This document shows, in pieces, positions 1-64,000 of a stretch of 64,000 nt of DNA. This DNA comes from Qipengyuania intermedia (lineage in GTDB: Bacteria > Pseudomonadota > Alphaproteobacteria > Sphingomonadales > Sphingomonadaceae). A program made the translations under genes and the position numbers. The stretch spans positions 124,001 to 188,000 of the forward strand of contig NZ_JAIGNS010000001.1 of the NCBI RefSeq assembly GCF_019711615.1, given 5' to 3'. The notes beneath the pieces were generated by a model. It was not told where the DNA came from. It made no database searches and saw only the letters and a list, made by a program, of their open reading frames with translations. Numbering within the stretch: position 1 is the first letter of the stretch; each line of letters begins with the position of its first letter.

Positions 1-678
1 TATCCAGCGCTGGGGAAGGTATTTGAGCGCCAGCAGGCTGCCGATCTGCCCCCCGATCGCCACCGCGACGAGCAGTGGCAGGCCCACATCGAGTGCGGCA
101 ACGAACCTGCCCTCGCCGCCCTTCAATATCTGGCCCGCCAACCCGAAGAGCGAGTTCACGAGAATGAACAGGCTGGCTGTCGCGGCGATGGCACGTGCCG
201 AATTCCATCTCATCAAGTGCAGGAGCGGCGCGAGGAAGATGCCGCCGCCGATCCCCACAAGTCCTGCCAGATAGCCGAGCGGCGCGGCGAACAGCCATGC
301 CCACGCCCCGCGCTTGTCCGCTTCCCCGTCCGTATCGCGCACAGGGACCAGCATGGTCGCCGCAGTGAGCAGCAGCGCGGCACCCAGTAGCGTCAGGAAC
401 GCGGTCTCCGATATCGGGGTCAGACCTCCCAGCAATGCAGCAGGTGCGGCAATCGCGGTGAGCAACCCGGCCTGACGCCATGGCGTCACCCCCGCCCTGG
501 CGAAGCGGACGGTGCTGCCGGCCACCACCACGATGTTACACGCCAGCGCGATCATCGGGAGGATGCGGTAATCGACGCCCGAGAGCGCCAGCAGCGCATT
601 ATAGGTCGACCCGCCGCCGAAACCGACGCTTGCGTAGAGCAAGGCTGTGACAAAGAACGCTATGAGGAGCGGCAGCAT
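1..678 (-). CDS. TauE/SafE family sulfite/anion exporter, 3'-truncated by window edge
   Basis: An open frame runs from ATG at 678 down to base 1 with no stop, giving the first 226 residues; the C-terminus lies outside the window. The protein is almost entirely hydrophobic, with repeated membrane segments. An early glycine-rich motif (SVGFGGGS, about residues 16-23) and a second half opening with GLVGIGGGIFLAP make the two-repeat arrangement typical of TauE/SafE (DUF81) permeases of the inner membrane. These export sulfite, sulfoacetate or related anions. The substrate cannot be told from sequence and no sulfur-metabolism gene is adjacent. It is divergent from the GNAT gene at 739, with about 60 bp between starts. 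Family call is firm, substrate unknown. Confidence 0.85.
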   Translation of the reverse strand, partial: MLPLLIAFFVTALLYASVGFGGGSTYNALLALSGVDYRILPMIALACNIVVVAGSTVRFARAGVTPWRQAGLLTAIAAPAALLGGLTPISETAFLTLLGAALLLTAATMLVPVRDTDGEADKRGAWAWLFAAPLGYLAGLVGIGGGIFLAPLLHLMRWNSARAIAATASLFILVNSLFGLAGQILKGGEGRFVAALDVGLPLLVAVAIGGQIGSLLALKYLPQRWI

Positions 679-738
679 CGCAATCACCTAGACCGCGTGC
701 AGGTTCGCTTCTAGCCTCTGAATGCGGGAGGGGATTGC

Positions 739-1353
739 ATGACGGCGGACGATATCGAACTGAGCGACGGGCTGGTGCGCGCGAGAACGGGAGAAAGCGG
801 CCTCGTCGGCGACATCACGGCCGAGGCGTTCCGCAACGATCCCTTCAATCTCTGGATGCTCGGCCGCTATCCGGCCATTCGTGCGCTATTCCGCCACCAG
901 GCCAAGCGCATCTATGTGCCCCGGGGTTTCGTCTACCGCGCAGGCACTGACGGCGCCTGCATGTGGGCACTGCCCGGAACGGACACGCTGTTCACCCGGC
1001 TGGACTATTACCTCTTCGCGCTGCCGACGCTGGTCTACAGCGGACCGGCGGCCATCGCGCGCGCGGTAAAGACCGGGGAAGCGATGGAGGAGAGCCATCC
1101 AAGCTTTCCCCATGCCTATCTGTTCAGCATCGGGGTCCGGCCCGAAAAGCGGGGCACTGGCCTTGGCCGCAAGCTGATCCAGCCCGTGCTCGATGCGTGC
1201 GACCGGGCGCAGGTGCCCGCCTATCTGGAAAACTCGAACCCGGCGAACACCGGGTTTTACACCTCGTGCGGATTCGAGCCCGTCGGAGAGATCAGGCCGA
1301 CTCCGGATGCGCCTCCGCTAATCCCCATGGTCCGCCAGCCCCGCCGCTCATAG
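739..1353 (+). CDS. GNAT family N-acetyltransferase
   Basis: This 204-residue protein carries a GNAT-type acetyl-CoA site in its second half: a beta strand followed by VRPEKRGTGLGRKL (about residues 132-145, the Q/RxxGxG/A loop), then a helix and an ENSNPANTGFYTSCGFEP stretch typical of the C-terminal GNAT strand and helix (NxGFYxxxGF). It should transfer an acetyl group to an amine on a small molecule or protein; the acceptor is unknown. The ATG at 739 follows a purine-rich GGGAGGGGA ribosome site. It is convergent with secA, ending 19 bp from the secA stop, and no hairpin separates them. Confidence 0.85.
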   Translation: MTADDIELSDGLVRARTGESGLVGDITAEAFRNDPFNLWMLGRYPAIRALFRHQAKRIYVPRGFVYRAGTDGACMWALPGTDTLFTRLDYYLFALPTLVYSGPAAIARAVKTGEAMEESHPSFPHAYLFSIGVRPEKRGTGLGRKLIQPVLDACDRAQVPAYLENSNPANTGFYTSCGFEPVGEIRPTPDAPPLIPMVRQPRRS

Positions 1354-1372
1354 CGACGGGGCGGCAGGGCAA

Positions 1373-4135
<2,763 letters not shown>

Positions 4136-4180
4136 GATGGGGCGCAGGCCTCGAATGAGCGAGCTGGAATGCTGGCGAAT

Positions 4181-4220
4181 TAAGAGAAAATGCCCGCGCA
4201 CCAGATCGGGTGCCGGGCAT
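4181..4220 (-). terminator. Intrinsic terminator downstream of the small exported protein gene
   Basis: Inverted repeat with left arm ATGCCCG-C-GCACC (4190-4202) and right arm GGTGC-CGGGCAT (4209-4220): a 12-bp stem with one bulged C and a 6-nt loop. Read on the minus strand it is followed by a T-rich run (complement of taagagaaaa, 4181-4190). It lies 25 bases past the stop of the gene at 4245 and before secA. Confidence 0.8.
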
Positions 4221-4244
4221 GAAACCGGATCTTATTGTCGGGGT

Positions 4245-4514
4245 TTATTCGTAAGCGCGGTCAGCGCCGAACATCACCGTGGGGATATAGATCGTGACCG
4301 GTTGCTGTTCCTTGCAGGGAGCCAGCTTGTCGGTCCGGGATTTCTGCTTGCGCTGCTTTTCCGAGCACGGGGACTGTGCGTCCTTCGCATCGTCCTGGTC
4401 GGCGCGCTGTTCGACGCCGATGCGTGTGGTGCCATCGAAAGCCGCCTGTACGGGCGCGCCCATGGCCGCAAGGCCGGTGAGAAGCGCGAGAAAGGCGAGA
4501 AGACGTCTGGTCAT
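4245..4514 (-). CDS. Small exported protein of unknown function
   Basis: I do not recognise a family. The ATG at 4514 begins a clear signal peptide (MTRRLLAFLALL..., likely cleaved after PVQA near residue 24); the frame extends 13 codons upstream, but that would bury the signal. The mature part is about 65 residues, strongly charged (many K, R, D, E, Q) with two cysteines about 20 residues apart, and ends in a hydrophobic PVTIYIPTVMFG segment. It is probably periplasmic. It has its own terminator at 4181-4220 and lies about 100 bp downstream of the TonB-like gene on the same strand. The exported nature is supported; function is unknown. Confidence 0.6.
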   Translation of the reverse strand: MTRRLLAFLALLTGLAAMGAPVQAAFDGTTRIGVEQRADQDDAKDAQSPCSEKQRKQKSRTDKLAPCKEQQPVTIYIPTVMFGADRAYE

Positions 4515-4618
4515 CGTTCGACCTAGATAATGCGTAATATGCATGGCGTCCACCCCGACTCCCCGTTTTCCCTAACTCAATGCTTGCCAGTATTTAATGA
4601 ATACAAGTTGAATTGTCA

Positions 4619-5239
4619 TCAATCTTCGTCGCTCAGCGGCAACCGTTCGATAATATGCGTGAGCCGGTACCGCCTCTGTTCCAGTGTTCCATCTGCGGCA
4701 CGCGGCGGTTCGAAAGTCGGCGCGATATCGCACGGGTCGACTGCCTCGTCTTCCGGCAGGCCTTCGACCTCGCATTCCTTCACGGAGCCGTCGCGGTCGA
4801 CGAGATATTCCAGGATCAGGCGACGTTCGGTGGGTAGGCTTGATGCGCCCGGAAGCACGAAACGAACCGATTGTTCGTAACGAGAGGCAATCGGAATGCC
4901 TTTTTCGTCGCGCGCAGGTTTGAAACGCGCGCGCTGCCTCAGTTTTTCGCAGGCAGTGCGATCCAGGTCGGGAATGTCGCTACTGACAAGGATGCGGCAG
5001 GCACTGACGCGGCCGGATTTTTCCACGACCAGTTCCGTAACCACCCTACCCTGCGAACCGGTACGCGCAGCCCAGCCCGGATAATCGGCAGTCGTCACCC
5101 AATTGCCGGGATTTTCCGTCGGCTGCGCTTTCTCCGCTGGCTCGGAAGGCAAAATCCGAACGGGCGGAACTACCTCGCTTTCCTGTGCCACGACCGGTGC
5201 CGATACTGTGCACACCAAGAATACGAGAAACTTTTTCAT
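4619..5239 (-). CDS. Exported TonB-C-domain-like protein
   Basis: The ATG at 5239 (MKKFLVFLVCTVSAP...) follows a strong GGAGGGG site and starts a signal peptide likely cleaved after VVAQ (residue 19); the frame runs 36 codons further up without support. The 206-residue product contains a TonB C-terminal-like fold at about residues 50-125 (GNWVTTADYPG, then VTELVVEKSGRVSACRI and LDRTACEKLRQRARFKPA). A second, shorter stretch with the same flavour follows at about 135-190 (LILEYLVDRDGSVKECEVEG). Such stand-alone periplasmic TonB-like proteins are common in sphingomonads; there is no membrane anchor and no ExbBD next door. It may not energise receptors at all. Confidence 0.7.
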   Translation of the reverse strand: MKKFLVFLVCTVSAPVVAQESEVVPPVRILPSEPAEKAQPTENPGNWVTTADYPGWAARTGSQGRVVTELVVEKSGRVSACRILVSSDIPDLDRTACEKLRQRARFKPARDEKGIPIASRYEQSVRFVLPGASSLPTERRLILEYLVDRDGSVKECEVEGLPEDEAVDPCDIAPTFEPPRAADGTLEQRRYRLTHIIERLPLSDED

Positions 5240-5353
5240 TACGACCCCTCCGGTATTGGCAGAACAACTACGTGCCGAGCTTGCGAATACGCGTTCCGGC
5301 GTATCGCGTGATACGGCTTGACGCAACCGGCCATGCGAATAAGCCACAGGGTC

Positions 5354-6580
5354 ATGGATCTACCCCCTTCCCCGCTCGCCCGGCCCTTTCCCGACATGCC
5401 GCCGATTGCCGGTGCAGAGCTGCGCGTGGCCCGCGCCCGCTACAAGGAATGGGACCGCGCCGACCTCACCCTTGCCACGCTGGCCCCAGGCACGAGCGTC
5501 GCAGGGGTCTTTACCAGCAGCGCCTGCGCATCGAGCGAGGTCGAACTTGGGCGCGAGCAGGTGAAACTCGGCCAGGCACGCGCGCTGGTGGTGAATGCGG
5601 GCAATTCCAACGCCTTCACCGGAATTCGCGGCCGCGAGGCTGTCGAACAGATCATGGCGCAGGTCGCCGAGGCTCTCGACTGCAAGCCGAGCGAAGTGCT
5701 GGTTTCCTCCACCGGGGTAATCGGAGTGCCCCTGCCCAAGGACAGAGCTCGTGAAGGCATCGCTGCCGCCATCGATGCGCCGACCTGTGGGTGGGAAGAG
5801 GCAGCGCAGGCCATCGGTACGACGGACACCTTCACCAAGGGCGCCCATGCAGCAGCCATGCTCGGGGAAACGCGCGTGGAAATGTGCGGCATCATCAAGG
5901 GAAGCGGCATGATCGCGCCCGACATGGCGACGATGCTTGGCTACATCTTCACCGACGCGGCAGTCGCTCCGGCTTTCCTCCAGGAATTGCTGTCGAAGGC
6001 GAATACGGAAACGTTTTCCTGCATCACTGTCGACGGAGACACTTCCACCAGCGACACCATCCTTGCCTTTTCAACCGGCAAGGCAGGAAATGGCGAACTG
6101 TCGTCCTGGGACGATGCCGGCGCGGACGCTTTCTATGCCGCCTTGCTGTCAGTGTGTCGCGAACTGGCCCAGCTCGTCGTGCGCGATGGCGAAGGCGCAC
6201 AGAAGTTCATCGAGATCGCCGTTAAGGGCGCAAAAAACGACGAAAGCGCCCGGCGGATCGCGCTATCCATAGCCAATTCGCCCTTGGTGAAGACCGCGAT
6301 TGCAGGGGGAGATGCGAATTGGGGCCGCGTTGTCATGGCCGTCGGCAAGGCGGGTGAACCTGCCGACAGGGACCGCTTGTCGATCGGTTTCGGCGGCGTC
6401 TGGGCGGCCAGGGACGGTCAACCGCTGGCGAATTACGACGAGGCGCCGGTCGCGCGGCACCTGCAAGGCGACGACATCCGGATCGACGTCGACCTCGGCA
6501 TTGGCGATGGGGAGGCTACCGTCTGGACCTGCGATCTCACGCATGGATATATCGCGATCAACGCGGATTACCGTTCTTGA
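5354..6580 (+). CDS. argJ: Bifunctional glutamate N-acetyltransferase / amino-acid acetyltransferase ArgJ
   Basis: ArgJ recycles the acetyl group between N-acetylornithine and glutamate (and may acetylate glutamate from acetyl-CoA) in arginine synthesis. From ATG at 5354 (MDLPPSPLARPFPDMP) it has 408 residues, the family length; TTG at 5318 and ATG at 5333 are possible longer starts. The autocleavage site is visible as DMATMLG, with the cut between Ala192 and Thr193, Thr193 becoming the N-terminal nucleophile of the beta chain. GSGMIAPD precedes it as in the family. The stop overlaps the TTG start of hisN (TTGA, 6577-6580), so the two are translationally coupled, although they belong to different amino-acid pathways. 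Confidence 0.96.
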   Translation: MDLPPSPLARPFPDMPPIAGAELRVARARYKEWDRADLTLATLAPGTSVAGVFTSSACASSEVELGREQVKLGQARALVVNAGNSNAFTGIRGREAVEQIMAQVAEALDCKPSEVLVSSTGVIGVPLPKDRAREGIAAAIDAPTCGWEEAAQAIGTTDTFTKGAHAAAMLGETRVEMCGIIKGSGMIAPDMATMLGYIFTDAAVAPAFLQELLSKANTETFSCITVDGDTSTSDTILAFSTGKAGNGELSSWDDAGADAFYAALLSVCRELAQLVVRDGEGAQKFIEIAVKGAKNDESARRIALSIANSPLVKTAIAGGDANWGRVVMAVGKAGEPADRDRLSIGFGGVWAARDGQPLANYDEAPVARHLQGDDIRIDVDLGIGDGEATVWTCDLTHGYIAINADYRS

Positions 6581-7374
6581 AGGCCCTGGATCGGCAGATA
6601 CGCGCGCTCATGGAAAGCGTTACGCAGGCCGCCATCCTGCCGCGCTTCCGCAACCTTGCCTCCGGCGATGTGGAGGACAAGGGCGGCAACGATCCCGTGA
6701 CCATCGCCGATCGCGACGCCGAAAAGCTGCTGCGCGAAGGGCTTTTCGGCCTCGATCCAAACATTGCCTTCGTCGGGGAGGAAGCGGCGCATGATGATCC
6801 TGCAACGCTCGACCGGCTCGGCGACGACTGCTGGATTGTCGATCCGGTGGACGGAACGCGCAATTTCGCAGCCGGTCATGCGCCCTTCGGTGTGTTGATC
6901 GCGCGGGCAAGCGGCGGCTTCACCCAATCGGGGTGGATTTACGACTGCCTCAGCGGCCGCTTCTGCGCCGCCCATCGCGGAGAAGGCGCGTTCATCGACG
7001 GCGAGAAGGTGACGGCCAGGTCGTCGGGCCGGAAACCACCTGTCGCGGCGATTTCGCTCGTCTACATGGATGACGCACAGCGCGAAGCCACCAAGCGCCA
7101 TATCGCGCCGAATTACGCGCTCGTCGACATTCCCTACTGCGCGGCCGAGCAATATCCGCGCCTCGCATTGGGCGAGAACGATGTGTCGATTTTCGAGCGG
7201 ACGCTGGCGTGGGACCATGCGGCGGGCACGCTTTGGCTCGAAGAAGCGGGCGGAAAAGCGGCACGCCCGGATGGATCGGCCTACCGGGTCGACGAACATG
7301 GCCGCAAGGGCCTGATCGGCGCGGCCAGCCCCGCCTTGTGGGATGATCTGGCCCGTCTCTATGCCGAAATGTGA
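6577..7374 (+). CDS. hisN: Histidinol-phosphatase, inositol-monophosphatase fold
   Basis: This 265-residue protein has the metal-binding signature of the IMPase superfamily: VTIADRDAE (Asp45), GEEA (Glu68/Glu69), WIVDPVDGTRNF (about residues 86-97, with Asp89 and Asp92) and the C-terminal WDHAAGTLWLEEAGG (catalytic Asp). In alphaproteobacteria this branch is usually histidinol-phosphate phosphatase HisN, acting late in histidine synthesis, though inositol-phosphate or nucleotide phosphatase activity cannot be excluded. It begins with TTG at 6577 inside the argJ stop (TTGA overlap) and has no separate ribosome site, so it depends on argJ translation. Confidence 0.85.
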   Translation: MKALDRQIRALMESVTQAAILPRFRNLASGDVEDKGGNDPVTIADRDAEKLLREGLFGLDPNIAFVGEEAAHDDPATLDRLGDDCWIVDPVDGTRNFAAGHAPFGVLIARASGGFTQSGWIYDCLSGRFCAAHRGEGAFIDGEKVTARSSGRKPPVAAISLVYMDDAQREATKRHIAPNYALVDIPYCAAEQYPRLALGENDVSIFERTLAWDHAAGTLWLEEAGGKAARPDGSAYRVDEHGRKGLIGAASPALWDDLARLYAEM

Positions 7375-7474
7375 CGGTGATCTGACCATCCCCGACAATC
7401 GATGACTTCAAGGACGGGTTTCAAATAGCGCACCTTCAATCTACATTCGCAAGGCAGCCATCGAAGGATTGTTC

Positions 7475-9661
7475 GTGACCCTAGGCAATGCTCCCAATTC
7501 CGGCGACGACGCCGAAGCGCACGATGCAGGCGCAGATGCGCCGGTCGAGCCGCAGGCGGCGGAGGAGCGTTACACCAACCGCGAACTGTCCTGGCTTAGC
7601 TTCAACCGGCGCGTGCTCGCGGAGAGTGAGAACGAACGCTACCCGCTTCTCGAACGCCTCCGCTTCCTCTCCATTTCCGGCAGCAATCTGGACGAGTTCA
7701 CCACCGTCAGGATTGCGGGCCTCGAGGGACAGGTCCAGCGCGGTATCGAAACGACAGGTATCGACGGTCTCAGCCCCCGGCAGCAGCTCGACGCTATCCG
7801 CGAACAGGTTCTTGCGCTGGAGGATCGCCAGCAGGAAAGCCTTGAGGTCCTGCGCGACCTGCTCGCCAGCGAAGGCATACTTATCGTTACGGTCGAGCAG
7901 CTGGATCGCAAGGCGCAATCCTGGCTCAAGGACTATTTCACGACCGACATCCTGCCGCTGATCACTCCACAGGCGATCGACCCGTCGCACCCCTTCCCCT
8001 TCGTTGCGAGCGGCGGCATGGGCGTACTCTTCCGCCTCAAGCGCGGCAAGCGCAAGGGCGAACTGGTCGAAATGGTGCTCATCCCCTCGGGCGTGCCGCG
8101 CTTCGTCCGCGTGCCGGGCGAATTGGCGATCTATGTAGCGATCGAGCAGCTGGTGACGCAGTTCGCCGACCAGCTCTTTCCCGGTTTCAAGATCCTGGGG
8201 GACGGCGTGTTCCGGGTGCTGCGCGACAGCGATATCGAGGTCGAGGACGAGGCAGAGGACCTCGTGCGTTATTTCCGCACCGCCATCCAGCGGCGACGCC
8301 GTGGCCGCGCGGTCATGCTGGAACTCGACGACGAATGCGATGCCTCGGCCGAAGCGCTCTTGCGTGAGCACTTTGATGTCGATGCCGCCATGATCGTCAA
8401 AACCGGAGGCATGCTGGGGCTTCACGACCTGTCGTCGATCTGCAACGAGCCACGCCCCGACCTCAAGTTCACACCCTTTTCCCCGCGCTATCCCGAACGC
8501 GTGCTGGCCCATGACGGCGATTGCTTTTCCGCGATCCGGGAAAAGGACATCGTAATCCACCACCCTTATGAAAGTTTCGAAGTGGTGGTCGATTTCCTGC
8601 ACCAGGCTGCGGTCGATCCAAGCGTGGTCTCGATCAAGCAGACCCTCTACCGCGCCGGCGACCAGTCGCCCGTGATCGCCGCCCTTGTCGAGGCCGCGCA
8701 GAACGGGAAGGCCGTGACAGCAGTGGTCGAGCTGAAGGCGCGTTTCGACGAGGAGCGGAACCTGCGCTGGGCCAACGAGCTTGAACGGGCAGGCGTCCAG
8801 GTCATCTACGGTTTCACCGAATGGAAGACCCACGCCAAGGTCAGCCTCGTCGTCCGCCGCGAAGAGGACGGATACCGCACCTACTGCCACTTCGGGACCG
8901 GAAACTATCACCCGGTCAATGCGCGCATCTATACCGACCTCAGCTATTTTACCGCCGATGCCGCCCTTGGCCGCGATGCCGCCAAGATGTTCAACTTCAT
9001 CACCGGCTATATCGAGCCGGACGCCCTCGAAAAAATCGCCGTGTCGCCCATCGGCATGCGCCAGAAGCTCTACGATCTGATCGACGTGGAAATTGCCAAT
9101 GCCAAAGCGGGCAAGCCGTCGGGCATCTGGGTGAAGATGAATTCGATCACCAATCGCGAGTTGATCGACAAGCTCTACGAGGCGAGCCAGGCCGGCGTGG
9201 AAATCCGCATGGTCGTGCGCGGTATCTGCTCGCTGCGTCCGGGCATTCCGGGCATGAGCGAGAATATCAGCGTGAAATCGATTATCGGGCGGTTCCTCGA
9301 ACACGGGCGCCTGTGGGCCTTCGCCAACGGCAAGGAGCTCCCAAGCCGACAGGCAAAGGTCTACCTCACCAGTGCCGACGCCATGAGCCGCAATCTCGAT
9401 CGGCGGGTGGAGGTGCTCGTGCCGGTCACCAACAAGACCGTGCACGACCAGCTTCTCGGCCAGGTCATGCTCGCCAACATCCTCGATACCGAACAGAGCT
9501 GGAGCCTCGATTCCAGCGGCCAGTACCAGCGGATGCGCAAGGGCGAGGACGGGTTCAACTGCCACGAATACTTCATGTCGAACCCCTCGCTATCGGGTCG
9601 AGGATCGGCACTGCAAAGCCATGAAGTGCCGCGCCTGACGCTGAGCGGAGCGCGCAAATGA
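7475..9661 (+). CDS. ppk1: Polyphosphate kinase 1
   Basis: PPK1 reversibly polymerises the gamma phosphate of ATP into inorganic polyphosphate. GTG at 7475 is preferred over the in-frame TTG at 7469 because the GAAGGA site at 7463-7468 is 6 bases from the GTG but abuts the TTG; this gives 728 residues. The N-terminal ERYTNRELSWLSFNRRVL block is diagnostic. The two phospholipase-D-like histidines are His453 (KTHAKVSL) and His610 (LEHGRLWAF), spaced 157 residues apart, exactly as His435 and His592 of the E. coli enzyme. An extra 30-residue acidic N-terminal lead precedes the conserved start. The ppx gene overlaps it by ATGA at 9658-9661. Confidence 0.97.
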   Translation: MTLGNAPNSGDDAEAHDAGADAPVEPQAAEERYTNRELSWLSFNRRVLAESENERYPLLERLRFLSISGSNLDEFTTVRIAGLEGQVQRGIETTGIDGLSPRQQLDAIREQVLALEDRQQESLEVLRDLLASEGILIVTVEQLDRKAQSWLKDYFTTDILPLITPQAIDPSHPFPFVASGGMGVLFRLKRGKRKGELVEMVLIPSGVPRFVRVPGELAIYVAIEQLVTQFADQLFPGFKILGDGVFRVLRDSDIEVEDEAEDLVRYFRTAIQRRRRGRAVMLELDDECDASAEALLREHFDVDAAMIVKTGGMLGLHDLSSICNEPRPDLKFTPFSPRYPERVLAHDGDCFSAIREKDIVIHHPYESFEVVVDFLHQAAVDPSVVSIKQTLYRAGDQSPVIAALVEAAQNGKAVTAVVELKARFDEERNLRWANELERAGVQVIYGFTEWKTHAKVSLVVRREEDGYRTYCHFGTGNYHPVNARIYTDLSYFTADAALGRDAAKMFNFITGYIEPDALEKIAVSPIGMRQKLYDLIDVEIANAKAGKPSGIWVKMNSITNRELIDKLYEASQAGVEIRMVVRGICSLRPGIPGMSENISVKSIIGRFLEHGRLWAFANGKELPSRQAKVYLTSADAMSRNLDRRVEVLVPVTNKTVHDQLLGQVMLANILDTEQSWSLDSSGQYQRMRKGEDGFNCHEYFMSNPSLSGRGSALQSHEVPRLTLSGARK

Positions 9662-11196
9662 CGTCTGTGAAGTCGCGCAGCGCGAAATGGCAGCGGCGCC
9701 TTATCCACCCGCCGCGCGCCGTCATCGATATCGGATCCAACACGGTGCGCCTGGTTCTCTATGAAGGCACCGCACGCGCGCCCGAAACCGTGTGGAACGA
9801 GAAGGTCGCCGCGCGGCTGGGACGCGACCTGTCCGAAACGGGGCGCATACCGGACGAGGCAATGGACGAGGCGCTCGCCGCGCTCGAACGCTACGCGTTG
9901 ATCATCCAGGACCGCGGTATCGACAACGTCCAGACCGTGGCTACCGCCGCTGCCCGCGATGCCGACAACGGTGCGGAGTTCCTGTCGCGCGTCGAAGCGC
10001 TCGGCCTGTCGCCGCGCCTGCTTTCAGGTGAAGAAGAGGCCTGCGCATCGGCCTTCGGCGCGATCGGCGCCTTCCCCGGGACACACGGCATGGTCGCAGA
10101 CCTGGGCGGCGGCAGTCTCGAACTGGTGTCCATCGGCGAAGGCGAATGCAAGGACGCGGTCAGCCTTCCTTTCGGCACCCTGCGCCTGCCTGCGCAACGC
10201 GCGGCAGCGGACGATTTCGGCGCGAGCGTACATGACGCGCTGTCGGGTGTCGGCTGGGCGTCGAACCACGGCGGGCCGCTGTACATGATCGGCGGTACCT
10301 GGCGCGCGCTTGCGCACTACGCCATGCGCGACAGCGACTATCCACTGACCGATCCGCACGGCTTTTGCCTTTCGGTCGAGGACGCCCAGAAACTGGCGGA
10401 CGATCTCGTCGGCGCCGATCCAGAAGAACTGGTTCAAATCTCCGGAATTTCGGAGATGCGCGCCAACTATCTGCCAGATGCGGCTGCGCTTCTACGTCCT
10501 CTGCTCGATGAACTGAAGCCGGAGCAGCTGGTCTTTTCCAGCTGGGGTATCCGCGAAGGCCTGCTCTTCAGCCAGCTGTCCGACATCACCCGCTCGCTCG
10601 ATCCCTTGCTGGCGGGCGTCCACGCTTTTGCCGAGCCGCGCGACGCCCCGATCGTCGATGCAACCCGCATCGTGGGCTGGACCGTCGATCTCGCCAACGG
10701 CGAAGGAAAGCGCAATGAACGCATCCGGCTTGCCGCTGCGCAACTTGCGCTCGCACTGCAGCGTGTCGAGCCGAACATGCGCGTCAACCACGCCACCGAG
10801 TGGGCGCTGGACAAGCGCTGGATCGATTGCGACGCGCGCGACCGCGCCATGATGTGTGCCGCGCTCTTCGGCAGCCTCGGCAAGACCGCGCTACCGGAAA
10901 AGCTGCGGGTGCTGGCAAGCGACGACGATCTGCGCGAAGGCGTGACCTGGGGCCTCGGCTTCAGGCTGGCCCGCAGATTGGGAGCCGGTGCGCGCACCGC
11001 GCTCGCCTCGAGCCGCCTACGCTTGAAGAAGAAATCTCTCGTGCTCTACCTCGACAACAGCCGCGCAGCGCTGGCCACGTGGCCGCTGACCAAGGACTTC
11101 GAGATCCTGGCCGAATGGCTGGACCGCAAGCCCAAGATCAAGACCGGTGAATTTCACTTCGAGGACGACCTCGAAGAAGAGGATGAAGAAGAGTAG
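9658..11196 (+). CDS. ppx: Exopolyphosphatase / guanosine pentaphosphate phosphatase (Ppx/GppA)
   Basis: Ppx removes terminal phosphates from polyphosphate (GppA homologues also hydrolyse pppGpp), and pairing with ppk1 favours the polyphosphate role. The 512-residue protein has the ASKHA ATPase fold: phosphate loop 1 VIDIGSNTVRLVLYE (from about residue 22), the LSGEEEA segment with the catalytic glutamate region, and phosphate loop 2 VADLGGGSLEL. A helical C-terminal domain follows, ending in a highly acidic tail (EEEDEEE). ATG at 9658 overlaps the ppk1 stop. Its stop is only 3 bp from the end of the convergent apaG, with no hairpin between. Confidence 0.93.
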   Translation: MTSVKSRSAKWQRRLIHPPRAVIDIGSNTVRLVLYEGTARAPETVWNEKVAARLGRDLSETGRIPDEAMDEALAALERYALIIQDRGIDNVQTVATAAARDADNGAEFLSRVEALGLSPRLLSGEEEACASAFGAIGAFPGTHGMVADLGGGSLELVSIGEGECKDAVSLPFGTLRLPAQRAAADDFGASVHDALSGVGWASNHGGPLYMIGGTWRALAHYAMRDSDYPLTDPHGFCLSVEDAQKLADDLVGADPEELVQISGISEMRANYLPDAAALLRPLLDELKPEQLVFSSWGIREGLLFSQLSDITRSLDPLLAGVHAFAEPRDAPIVDATRIVGWTVDLANGEGKRNERIRLAAAQLALALQRVEPNMRVNHATEWALDKRWIDCDARDRAMMCAALFGSLGKTALPEKLRVLASDDDLREGVTWGLGFRLARRLGAGARTALASSRLRLKKKSLVLYLDNSRAALATWPLTKDFEILAEWLDRKPKIKTGEFHFEDDLEEEDEEE

Positions 11197-11199
11197 GCC

Positions 11200-11607
11200 C
11201 TAATCCGCCGTCGCAGGTGCGGCGAGCGGGAAGAAGGGAATGCGAACCTCGAAGGGCGAGCCGTCTTCGCGGTGGAAAGTGTAGAACCCTTCCATCGATC
11301 CGAAAGCCGTTTCGAGCGGGCAACCGGATACGTAATCGTGGCTTGCGCCGGGAGCGAGCGAAGGCTGTTCGCCGACCACGCCTTCGCCATCGACATGCGC
11401 GACCATTCCGCGCGCATCGGTGATGCGCCAGTGGCGGGTCTTGAGCTGGACGGTTTCGTGCGAGCCGTTCTCGATCCGGATGTGATAGACCCAGAACCAC
11501 TTGTCCGCATCTGGCTGGGACTGTTCCGGGAGGAAATTCACGGCGACCCGGACGGTGATCCCGTCGGTCGTTGCGGCGTGTTGAAATAGCTCCTTGATCA
11601 CAGTCAC
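11200..11607 (-). CDS. apaG: ApaG (fibronectin-III-like, DUF525) protein
   Basis: This 135-residue protein matches the single-domain ApaG family throughout: ITVRVAVNFLPEQS, WVYHIRIEN, LKTRHWRITDA, VDGEGVVGEQPSLAPGASHDYVSG and MEGFYTF are hallmark strands. ApaG is a small beta-sandwich protein of uncertain role, linked historically to cobalt/magnesium sensitivity and diadenosine tetraphosphate metabolism; no enzymatic residues are evident. The start is GTG at 11607. The gene is convergent with ppx (3-bp gap) and divergent from the Tad-like genes. Transcripts from ppk1-ppx may run antisense through it, since the first T-tailed plus-strand hairpin is at 11652-11676. Confidence 0.95.
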   Translation of the reverse strand: MTVIKELFQHAATTDGITVRVAVNFLPEQSQPDADKWFWVYHIRIENGSHETVQLKTRHWRITDARGMVAHVDGEGVVGEQPSLAPGASHDYVSGCPLETAFGSMEGFYTFHREDGSPFEVRIPFFPLAAPATAD

Positions 11608-11651
11608 AAGTTAGGAATTGTCGAGCGCTGGACAAGGTTCCAAGAGCCTCG

Positions 11652-11676
11652 AAACGGCATTTATCCGCCGTTTTTT
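11652..11676 (+). terminator. Intrinsic terminator on the plus strand between apaG and the Tad-like genes
   Basis: A perfect 7-bp stem (AAACGGC 11652-11658 / GCCGTTT 11667-11673) with an 8-nt loop is followed by a run that makes six T in total (11671-11676). Polarity fits plus-strand transcripts only. No plus-strand gene ends just before it, so it probably stops ppk1-ppx transcripts that have crossed apaG, and insulates the Tad-like genes. Confidence 0.75.
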
Positions 11677-11746
11677 GCTCCGAGCACGCCCTGCACTCCA
11701 AAATTATTCCGAGCTGCTGCCTGCTCCTTGCCCGAAGAGCCTATGG

Positions 11747-11761
11747 TTAACATCGGTTTAC
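11747..11761 (+). promoter_or_regulatory. Possible CtrA-like site upstream of Tad-like genes
   Basis: TTAA (11747-11750), seven bases, then TTAC (11758-11761): one mismatch from the alphaproteobacterial CtrA box TTAA-N7-TTAA. It lies about 77-90 bases upstream of the first Tad-like start. Tad pilus and motility genes are frequent CtrA targets in this class. Short motif, so chance is a real alternative. Confidence 0.35.
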
Positions 11762-11837
11762 CGCGGTTCGCGACAAACTCTTAGCAAGGCCCGCTCTATC
11801 CCGGACCGTGACGAATTCGACGACCGGGGAAACAGGG

Positions 11838-13103
11838 ATGCGTAACCGTATCGGGACATTTCTGAAGCGCCTGAGAAAAGACGTCTCGGGCAATATCCTG
11901 CTCATGGCAGGAGCCGGAACCACGGCCCTCATCGGTGCGGCCGGGATCAGCGTCGACACTGTCCAGTGGTATCTCTGGAAGCGCCAGATGCAGCAGGCGG
12001 TCGACACGGGCGCAGTCGCAGGCGCACTCGCCATGTCGTTCGGCCGCGATCACAATGCTGCGGTCAATAGCGAAGTCGGACGTACGGCCAACACCTCGCA
12101 TACCATCGAGCTTGTCTCCACTCCGCCCACCTCTGGCGCATGGAGCGGTGACGCCGGAGCCATCGAGGTGGTCGCCACGACGAGCCAGGTCCTCGCGTTT
12201 TCGTCGATCTTCCTCGACACGCCTCCGACCATCCGAACGCGCGCTGTCGCGACGGCGGTGGCCACGGGTAACCCTTGCGTGCGCGCCCTTGCAACCGACG
12301 GCACCGGGATCGAAGTTTTCGGTAGCGCGCTGGTAAACCTTGGCTGCCCGGTTTCTTCCAATTCGCCGGGCGGCGTTTCGGTCGATCTGGGCGGTTCGAG
12401 CTATCTCGACACCAACCTGGTCCTGAGCGTCGGGGGCATCGATTACGGCAGCGGCAATGTCCCTTCGGACGCCGCGCTGGTCTCCTACGGCCTGCCGGTC
12501 GAGGATCCGCTCGCCGACCGTAACCTGACCTGGCACAACGACTGTCCGCAGAACAACTTCCGCGTCCGTCCGAGCGACACGCTTACGCTCAACCCGTGCC
12601 GCTACAACAACGGGCTGCGCATTGCCGGGACGGCCTATTTCAATCCCGGTGTATACGTAATCCACGGCGGCACCCTTACGGTAAACTCAGGCGCAGTATT
12701 GCGGATGGCCCCGGGCACGACTGGCGGTGTAACCATAGTCCTCACCGGAAGTAGCCCCAATACAGTCGCAACGCTGTCCATCAACGGCGGCGCCGACATC
12801 GACCTCAAGGCGCAAACAATGGCCGAGGATCCCCTGTGGGGCGGCATCCTTTTTTACCAGGATCGCATCTCGTCCGACCTCAACAATACGATTAACGGCG
12901 GGTCGAACATCAACCTGCACGGCGCGATCTATTTCCCCACCAGCGACCTGACCTACAACGGCGATTCGGCGCAAACCGCCCAATGTCTGCTGATCGTAAC
13001 CAACCGGGTAAGCTTCGGCGGTGCAAACAATATCGACAACAATTGCGATCCCGATCTCACCGCCATGAACACCGCCGCATTCACCATCCGGGTAGTGGAG
13101 TAA
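11838..13103 (+). CDS. TadG-like exported pilus-assembly protein
   Basis: The first residues from ATG at 11838 (after GGGGAAACAGGG) form a charged start followed by a transmembrane helix at about 17-40 (GNILLMAGAGTTALIGAAGISVDTVQWY). This is the pseudopilin-type anchor of TadG/TadE proteins, followed by MQQAVDTGAVAGALA. GTG at 11808 is an unsupported longer start. The remaining 300 residues are Gly/Asn/Thr/Ser-rich with repeating short strands (GGADIDLKAQ, GGSNINLHGAIYFP), suggesting a beta-helix or other beta-rich extracytoplasmic domain rather than the von Willebrand A domain seen in some TadG. Four cysteines may pair. It heads a three-gene set; the rest of a Tad locus (tadA-C, cpa) is not in the window. 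Confidence 0.75.
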   Translation: MRNRIGTFLKRLRKDVSGNILLMAGAGTTALIGAAGISVDTVQWYLWKRQMQQAVDTGAVAGALAMSFGRDHNAAVNSEVGRTANTSHTIELVSTPPTSGAWSGDAGAIEVVATTSQVLAFSSIFLDTPPTIRTRAVATAVATGNPCVRALATDGTGIEVFGSALVNLGCPVSSNSPGGVSVDLGGSSYLDTNLVLSVGGIDYGSGNVPSDAALVSYGLPVEDPLADRNLTWHNDCPQNNFRVRPSDTLTLNPCRYNNGLRIAGTAYFNPGVYVIHGGTLTVNSGAVLRMAPGTTGGVTIVLTGSSPNTVATLSINGGADIDLKAQTMAEDPLWGGILFYQDRISSDLNNTINGGSNINLHGAIYFPTSDLTYNGDSAQTAQCLLIVTNRVSFGGANNIDNNCDPDLTAMNTAAFTIRVVE

Positions 13104-13106
13104 GCC

Positions 13107-13586
13107 ATGCTGTTCCATTTCTTCCGCAAGTTACGCTACGACATTTCGGGCGTCGGCTTTGTCGAGCTGGCCCTGACCGCACCGCTCCTCGCGCTCATGT
13201 TCCTAGGTATGACCGACCTGTCGATCATCGTGGCCTCGCGCATCGATCTTGAACAGGCGGCGCAGCGCACCACGGACCTCGCCCTCGCCAAGCGCCCGAC
13301 CAGCACCGACACCAGTTACCTGGTGGCCGAAGCGATGGCCGCCAGCGGTAGGCCCGCCAGCGATGTGACGGTCACTTACATCCTCGAGTGCAACGGCACC
13401 GTGATGAGCAGCTTCAACGACACGTGTGCGGCCGGCGAAGTGCCCAAGCGCTTCGTCAGCGTTTCGATCGTTGAGCCGGTTGCCACCGGGTTCAACTGGC
13501 GCGGTCTTGCCGGAATGTTTACCGGAGAAGTCGCCGCCTACGAAGGTACGACCGTCACCGGTGACAGCATCGTGAGGCTGCAATGA
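13107..13586 (+). CDS. TadE-like pseudopilin
   Basis: This 159-residue protein has the TadE layout: a short basic N-terminus (FRKLRYD), a conserved Gly/Val/Phe-Val-Glu element (GVGFVELALTAPLLALMFLG, with the pilin-like glutamate at about residue 20), one membrane helix and a soluble domain with two cysteines. It would be an inner-membrane minor pseudopilin processed at the FVE region. It starts 3 bases after the TadG-like gene and overlaps the next gene by ATGA (13583-13586), so the three are one operon. Confidence 0.8.
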   Translation: MLFHFFRKLRYDISGVGFVELALTAPLLALMFLGMTDLSIIVASRIDLEQAAQRTTDLALAKRPTSTDTSYLVAEAMAASGRPASDVTVTYILECNGTVMSSFNDTCAAGEVPKRFVSVSIVEPVATGFNWRGLAGMFTGEVAAYEGTTVTGDSIVRLQ

Positions 13587-13984
13587 AAACCCTCGCCAAG
13601 AACCTTCGCCGCGATGATGCAGGCTCCTTCGGGGTCGAATTCGCCATCGCCCTGCCGGTGCTGATCGCGCTGATGATCGGCATCCTGAACTTCGGCCTGG
13701 TGTTCAATGCCAACGGCTCGATGCGCAACGCGATGGGCGAAGGCCTGCGCTATGCCAAGGTCGAGCGCACCGCGAGCGATGCGGACGTAATCTCGGTAAC
13801 GAGGCAGTCGCTTGTCGGAGTGGCTCCGAATGCCGTTCAGACCCTCACGTTCAATCGCGGCACTGCGAACAATACGGAGACCGGCACGATGACCATGTCG
13901 ATCGTCATCCAGCCGATCATTCCCTTCGCGCCTCTGCCGCCGATCACGTTGACGCAGACGAAGTCGATCTACCTTCCGACCTGA
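13583..13984 (+). CDS. TadE-like pseudopilin (second copy)
   Basis: This 133-residue protein is a second TadE family member. RRDDAGSFGVEFAIALPVLIALMIGILNFG gives the characteristic basic lead, the F-x-V-E-F-A element (Glu about residue 19) and a single membrane helix, followed by NGSMRNAMGEGLRYA. The soluble domain is short and cysteine-free. It begins inside the stop of the preceding TadE-like gene (ATGA). It is convergent with the isomerase-like gene, ending 5 bp before that gene's stop. Confidence 0.8.
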   Translation: MKTLAKNLRRDDAGSFGVEFAIALPVLIALMIGILNFGLVFNANGSMRNAMGEGLRYAKVERTASDADVISVTRQSLVGVAPNAVQTLTFNRGTANNTETGTMTMSIVIQPIIPFAPLPPITLTQTKSIYLPT

Positions 13985-13988
13985 GCGG

Positions 13989-14600
13989 TCAGGGCTTGCC
14001 GCCCTTCAGATAGGTCTCGATCTGCTCAAGGCGCTCCTTCCCGAACCACATTTCATCGCCGATGAAGAAGGTCGGGATGCCGAAAGCGCCGCGGTCCACG
14101 GCGGACTGGGTGTTGTCCGCCAGCTTCTGTTTTACGACCGGATCCTGTGCTGCCTGGAGAAAGCGTGAGGCATCGAAGCCGCCCTCTTCCAGCACGCCGC
14201 CAACCGCATCGACTTCGCTGCAATCGATGTTCCTTTCCCACACGGCGGGCTGGAACAGGTCGACCAGCCGCTGCATCTCGTCCTGGTCGCTCGACGCCAC
14301 GAGTATCCGCTGGAGCAGGACGGTGTTGAACGGCAAGTCCGGGTGCATCCGGAAAGCCGATAGCTTGTGCCGGTCGATGAACCGCTGAAATTCGAGCGCG
14401 GCGTAAGGGACTTTGCCCTTCACATTGGCATCGCGCATCATCGGCGGGGAATTGCCCGTCAGCTTGTGCATCCCGCCAAGAAAGACCGGCGTGACCTTCA
14501 GGCTCGCCCCGGTTCGCGCGATGATTTCCTTGAGCGGATACCAGGCGAGGTAACCGTTGGGTGCCCCAAGATCGAGGATGAATTCGACAGTCTTGCTCAT
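13989..14600 (-). CDS. DsbA-fold 2-hydroxychromene-2-carboxylate isomerase family protein, catalytic Ser replaced
   Basis: The 203-residue protein aligns over its full length with the HCCA isomerase / kappa-class GST branch of the thioredoxin superfamily. The N-terminal strand is VEFILDLGAPNGYLAW, the helical insert contains VKGKVPYAALEFQRFIDRHKL, and the end is the thioredoxin-like GIPTFFIGDEMWFGKERL. In family enzymes the first motif is D-x-x-S-P-x-x-Y, with the serine activating glutathione; here that position is Ala13 (GAPNGY), so classical isomerase activity is doubtful. ATG at 14600 overlaps the metZ stop (ATGA), so it is translated with metZ. No naphthalene-type degradation genes are nearby. 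Confidence 0.8.
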   Translation of the reverse strand: MSKTVEFILDLGAPNGYLAWYPLKEIIARTGASLKVTPVFLGGMHKLTGNSPPMMRDANVKGKVPYAALEFQRFIDRHKLSAFRMHPDLPFNTVLLQRILVASSDQDEMQRLVDLFQPAVWERNIDCSEVDAVGGVLEEGGFDASRFLQAAQDPVVKQKLADNTQSAVDRGAFGIPTFFIGDEMWFGKERLEQIETYLKGGKP

Positions 14601-15802
14601 AGCCCGGCAGCCTTCAAAGCCTGGTCGAGGTCTTCCTTGATATCCTCGACGTCCTCAAGTCCGACATTGATCCGCAGCAGTCCCTCGGTGACGCCCATCT
14701 CGTCGCGAGCCTCCTGCGACATGCCGGCATGGGTGGTGCTGGCCGGGTGACACATCAGGCTGCGCGCATCGCCGATATTGTTGGAGATGTCGACCAGCCG
14801 GAGCGCGTCGAGGACGGCGAAAGCAGTCTGGCGGTCACCGACGTCAAAGGCAAAAATCGGGCCGGTTGCGCTCATCTGCCTCATTGCCAGCTCGTGGCGC
14901 GGGTGGCTTGGGAGGCCGGGATGCAGCATCTTCGGCACCCGCGCTTCTATGGCCTTGCCAAGCTCCACGGCGTTTTCGCTTTGGCGATGTGCCCTGAGAC
15001 CTAGTGTTTCGAGCCCCTTGAGCACGACCCAGGCGTTGAATGGAGCGCAATTGGGGCCGGTGTTGCGCTGGAACGGCAGCAGGACTTCGTCGATCCATTC
15101 CTGCGATCCGCAGACCGCCCCGGCGAGCACCCTGCCCTGGCCGTCCATCAGCTTTGTCGCGCTATAGGCCACAACGTCCGCCCCGAAATCCATGGGCCGC
15201 TGGAGTGCGCTGGTGGCAAAGGCGTTGTCGACGACAGTCGTGATCCCGTGCGCACGCGCGACTTCGCAGACATGGGCGAGATCGACCACATCGAGCGTGG
15301 GGTTTGCGGGCGTCTCGAAAAAGAATACCTTGGTGTTCGGCCGGATGGCCGCTTCCCATGCATCGTCATCAGCGCTGTCGACGACGGTGGTCTCGATGCC
15401 GAACCGCGGGAGGAGATGATCGAGCAGCCAGCGGCACGAGCCGAAAGCTGCACGCGCACCGACAACGTGGTCGCCAGCCGAGACCTGGCACAACAGCGCA
15501 GTCGTCATTGCTGCCATCCCGCTCGCCTGCGCGCGGCAGGCTTCGGCGCCTTCCATGAGCGCGATGCGTTCTTCGAGCATGGCGACCGTCGGGTTCTGCA
15601 GGCGGGAATAGGTCATCCCGTCCGCCTCGCCCGCGAAACGATCGGCCACGGTCTGCGCGTTATCGTAGGTATAGCCCGAGGTCAGGAACAGGGCTTCGCT
15701 CGTCTCGCCATGTTCGCTGCGCCAGGTGCCGCCACGCACGGCCTGGGTGGCAGGGCGCCAGGTGGAGGTGATCGAGCGGTCGGTTCCGGTGGTTTTCTTC
15801 AT
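14597..15802 (-). CDS. metZ: O-succinylhomoserine sulfhydrylase
   Basis: A 401-residue PLP enzyme of the Cys/Met metabolism family (fold type I) that makes homocysteine from O-succinylhomoserine and sulfide. Visible hallmarks are the substrate loop YSRLQNPTVAMLEERIALMEGAE (from about residue 65), the ASGMAAMTTALL phosphate-binding region, the ETPANPTLDVVD stretch, VDNAFAT and the PLP lysine Lys217 in AYSATKLMDGQGR. The start MKKTTGTDRS at 15802 gives a normal family length. Assignment to MetZ rather than cystathionine gamma-synthase/lyase rests on overall resemblance and the usual alphaproteobacterial pathway. The 40-bp gap to the upstream tetR stop is too short for a SAM riboswitch. Confidence 0.9.
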   Translation of the reverse strand: MKKTTGTDRSITSTWRPATQAVRGGTWRSEHGETSEALFLTSGYTYDNAQTVADRFAGEADGMTYSRLQNPTVAMLEERIALMEGAEACRAQASGMAAMTTALLCQVSAGDHVVGARAAFGSCRWLLDHLLPRFGIETTVVDSADDDAWEAAIRPNTKVFFFETPANPTLDVVDLAHVCEVARAHGITTVVDNAFATSALQRPMDFGADVVAYSATKLMDGQGRVLAGAVCGSQEWIDEVLLPFQRNTGPNCAPFNAWVVLKGLETLGLRAHRQSENAVELGKAIEARVPKMLHPGLPSHPRHELAMRQMSATGPIFAFDVGDRQTAFAVLDALRLVDISNNIGDARSLMCHPASTTHAGMSQEARDEMGVTEGLLRINVGLEDVEDIKEDLDQALKAAGL

Positions 15803-15842
15803 CGCTCGCGGGATAGCACGCGCATGGCCTGCCGCAAGCGGG

Positions 15843-16382
15843 TCAGCCTTCGAGAGCGAAAAGCCCCGCTTTGGCGATCTCGTCGCGGCCGATGGCCCTG
15901 AGCATCTGTGCGCCCTCGATCACCGTGAGGACTGCGCGCGCCCCTTTAAGCGGATCGGGATCACCTTCTGGCAGATGATCGATGACCCACTCCATCAACT
16001 GGTCCATGATCCGGCCCGCTGCATCGAGATAGGCGGAATTGCCACCAGCGCATCCCGCCACGATGTCCCACCACACCCGCAGGAAGGGTTCAAACCCGGC
16101 TTGGCCCGTAATCTCGAATACCGCCTCGGCGCAGGCGCGGCGCGAGGGCGATCGTTCGGCGGGAAAATGGCTATCGAGCGCGAGTGTGAACTGCATCGCG
16201 AGGTGATCCAGCAAGGCCGTGATCAGCTGTTCCTTGCTGCCGAAATGATAGAGCAGCATCCGGTCGCTCGTGTTCGCAGATTTGGCAAGCGGACGAAGAG
16301 AAAGGCCGCCGAGCCCGTGCCGGAGGACATGGGCGGCAAGCGCAGGGAGCAAGGTTTCCCGGGACATCCTGACGGCGTTCAT
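15843..16382 (-). CDS. TetR family transcriptional regulator
   Basis: From ATG at 16382 the protein has 179 residues; the open frame extends 61 codons upstream, but that would run across the operators and has no TetR character. The N-terminal HTH is clear at about residues 25-50 (LSLRPLAKSANTSDRMLLYHFGSKEQLI), followed by a helical ligand domain of normal size. It is divergent from the small membrane protein at 16454. Two perfect 16-bp palindromes sit in the 71-bp gap, the first only 9 bases from this start, implying autorepression and control of the neighbour. The ligand is unknown. Confidence 0.9.
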   Translation of the reverse strand: MNAVRMSRETLLPALAAHVLRHGLGGLSLRPLAKSANTSDRMLLYHFGSKEQLITALLDHLAMQFTLALDSHFPAERSPSRRACAEAVFEITGQAGFEPFLRVWWDIVAGCAGGNSAYLDAAGRIMDQLMEWVIDHLPEGDPDPLKGARAVLTVIEGAQMLRAIGRDEIAKAGLFALEG

Positions 16383-16390
16383 GCGCGGCT

Positions 16391-16406
16391 TGTAGCGGGT
16401 GCTACA
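16391..16406. promoter_or_regulatory. Palindromic operator 1 of the TetR divergon
   Basis: TGTAGC-GGGT-GCTACA, a perfect 6+6 palindrome with a 4-base spacer, 9 bases upstream of the tetR start. The same half-sites and spacer length recur in operator 2, and a further GCTACA half-site lies between them at 16411-16416. Confidence 0.75.
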
Positions 16407-16418
16407 CACAGCTACAAG

Positions 16419-16434
16419 TGTAGCGCCTGCTACA
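16419..16434. promoter_or_regulatory. Palindromic operator 2 of the TetR divergon
   Basis: TGTAGC-GCCT-GCTACA, a perfect palindrome identical to operator 1 except in the spacer, with centres 28 bp apart. It lies 20 bases upstream of the membrane-protein start at 16454. Together the two sites span the whole divergent promoter region, the usual TetR arrangement. Confidence 0.75.
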
Positions 16435-16453
16435 AACGACTCGGAGATTGCCA

Positions 16454-16840
16454 GTGTCCGCCTTCGAAATCCCCGCCGCTGCCGGTCTCGCATCGGCCTT
16501 GCTCGCCCTCGGTTACGTCCTTGCCGGTTCCCCGAAGGTCGGCAGCGCCATCCTGGCGGCGGCACTGGCAGCTGGGTTCGGCGCGTTCACCGCCGTCACG
16601 ATCGCGAACGAAGGCGTCCTGCTTGTCTGGACCAACCACACCCAGAACCTGTGGGGCGTCCAGGTCTGGTGGGACCTGCTTTGCGCAGTCGTGCTGGCAG
16701 TCTTCCTGATCGCGCCTCGCGCACGCACCGCCGGGATGAGGATGATCCCTTGGATTCTCTTCGTTGCTGCCACGGCAAGCATCGGACTATTGGCGATGGT
16801 CGCACGCCTTTTCTGGCTCGAAGCACGCGCGGAAAAATGA
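16454..16840 (+). CDS. Small four-helix membrane protein under TetR control
   Basis: GTG at 16454 is chosen over TTG at 16448 because CGGAGA at 16442-16447 is 6 bases away from the GTG. The 128-residue product has four hydrophobic segments (about 5-24, 28-50, 72-90 and 98-120) with short loops and a charged C-terminus (LEARAEK). I do not recognise a family. Position opposite a TetR gene with shared operators suggests an inducible transporter accessory or a stress-responsive membrane protein, but it is too small to be a typical efflux pump and lacks the SMR motifs I would expect. Confidence 0.7.
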   Translation: MSAFEIPAAAGLASALLALGYVLAGSPKVGSAILAAALAAGFGAFTAVTIANEGVLLVWTNHTQNLWGVQVWWDLLCAVVLAVFLIAPRARTAGMRMIPWILFVAATASIGLLAMVARLFWLEARAEK

Positions 16841-16883
16841 TGCGGGTTGCGGCGCGCTTCGCCGCTGCCTAAGCCAGCGCGTG

Positions 16884-18155
16884 ATGACGCGCGCACCCGA
16901 GCAGCCCCTGGATCCTTTCGGCTGGTGCGTGGCGCTGGCCCTCGGCTTCTGGCTTCTCATCCTGTGGAACCTGGCCATCCCCAGCACTCCCTACTTCGAC
17001 GAAGTGCATTACGTACCCGCCGCGCGCGAGTTGCTGATGCTGGAGCAGTTCAACAACCGAGAGCATCCTTTGTTCGGCAAGGAGATAATCGCGCTTGGAA
17101 TAGCAGTCCTCGGCGACAATTCGTGGGGCTGGCGCATCTTTCCCTCGCTGGCAGGGATGTTGGCCCTGTTTGCCTCGATGCGCGCGGTGTGGTTCGCGAC
17201 GGTAAGCCGGTTCGCCACCATCACGTCAGGTATCCTCCTCGCCACCGGATTCCACCTCTTTGTCCATTCGCGCATCGCCATGCTCGACATCTTCATGATT
17301 GCCGCCCTGGCAACCGCCTTCTGGCAGCTGGCTGGCGCAATGCGCGAACCGGAGACTGGCCGGTGGAGGCTGGCGCTGGCGGGGATCGCCCTCGGCCTTG
17401 CGCTGGCGAGCAAATGGAATGCCGTCCCCGTCGCCATGGTGCCGGGCCTCGCCTTCCTCGCGCTGCGCTGGAAAGCCGGACGAAGGCGCCTGGTGCTGTC
17501 GCGCCGCGGCATGCCCGTGCCCGGAATTACTCTCGCAGAGGCATTCCTCTGGCTCGGGCTAGTACCGCTGGCGGCGTACTGGATCACTTTCTGGCCCGGA
17601 TATCTGTTCGGGGTGAACGGCATCGAGAAGGGCATATTCGCGCATCACCGCCTCATGCTCGACCTCCAGACACAGGTCCTGACCATGCACCCGTACGAAT
17701 CCACCTGGCCGGAATGGATGCTGAATCTGCGGGCGATCTGGTATCTTTACGAAGAGGTCGACCAGGCACAGCGCGGCGTCATGCTGGTCGGCAATCCGCT
17801 AACCATGCTGCTCGGAGTGCCCGCAATCGTCTGGTGCGCGCTGCGCGGCGTAATGCATCGCCAGCCCGCTCATGGCGCGATTGCACTGCTCTATGCAGTC
17901 AGCCTCGGCCTGTGGTTTTTCGCCCAGAAGTCCACACAGTTCTATTACCACTACTTCCTGCCGAGCAGCTTCCTGCTCGTCGCCCTCGCCATCACGCTCG
18001 ACGATTTGTGGAAGGCAGGGTGGCGAAATCTGGCAGTGGCTGTGCCAGCCGCAAGCGTATTGCTGTTTGCATTCTTCTATCCGATCCTTGCTGCAGAACC
18101 GCTGGAGGGGCCCGACAGCTTCGCCGTCTGGACGTGGATCGAAAGCTGGCGGTAA
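16884..18155 (+). CDS. PMT/GT39-like polyprenyl-phosphate-mannose glycosyltransferase
   Basis: The 423-residue integral membrane protein has roughly ten hydrophobic segments. The signature GT39/PMT first loop is TPYFDEVHYVPAARELL (about residues 32-48, with the catalytic-type Asp-Glu pair). It is followed by NREHPLFGKEIIALGIAVLGDNSWGWRIFPSLAG and FHLFVHSRIAMLDIFMIA, all typical of the dolichyl-phosphate-mannose protein mannosyltransferase fold. It would move a sugar from a polyprenyl-phosphate donor to a protein or lipid on the outer face of the inner membrane. The start is ATG 16884 (GTG 16881 equally possible). It is convergent with a GT2-GtrA gene able to make such a donor, 4 bp away. Confidence 0.85.
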   Translation: MTRAPEQPLDPFGWCVALALGFWLLILWNLAIPSTPYFDEVHYVPAARELLMLEQFNNREHPLFGKEIIALGIAVLGDNSWGWRIFPSLAGMLALFASMRAVWFATVSRFATITSGILLATGFHLFVHSRIAMLDIFMIAALATAFWQLAGAMREPETGRWRLALAGIALGLALASKWNAVPVAMVPGLAFLALRWKAGRRRLVLSRRGMPVPGITLAEAFLWLGLVPLAAYWITFWPGYLFGVNGIEKGIFAHHRLMLDLQTQVLTMHPYESTWPEWMLNLRAIWYLYEEVDQAQRGVMLVGNPLTMLLGVPAIVWCALRGVMHRQPAHGAIALLYAVSLGLWFFAQKSTQFYYHYFLPSSFLLVALAITLDDLWKAGWRNLAVAVPAASVLLFAFFYPILAAEPLEGPDSFAVWTWIESWR

Positions 18156-18159
18156 CGTC

Positions 18160-19272
18160 CTAGTATCGGCCCCAGACGAAGCGGCTCGACAGGGCGTAAT
18201 TCCAGACCGACGCAATGGCGATGCCGATCAGGGCCGCCAGCATTTCGTGGAACCCGCGCTGGAACAGCATCGTCGCGATGGACACGTTAGCCACCGCCCC
18301 TACCGAACAAGCCGCAACGAAGCTGGCCCAGCCGCGCAGAAGGTCGCCCACCCTTCTGATGCGCCGGTCGCGGTAAGTAAGGAAATTGTTGAGCCAGAAA
18401 TTGAAGGTCATCGCCCCGAGCGTTGCGACGGCCTGGCTCCATGCGAAGTTGGCCCCTGCGAAGATCAGGAACAGGTAGAGAATGGCCATGTGGACCAGGA
18501 CACCCAGCGCGCCCACGGTCCCGAAAAGCGCGAAACGCGTGGGAACGAACTTGCCAAAAGTCTTGTCATAGAGGCCGGCAAGAAAATCCAGAGCGATCGC
18601 CCGGTCGAGCTTGCTTTCACCAGAGCGTCGGGCGGCGAAATCCAGCGGGAATTCCTCGACGTCGAGCGGTTTCTCGGAGGTTGCGAGCAGGTCCAGCAGG
18701 ATTTTGAACCCGATCCCCGAAAGGCCCGGTACCAGCCTGAGTGCGGTCTCCGTCGGCAAGAGGAAATAGCCGCTCAAAGGGTCGGTAAGCTTTACGCCTG
18801 TCAGCTTGCGCGCGAGCGCGTTGGCGAGGCTGGACAATTGCTCCCTGTCCGGACGGCCCCAGTCTTCCGTGCTCGCCCCTTTCGCAAACCTGCTGGCCAC
18901 CGCGACCTGCGCCCTGCCGGATCGCACCGCTTCGAGCATCGGGGCAAGCAGCTTGGGATCGTGCTGGTGATCGGCATCCATCACGGCGCAATAGGGTGCG
19001 GCGGTTGCGCAAAAGCCCTCTATTGCCGCGCTGGACAGCCCTCGCCGCCCGATACGCTGGATGACGCGAACGCGATGGTCGGCCCGAGCGATCCGCCGCG
19101 CTTCCTCGGCAGTCCCGTCGGAGGAATTGTCGTCCACGACCAGGACTTCCCATCCGGTATCGCCCAGCGCTCGGTCGATCCGCTCGACAAGCGGCGCGAG
19201 ATTGTCGCGCTCGTTCAGCGTCGGGAGGATGATCGCCAGCTGAAGACTGCCTTGGGATCCGGTTGGGTTCAT
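18160..19272 (-). CDS. GT2 polyprenyl-phosphate mannosyl/glycosyltransferase fused to a GtrA membrane domain
   Basis: The N-terminal 235 residues form a GT-A glycosyltransferase of the dolichol-phosphate mannose synthase type: LPTLNERDNL, VVDDNSSDGT, and the metal/substrate site MDADHQHDP, plus the SRF and DPLSGYFLL elements. The C-terminal 120 residues contain four membrane helices of the GtrA family (FALFGTVGALGVLVHMAILY, FNFWLNNFLTYRDRR), which is thought to anchor the enzyme or flip its lipid-linked sugar. It probably charges undecaprenyl phosphate with mannose or glucose. It lies 31 bp downstream of leuB on the same strand and is convergent with the PMT-like gene, a plausible donor/user pair. 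Confidence 0.88.
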   Translation of the reverse strand: MNPTGSQGSLQLAIILPTLNERDNLAPLVERIDRALGDTGWEVLVVDDNSSDGTAEEARRIARADHRVRVIQRIGRRGLSSAAIEGFCATAAPYCAVMDADHQHDPKLLAPMLEAVRSGRAQVAVASRFAKGASTEDWGRPDREQLSSLANALARKLTGVKLTDPLSGYFLLPTETALRLVPGLSGIGFKILLDLLATSEKPLDVEEFPLDFAARRSGESKLDRAIALDFLAGLYDKTFGKFVPTRFALFGTVGALGVLVHMAILYLFLIFAGANFAWSQAVATLGAMTFNFWLNNFLTYRDRRIRRVGDLLRGWASFVAACSVGAVANVSIATMLFQRGFHEMLAALIGIAIASVWNYALSSRFVWGRY

Positions 19273-19303
19273 GACGCGACCCTTGCGGAGGGTGCAGCAA
19301 TTC

Positions 19304-20371
19304 TCAAGCGATTGCTTGCAGTTGTCTCACGATTGCATCGCCGATTTCCTGCGTGCCCGCATTACCGCCGAGATCGGCGCCGCGGACTTCGCTGGAAAGG
19401 CTCGCAGCAACTGCACGTTCGATCCGGTTGGCATCCGCATCGCGGCCAAGCGAGTGTCGTAGCAGCATTGCAAGGCTCAGGATCGAAGCGACCGGATTGG
19501 CCTTGCCCTGCCCTGCGATATCCGGAGCACTGCCATGGATCGGCTCGTAGAGGCCGAACGTACCGAATTCCGTCGTGCGCTCGCCCAGGCTGGCGCTCGC
19601 AAGCAGGCCGATAGATCCGACACACGCGCTGGCCTGATCGGATAGGATATCGCCGAAGAGGTTACCCGTCACGATTACGTCGAACTGGCCCGGGCTGCGC
19701 ACCAGCTGCATCGCGGCATTGTCGACATACATGTGGTCGAGCTCGACATCCGGATACTCGCCAGCCAGTTCGATGACGGTTTCCCGCCAGATCCGGCTGG
19801 TTTCGAGCACGTTAGCCTTGTCGACGCTGGTCAGTTTCTTGCGACGTTTCTGCGCGGCGCGAAAGGCACTGTGGGCGATGCGGCGGACTTCGGCTTCGTT
19901 ATAGGACATATCGTCCCAGCCTTCCCTGCCGCCTGCGCTGTCACGCTCCCCCTTGTCGCCGAAATAGACGTCGCCGTTCAGCTCGCGCACCACGAGAAGA
20001 TCGATTCCGCGCGCCAGTTCGGGCTTGAGCGGGGAGAGGTCTTCCAAGCCGGGAAAACCGGCAGCGGGGCGCAGATTGGCGAACAGCCCCAGCTCGCTCC
20101 GCAAGCCAAGGATCGCCTGCTCGGGACGATGTTCGCGCGGGAGCGTGTCGCATTCCGGATCGCCAACGGCACCGAACAGGACTGCATCCGCAGCACGTGC
20201 CATCTCCAGCGTTTCGGCGGGAAGCGGATGGCCTTGGCGTTTGTAGGCGATACCGCCTACGTCACCTTCGAACAGGGTGAGCTGCGGCAGCGCCAGCGCA
20301 TCGAGCACCTTGAGCGCCTCGCGCGTGACTTCGGGCCCGATGCCGTCACCCGGCAATATCGCAATTTTCAT
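19304..20371 (-). CDS. leuB: 3-isopropylmalate dehydrogenase
   Basis: LeuB oxidatively decarboxylates 3-isopropylmalate with NAD+ in leucine synthesis. The 355 residues show [11 protein letters not shown] at the N-terminus, the [13 protein letters not shown] substrate loop, the [11 protein letters not shown] segment and [13 protein letters not shown]. The isocitrate/isopropylmalate dehydrogenase signature [29 protein letters not shown] follows, then the NAD-binding [23 protein letters not shown] at 20371 overlaps the recO stop (ATGA), an unusual partner for leuB that reflects the compact minus-strand run ubiK-recO-leuB-GT2. Confidence 0.97.
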
Positions 20372-20967
20372 GTCTCGATCCGCCCCAGACGCTGCCTCAG
20401 TACAGTCCTAGCGGCTAGAACGTCGGCGCGTGTGTCGGCAAGGAGATAGCGCGCTATGAGGCCCTCCGAACGGTCGAGAATTTCCAAGGCCTCGCCAAGC
20501 CCCGCTATCTCGGGCCGCTGGCCGCCGTATCCGAGCTCGCGCAGGAGAAGCACTTCATAGCTGGCGAGCGCTGGCGCCCAGCCGCGGGCGGAGGGCGCGT
20601 TGCAGATCGCGTCGAGCAAGGCGACGAGCGCGTGGTAAAGGCTAGGATAGGCGTTGCGCTCCGGCAGGGCCGAAGCCGTCAAGGCGCAGGTCCAGGCAAT
20701 GGCCGATGCCGGGAGCGGCTCCGTAAGCCAGGGCCCGCGGCTTTGCGATAGCTCCAGCCGGGCGAAGGGCAACTGGCTGTCGGACTTCGCGCGAATTTCC
20801 GCTTCGACGAGATTTCCCGGAATGACCACGGGGCGCAGCTGACGCCCCCTGCCGCCTGCAACATAGGCAGCCACCACGCCGCTTTCTTCGGTCAGCAGAC
20901 GCGCAATAACCGCCGTCTCGCCGTGCGGACGGGCGGCAATGACTATCGCTGGCGCGGAAAGGTGCAT
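20368..20967 (-). CDS. recO: DNA repair protein RecO (short form)
   Basis: The 199-residue protein begins with the RecO OB-fold ([37 protein letters not shown]...) and continues with the helical C-terminal part ([32 protein letters not shown]). It mediates RecA loading on SSB-coated gaps with RecR. It is about 40 residues shorter than many RecO proteins, and the zinc-finger cysteines found in some RecO are absent. The ribosome site AGGGGG lies inside a GC hairpin stem (20971-20995) just upstream of ATG 20967. It overlaps leuB by four bases. Confidence 0.88.
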
Positions 20968-20970
20968 TTT

Positions 20971-20995
20971 CGCCCCCTACCCCAAGGCAGGGGCG
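20971..20995 (-). other. GC-rich inverted repeat covering the recO ribosome site
   Basis: CGCCCC (20971-20976) pairs with GGGGCG (20990-20995) around a 13-base loop in the 32-bp gap between the ubiK-like gene and recO. On the mRNA the AGGGGG ribosome site of recO is part of the stem, so folding could limit recO translation. Confidence 0.4.
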
Positions 20996-20999
20996 AGCG

Positions 21000-21245
21000 T
21001 CACTTGTGCTTGGCTTCGAGCGCGGCGATCCGCTCTGCCAGCTTGTCGCATTCTTCGCGGGCACGAGCCGCCATCGCCTTGACCGTGTCGAATTCCTCGC
21101 GCGTGACGAAATCCATTCCGCCGAAAGCTTCCTTGGCGCGCTCGCGTGCGCTTTCACGCGCTTCGCGGGTCATGCCCGCAAGCGTGCCTGCCGCCGAATT
21201 GGCGAGTTTGACGAAGTCGGCGATCATGGGGTTCTGGCTTTGCAT
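21000..21245 (-). CDS. ubiK: UbiK-like accessory factor (BMFP domain)
   Basis: An 81-residue all-helical protein of the BMFP/UbiK family: MADFVKLANSAAGTL-type N-terminus followed by an amphipathic helix and FVTREEFDTVKAMAARAREECDKLAERIAALEAK, a C-terminal coiled coil. In E. coli UbiK is an accessory factor for aerobic ubiquinone synthesis that binds UbiJ and lipids. Here it opens the minus-strand run leading into recO and leuB. The family is clear; the ubiquinone role is by homology only. Confidence 0.85.
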   Translation of the reverse strand: MQSQNPMIADFVKLANSAAGTLAGMTREARESARERAKEAFGGMDFVTREEFDTVKAMAARAREECDKLAERIAALEAKHK

Positions 21246-21276
21246 GACTGGTATCTAGGCGCGAAAGTCCCGCGCT

Positions 21277-21831
21277 TCAATTGCCGATGCGCACGCGCTC
21301 CGAACCGCCCGATACAGCACCGCCATCAGCGTCGGGATTGAGCTGGAGAAACTGCCAGTTGAGGACGGTCGCGAAGAGCACCCATGCGAGATAGGGCAGT
21401 AGCAGGATCGCCGCCAGCTGCCTGACTTTCCAGAACAGTGCGATGACGATCAGCAGCGTCACATCGATCGCGATCAATACCGCGAGCGCAAAGGTGAGCT
21501 CCTTCATGCCGAAAAACACCGGCGTCCAAGCCAAGTTGAGCAGGAAATGCACGACGAACGCCGTCAGCGCGATGCCGCGTCCGCGCGCACCCCAGGCAGC
21601 GCAGACGAGCGCGACCGCAAGGCCGATCATCACGTAAAGGATGGTCCAGACGATGCCGAAGGTTGCAGGCGGCGGGTAGATTCCAGGCTTTTCGAGCGCC
21701 TGGAACCAGTAGCTGTCGGGTCCGCCAAGCTGTCCGGACAGAAAGCCGAGCAATACGCACAGCGGCACCGTGAACAGCGCCCAGCGAATGAAACTTGCGC
21801 GCAATTGTCCGCGCGAAGCCAATACGTTCAT
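21277..21831 (-). CDS. tspO: TspO/MBR family tryptophan-rich sensory protein
   Basis: From ATG at 21831, behind a GGGGGTTT ribosome site, it has 184 residues; an unsupported upstream ATG would add 17. Five membrane segments are visible, with the family marks WFQALEKPGIYPPPATFGIVWTILYVMIGLAVALV, FVVHFLLNLAWTPVFFG and a final LPYLAWVLFATVLNWQFLQLN. TspO proteins bind porphyrins and act in the membrane in tetrapyrrole handling, stress and, in phototrophs, pigment gene control. Whether this organism is phototrophic cannot be told from the window. Confidence 0.92.
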   Translation of the reverse strand: MNVLASRGQLRASFIRWALFTVPLCVLLGFLSGQLGGPDSYWFQALEKPGIYPPPATFGIVWTILYVMIGLAVALVCAAWGARGRGIALTAFVVHFLLNLAWTPVFFGMKELTFALAVLIAIDVTLLIVIALFWKVRQLAAILLLPYLAWVLFATVLNWQFLQLNPDADGGAVSGGSERVRIGN

Positions 21832-21948
21832 CGAAAACCCCCACAGGCGATTCGTTTGTTTACCTTGTGACCACCACGACACCTGCTGGCAACACGAGGC
21901 CGTGAACCATGCCGGATCGGGACGGTTCTAGCGGATCGACACGGATAT

Positions 21949-22812
21949 TTAGCTGGCGGCGCCGTTGCCGGCATCGGGCGGCGGCGGCGGAACCACAGGA
22001 TTTCTCAGATGCGGGGAATTGGTCAGAAAGCGTTCGCTGCTCTCGGGTGAGCCGACCACCAATATGGGGGCCTCGCCACATGCCGCGCGCAGCTTACGCT
22101 CGGCTTCGGGCGAGATATAGGCAGAGGGAGGGCCGCCCCAACTCATCGCTTCGCCGAGCCGCGCCCGCGTCTGGCCTCCGACGCGATCGACGAGGATGTA
22201 ATATCCCTCATCGTCGCGATCAAGGCCGATCTCGGCGTGGAAGAATGCCAGCTTGTCGGCCTCGCCGTCGCCCTCGGTGGCCCAGAAACAGCCGTCGCGC
22301 AGTTCCACCTTGCCTGCCAGCAGCGCCTCGTTTTGCGCGCCCGTGCGCGCCGAGGATGCGGGCCATATGCGGATACCCTCGCTTGCCGCTTCGGACACCG
22401 GAGGCAGGTTCATCGCAGGGACGAACGACCAGGAGATATGGCTGGGAACATCCCAGCGGTTTTGCGTGGTCCACGACCGGAACTCGCTCTCGGTCATGCC
22501 GACATCGAGATGCGTCACGACGCCGTCAGGTCCTTTTCCGTCGAGCCCAGCACCAAGGAGCAAGTTTCCGGCTTCGAGCCGTTCGAACCAGCTTTGCCCG
22601 ACAGCCTTCGCGTCTGGCGGCATCGGCCCTGTCGGGTTGCGGCGGACATAGCTTTCGCCTTCCAACCGCGTTTGCTTCATCAGCTCGGCGTAATCGGGCG
22701 TCGGAGCATCGACCTGCGTTGCATAGTCGCGATCGGCAGGTGCGGTGGAGCTGTCATCCTGCTGAGGTGCGCAGGCGACCAGCATTACAGCAAGGGGGAG
22801 CAGATATCGCAT
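21949..22812 (-). CDS. Lipoprotein of unknown function
   Basis: ATG at 22812 begins a lipoprotein signal, MRYLLPLAVMLVAC, with a lipobox LVAC and Cys14 as the lipidated residue; the frame extends 10 codons up without support. The 287-residue product is hydrophilic, with an Asp/Pro-rich linker, a central region with several tryptophans (SWFERLEAGN, SWTTQNRWDVPSHISWSF), a SPEAERKLRAACGE stretch near the C-terminus and a proline run (VVPPPPPDAG) at the end. No family is recognised. It follows gor by 46 bp on the same strand and is probably co-transcribed, but nothing in the sequence ties it to glutathione. Confidence 0.7.
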   Translation of the reverse strand: MRYLLPLAVMLVACAPQQDDSSTAPADRDYATQVDAPTPDYAELMKQTRLEGESYVRRNPTGPMPPDAKAVGQSWFERLEAGNLLLGAGLDGKGPDGVVTHLDVGMTESEFRSWTTQNRWDVPSHISWSFVPAMNLPPVSEAASEGIRIWPASSARTGAQNEALLAGKVELRDGCFWATEGDGEADKLAFFHAEIGLDRDDEGYYILVDRVGGQTRARLGEAMSWGGPPSAYISPEAERKLRAACGEAPILVVGSPESSERFLTNSPHLRNPVVPPPPPDAGNGAAS

Positions 22813-22858
22813 GGCGCATTCCTGCTCAGGCTTGGCTGACACCCGGCTGAACGCGGGA

Positions 22859-24214
22859 TCAGCGCATCAGGACAAGCTCTTCCGCCATGGTCGGATGGAT
22901 TGCCGTCGTCGCGTCGAAATCCGCCTTCGTCAGACCCGCCTTCACCGCGATCGCTGCCGCCTGCATCATTTCGGGCGCTTCGGGCGCGATCATGTGGATG
23001 CCGACGATCTTCCCGCTGTCGCCATCGCAAACCATCTTCATGAGGCTGCGCTCGTTGCGACCGGCGAGTACGTTCTTCATCGGCCGGAAATCGGACAGGT
23101 AGACCTTGACCGAGCCCAGCTTGTTCTTCGCTTCACCCTCGGTCATGCCAACCGCGGCAATCGGCGGATGGCTGAATACGGCGCTGGGGATGCAGCTGTG
23201 ATCGACCGCAACCGGATCGCCGCCTCCGAAGACGGTATCGGCAAATGCCTGGCCTTCGCGAATGGCAACCGGTGTCAATTGGACGCGGTCGGTAACGTCG
23301 CCCACGGCATAGATGTGATCGACATTGGTCTTGCTGAAGCGGTCGACCTTGATCTCGCCGCCATCGCCGAGCTCGACGCCGACCGCGTCGAGGCCCAGAC
23401 CTTCGGTGTTCGGAAGTCGGCCGACTGCGAACATCACAAGATCCGCGTGCTCTTCCTCGCAGTCGGACAATTTGACGAAATAGCCGCCGTCTTCGCACGG
23501 CTTGATGTATTCGAACGTGGTGTTGAAGCGGAAGCTGATCCCCTTCATCGTCGAGATCTGGAGCAAGCGGTCGCGCACCGCTTCGTCATAGCTGCGAAGT
23601 AGCCTGTCACCGCGATTGACGATGTCGACCTTGCAGCCGAATTCGTTGAAGATACCGGCGAACTCATTGGCGATGTAACCGCCACCTGCGATGATCACCT
23701 TCTTTGGCAACTCGTCGAGATGGAATGCCTCGTTCGAACTGATGGCATGCTCGGCACCCTGGCATTCCGGCATGCGCGGGCGCGCGCCGGTTGCGATCAG
23801 GATGTACCTGGCAGTTACCTTCTTTCCGCTCGCGAGGGTAACCTCGTGCGGACCGGTGATCTCCGCGCGTTCGTGGAAGATCGTGACATCGTGGTTTTCG
23901 AGCGTTTCAGTGTAGGCGCCCTCCAGCCTGTCGACATCGGCCAGCACATTGTCGCGCAGCGTCTTCCAGTCGAACTTCTTGCCTTCGATCTCCCAGCCAA
24001 ATTTCTGGCAGTCCTCGAGGTCTTCGGCGAAATGCGCGCCGTAGACGAGCATCTTCTTCGGGACGCAGCCGCGAATGACGCAGGTTCCGCCGACCCGGTG
24101 TTCCTCGGCGATCGCGACCTTCGCGCCATGTGCCGCCGACACGCGGCTGGCACGCACCCCGCCGGAGCCCGCGCCGATGGTGAAGAGGTCGTAATCGTAT
24201 TCGGTATCGGCCAT
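22859..24214 (-). CDS. gor: Glutathione-disulfide reductase
   Basis: A 451-residue class I pyridine nucleotide-disulfide oxidoreductase that keeps glutathione reduced with NADPH. The FAD site is LFTIGAGSGGVRASR, the redox disulfide is Cys45/Cys50 in GGTCVIRGCVPKK, and the NADPH-binding GGGYIANEFAG region has Asn and Arg nearby (VNRGDRLLRSYD). TEGLGLDAVGVEL and AVGDVT follow, and the C-terminal HPTMAEEL supplies catalytic His440. The VIRGCVPKK form distinguishes glutathione reductase from dihydrolipoamide and mercuric reductases. ATG at 24214 is followed by the conserved YDYDLFTIG. Confidence 0.95.
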   Translation of the reverse strand: MADTEYDYDLFTIGAGSGGVRASRVSAAHGAKVAIAEEHRVGGTCVIRGCVPKKMLVYGAHFAEDLEDCQKFGWEIEGKKFDWKTLRDNVLADVDRLEGAYTETLENHDVTIFHERAEITGPHEVTLASGKKVTARYILIATGARPRMPECQGAEHAISSNEAFHLDELPKKVIIAGGGYIANEFAGIFNEFGCKVDIVNRGDRLLRSYDEAVRDRLLQISTMKGISFRFNTTFEYIKPCEDGGYFVKLSDCEEEHADLVMFAVGRLPNTEGLGLDAVGVELGDGGEIKVDRFSKTNVDHIYAVGDVTDRVQLTPVAIREGQAFADTVFGGGDPVAVDHSCIPSAVFSHPPIAAVGMTEGEAKNKLGSVKVYLSDFRPMKNVLAGRNERSLMKMVCDGDSGKIVGIHMIAPEAPEMMQAAAIAVKAGLTKADFDATTAIHPTMAEELVLMR

Positions 24215-24278
24215 CCGGCGCTCCTGTCAGCTTTGCGCGTGTCTCTCGCCAACAGTGAGCGCGATGGCAAGTTCCGAG

Positions 24279-25670
24279 TTAACTTACGCCGCGAGACTGG
24301 TGGCGGTTACGGTTGCGATTGCGATTTCCGCCGGGGCGGCCACCGCGCGACTTGTCCCCGCCTGGCGCACCATCGCGCTTGGGCGCACCGGCCCGGTTGG
24401 GATGCTTGTTCTTGGGCTTCGGCTTCTTGGCAGCGGCGTTGCCGGTCGGGCGAACCTTGGGCTTCGCCATGCGCTGCCCGGGGGCCGCGCGCTTGGTCGG
24501 CCCGACGCCTTCGACGACAGCGCGGAAGTTGTCAGGGAGCGGCAGCCGCTCGAACTCGGCGTCGGTCTTCTTGCGAATGTCCTTGAGGTAATCGCGTTCG
24601 TCCTCGGCGCAGAAGGCAATCGCTACGCCATCGCGGCCTGCGCGCGCGGTACGGCCGATGCGGTGGACGTATTGCTCCGGCACGTTGGGCAATTCGTAAT
24701 TGATGACATGGCTCACGCCCGGAATGTCGATCCCGCGTGCGGCCACGTCGGTCGCGATGAGGATCGGCGTCTTGGCGCGCTTGAATTCATCGAGCGCGCG
24801 TTCGCGCTGCGGCTGGCTCTTGTTGCCGTGGATAGCGTTTGCGGGAATGCCGACCTGCGAAAGCTTCTTCACGACACGGTCGCAACCATGCTTGGTGCGC
24901 GCAAAGATAAGCACACGCTCGAACTTGCCAGGGACGCTATGGCGTTCAGACAGGATCATCTCGAGCAAGGTCTGCTTTTCGTCCTGTTGCACCATGAAGA
25001 GATACTGATCGATGCGTTCTGCCGTCGTGCTTTCTGGCGTTACGCTGACCTTGACCGGATTGCGGCAATATTTGCCGACCAGTTCCTGGATTTGCTTGGG
25101 CATGGTTGCCGAGAAGAACAGCGTCTGGCGATCTTCCGGCACAAGCTGGCTGATACGGCGCAGTGCGTGGATGAAGCCGAGGTCCAGCATCTGGTCGGCT
25201 TCGTCGAGGACGAGGATTTCGACGCCGTCGAGCTTGAATGCCTTCTGATCGATCAGGTCGAGCAGGCGGCCCGGAGTGGCGACAAGAATGTCGGTGCCGC
25301 GGTGCAGCTTGTTGCGGTCCTTGTTGACCGAGGTGCCGCCGACGATGGAGTGAACCTTGAGACCGGCGAGCGCTCCGTAATCTTTCGCGCTGTCGGCAAT
25401 CTGGCCTGCCAGTTCGCGCGTCGGCGCAAGCACCAGCATGCGGCAGGACTTGAACGGCGTCTGTTTGTCGGCTTCGCGCAGCCGGTCGATGCTGGGCAGC
25501 ATGAAAGCTGCGGTTTTGCCGGTGCCGGTCTGGGCGATGCCCATCAGGTCGCGGCCTTCCAGGACGGGCGGAATGGCCTGTGCCTGGATCGGCGTCGGCT
25601 CGGAATAGCCCTTGAGGTCCAGCGCCTGGAGGACGGGCTGGGAAAGGCCGAGATCGGTGAATTTTGTCAT
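24279..25670 (-). CDS. DEAD-box ATP-dependent RNA helicase (RhlE-like)
   Basis: From ATG at 25670 (MTKFTDLGLS) the protein has 463 residues; 19 codons upstream are open but non-conserved. It has the Q motif (GYSEPTPIQAQAIP), motif I AQTGTGKT (46-53), Ia PTRELAGQI, II DEAD, III SAT and VI HRIGRTARAG, followed by a basic C-terminal tail rich in Gly, Arg and Asn (GGNRNRNRNRHQSRG) that would bind RNA. RhlE/SrmB-type helicases help ribosome assembly and RNA turnover, often in the cold. A 206-bp upstream gap carries a strong hairpin at 25716-25737, possibly a regulatory leader. Confidence 0.93.
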   Translation of the reverse strand: MTKFTDLGLSQPVLQALDLKGYSEPTPIQAQAIPPVLEGRDLMGIAQTGTGKTAAFMLPSIDRLREADKQTPFKSCRMLVLAPTRELAGQIADSAKDYGALAGLKVHSIVGGTSVNKDRNKLHRGTDILVATPGRLLDLIDQKAFKLDGVEILVLDEADQMLDLGFIHALRRISQLVPEDRQTLFFSATMPKQIQELVGKYCRNPVKVSVTPESTTAERIDQYLFMVQQDEKQTLLEMILSERHSVPGKFERVLIFARTKHGCDRVVKKLSQVGIPANAIHGNKSQPQRERALDEFKRAKTPILIATDVAARGIDIPGVSHVINYELPNVPEQYVHRIGRTARAGRDGVAIAFCAEDERDYLKDIRKKTDAEFERLPLPDNFRAVVEGVGPTKRAAPGQRMAKPKVRPTGNAAAKKPKPKNKHPNRAGAPKRDGAPGGDKSRGGRPGGNRNRNRNRHQSRGVS

Positions 25671-25715
25671 GAGTACTCGCAATAGATGCGGCGCGCAGAC
25701 GGATTGGTCGCGCGG

Positions 25716-25737
25716 CGCGGGTGTCAAACGACCCGCG
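25716..25737 (-). other. Hairpin in the leader region of the DEAD-box helicase gene
   Basis: CGCGGGT (25716-25722) and ACCCGCG (25731-25737) form a perfect 7-bp GC-rich stem with an 8-nt loop, 46 bases upstream of the helicase start. No T-tract follows in the direction of the gene, so it is not an obvious terminator. The rest of the 25671-25876 gap shows no other clear structure. Confidence 0.45.
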
Positions 25738-25876
25738 TGAAAAGGGAAGTCATTGGAAAAAGACCGAGGCGCGGCCGGGGCGATGAATGTCTCTCAAATC
25801 GCCGCTTCACGCTGGCTAGCGCGCTTCGATGGGCCTCATGTGGATGCTGCGCCGCACAAAGTCAATGAAACTTACG

Positions 25877-26863
25877 TCAGATCGCGCTGACGGTGTAGGC
25901 CAGGAAGCCGACATAGGCCGCCAGCAGCAGGCCGCCCTCACGCCTCCCCAGCCGTCCGCCCGTCCACGAAAACACGATAGCCGCAATCGCCGCCAGCAGC
26001 AGGATATAGAGATCGCCCGTCAGGATACTGTTCGGTATTGGACCCGGCGCGACAAGACCCGTAACCCCGCCGATGAAGAAGATGTTGTAGATGTTCGAGC
26101 CAAGCACGTTGCCGAGCGCGATATCGCTTTCCTTGCGCAACGCGGCAATGACGGTGGTGGCCAGTTCCGGCGCGGATGTCCCGGCAGCAACGATGGTCAG
26201 TCCGATGACCGTATCGGAAACTCCCAGCGCACTAGCGATTTCAATGGCTCCGTCGACGAGGACCGTGCCGCCGGCGACGATCAGGACGATCCCGACGAGG
26301 AAGAAGGCGACCGATTTCACCAGTCCCTTGCGGTCGGGTCGCGGGTGATCGTGCAGTCCGGGATCGGCGTGTTCAGCAGCAGCCGTTCGCTGGCTTGCCG
26401 CCTGCAACTGGTGGCCCGTTCGCTCCTGGTGATAAGCGAATACGATATAGGCGGTGAGCGCCAGCAACATTCCTGTGCCAGCAACCCGGTCCAGACCGAT
26501 GGAGTTGCCCGCGAGCAATAGCACGACGACCCCGGCCAAACCGACCATACCGTCGCGCCACAGGACGCTGCCGCGCACGGCGATCGGCGAAATGAGCGCT
26601 GCCGCTCCGAGAATGAGCAGGGTGTTTGCGAGGTTGGACCCGACGATATTGCCGAGCGCAATACCTGGCGATCCGGCAAGCGCTGCCTGGACGCTTGCCG
26701 CGAGTTCCGGCGTACTTGTCCCCATCCCCACGATCACGAGGCCGACCAGCATAGGCGAAAGGCCCATCTCCTCCGCTAGGCGCGACGCACCGCGGACGAG
26801 CAATTCGCCACCGCCTACTAATAGGGCGAAACCAAGCAGCAGAAGCAGGATGGAGGTCGTCAC
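25877..26863 (-). CDS. Calcium/sodium antiporter (CaCA superfamily, YrbG-like)
   Basis: A 328-residue membrane protein with two inverted alpha repeats, the cation-exchange signature: GMGTSTPELAASVQAAL with GNIVGSNLANTLL in the first half, and AAGTSAPELATTVIAAL with GNVLGSNIYNIFF in the second. About ten to eleven membrane helices are visible, with a hydrophilic central loop at about 150-175. It should exchange Na+ (possibly H+ or K+) for Ca2+ across the inner membrane. GTG at 26863 overlaps the pgi stop (GTGA), so translation is coupled to pgi although the functions look unrelated. Confidence 0.92.
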   Translation of the reverse strand: MTTSILLLLLGFALLVGGGELLVRGASRLAEEMGLSPMLVGLVIVGMGTSTPELAASVQAALAGSPGIALGNIVGSNLANTLLILGAAALISPIAVRGSVLWRDGMVGLAGVVVLLLAGNSIGLDRVAGTGMLLALTAYIVFAYHQERTGHQLQAASQRTAAAEHADPGLHDHPRPDRKGLVKSVAFFLVGIVLIVAGGTVLVDGAIEIASALGVSDTVIGLTIVAAGTSAPELATTVIAALRKESDIALGNVLGSNIYNIFFIGGVTGLVAPGPIPNSILTGDLYILLLAAIAAIVFSWTGGRLGRREGGLLLAAYVGFLAYTVSAI

Positions 26864-28443
26864 TCGGCGAGGCCCGCGGCTTCCAGCAGCGCTTCGGTGC
26901 TGGCGTCGAACTCCTCGCCGCCTTGCTCGATCGCCTTGGCCATTTGCTTGCCCAGTTCGACGCCGAACTGGTCGAAGGGATTGATGCCCATTAGGACGGC
27001 GCTGGCAAAGGTACGGTGTTCGTGAAACGCGATCAGGGCACCCAGGGTTGCGGCATCCAGATCGTCACACAGGATCGTCGCGCTCGGCCGGTCGCCCGGA
27101 TAATTGCGCGCCGGATCTTCGCCCTTCTTGCCCGCCATCAGGGCAGCCCCTTGTGCGAAGCAATTCATCAGCAGGATGCGATGATGCGCCGGATCGAGAT
27201 CGTCTCCCGGCGCCGCGCTGGCGATGAAATCGACCGGGATGAGGTGTGTACCCTGGTGCAGCAACTGGAAGACCGCGTGCTGCGCATCGGTGCCCACACC
27301 GCCCCATGTAATCGGCGCGGTCGGGCCGTCTACGGGCTGCATGTCTGCGGTGACGCGCTTGCCGTTGCTCTCCATTTCCAGTTGCTGGAGATAGTCGGGA
27401 AACAGGCCGAGCCGTTCGTCATAGGCGAAGACCGCCCTCGTCTGGCATCCGCGGACGCGCGTGTAATAGAGATCGGCGAAAGCAGCGCGCAGCACGAGGT
27501 TTTCGCGTCCGTCGGTATCGCGGAAATGCGCATCGACTGCCGCAGCGCCTGCCAGCATCTCGCGAAAATCGTCCATGCCGACCGCCAGCGCGATGGGGAA
27601 ACCGATCGACGACCAGATCGAATAGCGCCCGCCGACGCTTTCCTGGAATGGCAGGATGCGTGTTTCGTCGACGCCCCATTCCACGGCGCCTTCGGGGTTC
27701 GCGGTAAGCGCGATCACCCTGCCCGACGGATCGGAAACGCCATTGTCCGACAGCCATTTCAGCGCGCTCTGCGCATTGGTCATCGTCTCGATCGTGGTGA
27801 AGGTCTTGCTGGCGACAGCAATGAGCGTCTTGGCGGGATCGCATTTCGCGAATGCCGCTTCCAGCGCGACGCCATCGATGTTCGAGACGACATGCACATC
27901 GCACAGCGACAGGTCGCGGCTGAGGGCATCGACGCCCAGCGCCGGGCCAAGGGCACTTCCCCCGATCCCGATATGGATGAGATGGGCGATTTCGCCGAAA
28001 GCGCCCTGGTGGATGGCTTCGACCAGCATGCCCATCCGGTCGATCAGGGCAGCCGCTTCTTCGACCTTTGCCGGGTCGCCGACACCGCGCAGGGTTGAGT
28101 GGTCTGCCGCACGACCTTCAGTCGGATTGACCACCTCGCCGGCGAACAGTTTTTCGCGCTGGCCAGCGAAATCCATGGTGTCGGCAAGCGCCTCGAACCG
28201 GTCGAGCACGGCCCGGTCGAGATGGGTCTTGGACCAGTCGAACAGGATGCCGCCCGGTGCCATCGGGTCTTCCGCCCGATCTGCAGCCAGTTCCAGCCGC
28301 CCGGACAGCATGGCAACGCGCTCTGCACCGCCCGGCTCGTCTGCCCCCTCGCCCCCGTCGCGCACCGCGCTGAAGAGTTCGAGCAGGGTCGGTTGGGGCA
28401 GGTCGCGCAATTCGCCCCACAGGTCGGCGGCAGTCTTTGGCAT
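26860..28443 (-). CDS. pgi: Glucose-6-phosphate isomerase
   Basis: Pgi interconverts glucose-6-phosphate and fructose-6-phosphate. ATG at 28443 gives 527 residues; the open frame runs 24 codons further up into the lepB promoter region. Sugar-isomerase landmarks include HIGIGGSALGP (phosphate binding), VASKTFTTIETMTNAQSA, the GGRYSIWSSIGFPIAL active-site signature with catalytic Arg, MESNGKR (catalytic Glu) and the late VELGKQMA segment with the catalytic lysine. It is divergent from lepB with 53 bp between starts and drives the coupled Ca/Na exchanger downstream. Confidence 0.96.
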   Translation of the reverse strand: MPKTAADLWGELRDLPQPTLLELFSAVRDGGEGADEPGGAERVAMLSGRLELAADRAEDPMAPGGILFDWSKTHLDRAVLDRFEALADTMDFAGQREKLFAGEVVNPTEGRAADHSTLRGVGDPAKVEEAAALIDRMGMLVEAIHQGAFGEIAHLIHIGIGGSALGPALGVDALSRDLSLCDVHVVSNIDGVALEAAFAKCDPAKTLIAVASKTFTTIETMTNAQSALKWLSDNGVSDPSGRVIALTANPEGAVEWGVDETRILPFQESVGGRYSIWSSIGFPIALAVGMDDFREMLAGAAAVDAHFRDTDGRENLVLRAAFADLYYTRVRGCQTRAVFAYDERLGLFPDYLQQLEMESNGKRVTADMQPVDGPTAPITWGGVGTDAQHAVFQLLHQGTHLIPVDFIASAAPGDDLDPAHHRILLMNCFAQGAALMAGKKGEDPARNYPGDRPSATILCDDLDAATLGALIAFHEHRTFASAVLMGINPFDQFGVELGKQMAKAIEQGGEEFDASTEALLEAAGLAE

Positions 28444-28496
28444 GGCTTGGCAAAAGTCCTTTCGTGACGGTGTTAGTGCGACTAGGGAATGCCGCG

Positions 28497-29396
28497 ATGA
28501 TTGAGAACCCCGCAAAGAGCGAAACCGGCGCGGATACGAATGTGACCGACACGAAAAAGGACGAGGAAAGCTGGGGCAGCTTCCTCAAGTTCTGCCTCAA
28601 GCTGGTCCTTGCGGTCCTGCTGTTCCGCACGCTGATCGCCAGCTTCTTCACGATCCCGTCCGAAAGCATGCTTCCGGGCCTCAGGATCGGCGATTACCTC
28701 GTCGCTGCGAAATGGCCTTACGGCTATAACGAAAATTCGCTGCCGCTGGGCCTCCCCGGCCCCAAGGATCGCATTTTCGGCAGCCTGCCCGAGCGGGGCG
28801 ACGTCGTGATCTTCAAGCACCCGGTCGACCGTACCGATTATGTGAAGCGCGCAATCGGCCTGCCCGGCGACACGATTGCGATGCGTGACGGCCAGCTGAT
28901 CCTGAATGGGCAACCGGTCCAGCGTGAAGAGGCGGGTTATGCCGACATCCCGATGAGCTCGAACACCGCCTGTCGTGCGGATGGCGGCGTGGTGATCGAC
29001 AACCTGTGCCGCTATCGCCAGTTCCGCGAGACGCTGCCTTCGGGCAAGAGTTACATGACCATCGATTTCGGCAATGTCGGCGCGCGTCCGCTCAGCGATA
29101 CCAACGGCCAGTTGATGGTCGATGCCAATGGTCGCCCGGTCATGATCGATCCGGACAACACGGCGCCCTTCGTCGTGCCCGCAGGCAAGATCTTCGTCAT
29201 GGGCGACAATCGCGACAATTCGCTCGACAGCCGCTATCCTGCCGTCGGCGGCCAGGGCGTCGGCATCATCGACGAGGAACTGCTCGTCGGGCGCGCTGGC
29301 ATAGTCCTGTGGTCGACCGATGGCAGTGCCGAATGGATGCTGCCCTGGACATGGTTCACGGCTGCACGCTGGGACCGGATTGGAGAAGGCATTTGA
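28497..29396 (+). CDS. lepB: Signal peptidase I
   Basis: LepB cleaves signal peptides of exported proteins on the periplasmic face. ATG at 28497, 8 bases after GGGA, gives 299 residues; 20 earlier codons overlap pgi and are unsupported. There is one N-terminal membrane helix (about 33-52), then the serine nucleophile Ser57 in PSESMLPGL, the general-base Lys117 in DYVKRAIGLPGD, and box E GDNRDNSLDSR. A long insertion (about 135-220) between the lysine box and box E is typical of alphaproteobacterial forms. rnc starts inside its stop (TTGA), followed by era, giving the conserved lepB-rnc-era order. Confidence 0.96.
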   Translation: MIENPAKSETGADTNVTDTKKDEESWGSFLKFCLKLVLAVLLFRTLIASFFTIPSESMLPGLRIGDYLVAAKWPYGYNENSLPLGLPGPKDRIFGSLPERGDVVIFKHPVDRTDYVKRAIGLPGDTIAMRDGQLILNGQPVQREEAGYADIPMSSNTACRADGGVVIDNLCRYRQFRETLPSGKSYMTIDFGNVGARPLSDTNGQLMVDANGRPVMIDPDNTAPFVVPAGKIFVMGDNRDNSLDSRYPAVGGQGVGIIDEELLVGRAGIVLWSTDGSAEWMLPWTWFTAARWDRIGEGI

Positions 29397-30064
29397 GCGG
29401 TCTCGACCCAGAAGCGCGCGCATGGCTCGAAGCGACCGGCTTTTCGGTCGACGACGAAGCGATGTGGCGTGCGGCGTTGACCCACGGCAGCATGGGCGAA
29501 AAGCGCGATTACGAACGCCTCGAATTCCTTGGCGACCGTGTCCTTGGCCTGTCCATTGCGCATTGGCTGTTCGAACAGAGCGAGGCACCCGAAGGCAAGC
29601 TCGCCCAACGCCTAAACGCCATTGTCAGCCGTGAGATGTGCGCGACGATCGCACGAGGGATCGGCCTATCGGACCATATCCGCATTTCGAAGCAGGCACG
29701 TGCGGACGGCGGCAGGGACAGCGACAATATCCTCGGTGATGTGATGGAATCGCTCCTTGGCGCGCAATTCATCGATAACGGGTTCGAGGAAGCGCGAAAG
29801 CTCGTCCACCTTCTGTGGCGCCCGGCCCTCGAAAGCGGCGCTGGTGAAAGCAAGCATCCCAAGAGCGCTTTGCAGGAATGGGCCGCAGGGTGCCGGCGCA
29901 AGCCGCCGGAATACGAGGTCATTGACCGGTCGGGCCCCGATCATGCGGCTAAATTCACCGTCCGCGTGAAAGTCCACAAGGTCGGCGAAGCGGAAGCCAT
30001 AGCCGGCAGCAAGGGCGAAGCCGAAAAGGCCGCCGCAAAAGCATTCATGGAGAAATACGCGTGA
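29393..30064 (+). CDS. rnc: Ribonuclease III
   Basis: RNase III cuts double-stranded RNA in rRNA processing and RNA decay. The start is TTG at 29393, overlapping the lepB stop (TTGA) after GGAGAAGG, giving 223 residues; longer frames upstream are just the lepB sequence in another frame. The signature ERLEFLGDRVLGL supplies Glu44 and Asp48, and DNILGDVMESLLGA supplies Asp116 and Glu119, the full metal site. The C-terminal double-stranded RNA-binding domain is at about 152-222 (PKSALQEWAAG, AKFTVRVKV, GSKGEAEKAAAKAFM). era follows with a GTGA overlap. Confidence 0.96.
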   Translation: MSGLDPEARAWLEATGFSVDDEAMWRAALTHGSMGEKRDYERLEFLGDRVLGLSIAHWLFEQSEAPEGKLAQRLNAIVSREMCATIARGIGLSDHIRISKQARADGGRDSDNILGDVMESLLGAQFIDNGFEEARKLVHLLWRPALESGAGESKHPKSALQEWAAGCRRKPPEYEVIDRSGPDHAAKFTVRVKVHKVGEAEAIAGSKGEAEKAAAKAFMEKYA

Positions 30065-30966
30065 GCGAGACCAGCCAGACCCGCTGCGGCGTCGTCGCCG
30101 TGATCGGCGCCCCCAATGCGGGCAAATCGACCCTCGTGAACCAGCTCGTGGGGCAAAAGGTCGCCATCACCAGCGCCAAGGCGCAGACAACCCGTGCGCG
30201 GATGATGGGCATTGCCCTGCATGACGAGACACAGATGATCCTGGTCGATACGCCCGGTATTTTCGCACCAAAGCGCCGCCTCGACCGCGCGATGGTCAAC
30301 GCCGCCTGGGAAGGCGCGGAGGCCGCCGATGCGATCCTGCTGCTGGTCGATCCGATCAAGCAGCGCCGCCACGAACTCGACCCGCTGATCGAGCAGATCG
30401 CATCGCGTCCGGAGCGCAAGATCCTCGTCCTGAACAAGGTCGACCGCGCGAAGAAGGAGCCGCTGCTGGCGCTGGCTCAGGAGCTAAACGAAAAGGTTCA
30501 GTTCGAGACGGTCTACTTCGTTTCCGCCCTCACCGGCGACGGCGTGCCCGAAATGAAGGCAGCGCTTGCCGATATGATGCCCGAGGGCCCTTGGCATTAT
30601 CCCGAGGACCAGGTCAGCGACGCCAGCGAACGTTTGCTCGCCACCGAGATCACGCGCGAACAGCTGTACCAGCAGCTACACGAGGAGCTCCCCTACGACA
30701 GCGCCGTGCGCCCGGAGAAATACATCCAGCGGCCCGATGGCAGCGTGGAGATCCACCAGCAGATCGTGGTGATGCGCGATAACCAGCGGGCCATCGTTCT
30801 CGGCAAGGGTGGCAGCCGCATCAAGGCGATAGGCCAGGCTGCGCGCGAAGAGCTTTCGGAATTGCTAGGGCAGAAGGTCCATCTCTTCCTGCACGTAAAG
30901 ACCGACGAACGCTGGAGCGAGGACAAGGAAATGTTCGAGGAAATGGGCCTCGACTGGACCCGCTAG
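30061..30966 (+). CDS. era: GTPase Era
   Basis: Era is an essential GTPase that binds the 3' end of 16S rRNA during 30S assembly. The 301 residues contain G1 GAPNAGKS (16-23), the switch I threonines (KAQTTRARMMG), G3 DTPG, G4 NKVD and G5 SALTG, then the KH domain with the KH loop VLGKGGSRIKAIGQAARE. GTG at 30061 overlaps the rnc stop (GTGA), completing the coupled lepB-rnc-era operon. Confidence 0.97.
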   Translation: MSETSQTRCGVVAVIGAPNAGKSTLVNQLVGQKVAITSAKAQTTRARMMGIALHDETQMILVDTPGIFAPKRRLDRAMVNAAWEGAEAADAILLLVDPIKQRRHELDPLIEQIASRPERKILVLNKVDRAKKEPLLALAQELNEKVQFETVYFVSALTGDGVPEMKAALADMMPEGPWHYPEDQVSDASERLLATEITREQLYQQLHEELPYDSAVRPEKYIQRPDGSVEIHQQIVVMRDNQRAIVLGKGGSRIKAIGQAAREELSELLGQKVHLFLHVKTDERWSEDKEMFEEMGLDWTR

Positions 30967-30978
30967 GATGCTTCCCGG

Positions 30979-32232
30979 ATGAACTGGCTCGACATCCTCC
31001 CGCATCTCGGCGCAGCGATCGCCGTCGGGTTGATGATCGGGCTGGAGCGCGGATGGAAGCTGCGTGAAGCCCAGGACGGGCACAGGGTTGCCGGTATCCG
31101 TACCTTCACCCTGCTTGCGCTCGCCGCAGGGCTTTCGGGAGTTCTGTCTGCCATCGCTTACGAAATCGCCGCGGGCGTCCTGCTTGCGGGTGCTGCGGCC
31201 GTTATTGCCATCGGCTATTCGCGTTCGGTGCTGGACAACGGCAAGCCCGATGCGACGTCTGCAGTCGCGGCCATGGTCACGCTTGGGCTCGGGTTCCTGG
31301 CTGGTATCGGCCAAGGGGCACTTGCAGTGGCAGGCGGCGCCCTCGTCACCCTGCTGCTCGCGCTGAGGAACGACGTGCATCGCTGGGTCGGCCTGCTCGA
31401 TGAAGACGATATCAAGGCCTTCGCGCGCTATGCCGTGATCGCCCTTGCGGTGTTTCCGTTCCTGCCGGACGGTCGCTTCGGTCCCTATGATGCGTGGGAG
31501 CCGCGCAATCTCTGGCTGGTGGTCATCATCGTCACGGGCTTTTCCTTTGCCGGTTACGTGGCGAACCGCCTGTTCGGGGCACGGCGCGGCACGATCGCCA
31601 CCGCGGTGATCGGCGGTCTATACAGCTCGACCGCAGTCACCCACTCGTTTTCGCAGAAGATCGGCGCAGGCTCTGGCGGCGGCGCCGAAAACGCCGGTAT
31701 CGCCCTTGCCAGTGCAGTGATGTACCTGCGCGTGATCGTGCTTGTCGGGGTCCTTGCCACAAGCCTGCTTCCGCATTTCGTGATCGTTGTCGCACCTGCC
31801 CTGCTGGTCGGCTTTGCCGTGGCCTGGCGTCTTTACCGCAATGCTCCGTCGACGACCGGCCCCGCCCCGCCGGGTAATCCGATCGCATTGCTGCCTGCCC
31901 TGACGTTCGTCACCTTCGTTGCCGTTGCCGCCGTTGCAGCGCGATGGGCGCAGGAGGAGTTCGGCGAACAGGGAATAGCGATCTTGCTGCTGCTCATGGG
32001 CAGCATGGACGTGGACGCGGCAATCGTGACTGCAGGCGGCTTGGAACCCGGCACGATCGCTCCCCAGCTGGCCGCCCTGGCAGTCGCCGGGACAATCCTC
32101 GCCAACATGTCGGTGAAGCTGGGCGTGACGCTTGTGTACGGCAAACGGCAAGCCCGCCCGGCTGCATGGGCGCTGGGGGCAAGCATGGTCGCCTTGGCGG
32201 CCAGTCTCGTAGTCGGATATCTCCGGCTCTAG
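30979..32232 (+). CDS. MgtC/SapB-N and DUF4010 membrane protein
   Basis: A 417-residue protein with about eleven to twelve hydrophobic segments. The N-terminal third resembles MgtC/SapB (GLMIGLERGWKLRE, GIRTFTLLALAAGLSGVLSA, ATSAVAAMVTLGLGFLAG). The rest matches DUF4010 (GLYSSTAVTHSFSQK, MGSMDVDAAIVTAGGL, NMSVKLGVTL). Function is unknown; MgtC domains elsewhere modulate F-ATPase or magnesium stress. It starts 12 bp after era, on the same strand, and is convergent with the small HTH-like gene (10-bp gap). Confidence 0.85.
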   Translation: MNWLDILPHLGAAIAVGLMIGLERGWKLREAQDGHRVAGIRTFTLLALAAGLSGVLSAIAYEIAAGVLLAGAAAVIAIGYSRSVLDNGKPDATSAVAAMVTLGLGFLAGIGQGALAVAGGALVTLLLALRNDVHRWVGLLDEDDIKAFARYAVIALAVFPFLPDGRFGPYDAWEPRNLWLVVIIVTGFSFAGYVANRLFGARRGTIATAVIGGLYSSTAVTHSFSQKIGAGSGGGAENAGIALASAVMYLRVIVLVGVLATSLLPHFVIVVAPALLVGFAVAWRLYRNAPSTTGPAPPGNPIALLPALTFVTFVAVAAVAARWAQEEFGEQGIAILLLLMGSMDVDAAIVTAGGLEPGTIAPQLAALAVAGTILANMSVKLGVTLVYGKRQARPAAWALGASMVALAASLVVGYLRL

Positions 32233-32242
32233 TCGAGAAACG

Positions 32243-32425
32243 TCAGCGCTTTTTCGCGACCTTGATCTTGTTCTTCTTCGCGAAGTCCTTGGTGGATTCC
32301 TCGCTGCGCCCCAGAGCCTTTGCGATCTGCTTCAGCCCCTGCCCCTTGGCAGCGAGGGTGCGGAGTTGCCCCGCCTCCTCGCCCGTCCATGGTTGCTTGT
32401 GACGCTCGAAGCGTTCCTTCCCCAT
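32243..32425 (-). CDS. Small HTH-like protein translationally coupled to topA
   Basis: A 60-residue basic protein (MGKERFERHKQPWTGEEAGQLRTL...) with a tryptophan-led first helix followed by GLKQIAKALGRSEESTKDFAKKNKIKV. This reads as a small helix-turn-helix of SANT/GcrA flavour (IAKALGRS as the turn). Its ATG at 32425 shares one base with the topA stop (TGATG), so it is the second gene of a topA operon. Too short for confident family assignment; a DNA-binding or nucleoid role is inferred from fold character and pI only. Confidence 0.65.
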   Translation of the reverse strand: MGKERFERHKQPWTGEEAGQLRTLAAKGQGLKQIAKALGRSEESTKDFAKKNKIKVAKKR

Positions 32426-34971
32426 CAGTCGGCCTTCTTCTTCGCCGCCGCCTTCTTCTTCGGAGCAGCCTTCTTCTTGGCCGGAGCCTTGCGCTTTTTC
32501 TTGGCCGGTCCCTTGGCGGCGCGCGCATCGATCAGTTCGATGGCCTGTGCCTCGGTCACGTCCTCGGGCTTCATGTCCTTAGGGATCGTGGCGTTGGTCG
32601 TGCCGTCGGTGACGTAGGGCCCATAGCGGCCCGGCATGACCTTCATCTCGCCGCCGCTGGTGGGATGTTCGCCCAGTGTCTTAATCGGTTCGGCCTTACC
32701 ACGTCCGCCGCCCTTGCGGTTGGCTGCCTGGGCAAGGATGTCGACGGCGCGGTTCATGCCGACCTCGAACACTTCGCGCGTGTTCTGCAGCTTTCCGTAT
32801 TTGCCGTCATGCCGCAGGTACGGGCCGTAGCGCCCGATTGCCGCCTCGATTTCCTTGCCGGTTTCCGGATGCGCCCCGACAATGCGCGGAAGGCTCAATA
32901 GTTTGAGCGCCCATTCGAGATCGAAATCGTCGAGATCCTTGGGGATGCTGGCCCGCTTGGCGTCCTTGCCCTCGCCCAGCTGGACATAGGGGCCAAAGCG
33001 GCCGGTCTTGCGCTCTACCGGAAGGCCCGTGTCCGGGTCTTCGCCCATGACGCCGTCATTGGCCGCGTCGTCACCCTCGCTGCCAGGCTTGGCGAACTGG
33101 CGGGTGAATGTGCACTCGGGATAGTTGGCGCAGGCAACGAATGCACCGAAGCGACCACCGCGCAGCGCCAGGCGACCACCTTCGCGGCCCTCGGTCTCGC
33201 ACAGCGGGCAATGGCGCGGATCCTTGCCATCGGCGCGTTCGGGGAAGAGATAGTCGGACAGGAATTCGTCCAGCACCTCGGTCACTTCCGAGGGTTTCTT
33301 CTCCATGATCTCTTCGGTCTTGGGTTTGAAGTCCTTCCAGAATTCGGCCAGCAAGGCCTTCCATTCCTCTTCGCCAGCGGAAACTTCGTCGAGCTCGTCT
33401 TCCATGCCGGCGGTGAATTCGAACGCCACGTAGCGCTCGAAGAACCGTTCGAGAAATGCTGTCAAGAGGCGACCCGATTCCTCTGCAAAGAAACGGTTTT
33501 TTTCCATGCGGACATAGTTACGATCGCGCAGCGTCTGGATCGTGCTGGCATAGGTCGACGGGCGGCCGATGCCGAGCTCTTCCAGCTTCTTGACCAGGCT
33601 CGCTTCCGAATAGCGCGGCGGTGGCTGGGTGAAGTGCTGGTTCGCCTCGACCGCCTTCTTTGCCGGGGCATCGCCCTTGCTCATATTCGGCAGCAGGCCG
33701 TCCTCGTCATCGTCCCCGCTATCGTCGCGACCTTCCTGGTACACGGCGAAGAAGCCCGGGAATTTCACGACCTGGCCGGTCGCACGCAATTCGTGCTGGC
33801 CGGTCCCGTCGCGCAGCGTCACTGTAGTGCGCTCAAGCTGGGCGGCGGCCATCTGGCTGGCCATCGCGCGCTTGAAGATCAGGTCGTAGAGCTTGCCCTC
33901 GTCGCCCGATCCTGCACGGTCTCGCTTGAAATCAGTCGGGCGGATCGCCTCGTGCGCTTCCTGCGCATTCTTGGCCTTGCTCGAATAGAAGCGCGGCTTG
34001 TCGGGAATGTAATAGGCATCGTAGCGATCGGCGATGGCCTTGCGGCAGGCGTCGATCGCGCTGCCGTCCATCTGCACGCCGTCGGTACGCATGTATGTGA
34101 TCGCACCCGCCTCGTAGAGCGACTGGGCGCACCGCATCGTGTGGCTGGCCGAAAAGCCGAGCTTGCGGGCTGCTTCTTGCTGCAACGTGGAGGTCGTGAA
34201 CGGCGGCGCAGGATTGCGCTTGAGCGGCTTGGTCTCGATATCCTCGATGGTGAAACGCGCATCCTGGACCGCCTTTTGCGCGGCCTTGGCGCTGCCTTCA
34301 TTGCCGAGCGTCAGCTTGTCGAGCTTCTTGCCGTCGAACTTGACCAGGCGCGCGTCGAATTCCGTCCCGTCCTGTTCCAGCTTGGCGATGATCGACCAAT
34401 ATTCGTCGGCCTTGAAATGCTCGATCTCGATCTCGCGATCGACGATGATGCGCAGCGCAACAGACTGCACGCGGCCGGCGCTTTTCGCACCGGGCAGGCG
34501 GCGCCACAGCACCGGGCTGAGCGTGAAGCCATAAAGATAGTCGAGCGCGCGGCGAGCAAGGTATGCATCGATCAGCGGCTGGTCGAGCTCGCGCGGGGCC
34601 TTCATCGCATCGGTGACGGCCTGCTTGGTGATGGCGTTAAAGGTGACGCGGTCGACCTTCTCCGGCAGCGCCTTGCGCTTGGCCAGCAGTTCGCGGACGT
34701 GCCAGCTGATGGCTTCCCCTTCGCGGTCGGGGTCGGTCGCGAGAACGAGGCGGTCGGCCTGCTTGGCCGCATCGCTGATTTCCTTGAAGCGCTTCTGCTT
34801 GTCGCGATAGAGCTCCCAGTCCATCGCGAAATCCTCATCCGGGCGCACGCTGCCATCCTTGGGCGGCAGGTCGCGGACATGGCCGTATGAGGCGAGGACC
34901 TTGAAGTCCTTGCCGAGATATTTCTCGATGGTTTTCGCCTTTGCGGGCGACTCTACGATTACGAGTTGCAT
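32425..34971 (-). CDS. topA: DNA topoisomerase I
   Basis: TopA relaxes negative supercoils. It has 848 residues: a TOPRIM domain (VIVESPAKAKTIEKYLG at the start; acidic triad region DPDREGEAI), the core with active-site Tyr293 in ITYMRTDG, a four-cysteine zinc motif (CPLCETEG...CANYPEC) and further C-terminal repeat domains (RFGPYVQLGEG, RYGPYLRHDG, RYGPYVTDG). The last 30 residues are an alanine/lysine tail made of KKK and KKKA units, histone-H1-like, which probably binds DNA nonspecifically. Upstream lies a 26-base alternating purine-pyrimidine tract (35004-35029), potentially supercoil-sensitive. The small HTH-like gene follows by TGATG. Confidence 0.97.
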   Translation of the reverse strand: MQLVIVESPAKAKTIEKYLGKDFKVLASYGHVRDLPPKDGSVRPDEDFAMDWELYRDKQKRFKEISDAAKQADRLVLATDPDREGEAISWHVRELLAKRKALPEKVDRVTFNAITKQAVTDAMKAPRELDQPLIDAYLARRALDYLYGFTLSPVLWRRLPGAKSAGRVQSVALRIIVDREIEIEHFKADEYWSIIAKLEQDGTEFDARLVKFDGKKLDKLTLGNEGSAKAAQKAVQDARFTIEDIETKPLKRNPAPPFTTSTLQQEAARKLGFSASHTMRCAQSLYEAGAITYMRTDGVQMDGSAIDACRKAIADRYDAYYIPDKPRFYSSKAKNAQEAHEAIRPTDFKRDRAGSGDEGKLYDLIFKRAMASQMAAAQLERTTVTLRDGTGQHELRATGQVVKFPGFFAVYQEGRDDSGDDDEDGLLPNMSKGDAPAKKAVEANQHFTQPPPRYSEASLVKKLEELGIGRPSTYASTIQTLRDRNYVRMEKNRFFAEESGRLLTAFLERFFERYVAFEFTAGMEDELDEVSAGEEEWKALLAEFWKDFKPKTEEIMEKKPSEVTEVLDEFLSDYLFPERADGKDPRHCPLCETEGREGGRLALRGGRFGAFVACANYPECTFTRQFAKPGSEGDDAANDGVMGEDPDTGLPVERKTGRFGPYVQLGEGKDAKRASIPKDLDDFDLEWALKLLSLPRIVGAHPETGKEIEAAIGRYGPYLRHDGKYGKLQNTREVFEVGMNRAVDILAQAANRKGGGRGKAEPIKTLGEHPTSGGEMKVMPGRYGPYVTDGTTNATIPKDMKPEDVTEAQAIELIDARAAKGPAKKKRKAPAKKKAAPKKKAAAKKKAD

Positions 34972-35003
34972 TGTGGTCTGGGACGTCCCTGAAGTTTGGG
35001 CCT

Positions 35004-35029
35004 TACGTGTGTACGTGCGTATACGCGCG
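35004..35029. promoter_or_regulatory. Alternating purine-pyrimidine (Z-DNA-prone) tract upstream of topA
   Basis: 26 consecutive bases alternate strictly between pyrimidine and purine, mixing TG/CA, CG and TA steps, and include the 10-bp palindrome GCGTATACGC. It lies 33-58 bases upstream of the topA ATG, where promoter or leader sequence is expected. Such tracts can flip to Z-DNA under negative supercoiling, which is what TopA removes. The structure is seen; the regulatory role is inference. Confidence 0.5.
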
Positions 35030-35092
35030 AAAATGGGGTTCGGGTTGGAGGGGCGTCAAGCGAGTTTGTTGCGGGTGAAATTGCGGGTGGCC

Positions 35093-35119
35093 GCCAACGA
35101 CCCGATTGCGGTCGTTGGC
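35093..35119 (-). terminator. Stem-loop immediately after the unknown low-GC gene
   Basis: GCCAACGACC (35093-35102) and GGTCGTTGGC (35110-35119) form a perfect 10-bp stem with a 7-base loop, touching the TGA stop of the gene at 35120. No T-run follows, so it may be a terminator lacking a U-tract or a 3'-end stabiliser. Confidence 0.55.
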
Positions 35120-35485
35120 TCAGGCGGTTCGCGACTTCAGAATGCATTCTCGAACTGCCGCATAGAACGACACCGGTTCGCTATCTTCAGTACGCCACGT
35201 TAGATCGTCATTTGTGAAGTTGCCTAACTGCAAGACCAAGTCGTCAATTGTCTCGACCCAACGGTCGCCATTAGCGACATGCTGCCCTTGATCGTTTCGG
35301 AAATCGAGCTTCCAGCCGCCAGGCATCTCTTTATAGAACGTGATGGTGATTTGCGACCCATTGCCGTCTACTTTCGCCGTAAATGTCCGTGTCCACATCA
35401 TCATCGATCCAACTGTTACACCAGCGACGAGTTCGCTGAAGGCTTCGCGGATTACAACGTCCGCTTCCCGCTCAGTAGCGGACAT
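35120..35485 (-). CDS. Unknown 121-residue protein coupled to dprA
   Basis: I recognise no family. The ATG at 35485 shares a base with the dprA stop (TGATG), and a strong stem-loop touches its stop codon, so it behaves like a real terminal gene of the plsY-dprA operon. The protein looks soluble: a short helix (READVVIREAFSELVAG), then several beta-strand-like segments (TRTFTAKVDGNGSQITITFYKEMPGGWKLDFRND), ending in a charged helix. Base composition is near 50% GC by eye, clearly lower than its neighbours, suggesting recent acquisition or relaxed selection. Confidence 0.6.
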   Translation of the reverse strand: MSATEREADVVIREAFSELVAGVTVGSMMMWTRTFTAKVDGNGSQITITFYKEMPGGWKLDFRNDQGQHVANGDRWVETIDDLVLQLGNFTNDDLTWRTEDSEPVSFYAAVRECILKSRTA

Positions 35486-36600
35486 CAGGACAAACTCACC
35501 CGTCCCGCCGCATGTCGCTCCAGCCGCCCAGCAATCTCCAGCTCCAACAACGCTAGCTGCACCGCCGCCGCGCTTTCGCCTGACTGACGAATAAGTTCGT
35601 CGATAGCGACCGGCGCGGTTGTCAGGAGCGAGGCGATGTCGGCGGGTTCGGCCCCAGCCATCTCGGCCGGTTCGAAATCGAAGGGCGATACCGGCTCGCG
35701 AAAGGTCGAGCGCGGGCTGCCATCGAAGCCGGTGAGCAGTTCCACCACATCCTCAGGCGATTGCACCAGCACCGCGCCTTCACGGATGAGATGGTTGCAG
35801 CCGTGGCTGCGCGCTTCGAGCGGGCTGCCCGGAATCGCCATGACCTCGCGCCCTGCCTCGCCTGCCAGACGTGCGGTGATGAGGCTGCCGGACTTGACCG
35901 CCGCCTCTACTACCAGCGTCCCGCTCGCCAGCCCTGCGATGATGCGGTTGCGGCTGGGAAAGTGGCTGCCGCGAGGTTCGGTGCCGGGCGGCTGTTCTGC
36001 GATCAGCAAGCCCTCGGAGGCGATACGCTCCTGCAGGTCGGTGTGCTGCGGCGGGTAGGCGATGTCGATCCCACTTGCGATGACGCCGATGGTGCTTGGA
36101 AACGAGCCCTCGTGCGCCGCGCCGTCGATGCCGCGTGCAAGGCCCGACACAACCGTAAAGCCCGCCTCTGCCAGGCCCTGCCCGAACTCTCGCGCCAGCT
36201 TGACCGCAGCGGCGCTGGCGTTGCGCGCGCCGACCATGGCGACGCAGGGCTTCGCCGCCAGCGAGAGGTCGCCGCGATAAGTGATGATCGGCGGCGCCCC
36301 GTCGATTTCTGCAAGCAGGGCCGGATAATCCGGCTGGTCGTGGAAGAGATATTTCGCGCCCGCCGCGCGTACGCCCTCCACCTCGCGCTCGATCCGGTCC
36401 TGCGGCGCGGCGCGATATTGCCTGCCGCCCTTCTTCCCAAAGTCGGGCAGAGCCTCCAGCGCAGCAACCGCATTGCCATAGCGCGCCAGCAGCATGGCGT
36501 AGCTGACAGGTCCGATATTGGGCGAGCGCAGCAATCGGATGCGCGCGAAGGCTTCGGGCTGCGACAGAGGCGCAGCTTGCGGACGGACCGCCTCGTTCAC
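35485..36600 (-). CDS. dprA: DNA-processing protein DprA
   Basis: DprA binds incoming single-stranded DNA and loads RecA during natural transformation. The 371-residue protein has an N-terminal SAM-like helical region (RIRLLRSPNIGPVSYAMLLARYG), the Rossmann-like core with MVGARNAS, SGLARGIDGAAHEG, VIASGIDIAYPPQH and FPSRNRIIAGLASGTLVVEA. A C-terminal winged-helix-like domain follows (about 300-370, ASLLTTAPVAIDELIRQSGESAAAVQLALLELEIAGRLE). GTG at 36600 overlaps the plsY stop (GTGA). No other competence genes are in view. Confidence 0.95.
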   Translation of the reverse strand: MNEAVRPQAAPLSQPEAFARIRLLRSPNIGPVSYAMLLARYGNAVAALEALPDFGKKGGRQYRAAPQDRIEREVEGVRAAGAKYLFHDQPDYPALLAEIDGAPPIITYRGDLSLAAKPCVAMVGARNASAAAVKLAREFGQGLAEAGFTVVSGLARGIDGAAHEGSFPSTIGVIASGIDIAYPPQHTDLQERIASEGLLIAEQPPGTEPRGSHFPSRNRIIAGLASGTLVVEAAVKSGSLITARLAGEAGREVMAIPGSPLEARSHGCNHLIREGAVLVQSPEDVVELLTGFDGSPRSTFREPVSPFDFEPAEMAGAEPADIASLLTTAPVAIDELIRQSGESAAAVQLALLELEIAGRLERHAAGRVSLS

Positions 36601-37196
36601 TTGGGTGAGCCGACCTTCGGTTCGGTCCCTGCGGCCAGCCGCTTGATGTTTTCACGGTGGAGCCAGATCACCAGAACGGCGATGAGGGTCAGCACCTTGG
36701 CGAATGTCGGCATGCCAAGGACGAAGGCCATCACGGCAGCAGCCACTACCGCGCTCATCCCCGCCAGCGAACTGATGCGCGTTATGGCGAGGATGCCGAT
36801 CCACACAATCGCGTAGGCGACACCGATCGGCCAGGCGAGCGCGAAGCTGACACCGGCATTGGTGGCGACGCCCTTGCCGCCCTTGAAGCCGAGCCAGACG
36901 GGGAAGGCATGTCCGATGACGGCAAACAGCGCGGCCCAGCCAATGTCCTGCCAGAACCACATTCCCGTCAGCCAAACCGGCACGAAACCTTTCGCGAGGT
37001 CGAGCAGCAGCGTGGCGGCGGCCAGCCCCTTGCTTCCGGTGCGCAGGACGTTCGTCGCCCCGATATTGCCGCTGCCCTGCTGGCGGATGTCGCCCTTCCC
37101 GGCCAGCTTGGCGAGGATCAGGCCGAACGGGATCGACCCGAAGCCATACCCCAGCAACGCGGCATAAAGCGCGGTGATGGTCAGTTCGGTCGGCAC
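36597..37196 (-). CDS. plsY: Glycerol-3-phosphate acyltransferase PlsY
   Basis: PlsY transfers acyl groups from acyl-phosphate to glycerol-3-phosphate in phospholipid synthesis at the inner membrane. I take GTG at 37196 (VPTELTITALYAALLGYGFGSIPFG), preceded by a well-placed AAGGGGA, giving 199 residues, the usual size; ATG at 37250 would add 18 hydrophilic residues. Motifs 1-3 are visible: GSIPFG, GSGNIGATNVLR and GHAFPVWLGFKGGKGVAT, across five or more membrane helices. It heads the minus-strand plsY-dprA-unknown operon and is divergent from murI. Confidence 0.95.
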   Translation of the reverse strand: MPTELTITALYAALLGYGFGSIPFGLILAKLAGKGDIRQQGSGNIGATNVLRTGSKGLAAATLLLDLAKGFVPVWLTGMWFWQDIGWAALFAVIGHAFPVWLGFKGGKGVATNAGVSFALAWPIGVAYAIVWIGILAITRISSLAGMSAVVAAAVMAFVLGMPTFAKVLTLIAVLVIWLHRENIKRLAAGTEPKVGSPK

Positions 37197-37292
37197 TGGC
37201 GGTCCCCTTATCTCTTCACGCAAAGGCTTGTCCTGCCCGTGTATTTCCATCTACCGCCCTAAACAAGGCGACAGGCGAAAGGATCATCGGTT

Positions 37293-38087
37293 TTGGACGC
37301 GAAAGCACCCATCCTGCTCTTCGATTCCGGTGTGGGCGGGCTGACCGTCCTCGCCGAATTGCGCGCCGTGCTGCCCGATGCCCCGGTGATCTACACCGCC
37401 GATATCGCAGGGCTACCCTACGGCGCGAAGAGCGAGGCGGAAGTCGCCGCGCGGGTCTCAGGCCTGCTTGGCCGCATGGCCGAACGCTACGAACCGCGCC
37501 TCATCTGCATCGCCTGCAACACCGCCAGCACGATCGCGCTCGGCATGGTCCGCGACGTACTGGAAACGCCGATCGTCGGAACTGTGCCCGCCATCAAGCC
37601 CGCGGCCGCCATCACGAAGACCGGCACCATCGGTCTGCTGGGAACCGAAGCCACGGTTCGCCAGCGCTATGTCGACGATCTCGAGAAGGAATTCGCAAGC
37701 GGTAAGACGTTGCTGCGTTATGGCGCGAACGACCTGGTCGCGCTGGGCGAAGCCAAGCTGCGCGGCGACAAGGTGAGCGTCGATGATGTAACCCGCGCCG
37801 CTTCGGGTCTCGTCCTGCAGGAAGGCGGCGAGAATCTCGACACGGTGGTGCTGGCGTGCACCCACTTCCCCTTGCTCGAGCCGGAACTGCGCGAAGCATT
37901 CGGCAAGGATGTCACCTTTGTCCATGGAGCCGAAGGCATAGCGCGGCGCGTCGCTTATCTCGTCGATGGTCAGCAATTCGATGCCTCGGGCGGCGACTTT
38001 GCGGTCACTACCGGCGAGATGGACGATTTCGAGCGCCTGGCTCCGGCCTTCGCCAAGCACGGGATTTCGCGGCTGGTGCACTTCTGA
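37293..38087 (+). CDS. murI: Glutamate racemase
   Basis: MurI makes D-glutamate for peptidoglycan with a two-cysteine mechanism. From TTG at 37293 (AAAGGA 9 bases upstream) it has 264 residues. Asp11 lies in [11 protein letters not shown], the first catalytic cysteine is Cys75 in CIACNTAST, and the second is Cys189 in [12 protein letters not shown]. No N-terminal extension of the E. coli type is present. A 17-bp palindrome begins 4 bases after its stop and probably belongs to hemA control. Confidence 0.95.
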
Positions 38088-38090
38088 TCC

Positions 38091-38107
38091 TTGCGAATCG
38101 TTCGCAA
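38091..38107. promoter_or_regulatory. Palindrome upstream of hemA
   Basis: TTGCGAA-tcg-TTCGCAA, perfect 7-bp arms with a 3-base spacer, between the murI stop and the hemA start (centre about 95 bases upstream of the GTG). There is no T-run, so it is more likely a protein-binding site than a terminator. Shape and position would fit a Fur-family or other iron/haem regulator, which is inference. Confidence 0.5.
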
Positions 38108-38193
38108 AGATCGCGGTGGCGAAACGGCGTTCCTTGCACTATGTGACCCCGCAGAATTTGCCGCTGACGGGCGGCGCTGACGGGCAAACCCGC

Positions 38194-39414
38194 GTGAACT
38201 ACGACCAGATCTTCGACGAAGCGATCGACCGCCTCCACACGGAAGGCCGCTATCGCGTGTTCATCGACATCATGCGCAACAAGGGTGCGTTTCCCAATGC
38301 GCGATGCTTCCACGGCCACAACGGTCCGAAACCGATCACTGTCTGGTGTTCGAACGACTATCTTGCCATGGGCCAGCACCCCAAGGTCATCGAAGCGATG
38401 GAAAATGCGCTTCACGATGTTGGCGCAGGCTCGGGCGGCACGCGCAATATCGGCGGTAACACCCACCTCCATGTAGAGCTGGAACAGGAACTGGCCGACC
38501 TGCACCGCAAGGATGGCGCGCTGCTGTTCACCAGCGGCTATGTCTCGAACGATGCGACGCTCTCGACGCTCGCCAAGCTCCTGCCCGGCTGCGTGATTTT
38601 CTCCGACGAATTGAACCATGCCAGCATGATCGCCGGCATCCGCAATTCGGGCTGCGAGAAGCGAGTGTTCCGCCATAACGATCTGGAACATCTCGAAGAG
38701 CTGCTCGCCGCTGAAGACGAGTCGACACCCAAGCTGATCGCTTTCGAAAGCGTCTATTCCATGGATGGCGATGTCGCCCCGATCCATGCGATCTGCGACC
38801 TGGCTGAAAAGTACAATGCCCTGACCTATGTCGACGAAGTCCACGCGGTCGGCATGTATGGCAATCGCGGTGGCGGCATCACCGAACGTGACGAGGCCGC
38901 CGACCGGATCGACATCATCGAGGGCACGCTGGGCAAGGCATTCGGCGTGATGGGCGGTTATATCGCCGCCGACACCCGCGTGATCGACTGCATCCGCTCC
39001 TATGCCCCCGGCTTCATCTTCACCACCTCGCTCAGCCCGGTGCTTGTCGCGGGTGTGCTCGCAGCGGTCCGCCACCTCAAGGGCTCCAGCGAAGAGCGCG
39101 ACGCCCAACAGGCGGCCGCCGCCAGCCTGAAGGCGAAAATGCGCGAAGCGGGACTGCCGGTCATGGACAGCACCACGCATATCGTGCCCCTGATGGTCGG
39201 CGATCCGGTACGCGCCAAGAAAATCAGCGACATCCTGCTCGCCGAATACGGCGTCTATGTGCAGCCGATCAATTTTCCGACCGTGCCCCGCGGGACGGAA
39301 CGTTTGCGCTTCACACCCGGCCCTGCTCACAGCGAAGCGATGATGGACGAACTGGTCGCTGCGCTGGTCGAAATCTGGGACCGCATGGATATGGAACTGC
39401 GCAAGGCAGCCTGA
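38194..39414 (+). CDS. hemA: 5-aminolevulinate synthase
   Basis: ALAS condenses glycine and succinyl-CoA, the first step of haem synthesis in alphaproteobacteria. GTG at 38194 ([21 protein letters not shown]) gives 406 residues and places the PLP lysine at Lys248 in [12 protein letters not shown], matching Lys248 of the Rhodobacter enzyme, which supports this start over longer ones. [40 protein letters not shown] and FTTSLSP are the other alpha-oxoamine synthase landmarks. No haem-regulatory Cys-Pro motif is obvious. It is followed 65 bp later by a nitroreductase on the same strand. Confidence 0.97.
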
Positions 39415-39479
39415 TCCGTAAGGGATTTTACCGAGCCGCTTCGCTGCGCTAATCCTTTCCCGCCTGAAGGGAGAGAAAT

Positions 39480-40172
39480 GTGAGCGGCAATCCGGAACAG
39501 ACATTCGCCGAGGTCGTCCTCGGTCGGCGCAGCATTCGAGGCTATCTCGACAAACCCGTGCCGCGCGAGTTGATCGAGGAAGTGCTGGCCCTGGCCATGC
39601 GCTCCCCCTCCTCGATGAATACACAGCCCTACCATTTCCACGTCATTACCGGAGCGCCACTCGACGCCATCCGCAACGGCAATACGGAAAACATCCTCGC
39701 AGGCGTGCCTGACAGCCGCGAGTTCCGCCGGGGGGAGCCTTTCGCCGGCGTCCATCGCGAGCGGCAGATCGGCTGCGCCGTCCAGCTGTTCGAAGCCATG
39801 GGTATCGAGCGCGACGACATGGAAAAGCGGCAGGACTGGGTGCTGCGCGGATTCCGCCAGTTCGATGCGCCGGTCTGCATCATCATTACCTACGACAAGG
39901 AATTGTCCGGCAGCGACGACACGCCTTTCGACTGCGGGGCCGTGACCACCGCACTCGTCAACGCCGCCTGGAGCCGCGGACTTGGCTGCGTGATCAATTC
40001 GCAAGGCATCATGCAATCGCCGGTGGTACGTGAGCACGCCAGCATTCCCGATGATCAGGTCATCATGAAAGCGGTCGCCATGGGCTGGCCGGACCCCGAC
40101 TTTCCTGCCAACCCGGTCAAGATCACCCGCCGCGAGGTTAGCGAGGCGGCCAGGTTCGTCGGTTTCGAATAA
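39480..40172 (+). CDS. Nitroreductase family flavoprotein
   Basis: The 230-residue protein starts at GTG 39480 behind AAGGGAGAG. The FMN-binding RRSIRGYLDKPVP near the N-terminus, LAMRSPSSMNTQPYHFHVITG, the central DCGAVTTALVNAAWSRGLGCVINSQGI and VAMGWPDPDFPANPVK near the end are hallmark nitroreductase elements. It probably reduces nitroaromatics, quinones or a physiological enone using NAD(P)H and FMN. It precedes the MBL-like gene by 50 bp, with a perfect hairpin between. Confidence 0.9.
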   Translation: MSGNPEQTFAEVVLGRRSIRGYLDKPVPRELIEEVLALAMRSPSSMNTQPYHFHVITGAPLDAIRNGNTENILAGVPDSREFRRGEPFAGVHRERQIGCAVQLFEAMGIERDDMEKRQDWVLRGFRQFDAPVCIIITYDKELSGSDDTPFDCGAVTTALVNAAWSRGLGCVINSQGIMQSPVVREHASIPDDQVIMKAVAMGWPDPDFPANPVKITRREVSEAARFVGFE

Positions 40173-40187
40173 GGGAAAGAAACGCCC

Positions 40188-40210
40188 GTTCGCTGGTTAG
40201 GGAAGCGAAC
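40188..40210 (+). other. Hairpin immediately upstream of the MBL-like gene's ribosome site
   Basis: GTTCGCT (40188-40194) and AGCGAAC (40204-40210) form a perfect 7-bp stem with a 9-base loop, abutting the AGGAGG ribosome site at 40211-40216. No T-tract. Could be an operator, an mRNA-processing site or a translation control hairpin. Confidence 0.45.
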
Positions 40211-40222
40211 AGGAGGACGAAC

Positions 40223-40990
40223 TTGGCAGACAGGCTGGTAGATTTGGGTGACGGTTTCTGGACCGTCAGGGGCGAGTTTAAAATCGGGTTGCTCGAAATA
40301 GGCACCCAGTGTTCGCTTGTCAGACTGCCTGACGGAAATTTCGTCTTCCTCGACAGCTACACGCTCGACGACAGGATACGCGCACAAATCGATGGCATTG
40401 TCGGTGATGCCAAGGTCGCTGCGATCCTCAATCTCCACCCGTTTCACACCATCCATTGCGAATGGATGCACAAGGCCTACCCGGACGCCGAACTGTTCGG
40501 CACCGCGCGCCATGTCGAAAAATTCCCCACCCTTCCCTGGCAGGAAATGCGTTGTGAAAACGATGCGATGAACGAACGGTTCGGGCCCGATCTGACCTTC
40601 TCCGTCCCGCGCGGCGTTCCCCTAGTCTGCGAGGACGAGAGTGTGCATTTCTCCTCGGTTCTAGCCCTGCACCGGCCTAGCGGTACCATCCACGTGGACG
40701 ACACCTTCGTCTATCTCGATAAAGGTTTCCCGCTTTCCCTGCTTCCGATGGTCAGGCGCCTGTCTTTCCACCCCACGCTGGCAAAGGCGCTTGAGCCGCG
40801 TGCAGGTGCAGCAGATGAATTTCGCGAATGGGCGATCGAGCTCGGTATAGACTGGGCCGATGCGCAGCGGATTGCCGCTGCCCATAACGCGATTTTCGAG
40901 TTCGGCGAGAAGCGCTTCCCCGATTACGTGGGAGAAGCACTTGGACGTGTCGCTCCCGTCCTCGATCGCCATCGCGCCGAGCACGGGTAA
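40223..40990 (+). CDS. Metallo-beta-lactamase-fold-like protein with altered metal motif
   Basis: TTG at 40223 follows AGGAGG by 6 bases. The 255 residues open like an MBL-fold protein (LGDGFWTVRGEFKIG, CSLVRLPDGNFVFLDSY) and resemble DUF4336-type proteins. The canonical HxHxDH is replaced by HPFHTIH (His72, His75, His78) in ILNLHPFHTIHCEWMHKAYPDAELFG. A later HVDDTFVYL could supply an acidic ligand. Hydrolase activity is therefore uncertain. It is convergent with the decarboxylase gene 13 bp away. Confidence 0.65.
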   Translation: MADRLVDLGDGFWTVRGEFKIGLLEIGTQCSLVRLPDGNFVFLDSYTLDDRIRAQIDGIVGDAKVAAILNLHPFHTIHCEWMHKAYPDAELFGTARHVEKFPTLPWQEMRCENDAMNERFGPDLTFSVPRGVPLVCEDESVHFSSVLALHRPSGTIHVDDTFVYLDKGFPLSLLPMVRRLSFHPTLAKALEPRAGAADEFREWAIELGIDWADAQRIAAAHNAIFEFGEKRFPDYVGEALGRVAPVLDRHRAEHG

Positions 40991-41002
40991 GCAGACGAGG
41001 AA

Positions 41003-42205
41003 TTACCTGAGACTGACGACGTTGTCGGCGGCGGGACGCGTGCGGCTGCCGTCGTAGAGGCTCGCCATCGGCTCGTCCTCGACGATAATGCGCTCGGCAG
41101 AGCCGAAGCCGTTGAAGTCGGTCTTCATGGCCGCGCCATACGCGCCGAGCATACCGATCTCGATGTAGTCGCCGGCTTGGATGTCTTCCGGTAGGCTGAA
41201 CGGTCCCGGCATGTAGTCGGCATCGTCGCAGGTCGGGCCGTAGAACGCGAAGTCCATTTCCGGCTTGATGAGATCGTCTTCCAGCGGGCGGACAGGGAAT
41301 TTCCAGTCGACATGCGCTGCATCGAAGAGCGCCCCATAGGCACCGTCGTTGATATAGAGTTCCTCACCGCGGCGCTTTTCGACCTTTACGACGAGGCTGG
41401 AATATTCCGCGCACAGGGCGCGACCCGGCTCGCACCACAATTCGGCGTTGTAGGCGATCGGCAGCGCATAGAAGTGCTGGTGGATGATGGTGAAGTAATC
41501 TTCCAGCGGCGGCGGTTCCATGCCCGGATAGACGCTGGGGAAGCCCCCACCGACGTCGATCATGTCGATGACCACGGAAGCCTCGGCGATCGCGGCACGC
41601 GTACGGTCCAGCGCCTGGACATAAGCGAACGGGCTCATCGCCTGGCTTCCGACATGGAAGCAGACGCCCAGCCAGTCGGCATACTGGCGGGTTTCCTGAA
41701 GCAGCACGGGCGCCTCGGTCAGGTCGCAGCCGAATTTGGAAGCAAGGCTCAGCGCCGCATGCTCGCTCGAAACGCGCAGGCGAACGCACAACCTAAGGTC
41801 GGGCGCGTCGTTACCGTCCGCATCGCGGGTCGCTTCCACGATCTTGGCAAGCTCTTCGCTCGAATCCAGGCTGAAGGTCTTCACCCCATGATCGAAATAG
41901 GCTTCGCGGATGGCGCCGCGTGACTTGACCGGGTGCATGAAGCACAGCGTCGCGTCGGGCAGGACCGAACGGGTCAGCCGCACTTCCGCGATGGAGGCCA
42001 CGTCAAAATGCGTAACGCCATTGTCCCACAGGATGCGGAACAGGTCAGGCGACGGATTCGCCTTCACGGCATAAAGCGATTTGCCAGGGAACTTCTCGAC
42101 GAAGAAGCGGGCAGCACGCGCTGCGGCGTGCGGGCGATTGAGGATTACGGGCTCGTCCGGCGCAAGGGCGCGAACTACGGACCGGGCGTCAGGAAAATGC
42201 TGCAA
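41003..42205 (-). CDS. Ornithine/lysine decarboxylase, PLP fold type III (group IV)
   Basis: Fold-type-III decarboxylases of this kind make putrescine from ornithine (some also use lysine). I take TTG at 42205 (MQHFPDARSV), 9 bases after AGGGGG, giving 400 residues; an upstream TTG at 42250 adds 15. The PLP lysine is Lys48 in SLYAVKANP. HVGSQ, DVGGGFPSVYPG, CEPGRALCAE and YGPTCDDADY (catalytic Cys) are all present. A likely promoter is at 42296-42323 and leaves an 85-base leader. With nspC (46312) and the Lys1-type gene (50368), both on this strand, it completes a putrescine-to-spermidine route. Confidence 0.92.
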   Translation of the reverse strand: MQHFPDARSVVRALAPDEPVILNRPHAAARAARFFVEKFPGKSLYAVKANPSPDLFRILWDNGVTHFDVASIAEVRLTRSVLPDATLCFMHPVKSRGAIREAYFDHGVKTFSLDSSEELAKIVEATRDADGNDAPDLRLCVRLRVSSEHAALSLASKFGCDLTEAPVLLQETRQYADWLGVCFHVGSQAMSPFAYVQALDRTRAAIAEASVVIDMIDVGGGFPSVYPGMEPPPLEDYFTIIHQHFYALPIAYNAELWCEPGRALCAEYSSLVVKVEKRRGEELYINDGAYGALFDAAHVDWKFPVRPLEDDLIKPEMDFAFYGPTCDDADYMPGPFSLPEDIQAGDYIEIGMLGAYGAAMKTDFNGFGSAERIIVEDEPMASLYDGSRTRPAADNVVSLR

Positions 42206-42295
42206 CTCAAGGGACCCCCTAAACAGCTCTTGCGAGCCATGAAACGACAAGCTGCCTTGCGGTTAGGAAGTCCCCTTGGGGCAGCAGGAGGCGCG
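42206..42295 (-). other. Structured 5' leader of the ornithine decarboxylase gene
   Basis: Between the predicted promoter and the TTG start lie about 85-90 bases that can pair: GCTGCC (42251-42256) with GGCAGC (42280-42285), plus CCCC/GGGG within. Alphaproteobacterial decarboxylases of this type are known to carry an RNA element named speF upstream; I cannot confirm a match from memory of the consensus. Confidence 0.35.
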
Positions 42296-42323
42296 CATAT
42301 ACTTCGTGTGTCATGAACTGCAA
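42296..42323 (-). promoter_or_regulatory. Candidate promoter of the ornithine decarboxylase gene
   Basis: On the minus strand TTGCAG (42323-42318) and TATATG (42301-42296) are separated by 16 bases, each matching four of six sigma-70 consensus positions. It sits in the 188-bp gap between the lemA stop and the decarboxylase start. Confidence 0.5.
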
Positions 42324-42393
42324 GTGAAAACCGTCCTCGCAATTGCAAGGTTCCACAGGTCGCATCGGGCCTGATCTGCGATGGGCCGTGCCC

Positions 42394-42945
42394 TCAGAAG
42401 CCGACCTTCGGCACAGCGTCGACCACGCCCTTCTCGCTGTCGTCGAGGCGGTGGAAGTCCGCTTCCTGAAAGCCGAGCGGTCCGGCAAACAGCACGGCAG
42501 GGAAGCTTTCTCGGCCCGTATTGTACCGCGAAACCGCCGCGTTCAACGCCCGGCGAGCCGCAGTCAGCTTGTCTTCCACATGGGTCAGCTCGCGCTGCAA
42601 TTCCTGGAAGTTCGCGCTTGCCTTGAGGTCCGGATAGGCCTCGCCCAGTGCCAGGAGCCGGTCGAGCGCGACGCGCAGACCCTGCTCGTCCCCCGAAGAG
42701 ATCGGCCCGTTCGCCGCCTGGTTGCGCGCGGAAATCACGGCATCGAGCGTCTCTTTCTCGTGTCCGGCATAGCCCTTCACCGTTTCGACGAGATTCGGGA
42801 TGAGGTCGTGGCGCTGGCGCAGCTGTGCGTCGATGTCCGCAACGCCCTGGTTCACCGATTGGCGAAGCCCGACCAGCCGGTTGTAGATACCGATCACGAC
42901 CAGCGCGAGCAACACGACGAGCGCGATCAGGACGATTGCAACCAC
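42394..42945 (-). CDS. lemA: LemA family protein
   Basis: LemA proteins have one N-terminal membrane helix and a helical bundle outside. Here the helix spans about residues 2-20 (VAIVLIALVVLLALVVIGIYN), followed by LVGLRQSVNQGVADIDAQLRQRHDLIPNLVETVKGYAGHEKETLDAVISARNQA, the family core, and RRALNAAVSRYNT...FPAVLFAGPLGFQEADF. I prefer GTG at 42945, 6 bases after AAGGA; ATG at 42951 would abut the ribosome site. It is divergent from the DUF3137 gene, the two sharing a 52-bp nested inverted repeat. Cellular role is poorly defined. Confidence 0.92.
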   Translation of the reverse strand: MVAIVLIALVVLLALVVIGIYNRLVGLRQSVNQGVADIDAQLRQRHDLIPNLVETVKGYAGHEKETLDAVISARNQAANGPISSGDEQGLRVALDRLLALGEAYPDLKASANFQELQRELTHVEDKLTAARRALNAAVSRYNTGRESFPAVLFAGPLGFQEADFHRLDDSEKGVVDAVPKVGF

Positions 42946-42952
42946 TTCCATT

Positions 42953-43004
42953 CCTTAACCCCCTATTCGATGTCCGCGGGTATGATAGGGAACAAGGGTT
43001 AAGG
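42953..43004. promoter_or_regulatory. Nested inverted repeat between lemA and the DUF3137 gene
   Basis: Outer arms CCTTAACCC (42953-42961) and GGGTTAAGG (42996-43004) are perfect 9-bp complements; inner arms CCTAT (42962-42966) and ATAGG (42985-42989) pair as well. The outer arms contain the ribosome sites of both divergent genes, so the symmetry affects both transcripts. Could be a shared operator. Confidence 0.55.
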
Positions 43005-43016
43005 GGGAAAGTACGC

Positions 43017-43961
43017 GTGATCGAATATCCGGACGCCGACCGGCTGATGGCAGGCGAGCTTGGCGAATGGCTGCAGGGCCAACGCCAGGTGCGCCAGGAT
43101 GCGATCGCGCAGTCGCACGAACGCTTGTTCAAGTCCGGGCTCGTCCTGCTCCCCCTTGCCGCGTTCCTCTTCATCCTCGCCCCCCTGCCGCTCGAACCTA
43201 AGTTCTGGATCACCGCGATTGCCGCGGGCGGCGCATGGGCGTGGAGCCAGGTGCCGAAGCACAAGGCGAAGAAGCAGGTGAAGACAGGCATCAACGAGGC
43301 GATCGCCAACGCGCTTGGACTTGCCTACCGTCATGATTGCGAGGGCAGCGAGGCGTTTACCAGAGCGCGCGCATATTCGATGCTTCCTTCGCACGACCGC
43401 GCCAGTTTTGAGGATATGTGGGCGGGCGAAGCGGGCGGCCATTCATTGTTGCTCCACGAGGCGCATCTCGAAGAACGCCGCGGATCGGGCAAGAACCGCC
43501 GCTGGGTCACTGTGTTTCGCGGCGTTGTCCTGTCGATTGGCTTCGACGAGTCCTTCCATGGGACCACCCTGCTCGCCCCCGATGGCACCTTCAGCAAGTT
43601 CTTCGGCGGCGCGAAGGACAGTATCAAGATCGACGGACAGCTGCTCGACCGCGCGCAGATGGTCAGCCCCGAATTCGAGGACCGCTTCGACATTTACACC
43701 ACCGACCAGACGGAAGCGCGCTGGCTGATGCACCCTGAGTATATCGAGCGCGTCATGGCGCTGGAACATTCGCTGGGCGGAAAACACAGCGCCGTCCTGT
43801 TCGCTGGCGGCAGCATGGTGATGGCGATCAAGAGCAGCAATATGTTCGAAAGCGGATCGCTCGATCACAACGAAGACGCGTTCCTCGTGCGCGAAACGAT
43901 CGAACAGTTTGCAAGGCTGGCGGACCTGGCGCTGGCGCTGAACAGGCTGCGAACAGATTAA
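43017..43961 (+). CDS. DUF3137 domain protein
   Basis: GTG at 43017 follows AAGGGGGAAAG and gives 314 residues. Two adjacent membrane segments lie at about 37-70 (SGLVLLPLAAFLFILAPLPL and FWITAIAAGGAWAWSQV). The rest is the DUF3137 soluble domain (EDMWAGEAGGHSLLLHEAHLEE..., WVTVFRGVVLSIGF, FEDRFDIYTTDQTEARWLMHPEYIERV, SAVLFAGGSMVMAI). Function is unknown. It is divergent from lemA with shared inverted repeats; linkage of LemA and DUF3137 genes suggests a common envelope role, which is inference. Confidence 0.85.
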   Translation: MIEYPDADRLMAGELGEWLQGQRQVRQDAIAQSHERLFKSGLVLLPLAAFLFILAPLPLEPKFWITAIAAGGAWAWSQVPKHKAKKQVKTGINEAIANALGLAYRHDCEGSEAFTRARAYSMLPSHDRASFEDMWAGEAGGHSLLLHEAHLEERRGSGKNRRWVTVFRGVVLSIGFDESFHGTTLLAPDGTFSKFFGGAKDSIKIDGQLLDRAQMVSPEFEDRFDIYTTDQTEARWLMHPEYIERVMALEHSLGGKHSAVLFAGGSMVMAIKSSNMFESGSLDHNEDAFLVRETIEQFARLADLALALNRLRTD

Positions 43962-44031
43962 TATGGTTTGCAACGACATATGTAGCACCGGAAAATCAGA
44001 CAATTAAGCCGAGGAAACCGCAGAATTCGGC

Positions 44032-44046
44032 CATTCTGCCAGAATG
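44032..44046. promoter_or_regulatory. Palindrome upstream of the secreted beta-propeller gene
   Basis: CATTCTG-c-CAGAATG is a perfect 15-bp palindrome, and another CAGAAT half-site lies at 44021-44026, five bases before it. This is 71 bases upstream of the ATG at 44117, in the 155-bp gap after the DUF3137 gene. Probably an operator or promoter-proximal site. Confidence 0.45.
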
Positions 44047-44116
44047 TGCTATGAAATTTGGCGGTCGCCCAAAAACGACAGGTCGCGCTCACAAGCATTC
44101 CTTAGGGAGACCCGTC

Positions 44117-45130
44117 ATGTCCGCAATCCGCCCTCTCGCATTCACCATTCTAGCCGCGGCGCTGGCAGTTGGATCAAGTGCGGCGCCGCCCGAAGGCAAA
44201 GGTGGCGTGGGTGGCGGAAAAGGCGGCAAGGACGATGCCGCCGACTTTCAGCCCGAAATCCTCTACCAGTACAACGGACGCAAATCGCAGGATGTCAGGC
44301 TTACCGATATCGATGCCTCATCCTTCGTAACCGTCCATGCAGCTGAGCCCGCCCAGCTTGACGGCTTTGCAGCCTCCGACGAAGAATATGCGATGATCGC
44401 CTATGCTGAAGCAGGCGACATCTACCTCACGAATTGGACGGCGTCGCCAGTCGAAATAGGTGGAAAGGCGCTCATCTCCGCGAGAGACGATCGCGCTCCG
44501 GGATCGGGCCGCGTCCACTGGATGGATTTTTCCCCGGACGGCACCCGCCTCGTGTTTACGGAAAGCTCTGCCGAACCGAACAATCTTGGCTCCGATGCGG
44601 AACGCCGCCTGTGGGTTTACGAGATCGGTAGCGAGACCCTTTCTCTCGTCCTTTGGGATTTCAGCATTCTCGACGTCGCCTGGAGTCCGGTCAGGGATGA
44701 GGACGACGTGGTGTATTTCACCGGCGGTGCTGTCGGCCTGAACTACCCCGAGCACCTTTTCCGCTTCGACATGGCGACAGGCGATCTGGATCCGGTCCTC
44801 ACCTATGGTATCGATTATACGAGCAGGTATTTCGACATAACCGGCAAGCATGCCGCCGGACCGCCCAAGATTGCCATGGCGTTCAAGGAGGCCGACGGAC
44901 GCGACTACATCAGGATCTACGACCTCGCAGGCAACCGCTTATACAGTGACTGGATGTCGCGCGGCGACATTCTGAATTTCGACTGCACAGGGACGCGCCT
45001 GATCGGCAAGGACGAGGGTTCGACCGGCGCCAATCTGACAATCACACAAGTCGGCGGCACCGCTACCGGTTTCGTGTCCGGTCGTGGATATCATTCAGTG
45101 TCCGACTGGATGCCGCGCAATCCTTGCTAA
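44117..45130 (+). CDS. Exported beta-propeller-like protein (TolB/PD40 style)
   Basis: ATG at 44117 follows TAGGGAGA and begins a signal peptide (MSAIRPLAFTILAAALAVGSSA, cut near residue 22); 22 upstream codons are unsupported. After a Gly/Lys-rich linker (GKGGVGGGKGGK), the 337-residue protein shows repeated blade-like units such as VHWMDFSPDGTRLVFTESS, RLWVYEIGSETLSLVLWDFSILDVAWSP and HLFRFDMATGDLDPVL, like WD40/PD40 propellers of TolB type. It is probably periplasmic or surface-exposed. Partner unknown. Ends 3 bp from the convergent nspC. Confidence 0.7.
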   Translation: MSAIRPLAFTILAAALAVGSSAAPPEGKGGVGGGKGGKDDAADFQPEILYQYNGRKSQDVRLTDIDASSFVTVHAAEPAQLDGFAASDEEYAMIAYAEAGDIYLTNWTASPVEIGGKALISARDDRAPGSGRVHWMDFSPDGTRLVFTESSAEPNNLGSDAERRLWVYEIGSETLSLVLWDFSILDVAWSPVRDEDDVVYFTGGAVGLNYPEHLFRFDMATGDLDPVLTYGIDYTSRYFDITGKHAAGPPKIAMAFKEADGRDYIRIYDLAGNRLYSDWMSRGDILNFDCTGTRLIGKDEGSTGANLTITQVGGTATGFVSGRGYHSVSDWMPRNPC

Positions 45131-45133
45131 GCG

Positions 45134-46312
45134 TTAGCTCAGCCGGTCCCGGAACGTATCGTAACCGAATTCCGTCACCAGCTCGAGCTGGTCGATTTCG
45201 CTATCCCAGAGGTAGATGCTGGGTAGCTGGACACCGTTGAAGGTGTTCGTTTTCACCATCGAATAATGTGCCTGGTCGAGGAAGGCGAAGCGTTGGCCGA
45301 CCTGTGCGCCCCCGGGAATGCGATAGTCGCCGATCACATCGCCTGCGAGACACGAGGGACCGCCGATGCGGACCTCGGGCGTCTCGTGGTCCATTGCCTC
45401 GCCCAGCATGGCGGGCCGATAGGGGGCTTCAATCACGTCGGGCATATGGCAGGTCGCTGAGATATCGGCGACTGCTACCGGCAGTTCGTTATGGCCGGTG
45501 TCGAGGATCGTGCCGACGAGGATGCCAGCATCGAGCGCCACGGCCTCGCCCGGTTCCAGATAGATTTCCGCGCCTGTGTCTTCCTTCGCGTCGCGCAGGA
45601 ATTCGATCAGCTCCTCGCGCTGGTAATCCGCGCGAGTGATGTGGTGACCACCGCCCATGTTGATCCATTTGAGCTGGCCGAACCACGGCTCAATCGCGTC
45701 GAACACCTTGTCCCAGGTGGCATGGAGCGGTTCGAAATCCTGTTCGCACAGATTGTGGAAGTGGATACCGTCGACGCCTTCCATGATTTCCGGCGTCAGC
45801 TGGTCGATGGGAAAGCCGAGGCGGCTACCGGGGCTGGACGGGTCGTAGCGCGGCACTTCGCCGGTTGGATGCATCGGGTTGATGCGCAAGCCGACGTCGA
45901 AATCCTGTCCAGCCGCGCGTGCAGCATCGAGGATCAGGGTTGCGCGCTCCATCTGGCCGGGGGAATTGAATATCACGTGATCGGAAAGGCGGCAGACCTC
46001 TTCCAGCTCTTCCGGCTTGTAGGCGGCAGAATAGGTCGCGATCTCGCCGTCGTAGAACTCGCTCGCCAGCCGCGCTTCCCAAAGGCCCGAGGTGCACACG
46101 CCGTCGAGATATTCGCCGATGATCGGCGCGGTCGCCCACATCGAAAACGCCTTGAGTGCCGAAAGCACCTTGATATCGGCCTCGTCGCGGATTTCCGCCA
46201 GTATCTGGCAGTTCGCGCGCAGCTTGGCAGCGTCCACGACGAACGCGGGGCTGCTGACGCGGTTGAGGTCGAAATGGGCGAATGCCCCGGGATCGCCGGC
46301 TTTTGTTTCCAT
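45134..46312 (-). CDS. nspC: Carboxynorspermidine / carboxyspermidine decarboxylase
   Basis: NspC removes CO2 from carboxy(nor)spermidine to give (nor)spermidine. The 392-residue fold-type-III PLP enzyme has Lys54 in VLSALKAFSMW, HFHNLCEQ, INMGGGHHITRADY, YLEPGEAVALDAG and GPSCLAGDVIGDY (catalytic Cys). The KAFS and GPSCLAGD forms are diagnostic of NspC rather than ornithine or diaminopimelate decarboxylases. Its substrate would come from the Lys1-type dehydrogenase at 49157-50368 acting on putrescine or diaminopropane plus aspartate semialdehyde. The two are separated by three lipoprotein genes on the same strand. Confidence 0.93.
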   Translation of the reverse strand: METKAGDPGAFAHFDLNRVSSPAFVVDAAKLRANCQILAEIRDEADIKVLSALKAFSMWATAPIIGEYLDGVCTSGLWEARLASEFYDGEIATYSAAYKPEELEEVCRLSDHVIFNSPGQMERATLILDAARAAGQDFDVGLRINPMHPTGEVPRYDPSSPGSRLGFPIDQLTPEIMEGVDGIHFHNLCEQDFEPLHATWDKVFDAIEPWFGQLKWINMGGGHHITRADYQREELIEFLRDAKEDTGAEIYLEPGEAVALDAGILVGTILDTGHNELPVAVADISATCHMPDVIEAPYRPAMLGEAMDHETPEVRIGGPSCLAGDVIGDYRIPGGAQVGQRFAFLDQAHYSMVKTNTFNGVQLPSIYLWDSEIDQLELVTEFGYDTFRDRLS

Positions 46313-46353
46313 GCGCCGCGACTTAAGGTGCAGTGCGCCCGGAGGGAAGAGGT

Positions 46354-47343
46354 CTATTCGCTTGAGTCGCCTTCTACCCCGGTTAGATCGAAGCGGATCA
46401 CCCGGTTCCCGTAGACATCGATCATGTAGGCTCGCCCCGCCCCGTCCAGCGCAATATCGTGGCCGAGGCTGGCATTGTTACCTTCCAAGCCGAGATCGAA
46501 AGATCTCTCAACCGTCCCATCTGGCCGATATACGCGCGCGATTGCCCCGGTTCGATCAAGCATGTCGCGACCCTCGACCGCCAATACCCAGCCGCCGCCT
46601 AACGGCTTCACGCTGTAAGTGTGGCCGCGTTCGAGGCCGCGCCATTCACCGGCCGGCTCGCCGTCGGTGGTGAGGACGGATATCCGCGCGTTTTCCCGAT
46701 CAGCGACGAATACCCGGTCGCCATCGGTGGAGATGCCGTGCGGAAGGTCGAACTCGCCGGCGTCCTGTCCCTCCTCGCCCCACTGGCCCAGGAAATTACC
46801 ATCGCGGTCGAAGCGGGCGATGCGGTTGTTCGTGTAGCCATCCGCAACCAGTACCGTGTCGCCAAGAAAGGCGATGTCGGCCGGGCGACCGAAGTGCTCG
46901 CCATCCTGCCCCGCTTCTCCCCTGACGCCCCACTCGGACCGTAGAATGCCTTCGTGCGAGAACCGCAGAACCTGTTCGCGAGCGACATCGGTAATCCAGA
47001 TATCGTCCTCATCGTCGATGGAGAGGCCGTGCGGCATGACGAGTTCGTCCGCCGCCCAGCGGGCCAGCAGCGATCCTTCCGGCGAGAACATGAACACCGT
47101 CGGCTGCGCAATGGTTTCGGTCGTGAACGGCTCTTCCCACTCGCGCCCTGCACGGTGGAGCACGAAGACATGGCCATGGCTGTCGACATCGACCGCACTT
47201 GGCTCGCCGAATATCGCGTCTTTCGGAATTCTCGGCCATTCGGTGTCGATGGCGATGCGCGGTGCCTGTTCGCGCGGACTTCCATTGCAGGATGCAAGTG
47301 CAACCGCTGCGAGAATAGCCATCGGGGCGTTGCGCATACTCAT
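46354..47343 (-). CDS. NHL-repeat beta-propeller lipoprotein, peptidylglycine-lyase-like
   Basis: A lipoprotein signal MSMRNAPMAILAAVALASC places the lipid on Cys19. The remaining 310 residues form NHL repeats (VDVDSHGHVFVLHRAGREW, FMFSPEGSLLARWAADELVMPHGLSIDDEDDIWITDV, FGRPADIAF, IARFDRDGNFLGQWGEEGQDAGEFDLPHGISTDGD), a six-bladed propeller. The closest family by pattern is the peptidyl-alpha-hydroxyglycine lyase (PAL) group, but an actual lyase role in a bacterium is uncertain. It lies 41 bp upstream of nspC and is likely co-transcribed with it. Confidence 0.75.
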   Translation of the reverse strand: MSMRNAPMAILAAVALASCNGSPREQAPRIAIDTEWPRIPKDAIFGEPSAVDVDSHGHVFVLHRAGREWEEPFTTETIAQPTVFMFSPEGSLLARWAADELVMPHGLSIDDEDDIWITDVAREQVLRFSHEGILRSEWGVRGEAGQDGEHFGRPADIAFLGDTVLVADGYTNNRIARFDRDGNFLGQWGEEGQDAGEFDLPHGISTDGDRVFVADRENARISVLTTDGEPAGEWRGLERGHTYSVKPLGGGWVLAVEGRDMLDRTGAIARVYRPDGTVERSFDLGLEGNNASLGHDIALDGAGRAYMIDVYGNRVIRFDLTGVEGDSSE

Positions 47344-47388
47344 GCGGCAATAGTATTCAGCCAGCTTTCCGCGTCAAAGACAAACTTG

Positions 47389-47422
47389 AAAAGGAGCGGG
47401 AGGACGCTCGCCCTCCCGCCCC
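47389..47422 (-). terminator. Intrinsic terminator of the lipoprotein pair
   Basis: GCGGGAGG (47396-47403) and CCTCCCGC (47412-47419) form a perfect 8-bp GC stem with an 8-base loop; on the minus strand it is followed by TCCTTTTC. It lies 23 bases after the stop of the gene at 47442 and separates it from the NHL gene. Confidence 0.85.
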
Positions 47423-47441
47423 TGTTCAAATATTGCGAGGC

Positions 47442-48074
47442 CTAGTTTGCGTCGTCGGGACGGTAGACCAGCGCGCGGATCGGCCCTTCGTAGGAGAACC
47501 CGCGCGACATCATCGCCTCGTGTCCGCTGCGCCAGTTCGACGCCCCGAAACCGGTGTAGATGGTCGTAGTTGCAGTGCCCGCTACGATCGTGTCGTGGCT
47601 TTCGCCGATCGGTTCGGGATCTACGGTTACCAGCGCATATCGCTCGTTTTCCTGCGGCACGAATTGCACCGAAAGAAGGCCTGGGCGGAACATGTACTGG
47701 TCACGCGTGAAAGCGCGCGTCTCTACGCCATCGGCATCGAGGAGCACGACTTGCGGCGAAACCACCCGAGCAAAGTCCAGCGCGGCGCCGAGTTCCACCA
47801 TCTTCGCCCTGCTCGGGTCCGGCAGCGCATAGACCATGTAAGGCGCCGATGAACCATTGCGCACGAGGCACGGGCCGCTGGCCGAAAGCTCGTTATCCAG
47901 CACCCAGATCTTCTTGTCCTTGTCCGGTGTCAGGCTGACAGCCGTCACCATTTCAGGAGCATCGGCGCAGTCCGTCCGGTCGAACGACAGCGTGGCGGGA
48001 TAGCTGGGCGTGGTCGTCGCACACCCGGCCAGAGCCGCCGAAGCCGCCGCGAGAAGAAGCGTCGCTTTCTTCAT
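47442..48074 (-). CDS. Lipoprotein, MalM-like
   Basis: From ATG at 48074 (MKKATLLLAAASAALAGC) the lipobox is LAGC with Cys18 lipidated; 210 residues. GTG at 48089, overlapping the upstream stop by GTGA, would add five residues and remains possible. The body has strands resembling the MalM/periplasmic maltose-operon protein group (SFDRTDCADAPEMV..., YMVYALPDPSRAKMVELGAALD, FARVVSPQVVLLDADG, RYALVTVDPEPIG). Identity is weak. It forms a pair with the lipoprotein at 48086 and ends in a strong terminator. Confidence 0.65.
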   Translation of the reverse strand: MKKATLLLAAASAALAGCATTTPSYPATLSFDRTDCADAPEMVTAVSLTPDKDKKIWVLDNELSASGPCLVRNGSSAPYMVYALPDPSRAKMVELGAALDFARVVSPQVVLLDADGVETRAFTRDQYMFRPGLLSVQFVPQENERYALVTVDPEPIGESHDTIVAGTATTTIYTGFGASNWRSGHEAMMSRGFSYEGPIRALVYRPDDAN

Positions 48075-48085
48075 CGCGAACCCCG

Positions 48086-48781
48086 TCACCGCATCAGGCG
48101 GACGGCAGTTTCCGCCACTTCCCTGAGCGCGACGTCGATGCCCTGAGCCAGACGTTCGGGCTGGGAGATCATGTCTTCGCGGTTTTGAAACGCATAGTCC
48201 GGGCTCGGCGCGATAGTGACAATGCCAGCCTGTGCATCGACCGGATTATAGATGATGCGGTTTTCCATCAGCGTCGCTCCGGTACCGGCATCGATCATCC
48301 TGACGTCGGCTGCCACGGTCGGACGCCAAAGCTGGTTACCCGAATTGACGTAACCGTAAGCGGTGACATTGAAGTCGATTAGCGCCTGCACACCTGCGGG
48401 CGCGGTCGGGTATTCCTTGAGAAACTCACGCTTCTCGCGATCCGGACCTTCGAGCATGGCCGCTTCGATGTCGGCTTCTGCCAGTGCGGCGATAAGATAG
48501 CTTTCGAAATTGGCTTCGGGAGTGTGGTTCACGCTTTCCAGCGCTTCGTTCACACGGCTCTTGCGCGATCCCTGCACGCCAGCGTCGATGAGCGCGCCAA
48601 GCAGGCCGAAATTGCCCATGGTCGAGGCTGCTTCGAATGCCACTGCATCATCGCCCAGCGGATCGTCGACGATGGCGACAGAGGTCACCGGCACGGCAGG
48701 TGCGGTATAAGGCGTACCGACATACGGATTGGCGCATGCGGCAAGGCTAAGCAGCCCGAGGGCTGCGATAGATTTTTTCAT
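48086..48781 (-). CDS. Lipoprotein of unknown function
   Basis: The 231-residue product starts MKKSIAALGLLSLAAC, with lipobox LAAC and Cys16. The mature part has helical regions (AFEAASTMGNFGLLGALIDAGVQGSRKSRVNEALESV) and a domain with strands VTAYGYVNSG, AADVRMIDAGTGATLMENRIIYNP and a C-terminal helix. It resembles outer-membrane lipoproteins built on an FlgT/LpoB-like fold, but I cannot name a family. The promoter at 48850-48877 overlaps a 17-bp palindrome, so expression is likely regulated. It overlaps the next gene region by GTGA. Confidence 0.65.
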   Translation of the reverse strand: MKKSIAALGLLSLAACANPYVGTPYTAPAVPVTSVAIVDDPLGDDAVAFEAASTMGNFGLLGALIDAGVQGSRKSRVNEALESVNHTPEANFESYLIAALAEADIEAAMLEGPDREKREFLKEYPTAPAGVQALIDFNVTAYGYVNSGNQLWRPTVAADVRMIDAGTGATLMENRIIYNPVDAQAGIVTIAPSPDYAFQNREDMISQPERLAQGIDVALREVAETAVRLMR

Positions 48782-48849
48782 TGATTACGTACCCCTCAAA
48801 TCACCCGGCAGATAATTCCGTCCGGGCGCGTCCGTGAAAGACGACGCGA

Positions 48850-48877
48850 GGTATATATACGATGGATTGACGGTCAA
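48850..48877 (-). promoter_or_regulatory. Promoter of the lipoprotein pair
   Basis: On the minus strand TTGACC (48877-48872) and TATACC (48855-48850), separated by 16 bases, make a good sigma-70 match. The start codon at 48781 is about 60 bases downstream of the predicted transcription start. Confidence 0.65.
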
Positions 48878-48880
48878 TCC
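48864..48880. promoter_or_regulatory. Palindrome overlapping the lipoprotein promoter
   Basis: GGATTGAC-g-GTCAATCC is a perfect 17-bp palindrome covering the -35 element of the promoter at 48850-48877. A protein bound here would block or recruit RNA polymerase. Identity of the regulator unknown. Confidence 0.55.
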
Positions 48881-49098
48881 TCCGAAACCGCAAAGTCGAC
48901 ATGGTCACTGTCTGTGGCGACTTCGCCACGACCACTATCGCCGATGTTTAAGCGGAGGCCTAACGGTCTCTACGCTTGAGTATGATTAGCGCACCCCGCT
49001 CTCGCGTGTTTGCTGCGCGGAAATGTCTCGTATTTCAGAAGGGCATGGCTCGGGAAGCTGCCTCTCTCGCAACCGCTTCGGACAGTTTTGAGGAAAGT
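48881..49098. other. Intergenic stretch without a recognisable gene
   Basis: Part of the 375-bp gap between the lipoprotein gene (start 48781) and the Lys1-type gene (stop 49157). Besides the promoter/palindrome on its left and the long hairpin on its right, I see no convincing coding frame, tRNA or repeat. Short open frames here lack ribosome sites and conserved features. Confidence 0.5.
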
Positions 49099-49145
49099 GC
49101 CGCGCCCAAGCCGACCTTAACAAGGTCGATTGGCTTAGGCGCGGC
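49099..49145 (-). terminator. Long stem-loop downstream of the Lys1-type gene
   Basis: Arms GCCGCGCC-c-AAGCC (49099-49112) and GGCTT-a-GGCGCGGC (49132-49145) pair with one mismatch, and inside them GACCTT (49113-49118) pairs with AAGGTC (49122-49127) around AAC. The structure starts 12 bases past the stop at 49157. No T-run follows on either strand. Confidence 0.55.
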
Positions 49146-49156
49146 CTTTCAATGCG

Positions 49157-50368
49157 TCAGAAATCGACCGGGCCGTCGAGTTCCTTCACCTGCCAGGGCA
49201 GGCCGTGATCGTTGAGCATATCCATGAAGGGATCGGGATCCATTTCCTCCATGTTGAAGACGCCGTCGCCTTCCCACTTGCCCGTCACCATCATGGCCGA
49301 ACCGATCATCGCAGGCACGCCGGTGGTATAGGAGACCGCCTGGTTGCCGGTTTCCTCGTAAGCCGCTTCGTGGCTGCAGATATTGTTGATGTAGAAGGTC
49401 TTCTCGCCGGAGCCATCCAGCGCCTCGCCGGTCGCGATGACACCTATGTTGGTGTTGCCCTTGGTCGTTTCGCCAAGCGTTTCCGGCTTGGGGAGCACGG
49501 CGGCGAGGAATTGCAGCGGGATGATGTCCTTGCCCTGGTAACGGACCGGATCGATCCGCGTCATGCCGACATTCTGCAGCACGGTGAGGTGCTTGATGTA
49601 TTCATCGCCAAAGGTCATCCAGAAGCGCGCCCGCTCCAGCTCAGGATTGAACTTGGCGAGGCTTTCCAGCTCCTCGTGATACATCATGTACATATTCTTC
49701 GGGCCGACGCCCTCGAAGTCGAATTCGACCTTCTTGCCCATCGCCGGGGTCTCGACGAACTCACCGTCTTCCCAGTGACGCGCAGGCGCAGTCACTTCGC
49801 GGATGTTGATTTCCGGGTTGAAGTTGGTGGCGAAAGCCTGGCCGTGATCGCCGCCATTGCAGTCGAGAATGTCGAGCTGACGAATGGTCTTCAGCTTGTG
49901 CTTCTTGAGCCACATGGTGAAGACGCTGGTCACGCCCGGATCGAAGCCCGATCCCAGCAGCGCCATGATGCCCGCCTCCTTGAAGCGGTCGTGATAGGCC
50001 CACTGCCAGTGGTATTCGAACTTGGCCTCGTCCTTGGGTTCGTAATTGGCCGTGTCGAGGTAATCGACGCCCACTTCGAGACAGGCGTCCATGATCGGCA
50101 AGTCCTGGTACGGGAGCGCCAGGTTCACGACCAGGCTCGGCTGGACCTGCTTGATCAGGCGGACCATCGCCGGGACTTCTTCCGCGTCGATCTCGTAAGT
50201 GCTGATGCCGACGCCGGTGCGCTCTTTCACGCTGGCGGCGATTGTGTCGCACTTGCTCTTCGTACGGCTGGCGAGATGGATATCGGTGAAGATATTCTTA
50301 TTCATCGCCATCTTGTGAACGCACACGCTGCTGACGCCGCCTGCGCCGATGACCAGGACTGTCGACAT
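49157..50368 (-). CDS. Carboxynorspermidine/carboxyspermidine synthase (saccharopine dehydrogenase family, Lys1-type)
   Basis: This 403-residue NAD(P)-dependent reductive-coupling enzyme has a Rossmann start VLVIGAGGVSSVCVHKMA, LASRTKSKCD, VNLALPYQDLPIMDACLEVGVDYLDTANYEP and GFDPGVTSVFT, and a long C-terminal domain typical of carboxynorspermidine dehydrogenases. It should couple putrescine (or diaminopropane) with aspartate beta-semialdehyde, giving the substrate of NspC (45134-46312). The distinction from true saccharopine dehydrogenase rests on the presence of nspC and an ornithine decarboxylase on the same strand nearby. It is divergent from the dehydratase gene; a long stem-loop follows its stop. 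Confidence 0.9.
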   Translation of the reverse strand: MSTVLVIGAGGVSSVCVHKMAMNKNIFTDIHLASRTKSKCDTIAASVKERTGVGISTYEIDAEEVPAMVRLIKQVQPSLVVNLALPYQDLPIMDACLEVGVDYLDTANYEPKDEAKFEYHWQWAYHDRFKEAGIMALLGSGFDPGVTSVFTMWLKKHKLKTIRQLDILDCNGGDHGQAFATNFNPEINIREVTAPARHWEDGEFVETPAMGKKVEFDFEGVGPKNMYMMYHEELESLAKFNPELERARFWMTFGDEYIKHLTVLQNVGMTRIDPVRYQGKDIIPLQFLAAVLPKPETLGETTKGNTNIGVIATGEALDGSGEKTFYINNICSHEAAYEETGNQAVSYTTGVPAMIGSAMMVTGKWEGDGVFNMEEMDPDPFMDMLNDHGLPWQVKELDGPVDF

Positions 50369-50415
50369 GGGAAAACCTCTTAGCTGAATTCGATTCTTGC
50401 CTGCCCCCTAGCGAA

Positions 50416-51393
50416 ATGCGCTATCGCAGCCAAATGATCCGAGACGATATGCGCAAACCGACGACACAGGGCGTCATTGATGCCGCCGCATCGATCGCCG
50501 GAATACTGCAGCCCAGCCCACTGCTCCCTGTCGAAATCGGCGGGGCGAAAGTGCATGTGAAGGCAGAGAGCCTCCAGCCTGTCGGCGCCTTCAAGATCCG
50601 CGGCGGCTGGTGGCGGCTTTCGAACCTGACCGAGGAAGAAAGGGCGCGCGGTGTTATCGCAGTGTCTTCGGGCAATCACGCGCAAGGTGTTGCGTGGGCA
50701 GCTCGCAAGCTCGGGATCAAGGCTGCCATCGTCATGCCGCGCAACGCGCCGCGGGTGAAGCTTGAAGCCACCCGCGCCCTTGGTGCAGAAATCGTGCTCT
50801 ACGAACGCCCAGGCGAGGATCGCGACGAGGTCGCAGCCAAGCTGGTTGCAGGACGCGGCGGAACGCTGGTCCACGCTTTCGGCGATCCCTGGGTGATAGA
50901 AGGACAGGGAAGCGCAGGTATAGAGATCGAGCAACAGCTTGGCCGGGCACCATCACGTCTGATCGTATGCTGCGGCGGTGGCGGACTGGCAGCCGGCCTC
51001 GCCCTCGCCTGCCCGCAAAGCGCGATCCACGTGATCGAGCCGTACGGGTGGGACATGGTTGGACAAGCGCTGGCGGCAGGCGAAATCGTGCGTGTAGCCG
51101 CTAATCCGCCTTCCACCATTTGCGACGCCTTGCAGCCCGACGCGACGAAGCCGATCAACCTGGGCGTGCTTCAAGGGCGCGCCGAGCCCGGAGTAACCGT
51201 GACCGACGAGGAAGTGCGCGAGGCGCAGCGCTTTGCCTTTTCGAAGCTCAACCTCGTCGTGGAACCCGGGGGCGCCGCAGCGCTCGCGGGAGCGCTTGCC
51301 GGCAAGGTTCAGCTGGACGAGGACACCGTCATCATGATCACCGGCGGCAATACGGACGCCGACAGCTTCGCCGAAACGCTACGCGGAGTTTGA
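50416..51393 (+). CDS. Threonine/serine dehydratase-like PLP enzyme (fold type II)
   Basis: The protein has up to 325 residues: ATG at 50416, 50434 and 50449 are all in frame, none with a strong ribosome site, and the last would still keep the conserved VIDAAASI helix. The PLP lysine is Lys60 (numbered from 50416) in LQPVGAFKIRGG, followed by SSGNHAQGVAWAARKLGIKAAIVMP, the phosphate loop CCGGGGLAAGLALA and EPGGAAALAG. It lacks the C-terminal ACT domain of biosynthetic IlvA, so a catabolic dehydratase or serine racemase-like role is likely. Divergent from the Lys1-type gene. Confidence 0.88.
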   Translation: MRYRSQMIRDDMRKPTTQGVIDAAASIAGILQPSPLLPVEIGGAKVHVKAESLQPVGAFKIRGGWWRLSNLTEEERARGVIAVSSGNHAQGVAWAARKLGIKAAIVMPRNAPRVKLEATRALGAEIVLYERPGEDRDEVAAKLVAGRGGTLVHAFGDPWVIEGQGSAGIEIEQQLGRAPSRLIVCCGGGGLAAGLALACPQSAIHVIEPYGWDMVGQALAAGEIVRVAANPPSTICDALQPDATKPINLGVLQGRAEPGVTVTDEEVREAQRFAFSKLNLVVEPGGAAALAGALAGKVQLDEDTVIMITGGNTDADSFAETLRGV

Positions 51394-51447
51394 CAATCGG
51401 CGCGCCCCGCATCACCCATGCAGGCACAAAGGGAGGGAGTTCTTTCA

Positions 51448-51882
51448 ATGCAGGCTCAAATGCTGGCACCGGCAGCGGTGCTGATCGCGTGGTCGCTTAT
51501 CATGCTGCTGTGGATGGCGTTCACCCGCTTTCCGGCCATGAAGAAGAGCGGAATGGACCTCGGCAATGCCAAGCCCGGTGGCCGCGGGCAGGACCTGGAA
51601 GGCGTATTGCCGGACAAGGTGCAGTGGAAATCCCATAACTACGCGCACCTGATGGAACAGCCGACCATCTTTTACCCGACCGTCCTCATCATCGCCCTGC
51701 TGGGCGGCACCGGCGTTGATGCGCTGGTGGCGTGGATCTATGTCGGCCTTCGCATCATCCATTCGGTCTGGCAGGCGACGGTAAACACCGTCTCGGTGCG
51801 CTTCCCGCTGTTCGTGCTGGCGACAATTGCGCTTGCCTACCTGGCAGTCCGCGCTGTCACCCTCACCATGTTCGCCGTTTAA
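51448..51882 (+). CDS. MAPEG family membrane protein (first of a tandem pair)
   Basis: ATG at 51448 follows GGGAGGGAG; an upstream in-frame ATG at 51418 is unsupported. The 144 residues contain four membrane segments and MAPEG family features: an N-terminal helix, SHNYAHLMEQPTIFYPTVLIIAL and VAWIYVGLRIIHSVWQATVNTVSVRFPLFVL. MAPEG proteins include glutathione- and eicosanoid-related enzymes, but bacterial members like this one are uncharacterised. The next gene is a clear paralogue starting 11 bases on. Confidence 0.85.
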   Translation: MQAQMLAPAAVLIAWSLIMLLWMAFTRFPAMKKSGMDLGNAKPGGRGQDLEGVLPDKVQWKSHNYAHLMEQPTIFYPTVLIIALLGGTGVDALVAWIYVGLRIIHSVWQATVNTVSVRFPLFVLATIALAYLAVRAVTLTMFAV

Positions 51883-51893
51883 GGAGAGGCCAG

Positions 51894-52343
51894 ATGGATA
51901 TCGCACACTCGCCCATCCTCCAGCCCGTCGTGGCGCTGGCGATCTGGACCATGATCATGTGGTGCTGGATGTATGGCACCCGCATTCCGGCCATGAGCCG
52001 CAATCCCAAGATTGATGCTGCCAAGCTCGTCGGTACTACAGGTGCGAGCCTGCGCGCCGAATTGCCTGAAAAAGTCAGCTGGAAGGCGGACAATTACAAC
52101 CACCTGCACGAAGCGCCGACCGTGTTCTATGCCATTGCGCTGGTGCTGGCTATCACCGGTTACGGTGATGGCTTAAACGCACTGCTCGCGTGGATTTATG
52201 TCGGGCTCAGGGTCATACACTCGCTGGTCCAGTCGACCAGCAACCGCGTTCTCGTGCGTTTCGTGCTGTTCGCCCTGTCGAGCATCGTGCTGATGGCGAT
52301 GATCTTCCACGCGGCGATCGTCACCTTCGACATCCACCTGTAA
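51894..52343 (+). CDS. MAPEG family membrane protein (second of a tandem pair)
   Basis: ATG at 51894 follows AAGGAGAGG, giving 149 residues. It parallels the preceding protein segment by segment: FTRFPAMKKSG becomes GTRIPAMSRNP, SHNYAHLMEQPTIFY becomes ADNYNHLHEAPTVFY, and AWIYVGLRIIHSVWQAT becomes AWIYVGLRVIHSLVQST. This indicates tandem duplication; the pair could form a hetero-oligomer. Four membrane helices. It is convergent with trxB across a strong hairpin. Confidence 0.85.
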   Translation: MDIAHSPILQPVVALAIWTMIMWCWMYGTRIPAMSRNPKIDAAKLVGTTGASLRAELPEKVSWKADNYNHLHEAPTVFYAIALVLAITGYGDGLNALLAWIYVGLRVIHSLVQSTSNRVLVRFVLFALSSIVLMAMIFHAAIVTFDIHL

Positions 52344-52351
52344 GCGCACAG

Positions 52352-52377
52352 GCGGCGGAGTAGCCTTACTCCGCCGC
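52352..52377. terminator. Bidirectional hairpin between the MAPEG pair and trxB
   Basis: GCGGCGGAGT (52352-52361) and ACTCCGCCGC (52368-52377) form a perfect 10-bp stem with a 6-base loop. The trxB stop codon lies inside it. T-tracts are poor on both sides, so termination efficiency is uncertain. Confidence 0.6.
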
Positions 52378-53331
52378 TTCGCGTTCAGCCACTTCGAGGG
52401 TCGCCAGAAAGCGCTCGGCGTCGAGTGCCGCCATGCAGCCGGTGCCGGCCGCGGTTACCGCCTGGCGATAGGTGTGATCCATCACGTCGCCAGCCGCGAA
52501 CACTCCAGGTACCGAAGTTTTCGGCGTGCCCGCCTCGACGAGCAGATAGCCGCTGTCGTCCATCGGCAGCTTGCCCATGAACAGTTCAGTCGAGGGCGCA
52601 TGGCCGATCGCGACAAAAGCGCCATCGCAAGAGAAGTCGCTATCTTCGCCCGTCTGGGTATCGCGCAGCCGCAAGTGCGACAGCGCGCCATTCTCGCCCG
52701 CTTCGAAGCTTTCGACCGTCTTGTTCCACAGGACCGAGATCTTGGGGTGGTTCAGCAGGCGATCCTGCAGGATCTTCTCCGCGCGCAGTTCGTCGCGGCG
52801 GTGGATCAGGGTGACGTCGTCCGAGTGGTTCGTCAGGTAGAGAGCTTCTTCGACGGCAGTATTGCCGCCTCCGATGACGGCGACTTTCTTGCCGCGATAG
52901 AAGAAGCCGTCGCACGTCGCGCAGGCCGATACGCCCTTGCCGCCAAGTTCCTGCTCGCCCGGCACGCCAAGCCATTTGGCCTGCGCGCCTGTTGCGATCA
53001 CCAGGACGTCGCCGATATATTCATCGCCGCTGTCGCCCACGGCGCGGAACGGAGACCCGTTTTCCAGATCGACCTCGACGATGGTGTCCCACATCATGCG
53101 CGTGCCGACATGCTCGGCCTGCGCTTTCATTTCTTCCATCAGCCAGGGACCCTGCACCACATCGCGAAAGCCGGGATAATTCTCGACATCGGTGGTGATC
53201 GTCAGCTGGCCGCCGGGCTGGAGGCCCTGCACCACGATCGGCTCCATCATCGCACGCGCGCCGTAGATGGCTGCGGAATAGCCGGCCGGGCCGGAACCGA
53301 TGATGAGCATTTTGGTGCGATGGGTAGCCAT
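52366..53331 (-). CDS. trxB: Thioredoxin-disulfide reductase
   Basis: TrxB uses NADPH and FAD to reduce thioredoxin. The 321 residues have the FAD site IIGSGPAGYSAAIYGARA, the TTDVENYPGF stretch, the redox Cys137/Cys140 in ACATCDGFF, the NADPH site VIGGGNTAVEEALYL, HRRDELRA, and the second FAD motif VFAAGDVMDHTYRQAVTAAGTGCMAA. The C-terminus ends in Glu/Ala-rich residues. The stop is inside the hairpin shared with the MAPEG genes. Confidence 0.97.
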   Translation of the reverse strand: MATHRTKMLIIGSGPAGYSAAIYGARAMMEPIVVQGLQPGGQLTITTDVENYPGFRDVVQGPWLMEEMKAQAEHVGTRMMWDTIVEVDLENGSPFRAVGDSGDEYIGDVLVIATGAQAKWLGVPGEQELGGKGVSACATCDGFFYRGKKVAVIGGGNTAVEEALYLTNHSDDVTLIHRRDELRAEKILQDRLLNHPKISVLWNKTVESFEAGENGALSHLRLRDTQTGEDSDFSCDGAFVAIGHAPSTELFMGKLPMDDSGYLLVEAGTPKTSVPGVFAAGDVMDHTYRQAVTAAGTGCMAALDAERFLATLEVAEREAAE

Positions 53332-53396
53332 GGAAACTGTCTCTAAATCGTCTGAATTGAAGCGAAGGCGCTATATGGGGATTGGTCGGGCGAGAG

Positions 53397-54176
53397 TCAC
53401 GCCAGATAGGCGCTGCACAGCCTCTCGCGAAGGGGTTCATCCACACCTAAGGCGGCTTCGATATACCGATCGAGCGATCCGTGGTCTGCCTCTACTTCTT
53501 TCCAGAATGTCGCGAGATAGTCTTCCTGCACGCCTAGCAGTGCCTTGACTGCATCATCGTCGAGCTTGCGACCCAGCCGCGCCTCGATCCCCGGCACCGA
53601 CTGCGCGGCCAGCACATCCATGCTCGGCGCATCATTGGTCCGCAGGAACTCCGCCATCTGGCGATCGCGGTCGACGCCCAGGATGTGCAGCAAGAGCATG
53701 GCCGCGACACCGGTGCGGTCCTTCCCGGCGAAGCAATGGACGAGGCTGGCCCCTTCCCTGTCCGACAAGATATTGAGATAGCGGCCAAACATCTCGGTCA
53801 TGGCCGGATTGCGCGGCATACGGGTGTAGACTGCCATCATGCGCTTCCGCGCGAACTCGGCCGTGGTGGTTTCGGCATCCACATCCATATGCGGCGGGCT
53901 GGAGCTGGTTTCGCCCTCGTAGAACACCACCTCGCCATCGAAGCCCTCGACCCGGCGACAGGGATTGCGCTCCCGCTCGCTGGCGCCGCGCAGGTCGATG
54001 ACGGTGCGGATATGAAGTCTGCCGATCGCTTCCAGGTCTTCGTCGCTTGCGTCGACATGCTGTCCGGAACGCCACAGCAGCCCCGTCTTCACCCGCGCGC
54101 CGTCGGTTGTCTCCCACCCTCCGTAATCGCGGAAATTGTGAATGCCGTCGGTTTCGATGAAAGGATCGCGAATCAT
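53397..54176 (-). CDS. Tyrosine-protein phosphatase (PTP, IphP-like)
   Basis: From ATG at 54176 (MIRDPFIETDGIHNFRDYGG) it has 259 residues; 12 upstream codons are open without support. The NFRDYGG and VKTGLLWRSGQ openings and the P-loop HCFAGKDRTGVAA (CxxGKDR(T)) mark it as a protein-tyrosine/phosphoinositide phosphatase of the IphP/LipA type. A helical C-terminal region follows. The substrate is unknown; it could be phosphotyrosine proteins or phosphoinositides. Divergent from the receiver gene at 54313 (136-bp gap with no clear motif). Confidence 0.88.
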   Translation of the reverse strand: MIRDPFIETDGIHNFRDYGGWETTDGARVKTGLLWRSGQHVDASDEDLEAIGRLHIRTVIDLRGASERERNPCRRVEGFDGEVVFYEGETSSSPPHMDVDAETTTAEFARKRMMAVYTRMPRNPAMTEMFGRYLNILSDREGASLVHCFAGKDRTGVAAMLLLHILGVDRDRQMAEFLRTNDAPSMDVLAAQSVPGIEARLGRKLDDDAVKALLGVQEDYLATFWKEVEADHGSLDRYIEAALGVDEPLRERLCSAYLA

Positions 54177-54312
54177 GCTTCGCGGTGTGGCAGGCACGCC
54201 ACCATCCCGCAATGCGCGCTAGGGGCGAACGCGTAGTGCCGACCTTACCGTGAATTCGCATAAGACCCCTTAATCCGCGGCTATCCGGGCAGCCAGACGA
54301 AGGGCAGTGCAA

Positions 54313-54771
54313 ATGGCGAAGATCATCATCGTGGACGACGACGAAATCATTGCGGACATGGCGAGCAATATCCTGTTCGAAGCGGGCCACGTATGCGGCT
54401 GGGTGCCCGACGGGGAAAAGGCGCTCGAATTGCTCCGCTGGCGACGGCCCGACCTGCTGCTGCTCGATCACGATATGCCCGGCCTGACCGGGGCGCAGGT
54501 CCTGCGATCCCTGCGCAGCTCTGCCGAGAATTACGACCTGCCCGTCATCATGTTCACCGGTCTTTCGGGCGCGGAAGACGAAAGTCACGCCTATTACAAT
54601 GGCGCGCAGGGCTTCATCCGTAAGCCGTTCGACGCCAAGATGCTGCTGCACGAAGTCAATCTGGTGTTGAAGGCGCGCGCGGAACGGCCGCAACACCGCA
54701 CCCTGATAGAGCATCTGGAGCAGAAAGCGGGACGTTGGAGAGACTCACCCGAAAAGCGCGTGATGCTCTGA
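54313..54771 (+). CDS. Single-domain response regulator (CheY-like receiver)
   Basis: ATG at 54313 is 8 bases after AAGGG; GTG at 54307 is less well placed. Of 152 residues, the first 120 form a receiver: acidic pocket VDDDE (residues 8-11), phosphoacceptor Asp52 in LLLLDHDMPG, Thr82 in MFTG and Lys104 in IRKPFD. The last 30 residues are a basic extension without a recognised output domain. No histidine kinase is adjacent, so the partner lies elsewhere. Convergent with otsA, 7 bp apart. Confidence 0.9.
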   Translation: MAKIIIVDDDEIIADMASNILFEAGHVCGWVPDGEKALELLRWRRPDLLLLDHDMPGLTGAQVLRSLRSSAENYDLPVIMFTGLSGAEDESHAYYNGAQGFIRKPFDAKMLLHEVNLVLKARAERPQHRTLIEHLEQKAGRWRDSPEKRVML

Positions 54772-54778
54772 AACCTGC

Positions 54779-56167
54779 TTAGCGCGTATCGAGATCGCGC
54801 AGGAAATTGCTCGTCCAATCCTTGACATTGTCGTCGCGAACCGTGGAAACCAGCGCTTCGTAGCGCCTCCGCCGCTCCTCGACCGGCATATCGAGCGCTG
54901 TGGCGATCGCATGCGACAGATCGTCCGGGCTGTGCGGATTGACCAGGACCGCCTCCTGCATTTGGGCGGCTGCACCGGCAAATCGCGAAAGGATGAGTAC
55001 GCCCGGATCTTCGGGATCCTGCGCGGCGATATATTCCTTCGCCACCAGATTCATTCCATCACGCAGCGGAGTAACAAGTCCGATCTTGGCGGCGCGGAAA
55101 AAGCCGTAAAGTTGCTCGTGACTGTAACCGCGGTTCACATAGCGCACCGGGACAAGGTCGACCTCGCTGCGCGCGCCATTGATCTGTCCGGCCTTCTGTT
55201 CGAGCAGCGTGCGGATTTTCTGGTAGCTCTCGACATCCTCTCGGCTCGGCGGCGCGACCTGGATGAACACGAGATCGCGAACCCGCTCCGGATTGCGGTC
55301 GAAAAAGCGGCCAATGCCGTCGAGACGCTCGGGCAGTCCCTTGGAATAGTCGAGCCGGTCGACGCCGATCATGGCGGTGCGGCGACGAGTGGAACTTAAG
55401 AGACGCTGCTCTGCCTGACGGGCTTCGCCGGTGTCCCTGAGGCTGGTAAAGTGGTCCCAGTCGATACCGATGGGGTAGGCGCGCGCGATTGTCGTGCGCC
55501 CGTCCAGCGTGACCGAACCGCTGGCATCGTCGACCTCTGCGCCGAGTTCGGTCCGGCAATAATGGAGGAAGCTGTCCAGCCATTCCTGCGTTTGGAAACC
55601 AAGCAGGTCGTAGTGCAGCATCGTGCGCACCAGCCGCTCGTGATAGGGTAGCGACACGAACAGGCGCGTTGGTGGCCACGGGATGTGGAGGAAGAACCCG
55701 ATCCGGTTTTTCACGCCGCGCGACCTTAGCCGTTCTCCCAAAGGGATCAGGTGGTAATCGTGGACCCAGACGATGTCTTCGTCCTCGATCAACGGGCGCA
55801 GCGTTTCCGCAAAGCTTTCGTTGACGCGCTCGTAGCCCTTACCGGTCTCGCGTTCGTATTCCGCCAGATCGAGCCTGTAATGGAACAGCGGCCACAAGGT
55901 CGAATTGGCATAGCCGTTATAATATTCGTCGACGTCGCGCTTCGAGAGATCGATCGTCGCGGTCGTCACGCCGTCGGTGGTTTGCGTAGAGATTTCGCCC
56001 GAATTCTCTTCCACCTCTTCACCGGACCAGCCGAACCAGACCCCGCTGCGATCCTTGAGCGCGGCATTCAGTGCACCGGCGAGCCCGCCCTGAGCCCCTG
56101 CCGCCCCGCGCGCCTTGGGTACAGCCACCCGGTTGGAGACAACCACAAGACGCGTATCTTCGCTCAC
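54779..56167 (-). CDS. otsA: Trehalose-6-phosphate synthase
   Basis: OtsA joins UDP-glucose and glucose-6-phosphate to trehalose-6-phosphate (GT20). The 462 residues have VVVSNRVAVPK, GGLAGALN, VWVHDYHLIPLGERLR, FFLHIPWPP, DLLGFQTQEW, GVDRLDYSKGLPERL and TPLRDGMNLVAKEYIA, all family blocks. GTG at 56167 overlaps the GH15 stop (GTGA, 56164-56167). It is the last gene of the otsB-GH15-otsA operon and supplies osmotic or desiccation protection. Confidence 0.97.
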   Translation of the reverse strand: MSEDTRLVVVSNRVAVPKARGAAGAQGGLAGALNAALKDRSGVWFGWSGEEVEENSGEISTQTTDGVTTATIDLSKRDVDEYYNGYANSTLWPLFHYRLDLAEYERETGKGYERVNESFAETLRPLIEDEDIVWVHDYHLIPLGERLRSRGVKNRIGFFLHIPWPPTRLFVSLPYHERLVRTMLHYDLLGFQTQEWLDSFLHYCRTELGAEVDDASGSVTLDGRTTIARAYPIGIDWDHFTSLRDTGEARQAEQRLLSSTRRRTAMIGVDRLDYSKGLPERLDGIGRFFDRNPERVRDLVFIQVAPPSREDVESYQKIRTLLEQKAGQINGARSEVDLVPVRYVNRGYSHEQLYGFFRAAKIGLVTPLRDGMNLVAKEYIAAQDPEDPGVLILSRFAGAAAQMQEAVLVNPHSPDDLSHAIATALDMPVEERRRRYEALVSTVRDDNVKDWTSNFLRDLDTR

Positions 56168-57963
56168 CTGACGTTACTCCATGGCTTCGACAACAATCCG
56201 GCTGAATTGATTATTCCAACCAGCGAGTAGGTCTGGGGGAAGTTCCCCCAGAGTTCCCCAGTGTCGTAGTCGAGATCCTCGCTCAGGAGGCCCGAACGCG
56301 TCGTATGGCTGAGCATGGCGCAGAACAGGTCTCGCGCCTCGGCGCTTCGCCCTGTCAGGTGCAGCGCCTCGATCAGCCAGAAGGTGCACACGTTGAAAGC
56401 CGTCTCCGGCGCACCGAAGTCGTCTTCGGCCGCGTAACGCAGCATGTGATCGCCCCTGCGCAGGTCGCGTTCCACAGCTGCAAATGTTTTCAGGAAGCGT
56501 TCGTCGTCGGGCGCTAGATACCGAAGCTCCACCATCTGGAGCAGGCTGGCGTCGAGATAATCGCTTTCGAAACTGGCGCCGTAATGGCCGCCCTCCTCGC
56601 TCCATGCGTTCTTTTCGATCTTTGCACGGATCGCTTCGGCACGTTCCTTCCAGTAACGCACGCGATCACCCTTGCCGAGGCGCGCGGCGACGTTTGCGAG
56701 GCGGTCGCAAGCCGCCCAGCACATTACGGCCGAATAGGTATGGACCTCCTGCCGCGTACGGAATTCCCATAGGCCCGCATCGGGTTTGTCATGCTTGGCC
56801 CAGGCGGCCTCGCCCACTTCCTCGAGATGGGCGAAGTCCGTTTCGTCCGCCATTCGTAGCAGTCGGGTATCGAAGAAAGCCTGCGCGGTAGGCATGACGA
56901 TCTGGCCATAACAATCGTACTGGACCTGTTTATAGGCCGCGTTGCCGACGCGTACCGGGCCCATCCCGCGATAGCCCGCGAGGTTTTCTGCAAAGCTTTC
57001 GTGCAGTTCCGCCTCGCCCATCACCGAGTAAAGCGGCTGGATCTGCCCTCCCCGCGCCTGGTCGATGATGTTGCGCAAGTAGGCGAGATATTTCTCCAGC
57101 ACATCCAGCGCGCCAAGCCGGTTGAGCGCCTGGACGGTGTAATAGCTGTCCCTGATCCAGCAGTAGCGATAGTCCCAGTTGCGCTCGCTTCCTGCCGCTT
57201 CCGGGATGGATGTCGTCAGGGCCGCGACGATCGCGCCCGTTTCTTCGTGCTGGCACAGCTTGAGCGTGATGGCTGCGCGGATCGTCTCCTCCTGCCATTC
57301 CAGCGGGATGTGCAGGCCGCGAACCCAGTGCTGCCAGTATTTGCGCGTATTGGCCTCCATCCGCCGGATTTCGCTGCGGATATTGCCGACGAAAGGCTCG
57401 TCGGGGCCAAGGAAGAAGTGCTGGTCAGCCTCGACACGGTAGCTACGGCCTTCGAGGACGTATCCGACCGGCGCATCGGTCGACAGTCGCATGGTCTGGT
57501 CGCCGAGCTGGTAGCGCACGTGATTGGTGCCATTGGTAGTCGTCGCTTCGGCGCTGCCATAGCCGTGCAGCGGCGCAAGCCGTACGCGAAGCCGCGGCGC
57601 GCCGGCGACGGGCCGCACGATGCGGGTGAAGGCTACCGGGCGGTACATCCTGCCCGAGCCTTCGTAACGCGGTGCGAAGTCGGTGATTTCCACCGCACTG
57701 CCGTCTTCCGCCTCGAGGCGTGTGACGAGGATCGGGGTATTACGCTCGTACTGCTGGCTGGCGGACACCTGCCCTTCCAGCTCGAAGCGCCAGACACCCT
57801 GGTCCACCTTGTCGCCATTCAGCAGCGAACAGAAGATCGGGTCGCCATCGACCCGCGGGACGCAAGCCCAGACGAAGCCCGCGCGCTCGTCCACAAGGGC
57901 GCTGACCTGGCAATTGCCGACGGGAGAAAGTTCGAGAGAGCTTTGTGTCACAGTTCCAGCCAT
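56164..57963 (-). CDS. Glycoside hydrolase family 15 (glucoamylase/trehalase-like)
   Basis: From ATG at 57963 (MAGTVTQSSLELSPVGNCQ) it has 599 residues; 28 upstream codons overlap otsB and are non-conserved. The N-terminal 200 residues form the beta-sandwich of the GH15 trehalase-like group. The alpha/alpha-toroid shows NWDYRYCWIRDSYYTVQALNRLG and the end motif GELWGNFPQTYSLVG with the catalytic Glu, the form seen in bacterial GH15 trehalases. It has no signal peptide, so it is cytoplasmic. Placement between otsB and otsA, overlapping both, suggests hydrolysis of trehalose (or an alpha-glucan) in the same pathway. Confidence 0.9.
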   Translation of the reverse strand: MAGTVTQSSLELSPVGNCQVSALVDERAGFVWACVPRVDGDPIFCSLLNGDKVDQGVWRFELEGQVSASQQYERNTPILVTRLEAEDGSAVEITDFAPRYEGSGRMYRPVAFTRIVRPVAGAPRLRVRLAPLHGYGSAEATTTNGTNHVRYQLGDQTMRLSTDAPVGYVLEGRSYRVEADQHFFLGPDEPFVGNIRSEIRRMEANTRKYWQHWVRGLHIPLEWQEETIRAAITLKLCQHEETGAIVAALTTSIPEAAGSERNWDYRYCWIRDSYYTVQALNRLGALDVLEKYLAYLRNIIDQARGGQIQPLYSVMGEAELHESFAENLAGYRGMGPVRVGNAAYKQVQYDCYGQIVMPTAQAFFDTRLLRMADETDFAHLEEVGEAAWAKHDKPDAGLWEFRTRQEVHTYSAVMCWAACDRLANVAARLGKGDRVRYWKERAEAIRAKIEKNAWSEEGGHYGASFESDYLDASLLQMVELRYLAPDDERFLKTFAAVERDLRRGDHMLRYAAEDDFGAPETAFNVCTFWLIEALHLTGRSAEARDLFCAMLSHTTRSGLLSEDLDYDTGELWGNFPQTYSLVGIINSAGLLSKPWSNVR

Positions 57964-58691
57964 TGATGCACGGCGCCCACGCCGCTCAGGTGAAAACGGG
58001 CGTTCTCGCTGTCGCGCTCGCCCACGGCAATGCCAAAACCTCCGCATTCGTTTGCAGCCGCCATGCCATCTTCATCGGTCGTGTCGTCCCCGACAAATAC
58101 TGGCAGTGAGCCTGAAAACGGCTGCTCCGAAAGGAAAGCACGCACAGCCCCGCCCTTGTCGGCGCCCGGTCGTACAATTTCGGCAATGGATTTGCCGGTG
58201 GCGAGATGGAGGTCATGTGCATCTGCGACCGAGCGGGCAAAGGCGACGGCCTTTTCCTCCTTGTCCGGAGCGCCGCGGAAATGAATCGCACCGCCGTGGC
58301 TCTTTTTCTCATACAGCAAGCCGTGTTCTGCCGCGAATTCGCGCAACTCGCTGACCACCGGATCGGGCAGTCCCTCGGGGGCGCGTCCCAGGCGCGATCC
58401 ATCGGCAAACAGGCGGGATACGCCATGCGATCCCGCCCGGCATACAGCGATGTCGTCGAGATGGCTTTCCAGATCGTCGAGAGCGCGCCCGGTGACCAGC
58501 GCCAGCCTCCCCTCGAGCCTGTCACGGAGGCGGTGCAGCCTGTCGACCATGTCCTGCGGGACATCTATCGCGCCCGGCTCCGGCGCCAGCTCGACCAGTG
58601 TTCCGTCGAAATCGAGAAACAGAGCAAGGCGATCCTGCGCAAGCAGGTCGTGAAATTTGGGTGGAGGCGGTAGCAAGAGGGGGCTGGCCAT
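57948..58691 (-). CDS. otsB: Trehalose-6-phosphate phosphatase
   Basis: OtsB is a HAD phosphatase that releases trehalose from its 6-phosphate. From ATG at 58691 (MASPLLLPPPP) it has 247 residues; 12 earlier codons are unsupported. Asp27 and Asp29 lie in LFLDFDGTLVEL, the HAD motif II threonine region is VTGRALDDL, and motif III/IV is FVGDDTTDEDGM. The VCRAGSHGVSR and YEKKSHGGAIHFRGA blocks are OtsB features. It is first in the operon; the GH15 start overlaps its 3' end by 16 bases. Confidence 0.95.
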   Translation of the reverse strand: MASPLLLPPPPKFHDLLAQDRLALFLDFDGTLVELAPEPGAIDVPQDMVDRLHRLRDRLEGRLALVTGRALDDLESHLDDIAVCRAGSHGVSRLFADGSRLGRAPEGLPDPVVSELREFAAEHGLLYEKKSHGGAIHFRGAPDKEEKAVAFARSVADAHDLHLATGKSIAEIVRPGADKGGAVRAFLSEQPFSGSLPVFVGDDTTDEDGMAAANECGGFGIAVGERDSENARFHLSGVGAVHQWLEL

Positions 58692-58731
58692 CGCCCCCGT
58701 GCTTAACGACTGAAGCGGCCGCGTCAAACGC

Positions 58732-59391
58732 TCACTGTTGCGGAAATGCGGAACCAGGGGTCAGGATAAGGTCGCCATTCTCGACCCGCCAACCCTCTAG
58801 GCGAGACAGAAAATTCATCCCCAGCACGTTGGTGTTGCCCAGATTGGGCGCAATGACAGCGTCCAAGCCTTCGGCCGTTATATTTCCGAAGGAAAGGCTT
58901 TCCACCGTAGTCAGGTCCGCCGTAACCGTGCCGTTCGCCGTCCCCAGCATGACCGGTAGTCCACCGGGCCTCGGTTCGAGCCCGGCTGCATCTGCAGAGC
59001 GCGTGGAAAAAGCGGTCAGCGTCGCGCCGGTATCGACCATCAGGCGGGTCGGCACGCCGTTTACGTCTGCCCTGAGCCAATAGTGCCCGTCCGCCGCCAT
59101 CGGAATGACTGTTTCCGCGCCTACGATCGTCTGTTCGGGCAGGCCTATTTCCGTCATCGCATCGAGGCGGGGATCGAACCGCGCCACCTGCAGGAAGACC
59201 GTCACCAGGATACCGACCAGCGCCAGCGTGCTGACGGACCGAACCAGCCTGCCGCCCGCAATCTTGCGGCGTAGCATCATGGAGCCGACCCACCCCGCGA
59301 CGAGTGCCGCGATGGTAGCGACTAGCAGCCCAGAGCGCGGGATCGCCCGGATCAGTTCTGCCAATGCCGTGAGGATCGCTTCGCCTTCCAT
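58732..59391 (-). CDS. Membrane-anchored retropepsin-like aspartic protease
   Basis: The 219-residue protein has two N-terminal membrane segments (about 21-40 and 50-70) and a C-terminal clan AA retropepsin-like domain. The active-site triad is Asp120-Thr-Gly in RLMVDTGAT, followed by the LGTANGTVTADLTTVESLSFG strands and the second-half VLGMNFLSRLEGWRVENGDLIL (hydrophobic-hydrophobic-Gly). It belongs to the TIGR02281-type bacterial retropepsins. It should be a homodimer facing the periplasm; the target is unknown. It lies between egtD and otsB on the same strand. Confidence 0.88.
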   Translation of the reverse strand: MEGEAILTALAELIRAIPRSGLLVATIAALVAGWVGSMMLRRKIAGGRLVRSVSTLALVGILVTVFLQVARFDPRLDAMTEIGLPEQTIVGAETVIPMAADGHYWLRADVNGVPTRLMVDTGATLTAFSTRSADAAGLEPRPGGLPVMLGTANGTVTADLTTVESLSFGNITAEGLDAVIAPNLGNTNVLGMNFLSRLEGWRVENGDLILTPGSAFPQQ

Positions 59392-59444
59392 GCGACCGAT
59401 ATAGGGAGCCTAAGCCTCATCGTCCATGAATGGCACGGCAAGTA

Positions 59445-60443
59445 TCACGGAGCGTTCCGATGCTCGCTCGCTTCGGCGAGAATTACGGAGAAACGATCCT
59501 GGTCGTCGGTCCAGCGGGCCACCGGCGTCCAGCCCCCGGCCAGCAGGAGCAGGTTGGCGCTTCGCGGGCTGAACTTGTGACTGTTTTCCGTGTGGATCGT
59601 CTCGCCCGCACTCATGGAAAACCGTTCCTCGCAGACATCGAATTCGAGATCCCGAGTGGCTTCGAGGTGCATTTCTATCCGCGAATAGGCATCGTTCCAG
59701 ATGGCACGATGGACGAAAGAGTCGAGGGGAATGGTTCCTTCCAGCTCGCGATTGATCCGCCGCGCAAGATTGAGATTGAATTCGGCCGTGACACCCTTCG
59801 CATCATCATAGGCCGCTTCGAGCACGCCGATATCCTTCACGAGGTCCATGCCGATCAGGAGGAAGGGGCGCTCATTCTCGGACCCTCCAAGGGTCGTGCG
59901 CATCGAGCGCAGCAAATCGACCGCAGTTCGCGCGACCATGTTTCCGATCGTCGATCCCGGAAAGAAGCCGAGTTTGCGCACCCGCTCCACCTCGTCGGGC
60001 AGCGTGACCGGTTTCATGAAATCGGCCTCGACGGGATGGACCGGCAAATCGGGAAATTTCGCGGATAGCGCAGCAGAGGACTGACGCAGGAAATCGCCCG
60101 AAATATCGAGCGGGACGTATGCCGCAGGGTCAATTGCCCTGAGGAGAAGCGGTGTCTTTACCGAGCTGCCCGACCCGAATTCCACTACCGCGCGACCGCT
60201 TCCGATCAACTCCCGAAATTCAGCGCCTCTTGCCTGGAGAATCTGCGTCTCTGCACGTGTCGGGTAATATTCCTCGAGCGAGGTAATATCCTCGAACAAT
60301 TGCGATCCGGCATCATCGTAAAGCCAGCGCGCAGGGATTGCTTTTTGCTCCTGTCGCAGTCCCGCCAGCACATCGCTGCGAAAGGCCTTGTCGATCCCGT
60401 CTTCGTCGCGGTCGACCAATGCGATCCCTTGATTTGCTTTCAT
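59445..60443 (-). CDS. egtD: L-histidine N-alpha-methyltransferase
   Basis: EgtD trimethylates histidine to hercynine with SAM, the first step of ergothioneine synthesis. The 332 residues show IPARWLYDDAGSQLFEDITSLEEYYPTRAE, VVEFGSGSSVKT (SAM motif), VPLDISGDFL, FPGSTIGNM, LIGMDLVKD and AYNDxxG-type AYDDAKGVTAEFNLNLARRINRE. The SMSAGETIHTENSHKF C-terminal block is also characteristic. ATG at 60443 overlaps the egtB stop (ATGA). egtC and egtE homologues are not seen here. Confidence 0.95.
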   Translation of the reverse strand: MKANQGIALVDRDEDGIDKAFRSDVLAGLRQEQKAIPARWLYDDAGSQLFEDITSLEEYYPTRAETQILQARGAEFRELIGSGRAVVEFGSGSSVKTPLLLRAIDPAAYVPLDISGDFLRQSSAALSAKFPDLPVHPVEADFMKPVTLPDEVERVRKLGFFPGSTIGNMVARTAVDLLRSMRTTLGGSENERPFLLIGMDLVKDIGVLEAAYDDAKGVTAEFNLNLARRINRELEGTIPLDSFVHRAIWNDAYSRIEMHLEATRDLEFDVCEERFSMSAGETIHTENSHKFSPRSANLLLLAGGWTPVARWTDDQDRFSVILAEASEHRNAP

Positions 60444-61804
60444 ACGTCCCTCGCGAGCCTCAGGCCGGTAAATTGCCAGCGCTGGTGCGGGTAAAAGAAA
60501 TTGCGATAGCTAGCGCGCGAATGTCCGCGCACCGTCGCACAGCTTGCGCCCTTGAGGACGAACTGCCCACTCATGAATTTGCCATTATATTCGCCGACCG
60601 CGCCTTCAGCGGGCTGGAAACGCGGATAGGGAAGGTAAGCCGAGCGCGTAAATTGCCAGCAGTCCCCGAACAGACCCTCGCCTCCGATCGGAAGCGGCGG
60701 CGCAGCGTTATCGAGCTGGTTTCCACCAGCCGGATCGTGAGCGGCAAGCTCACCCTCCTGCCCACGGGCGATAGCCTCCCATTCGAATTCGGTCGGCAGG
60801 CGCTTCCCTGCCCATGTGGCAAAGGCATCGGCTTCGAAATACGAGATGTGCGTGACCGGGGCATTGGGATCACGGACCTGCGATCCGCAGTGCGTGAACG
60901 CCTCCGCCCCTTCCCAGTAGAGCGGCGCGGCAATCCCGTTTTCCTTCACCCATGCCCAACCGTCCGACAGCCAGAGGGATGCCGTCTCGTAGCCCCCGTC
61001 GGCGATGAAGTCGGCCCATTCGCCATTGGTCACAAGGCCGGCGGAAAGCGCGAAGGGTTCTAACAGGACGCGGTGATCAGGGCCCTCGTTATCGAAGGCG
61101 AAGCCCTGTTCCTGATGCCCGATCCGCGCGATCCCGCCAGGGTGTTCATGCCAATCTTGCGATGGCGCTGGTGCAGGAGATTTTTGTCCCTCCTGCCACA
61201 TTGCCGCACCGAGCGGGTTCTGGAACAGCGCATGCTTGATATCGGTCAGCAACAGTTCTTGGTGCTGCTGTTCGTGCGCTATACCCAATTCGACAAGTGG
61301 CCGAAGCTCCTCCCGCTCGAACAGTGGCAGCATCGCGTCGTCCACCTGCGCGCGCCAGTCGATGATCTCGCCCATGGTAGGACGCGACAGCATTCCGCGC
61401 GAAAAACGGTGAATCCGCTCTCCCTCGGCCTCGTAATAGGAATTGAAGACGAACGGCCAACGATCGTTATGGAGCCGGTATCCGTCGAGGTGATCTCGCA
61501 GAAGGAAGGTTTCCCAGAACCACGTCGTGTGCGCGAGGTGCCACTTGGCAGGCGAGGCATCTTCCATCGACTGGAGCGTTGCATCCGCCTCGGAAAGAGG
61601 TTCTACCAAGGCCTCGCTCAGCGAGCGGGTCGCGGCGAATTCGTCTGCCAGTCCTGCGGGACCAATGTCTTGTCGTGCCGCGCGAGAGGTGATTGGCGCG
61701 CTCCCCCAATAGTTCTTTAACCCAATAGTCCAGTCCCATACCGGTTCCGGCAATCGCCCCCATAATGGCGAAAAACCCCTGATCAGGAAAGAGGGCCAAT
61801 CCAT
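60440..61804 (-). CDS. egtB: Ergothioneine biosynthesis sulfoxide synthase EgtB
   Basis: EgtB is a non-haem iron enzyme that joins hercynine to a thiol (gamma-glutamylcysteine or cysteine). The DinB-like half has the iron ligands in KWHLAHTTWFWETFLL and IAHEQQHQELLLTDIKHAL. The formylglycine-synthase-like half follows, with GLVTNGEWADFIADGGY, VTHISYFEADAFATWAGKRLPTEFEWE, and VLKGASCATVRGHSRASYRNFFYPHQRWQFTGLRLARD at the end. ATG at 61804 gives 454 residues with an N-terminal lead about 45 residues longer than usual; a TTG at 61753 is possible, and no good internal start exists closer to the conserved region. Coupled to egtD. Confidence 0.93.
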   Translation of the reverse strand: MDWPSFLIRGFSPLWGRLPEPVWDWTIGLKNYWGSAPITSRAARQDIGPAGLADEFAATRSLSEALVEPLSEADATLQSMEDASPAKWHLAHTTWFWETFLLRDHLDGYRLHNDRWPFVFNSYYEAEGERIHRFSRGMLSRPTMGEIIDWRAQVDDAMLPLFEREELRPLVELGIAHEQQHQELLLTDIKHALFQNPLGAAMWQEGQKSPAPAPSQDWHEHPGGIARIGHQEQGFAFDNEGPDHRVLLEPFALSAGLVTNGEWADFIADGGYETASLWLSDGWAWVKENGIAAPLYWEGAEAFTHCGSQVRDPNAPVTHISYFEADAFATWAGKRLPTEFEWEAIARGQEGELAAHDPAGGNQLDNAAPPLPIGGEGLFGDCWQFTRSAYLPYPRFQPAEGAVGEYNGKFMSGQFVLKGASCATVRGHSRASYRNFFYPHQRWQFTGLRLARDV

Positions 61805-61843
61805 CTGTTTTCAATACGCTAACCTTTGATAATTCGGGTGCTA

Positions 61844-62950
61844 TCAGGCGGCATGGGCAACCCGGTTGCGCCCGTTGCGTTTGGCTGCGTAAAGCGCCGC
61901 ATCCGCGCGAGCGAAGAGGGTCAAGGCTCCCTCCCCCGGTAAAAGGGTAGCGTGGCCAGCACTGATAGTGATTTCGGGAATGGGTGCCGAATGGGTTCCG
62001 GCCTCAATCGCCCAGCGCAACCTTTCGGCGGCGTCGAACGCGGCTTTCGCATCGCAATCGGGCAGAAGCCAGAGGAATTCCTCCCCGCCGACCCTGCCTA
62101 CCCTATCCGCGCCGCGCGCCTGCCGCACGACGATCCCGGACAAATGTGCCAACACCCGGTCGCCAACGGTGTGGCCATGCAGGTCGTTGATTTGCTTGAA
62201 GTAATCGATGTCGAAGATGACAATGGAATAGTGTTTCCCGGAACGCTGCGCCTCCAGGATCGAGCGGTCGAGAGAAGCCATGATCGCCCGCCTGCTGGCC
62301 AGCCCGGTCAGCGCATCGGTATTGGCCTCTTTCTGCGCTTCGGCAGCAAGTTCGAGAGCGCGTGCCTTCTCCTCTTCGACCTGGCGTACAACTGCATAAT
62401 CGTCAGTCACGTCGCGCACGACCATGAAAACACGTTCCCGGCCCCCGTCGGGACCGAACTCGTTTCGCGCGCGGGCCCGCAGCACTCGCTCCTCGCCAGT
62501 ACGCAGGACCACTTCGAATTCGACGACAAAAGGCATGGGATCGATGGCATGCGCTCCCAAGGTAGTGCGCAACTGAGACAAACCGTCGGGCATGAGGTGC
62601 CTGAGCAGTTCGTGCGTCGGGGCAGTGCCCTTGGGAAGGCCAGCGAGATGACACATCTCTTCGGACCAGATATGCCTCTCCTCAGGAAGCTCCACGCACC
62701 AGCGCCCGATACCTGCAAGGCCTTCGGCGACCTCCAGATGTGCGACATTGCGCGCCAGCTGGAGGTTGCGCGAGGCCAGCCGCCTCGCCCTGTGTGAATT
62801 TCGAAATAACAGGGTGGCCAGCCCCAGCCCGGCCAAGGCCAGGGCAATCACGGACGATACCAACGCCGCCGCAACTGCCGCGCAAAACGCGACCGCAGCC
62901 GCAATCGCCAGGGGCAAGTCAAACCTGCCGATATGTGCGCCTGAATCCAA
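61844..62950 (-). CDS. Membrane-bound PAS-GGDEF diguanylate cyclase
   Basis: TTG at 62950, 5 bases after GGAGGA, gives 368 residues. Two closely spaced N-terminal membrane helices (about 12-48), a PAS-like region (about 75-185, GIGRWCVELPEERHIWSEEM... VVLRTGEERVLRARARNE, VMVVRDVTDD), a short coiled coil and a GGDEF domain follow. The active-site signature is GGEEF in VGRVGGEEFLWLLP, and FDIDYFKQINDLHGHTVGDRVL is intact, so c-di-GMP synthesis is expected. An I-site RxxD is present upstream in a form I cannot verify. It lies just downstream of DAHP synthase on the same strand. Confidence 0.9.
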   Translation of the reverse strand: MDSGAHIGRFDLPLAIAAAVAFCAAVAAALVSSVIALALAGLGLATLLFRNSHRARRLASRNLQLARNVAHLEVAEGLAGIGRWCVELPEERHIWSEEMCHLAGLPKGTAPTHELLRHLMPDGLSQLRTTLGAHAIDPMPFVVEFEVVLRTGEERVLRARARNEFGPDGGRERVFMVVRDVTDDYAVVRQVEEEKARALELAAEAQKEANTDALTGLASRRAIMASLDRSILEAQRSGKHYSIVIFDIDYFKQINDLHGHTVGDRVLAHLSGIVVRQARGADRVGRVGGEEFLWLLPDCDAKAAFDAAERLRWAIEAGTHSAPIPEITISAGHATLLPGEGALTLFARADAALYAAKRNGRNRVAHAA

Positions 62951-63012
62951 GCCCGTCCTCCTGCCACCGCAATGGCAATGACAGGTGGATACGAAATCCC
63001 GGTCAGGAAGCA

Positions 63013-63032
63013 GCTAGGTGAAATTACCTAGC
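63013..63032 (-). terminator. Hairpin downstream of DAHP synthase
   Basis: GCTAGGT (63013-63019) and ACCTAGC (63026-63032) form a perfect 7-bp stem with a 6-base A/T loop, 8 bases after the DAHP synthase stop. No T-run follows, so termination is uncertain. Confidence 0.45.
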
Positions 63033-63040
63033 CAAAGGCA

Positions 63041-64000
63041 TCAGGCCGCGTCGGCCCTCACCTGCTCGTGCTCGGCATTCAGCGTTTCGGCAATCAGGAA
63101 GGCCAGCTCCAGCGATTGCGCCGCGTTCAGGCGGGGATCGCAATGGGTGTGGTAACGGTCTTTCAGCGCCTCGTCGGTGATGGCGACTGCCCCGCCAACG
63201 CATTCGGTCACGTCCTGGCCGGTCATTTCCACATGGATACCGCCCGGATGGGTGCCTTCCGCGCGGTGCACGGCAAAAAAGCCCTTCACCTCCGTAAGAA
63301 TACGATCGAACGGCCGTGTCTTGTAACCGCTGTCCGATTTGACGACATTGCCGTGCATCGGATCACAGCTCCAAACCACCGGGTGCCCCTCGGCTTTCAC
63401 TGCGCGAACGAGACGCGGCAGGCCGTCTTCGACCTTGTCGTGGCCGAAGCGGCTGATCAGCGTGATCCGGCCCGGTTCTCGAGCAGGATTGAGGGTGTCG
63501 AGGAGCTTCAGGAGAGCATCAGTTTCCAGGCTTGGTCCGCACTTCATCCCGAGCGGATTGCCGATGCCGCGCGCAAATTCGATATGCGCACTGCCCTCGA
63601 AGCGGGTGCGGTCCCCGATCCACACCATGTGGGCGCTGGTGTCGTACCAGTCACCCGTCAGGCTGTCCTGCCGTGTCAGCGCCTGCTCGTAAGGCAGGAG
63701 CAGGGCTTCATGGCTGGTGTAGAAACTGGTGCCTTGCAGTTGCGGAACGGTTGCCGGATCGACGCCGCACGCTTCCATGAAGTCGAGCGCTTCACCAATG
63801 CGGTCGGCCAGATTGCCGAACTTGTCGGCCCACGGGCTGCGCCCCATGAAATCGAGCGTCCACTGGTGGACCTGGCGCAGGTTCGCATAGCCGCCACCGG
63901 CAAAGGCGCGCAGCAGGTTCAGGGTCGAAGAGGCCTGGTAATAGGCGCGCACCATCCGCTGTGGATCATTGGTCCGGCTTTCCGGATTGAAATCGATGCC
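63041..64000 (-). CDS. Class II 3-deoxy-7-phosphoheptulonate synthase, 5'-truncated by window edge
   Basis: The C-terminal 319 residues of a class II DAHP synthase, the entry enzyme of aromatic amino-acid synthesis; the frame stays open to base 64000, so the true start lies outside. Diagnostic stretches are [113 protein letters not shown] and [19 protein letters not shown]. The His and Glu metal ligands and Lys/Arg phosphate contacts of the family are present. Class II is typical of plants, actinobacteria and many alphaproteobacteria. Confidence 0.95.

What the first reader, a model, noticed from the sequence alone, without database searches (positions are those of the whole stretch)
35004..35029. 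26-base alternating purine-pyrimidine tract (potential Z-DNA) in the topA upstream region
Every base from 35004 to 35029 alternates strictly pyrimidine/purine, mixing CG, TG and TA steps and containing a perfect 10-bp palindrome. A run this long is improbable by chance in 64 kb. It sits 33-58 bases upstream of the gene for DNA topoisomerase I, the enzyme that removes the negative supercoiling which drives B-to-Z transition. This suggests a supercoil-sensing element in topA control: excess negative supercoiling flips the tract and alters promoter geometry. The tract is seen; the mechanism is inference.
Basis: partly seen in the sequence, partly recalled or inferred. Interest (0 to 1): 0.7.

Follow-up and report, generated by a model that had tools for sequence, protein, structure and literature searches.

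The report
Conserved purine-pyrimidine alternation in topA promoter
Just in front of the gene for the enzyme that relaxes DNA, sphingomonad bacteria keep a stretch in which purines and pyrimidines strictly alternate while the actual letters drift, which suggests that a physical property of the DNA, perhaps left-handed twisting under strain, is being preserved to control that gene.

Summary
The 26-nt tract (35004-35029) is the only alternating run of 20 nt or more in its 2.7-Mb genome. In relatives, alternation is conserved rather than sequence: of 154 same-family genomes examined (34 genera), 148 carry a strict tract of 12-40 nt, 28-30 nt after the start of a conserved TTGAC, in 80 different sequences. 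In the genus, all 39 genomes examined have it; 41 inferred substitutions in 28 of them were all transitions, against 94 transitions and 159 transversions in the flanks. Three of the six genomes without a tract keep TTGAC but have another -10 region; three lack TTGAC. Sixteen genomes of other families in the order lack it. The tract probably fills the space from the -10 across the discriminator and start site into the leader. Selection on alternation is close to certain; its cause is not shown. Best reading: a torsion-responsive (B-Z capable) promoter element making topA follow negative supercoiling. Against pure Z-DNA: TA steps are frequent, composition is not tuned, and other window sites score similarly. 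Nine literature searches listed nothing describing it.

The parts
35004..35029 (-). 26-nt strict pyrimidine-purine alternation, CGCGCGTATACGCACGTACACACGTA in the sense of topA
   Evidence: a strict tract of 12-40 nt at the same place in 148 of 154 family genomes
35054..35059 (-). putative -35 element TTGACG
   Evidence: TTGAC at 28-30 nt (start to start) before the tract in 148 of 154 family genomes; the E. coli consensus scan reports no promoter here
35030..35035 (-). putative -10 element CATTTT (CAYYYT in 116 of 148; spacer 18 here)
   Evidence: hexamer and spacer counts, flank columns; inferred from conservation, not mapped
35022..35022 (-). probable +1 (A of the common GTA, 8 nt after the -10)
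   Evidence: inference: TA at tract step 4 in 112 of 148, and CA far above TG only after this point
35001..35003 (-). conserved purine flank AGG directly after the tract
   Evidence: next base A in 136 of 148, then G in 133 of 148
34986..34990 (-). likely Shine-Dalgarno AGGGA, 14 nt before the ATG
   Evidence: sequence; same spacing as AAGGGA in close relatives such as L002; inference
32425..34971 (-). topA, DNA topoisomerase I, 848 aa

Best explanation
The tract is a functional part of the topA promoter of sphingomonads in the wide sense (Erythrobacter-like genera included; the family name is inferred from the titles of named loci with the same anatomy). It is defined by strict purine-pyrimidine alternation and not by its letters. 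It probably fills the interval from the end of the -10 element through a GC-rich discriminator (CGCGCG) and the start site into the leader. Selection acts on alternation (well supported). The most likely reason (inferred) is that this stretch changes twist under negative torsion, as a B-to-Z or related underwound transition, with its upstream boundary fixed at the end of the -10. I propose that the poor, GC-rich -10 and discriminator keep the promoter closed on relaxed DNA. Excess negative supercoiling would unwind the tract and put a strained junction on the -10, helping RNA polymerase open the promoter, so that topoisomerase I is made when it is needed. The transcribed half carries a second, ordinary constraint: TG steps, which would create ATG or GTG codons in the leader, are avoided.
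For: Strict alternation at the same anchored place with drifting letters: 148 of 151 genomes with TTGAC in range, 80 distinct tracts, interior letter ratios from about 50:50 to 72:28. In the genus all 39 of 39 examined genomes keep it, and in the 28 used for the tree 41 substitutions occurred without one breaking alternation, against 53 transitions and 97 transversions upstream, 41 and 62 downstream, and 438 and 802 at four-fold sites of topA (Fisher 2.9e-16 against flanks). Tract start 28-30 nt from TTGAC. Runs of this length are otherwise absent from the genome, and RY patterns are stated to be under-represented in alpha-proteobacteria (PMC4060949, passages). GC-rich discriminators make promoters sensitive to supercoiling (PMC8422995, passages). 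Predicted B-Z threshold of the window tract is sigma about -0.039.
Against: TA steps, the costliest for Z-DNA, are common: 137 in the interior against 102 expected from independence. Mean threshold equals that of random alternating tracts of the same composition (0.0416 against 0.0417). A 14-nt CG-rich site at 15247-15260 has a lower predicted threshold than the tract (0.0378 against 0.0391), and two non-alternating sites nearly equal it (0.0392). Z-DNA at a start site could equally block polymerase, which would be anti-homeostatic. In E. coli, predicted B-Z transitions are diminished 5' to gene starts (PMC3343103, passages). Three family genomes keep TTGACG without the tract. No start site, no Z-DNA detection and no expression response is available. 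Energy values were recalled, not read.
Confidence: 0.5

Rival explanations
1. A protein reads the alternating tract by shape, for example DNA gyrase, another topoisomerase or a nucleoid protein recruited to the topA promoter. Binding, not Z-DNA, links the gene to supercoiling.
For: The upstream region of mycobacterial topoI recruits gyrase, and loss of that region lowers promoter activity (PMC4770202, section 16). Preference of eukaryotic topoisomerase II for alternating repeats is recalled only. Fixed position, but free letters within the R/Y pattern.
Against: No bacterial protein with such a readout is known to me (recall, not searched). Tract length varies from 12 to 40 nt. Eighty sequences disfavour an ordinary operator. 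Inverted repeats are not above the null.
Confidence: 0.2
2. Alternation serves RNA polymerase directly: successive Y-R steps give alternative start sites or pauses in the initially transcribed region, tuning escape from a weak promoter.
For: The tract begins at the discriminator and spans the probable +1. TA at step 4 in 112 of 148 looks like a Y-R initiator. The shortest tracts (12 nt) would cover about -7 to +5.
Against: Start choice spans only a few bases (recalled), whereas 43 of 148 tracts are 26-40 nt long.
Confidence: 0.15
3. RNA-level element: the tract is kept as part of an unstructured or specifically structured topA leader.
For: Strand asymmetry: CA 110 against TG 14 after the probable start (distinct tracts), so the transcribed part seems to be under an RNA-level constraint as well.
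Against: Folding energy does not differ from alternation-preserving permutations (mean z -0.16, SE 0.14, 39 leaders). No Rfam match. The probably untranscribed first steps alternate too. An unstructured leader does not require strict alternation.
Confidence: 0.08
4. Chance, or a mutational by-product such as dinucleotide slippage or transition-biased mutation.
For: Lengths differ by even numbers, as slippage of dinucleotides would give; but strict alternation between a pyrimidine and a purine flank requires even length anyway.
Against: Steps are mixed, not one repeated unit. No alternation-breaking change among 41 substitutions against a transversion-rich background. Present in 32 of 34 genera examined. 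Runs of 20 nt or more occur nowhere else in the genome.
Confidence: 0.02

Closest known systems
Supercoiling-sensitive topoisomerase I promoters (mycobacterial topoI SST, PMC4770202; abstract, passages and section 16 seen)
   Same: topA controlled at its own promoter by DNA topology; homeostatic logic (the supercoiling response is not shown for the present promoter)
   Different: There the basis is a sub-optimal 14-16 nt spacer; here the spacer is 16-18 (18 in 126 of 148) and the conserved feature is alternation after the -10
GC-rich discriminator promoters (PMC8422995; passages seen)
   Same: The first six tract bases form a GC-rich discriminator (CGCGCG)
   Different: The discriminator model rests on base composition of a short stretch; here strict R/Y alternation extends 12-40 nt
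Z-DNA-forming alternating tracts, including work in which a distant B-Z transition inhibits a supercoiling-activated promoter (Sheridan, Benham and Hatfield 1999, seen only as a reference title in PMC9221221)
   Same: Alternating sequence, negative supercoiling, promoter
   Different: By its title that work uses a distant transition; here the tract abuts the -10 and is conserved across a bacterial family. Z formation is not shown here

Membership tests
Z-DNA-forming regulatory element | Strict or near-strict purine-pyrimidine alternation over a turn or more of Z-DNA | tested here: met
   12-40 nt strict in 148 of 154 family genomes
Z-DNA-forming regulatory element | Composition favouring Z (CG and CA/TG steps, few TA) | tested here: not met
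   TA is 28% of all YR steps; mean threshold equal to composition-matched random tracts
Z-DNA-forming regulatory element | Predicted transition at attainable superhelical density | tested here: inconclusive
   sigma -0.037 to -0.048 with recalled parameters; other window sites score as well
Z-DNA-forming regulatory element | Left-handed form detected in vitro or in vivo | not testable with these tools
   needs 2D topoisomer gels, Z-specific antibody or Z-alpha ChIP
Supercoiling-sensitive sigma-70 type promoter with GC-rich discriminator | -35 and -10 elements at proper spacing, followed by a GC-rich discriminator | tested here: inconclusive
   TTGACG, spacer 18, CATTTT, CGCGCG as a conserved pattern, but the E. 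coli consensus scan finds no promoter and no start site is mapped
Supercoiling-sensitive sigma-70 type promoter with GC-rich discriminator | Activity changes with supercoiling | not testable with these tools
   no expression data
Mycobacterial-type SST topA promoter | Sub-optimal 14-16 nt spacer | tested here: not met
   spacer 18 in 126, 17 in 3, 16 in 19 of 148; 18 in the window
Operator of a sequence-specific regulator | Fixed bases at contact positions | tested here: not met
   80 distinct tracts of ten lengths; interior columns mix C/T or A/G, though the first six bases are mostly CGCGCG
Structured RNA leader or riboswitch | Known family match or folding beyond chance | tested here: not met
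   no Rfam match up to E 1 in 34900-35200; mean z -0.16, SE 0.14
Dinucleotide microsatellite | Repetition of one unit | tested here: not met
   mixed CG, CA, TG and TA steps

The most novel reading that the evidence does not exclude
A natural, conserved B-Z torsional switch built into the core promoter of topA across a bacterial family: a cis element whose conserved core property is purine-pyrimidine alternation, so that evolution preserves a DNA mechanical state, not a sequence, to sense supercoiling.
Probability: 0.35. Interest if true: 0.95.

Novelty: new variant of a known kind. Interest (0 to 1): 0.83.

Why it matters
Whether alternative DNA structures have a natural regulatory job in bacteria, and how topA promoters sense supercoiling, are long-standing questions. 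Here is a site where the sequence record shows selection on alternation itself, at the gene whose product controls the relevant stress, in a family with laboratory strains (recalled). Breaking or keeping alternation with matched mutations is a clean test. The element is also a regulatory site that ordinary motif finding would tend to miss, because no letter is fixed in its middle.

Tried and rejected
Chance in a GC-rich genome: rejected. Coding constraint: rejected, because lengths differing by 2 nt would shift any frame. Ordinary operator: disfavoured (80 sequences; inverted repeats at null level). RNA structure: no signal. Tuning of composition for Z-DNA: no signal. A similar tract at other genes of this genome: none of 20 nt or more; six YR-phase places of 16 nt or more are probably coding, and up to five 16-nt runs in the other phase were not examined. 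E. coli-type promoter consensus: none found, so the -35/-10 assignment rests on conservation. A topA start site in print: the Zymomonas promoter-mapping paper (PMC7566282) does not mention topA in its main text.

Literature. Searches for topA promoter with Z-DNA (0 papers), topA with supercoiling and Sphingomonas (1, judged irrelevant from its listing), Z-DNA with bacterial promoter and topoisomerase I terms (8), Zymomonas start sites (1), topA with Z-DNA and supercoiling (10), B-Z transition with E. coli promoter terms (21, 20 listed), topA with supercoiling homeostasis and discriminator (3), topoisomerase II with alternating sequence (13, 8 listed) and Z-DNA in prokaryotic genomes (6) gave no listing that describes this element. 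Most entries were seen only as listings. Passages were read in PMC7566282, PMC4770202 (abstract, passages and section 16), PMC9825172, PMC8422995, PMC9221221, PMC4060949 and PMC3343103.

Limits. A tract is found by its alternation, so two-letter columns, even lengths and zero transversions within it follow once strict alternation is granted; the evidence is that it is present at the anchored place in nearly every genome while the letters change. No genus locus was dropped for a broken tract: one search used 28 of the 30 loci and left out L019 and L028 only for tract length. That call uses Fitch parsimony on a topA tree, ignores recombination, resolves ties towards transitions in all regions alike, and counts flanks without realigning indels, so some flank changes may come from shifted columns; the codon sites do not share this weakness. 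The promoter rule chose the hexamer with the longest following tract; one search repeats the count from TTGAC alone. Family genomes not examined: G083, G167 and G208 (coordinates not listed), and G013, G029 (partial topA) and G006 (no match). Only 16 genomes of other families in the order were examined. The 23 named loci may repeat species of the unnamed set.

Full report
Observation. The 26 bases at 35004-35029 alternate strictly between pyrimidine and purine. The next longest run in the window is 15, and none of 300 simulated windows with the same dinucleotide content reached 26. In the whole genome of 2,697,527 bases it is the only alternating run of 20 nt or more (the reversed control pattern is accounted for by the same run). 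Six other places reach 16 nt in the YR phase; each lies inside a stop-free frame of 209-366 codons. Up to five 16-nt runs in the other phase, implied by the control count, were not examined. The gene behind the tract is topA on the minus strand, start codon at 34971. A published survey states that alternating patterns are under-represented in alpha-proteobacteria (PMC4060949, passages).

Comparative test. TopA was matched in 59 of 61 genomes of the first set and 195 of 197 of an order-wide set. Upstream regions were taken (30 loci; 140 loci): 154 genomes of the window's family in 34 genera, and 16 of seven other families. In the window's family 148 have a strict alternating tract of at least 12 nt immediately after a promoter-like pattern of TTGAC, spacer and hexamer. 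Lengths are 12 (7 genomes), 14 (43), 16 (10), 18 (11), 20 (30), 22 (4), 26 (40), 28 (1), 34 (1) and 40 (1). There are 80 distinct sequences; letter ratios in the interior columns run from about 50:50 to 72:28. The tract starts 30 nt (116 genomes), 29 nt (13) or 28 nt (19) after the first T of TTGAC. All 39 genus members in this set have it, and three further ones fetched later have 26 nt (G009, G225, G226). In a 60-genome genus search 59 have a YR run of 20 nt or more; places were listed for 19 of them and each includes the topA tract. The one without, G029, has a topA match beginning only at residue 174.

Exceptions. Counted from TTGAC alone, 151 of the 154 have TTGAC in range and 148 of these have the tract. 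L173-L175, one genus, keep TTGACG but have another -10 region and a long leader. L205 and L210 (a genus in which four others keep the tract) and L238 (sole member of its genus here) have neither. Among 23 named sphingomonad loci, 22 have it; Sphingosinicella microcystinivorans (L052) does not. The 16 genomes of other families in the order show no run above 11 nt. The 57 further loci outside Sphingomonadales, mostly titled as Alphaproteobacteria (L053-L110 without L060), show none above 13 nt in the 160 nt before topA; one of them has less than 160 nt.

Selection on alternation. On a topA tree of 28 genus members with 26-nt tracts, the tract shows 41 inferred transitions and no transversion. 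The 26 nt upstream show 53 and 97, the first 19 nt downstream 41 and 62, and four-fold degenerate topA sites 438 and 802. Fisher's test gives 2.9e-16 against the flanks and 1e-18 against four-fold sites. Zero transversions is the same fact as strict alternation in every row; no genus locus was left out for a broken tract, and the two left out differ only in tract length (20 and 28 nt, both strict). Flank columns were not realigned for indels, which may inflate flank changes; the codon sites do not share this weakness. Even length follows from strict alternation between a pyrimidine and a purine flank and is not separate evidence. By chance a given 12-nt stretch with the base make-up of the flanks would alternate with probability 0.0005.

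Anatomy. On the topA strand the order is TTGACG (35059-35054), 18 nt, CATTTT (35035-35030), the tract (35029-35004), AGG (35003-35001), a probable Shine-Dalgarno AGGGA (34990-34986) and ATG (34971). In the family the putative -10 fits CAYYYT in 116 of 148, most often CACCCT (58 of 148), which keeps only the second and last bases of the usual hexamer; an E. coli-type scan reports no promoter. In Zymomonas and Caulobacter the -10 lacks the conserved last T of E. coli (PMC7566282, passages); here the base before the tract is T in 144 of 148. The first three tract steps are mostly CG (138, 130 and 132 of 148), giving a GC-rich discriminator; the fourth is TA in 112 of 148, a natural Y-R initiation site 7-8 nt after the -10. 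After this point CA outnumbers TG 110 to 14 among distinct tracts, while in the first three steps they are 8 and 13. In an alternating tract every TG after the first step makes an ATG or GTG codon, so this asymmetry suggests that the tract is transcribed from about that point. That is inference; no start site was mapped.

What property is selected? RNA folding does not differ from alternation-preserving permutations (mean z -0.16, SE 0.14, 39 leaders) and inverted repeats are at null level. No RNA family matches. Fixed-base recognition along the tract does not fit. Z-DNA is the classic consequence of strict alternation (recalled; also stated in PMC4060949). With recalled energy values the tracts would switch at sigma -0.037 to -0.048, the window's at -0.039; the discriminator study took -0.032 and -0.023 as starting levels in its model (PMC8422995, passages). 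Against a simple Z account: TA steps make up 28% of all steps and are above independence expectation in the interior (137 against 102), the mean threshold equals that of random alternating tracts, and a 14-nt site at 15247-15260 scores lower in the same window. A short (CG)n would serve Z formation better. I therefore hold alternation-dependent torsional behaviour as the leading idea, with Z-DNA as its most specific form.

Mechanism, with certainty marked. Well supported: conserved alternation locked to a promoter-like pattern. Likely: overlap with discriminator and start of transcription. Inferred: negative torsion unwinds the tract and strains the adjoining -10, so that initiation at a promoter that is otherwise hard to melt rises with negative supercoiling; this fits homeostasis, as reported for mycobacterial topoI, where promoter activity falls on relaxation (PMC4770202, abstract and passages). 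The opposite sign, a block by Z-DNA, cannot be excluded. Rivals are a shape-reading protein such as gyrase (the mycobacterial topoI upstream region recruits gyrase), direct effects on start choice or pausing, and an RNA role.

Comparison with the known. Control of topA by supercoiling is known, through spacer length in mycobacteria, and GC-rich discriminators are a general determinant. What differs here is that the conserved feature is alternation over 12-40 nt. None of the nine literature searches listed in Tried and rejected pointed to a description of such an element; most hits were seen only as listings, so this is not proof of absence from print. I file it as a new variant of supercoiling-sensitive topA promoters, noting that the response to supercoiling is not shown here, and keep the B-Z switch as the bold reading.

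Unexplained. Lengths 14, 20 and 26 dominate (found in 12, 12 and 7 genera) and 24 was never seen, a 6-bp step that could reflect half a Z turn, a duplicated hexamer or ancestry.

On recounting, the number of non-Sphingomonadales loci was corrected to 57, the other-phase 16-nt runs were added, and the dependence of zero transversions on strict alternation was spelled out.

Noticed in passing
35120-35485 (-): 121-aa open frame between dprA (35485-36600) and topA with no Pfam match; in L190 and L208 a frame that looks by eye like the end of dprA stops just before the topA promoter.
   Followed up: partly
34985-35003: The window's topA leader has about 13 nt more between the tract and AGGGAC than most genus relatives seen; L129 (another genus) has a similar extra stretch.
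   Followed up: partly
34971-35003 against L002, L026, L118: TopA is 99% identical in protein to G028 (L002), yet leader and first codons resemble L026 and L118, hinting at exchange of the upstream region.
   Followed up: partly
15247-15260: CGTGCGCACGCGCG, the lowest predicted B-Z threshold in the window by a rough scan with recalled energies.
   Followed up: no
L160 and L161, topA upstream: Two genomes of one genus (g36) carry 40- and 34-nt strict alternation with sequences unlike most of the family.
   Followed up: partly
L261:581-603: A 23-nt alternating run in G005 that lies in none of the listed open frames; the only one of five second sites checked in genus relatives not inside a long frame.
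   Followed up: no
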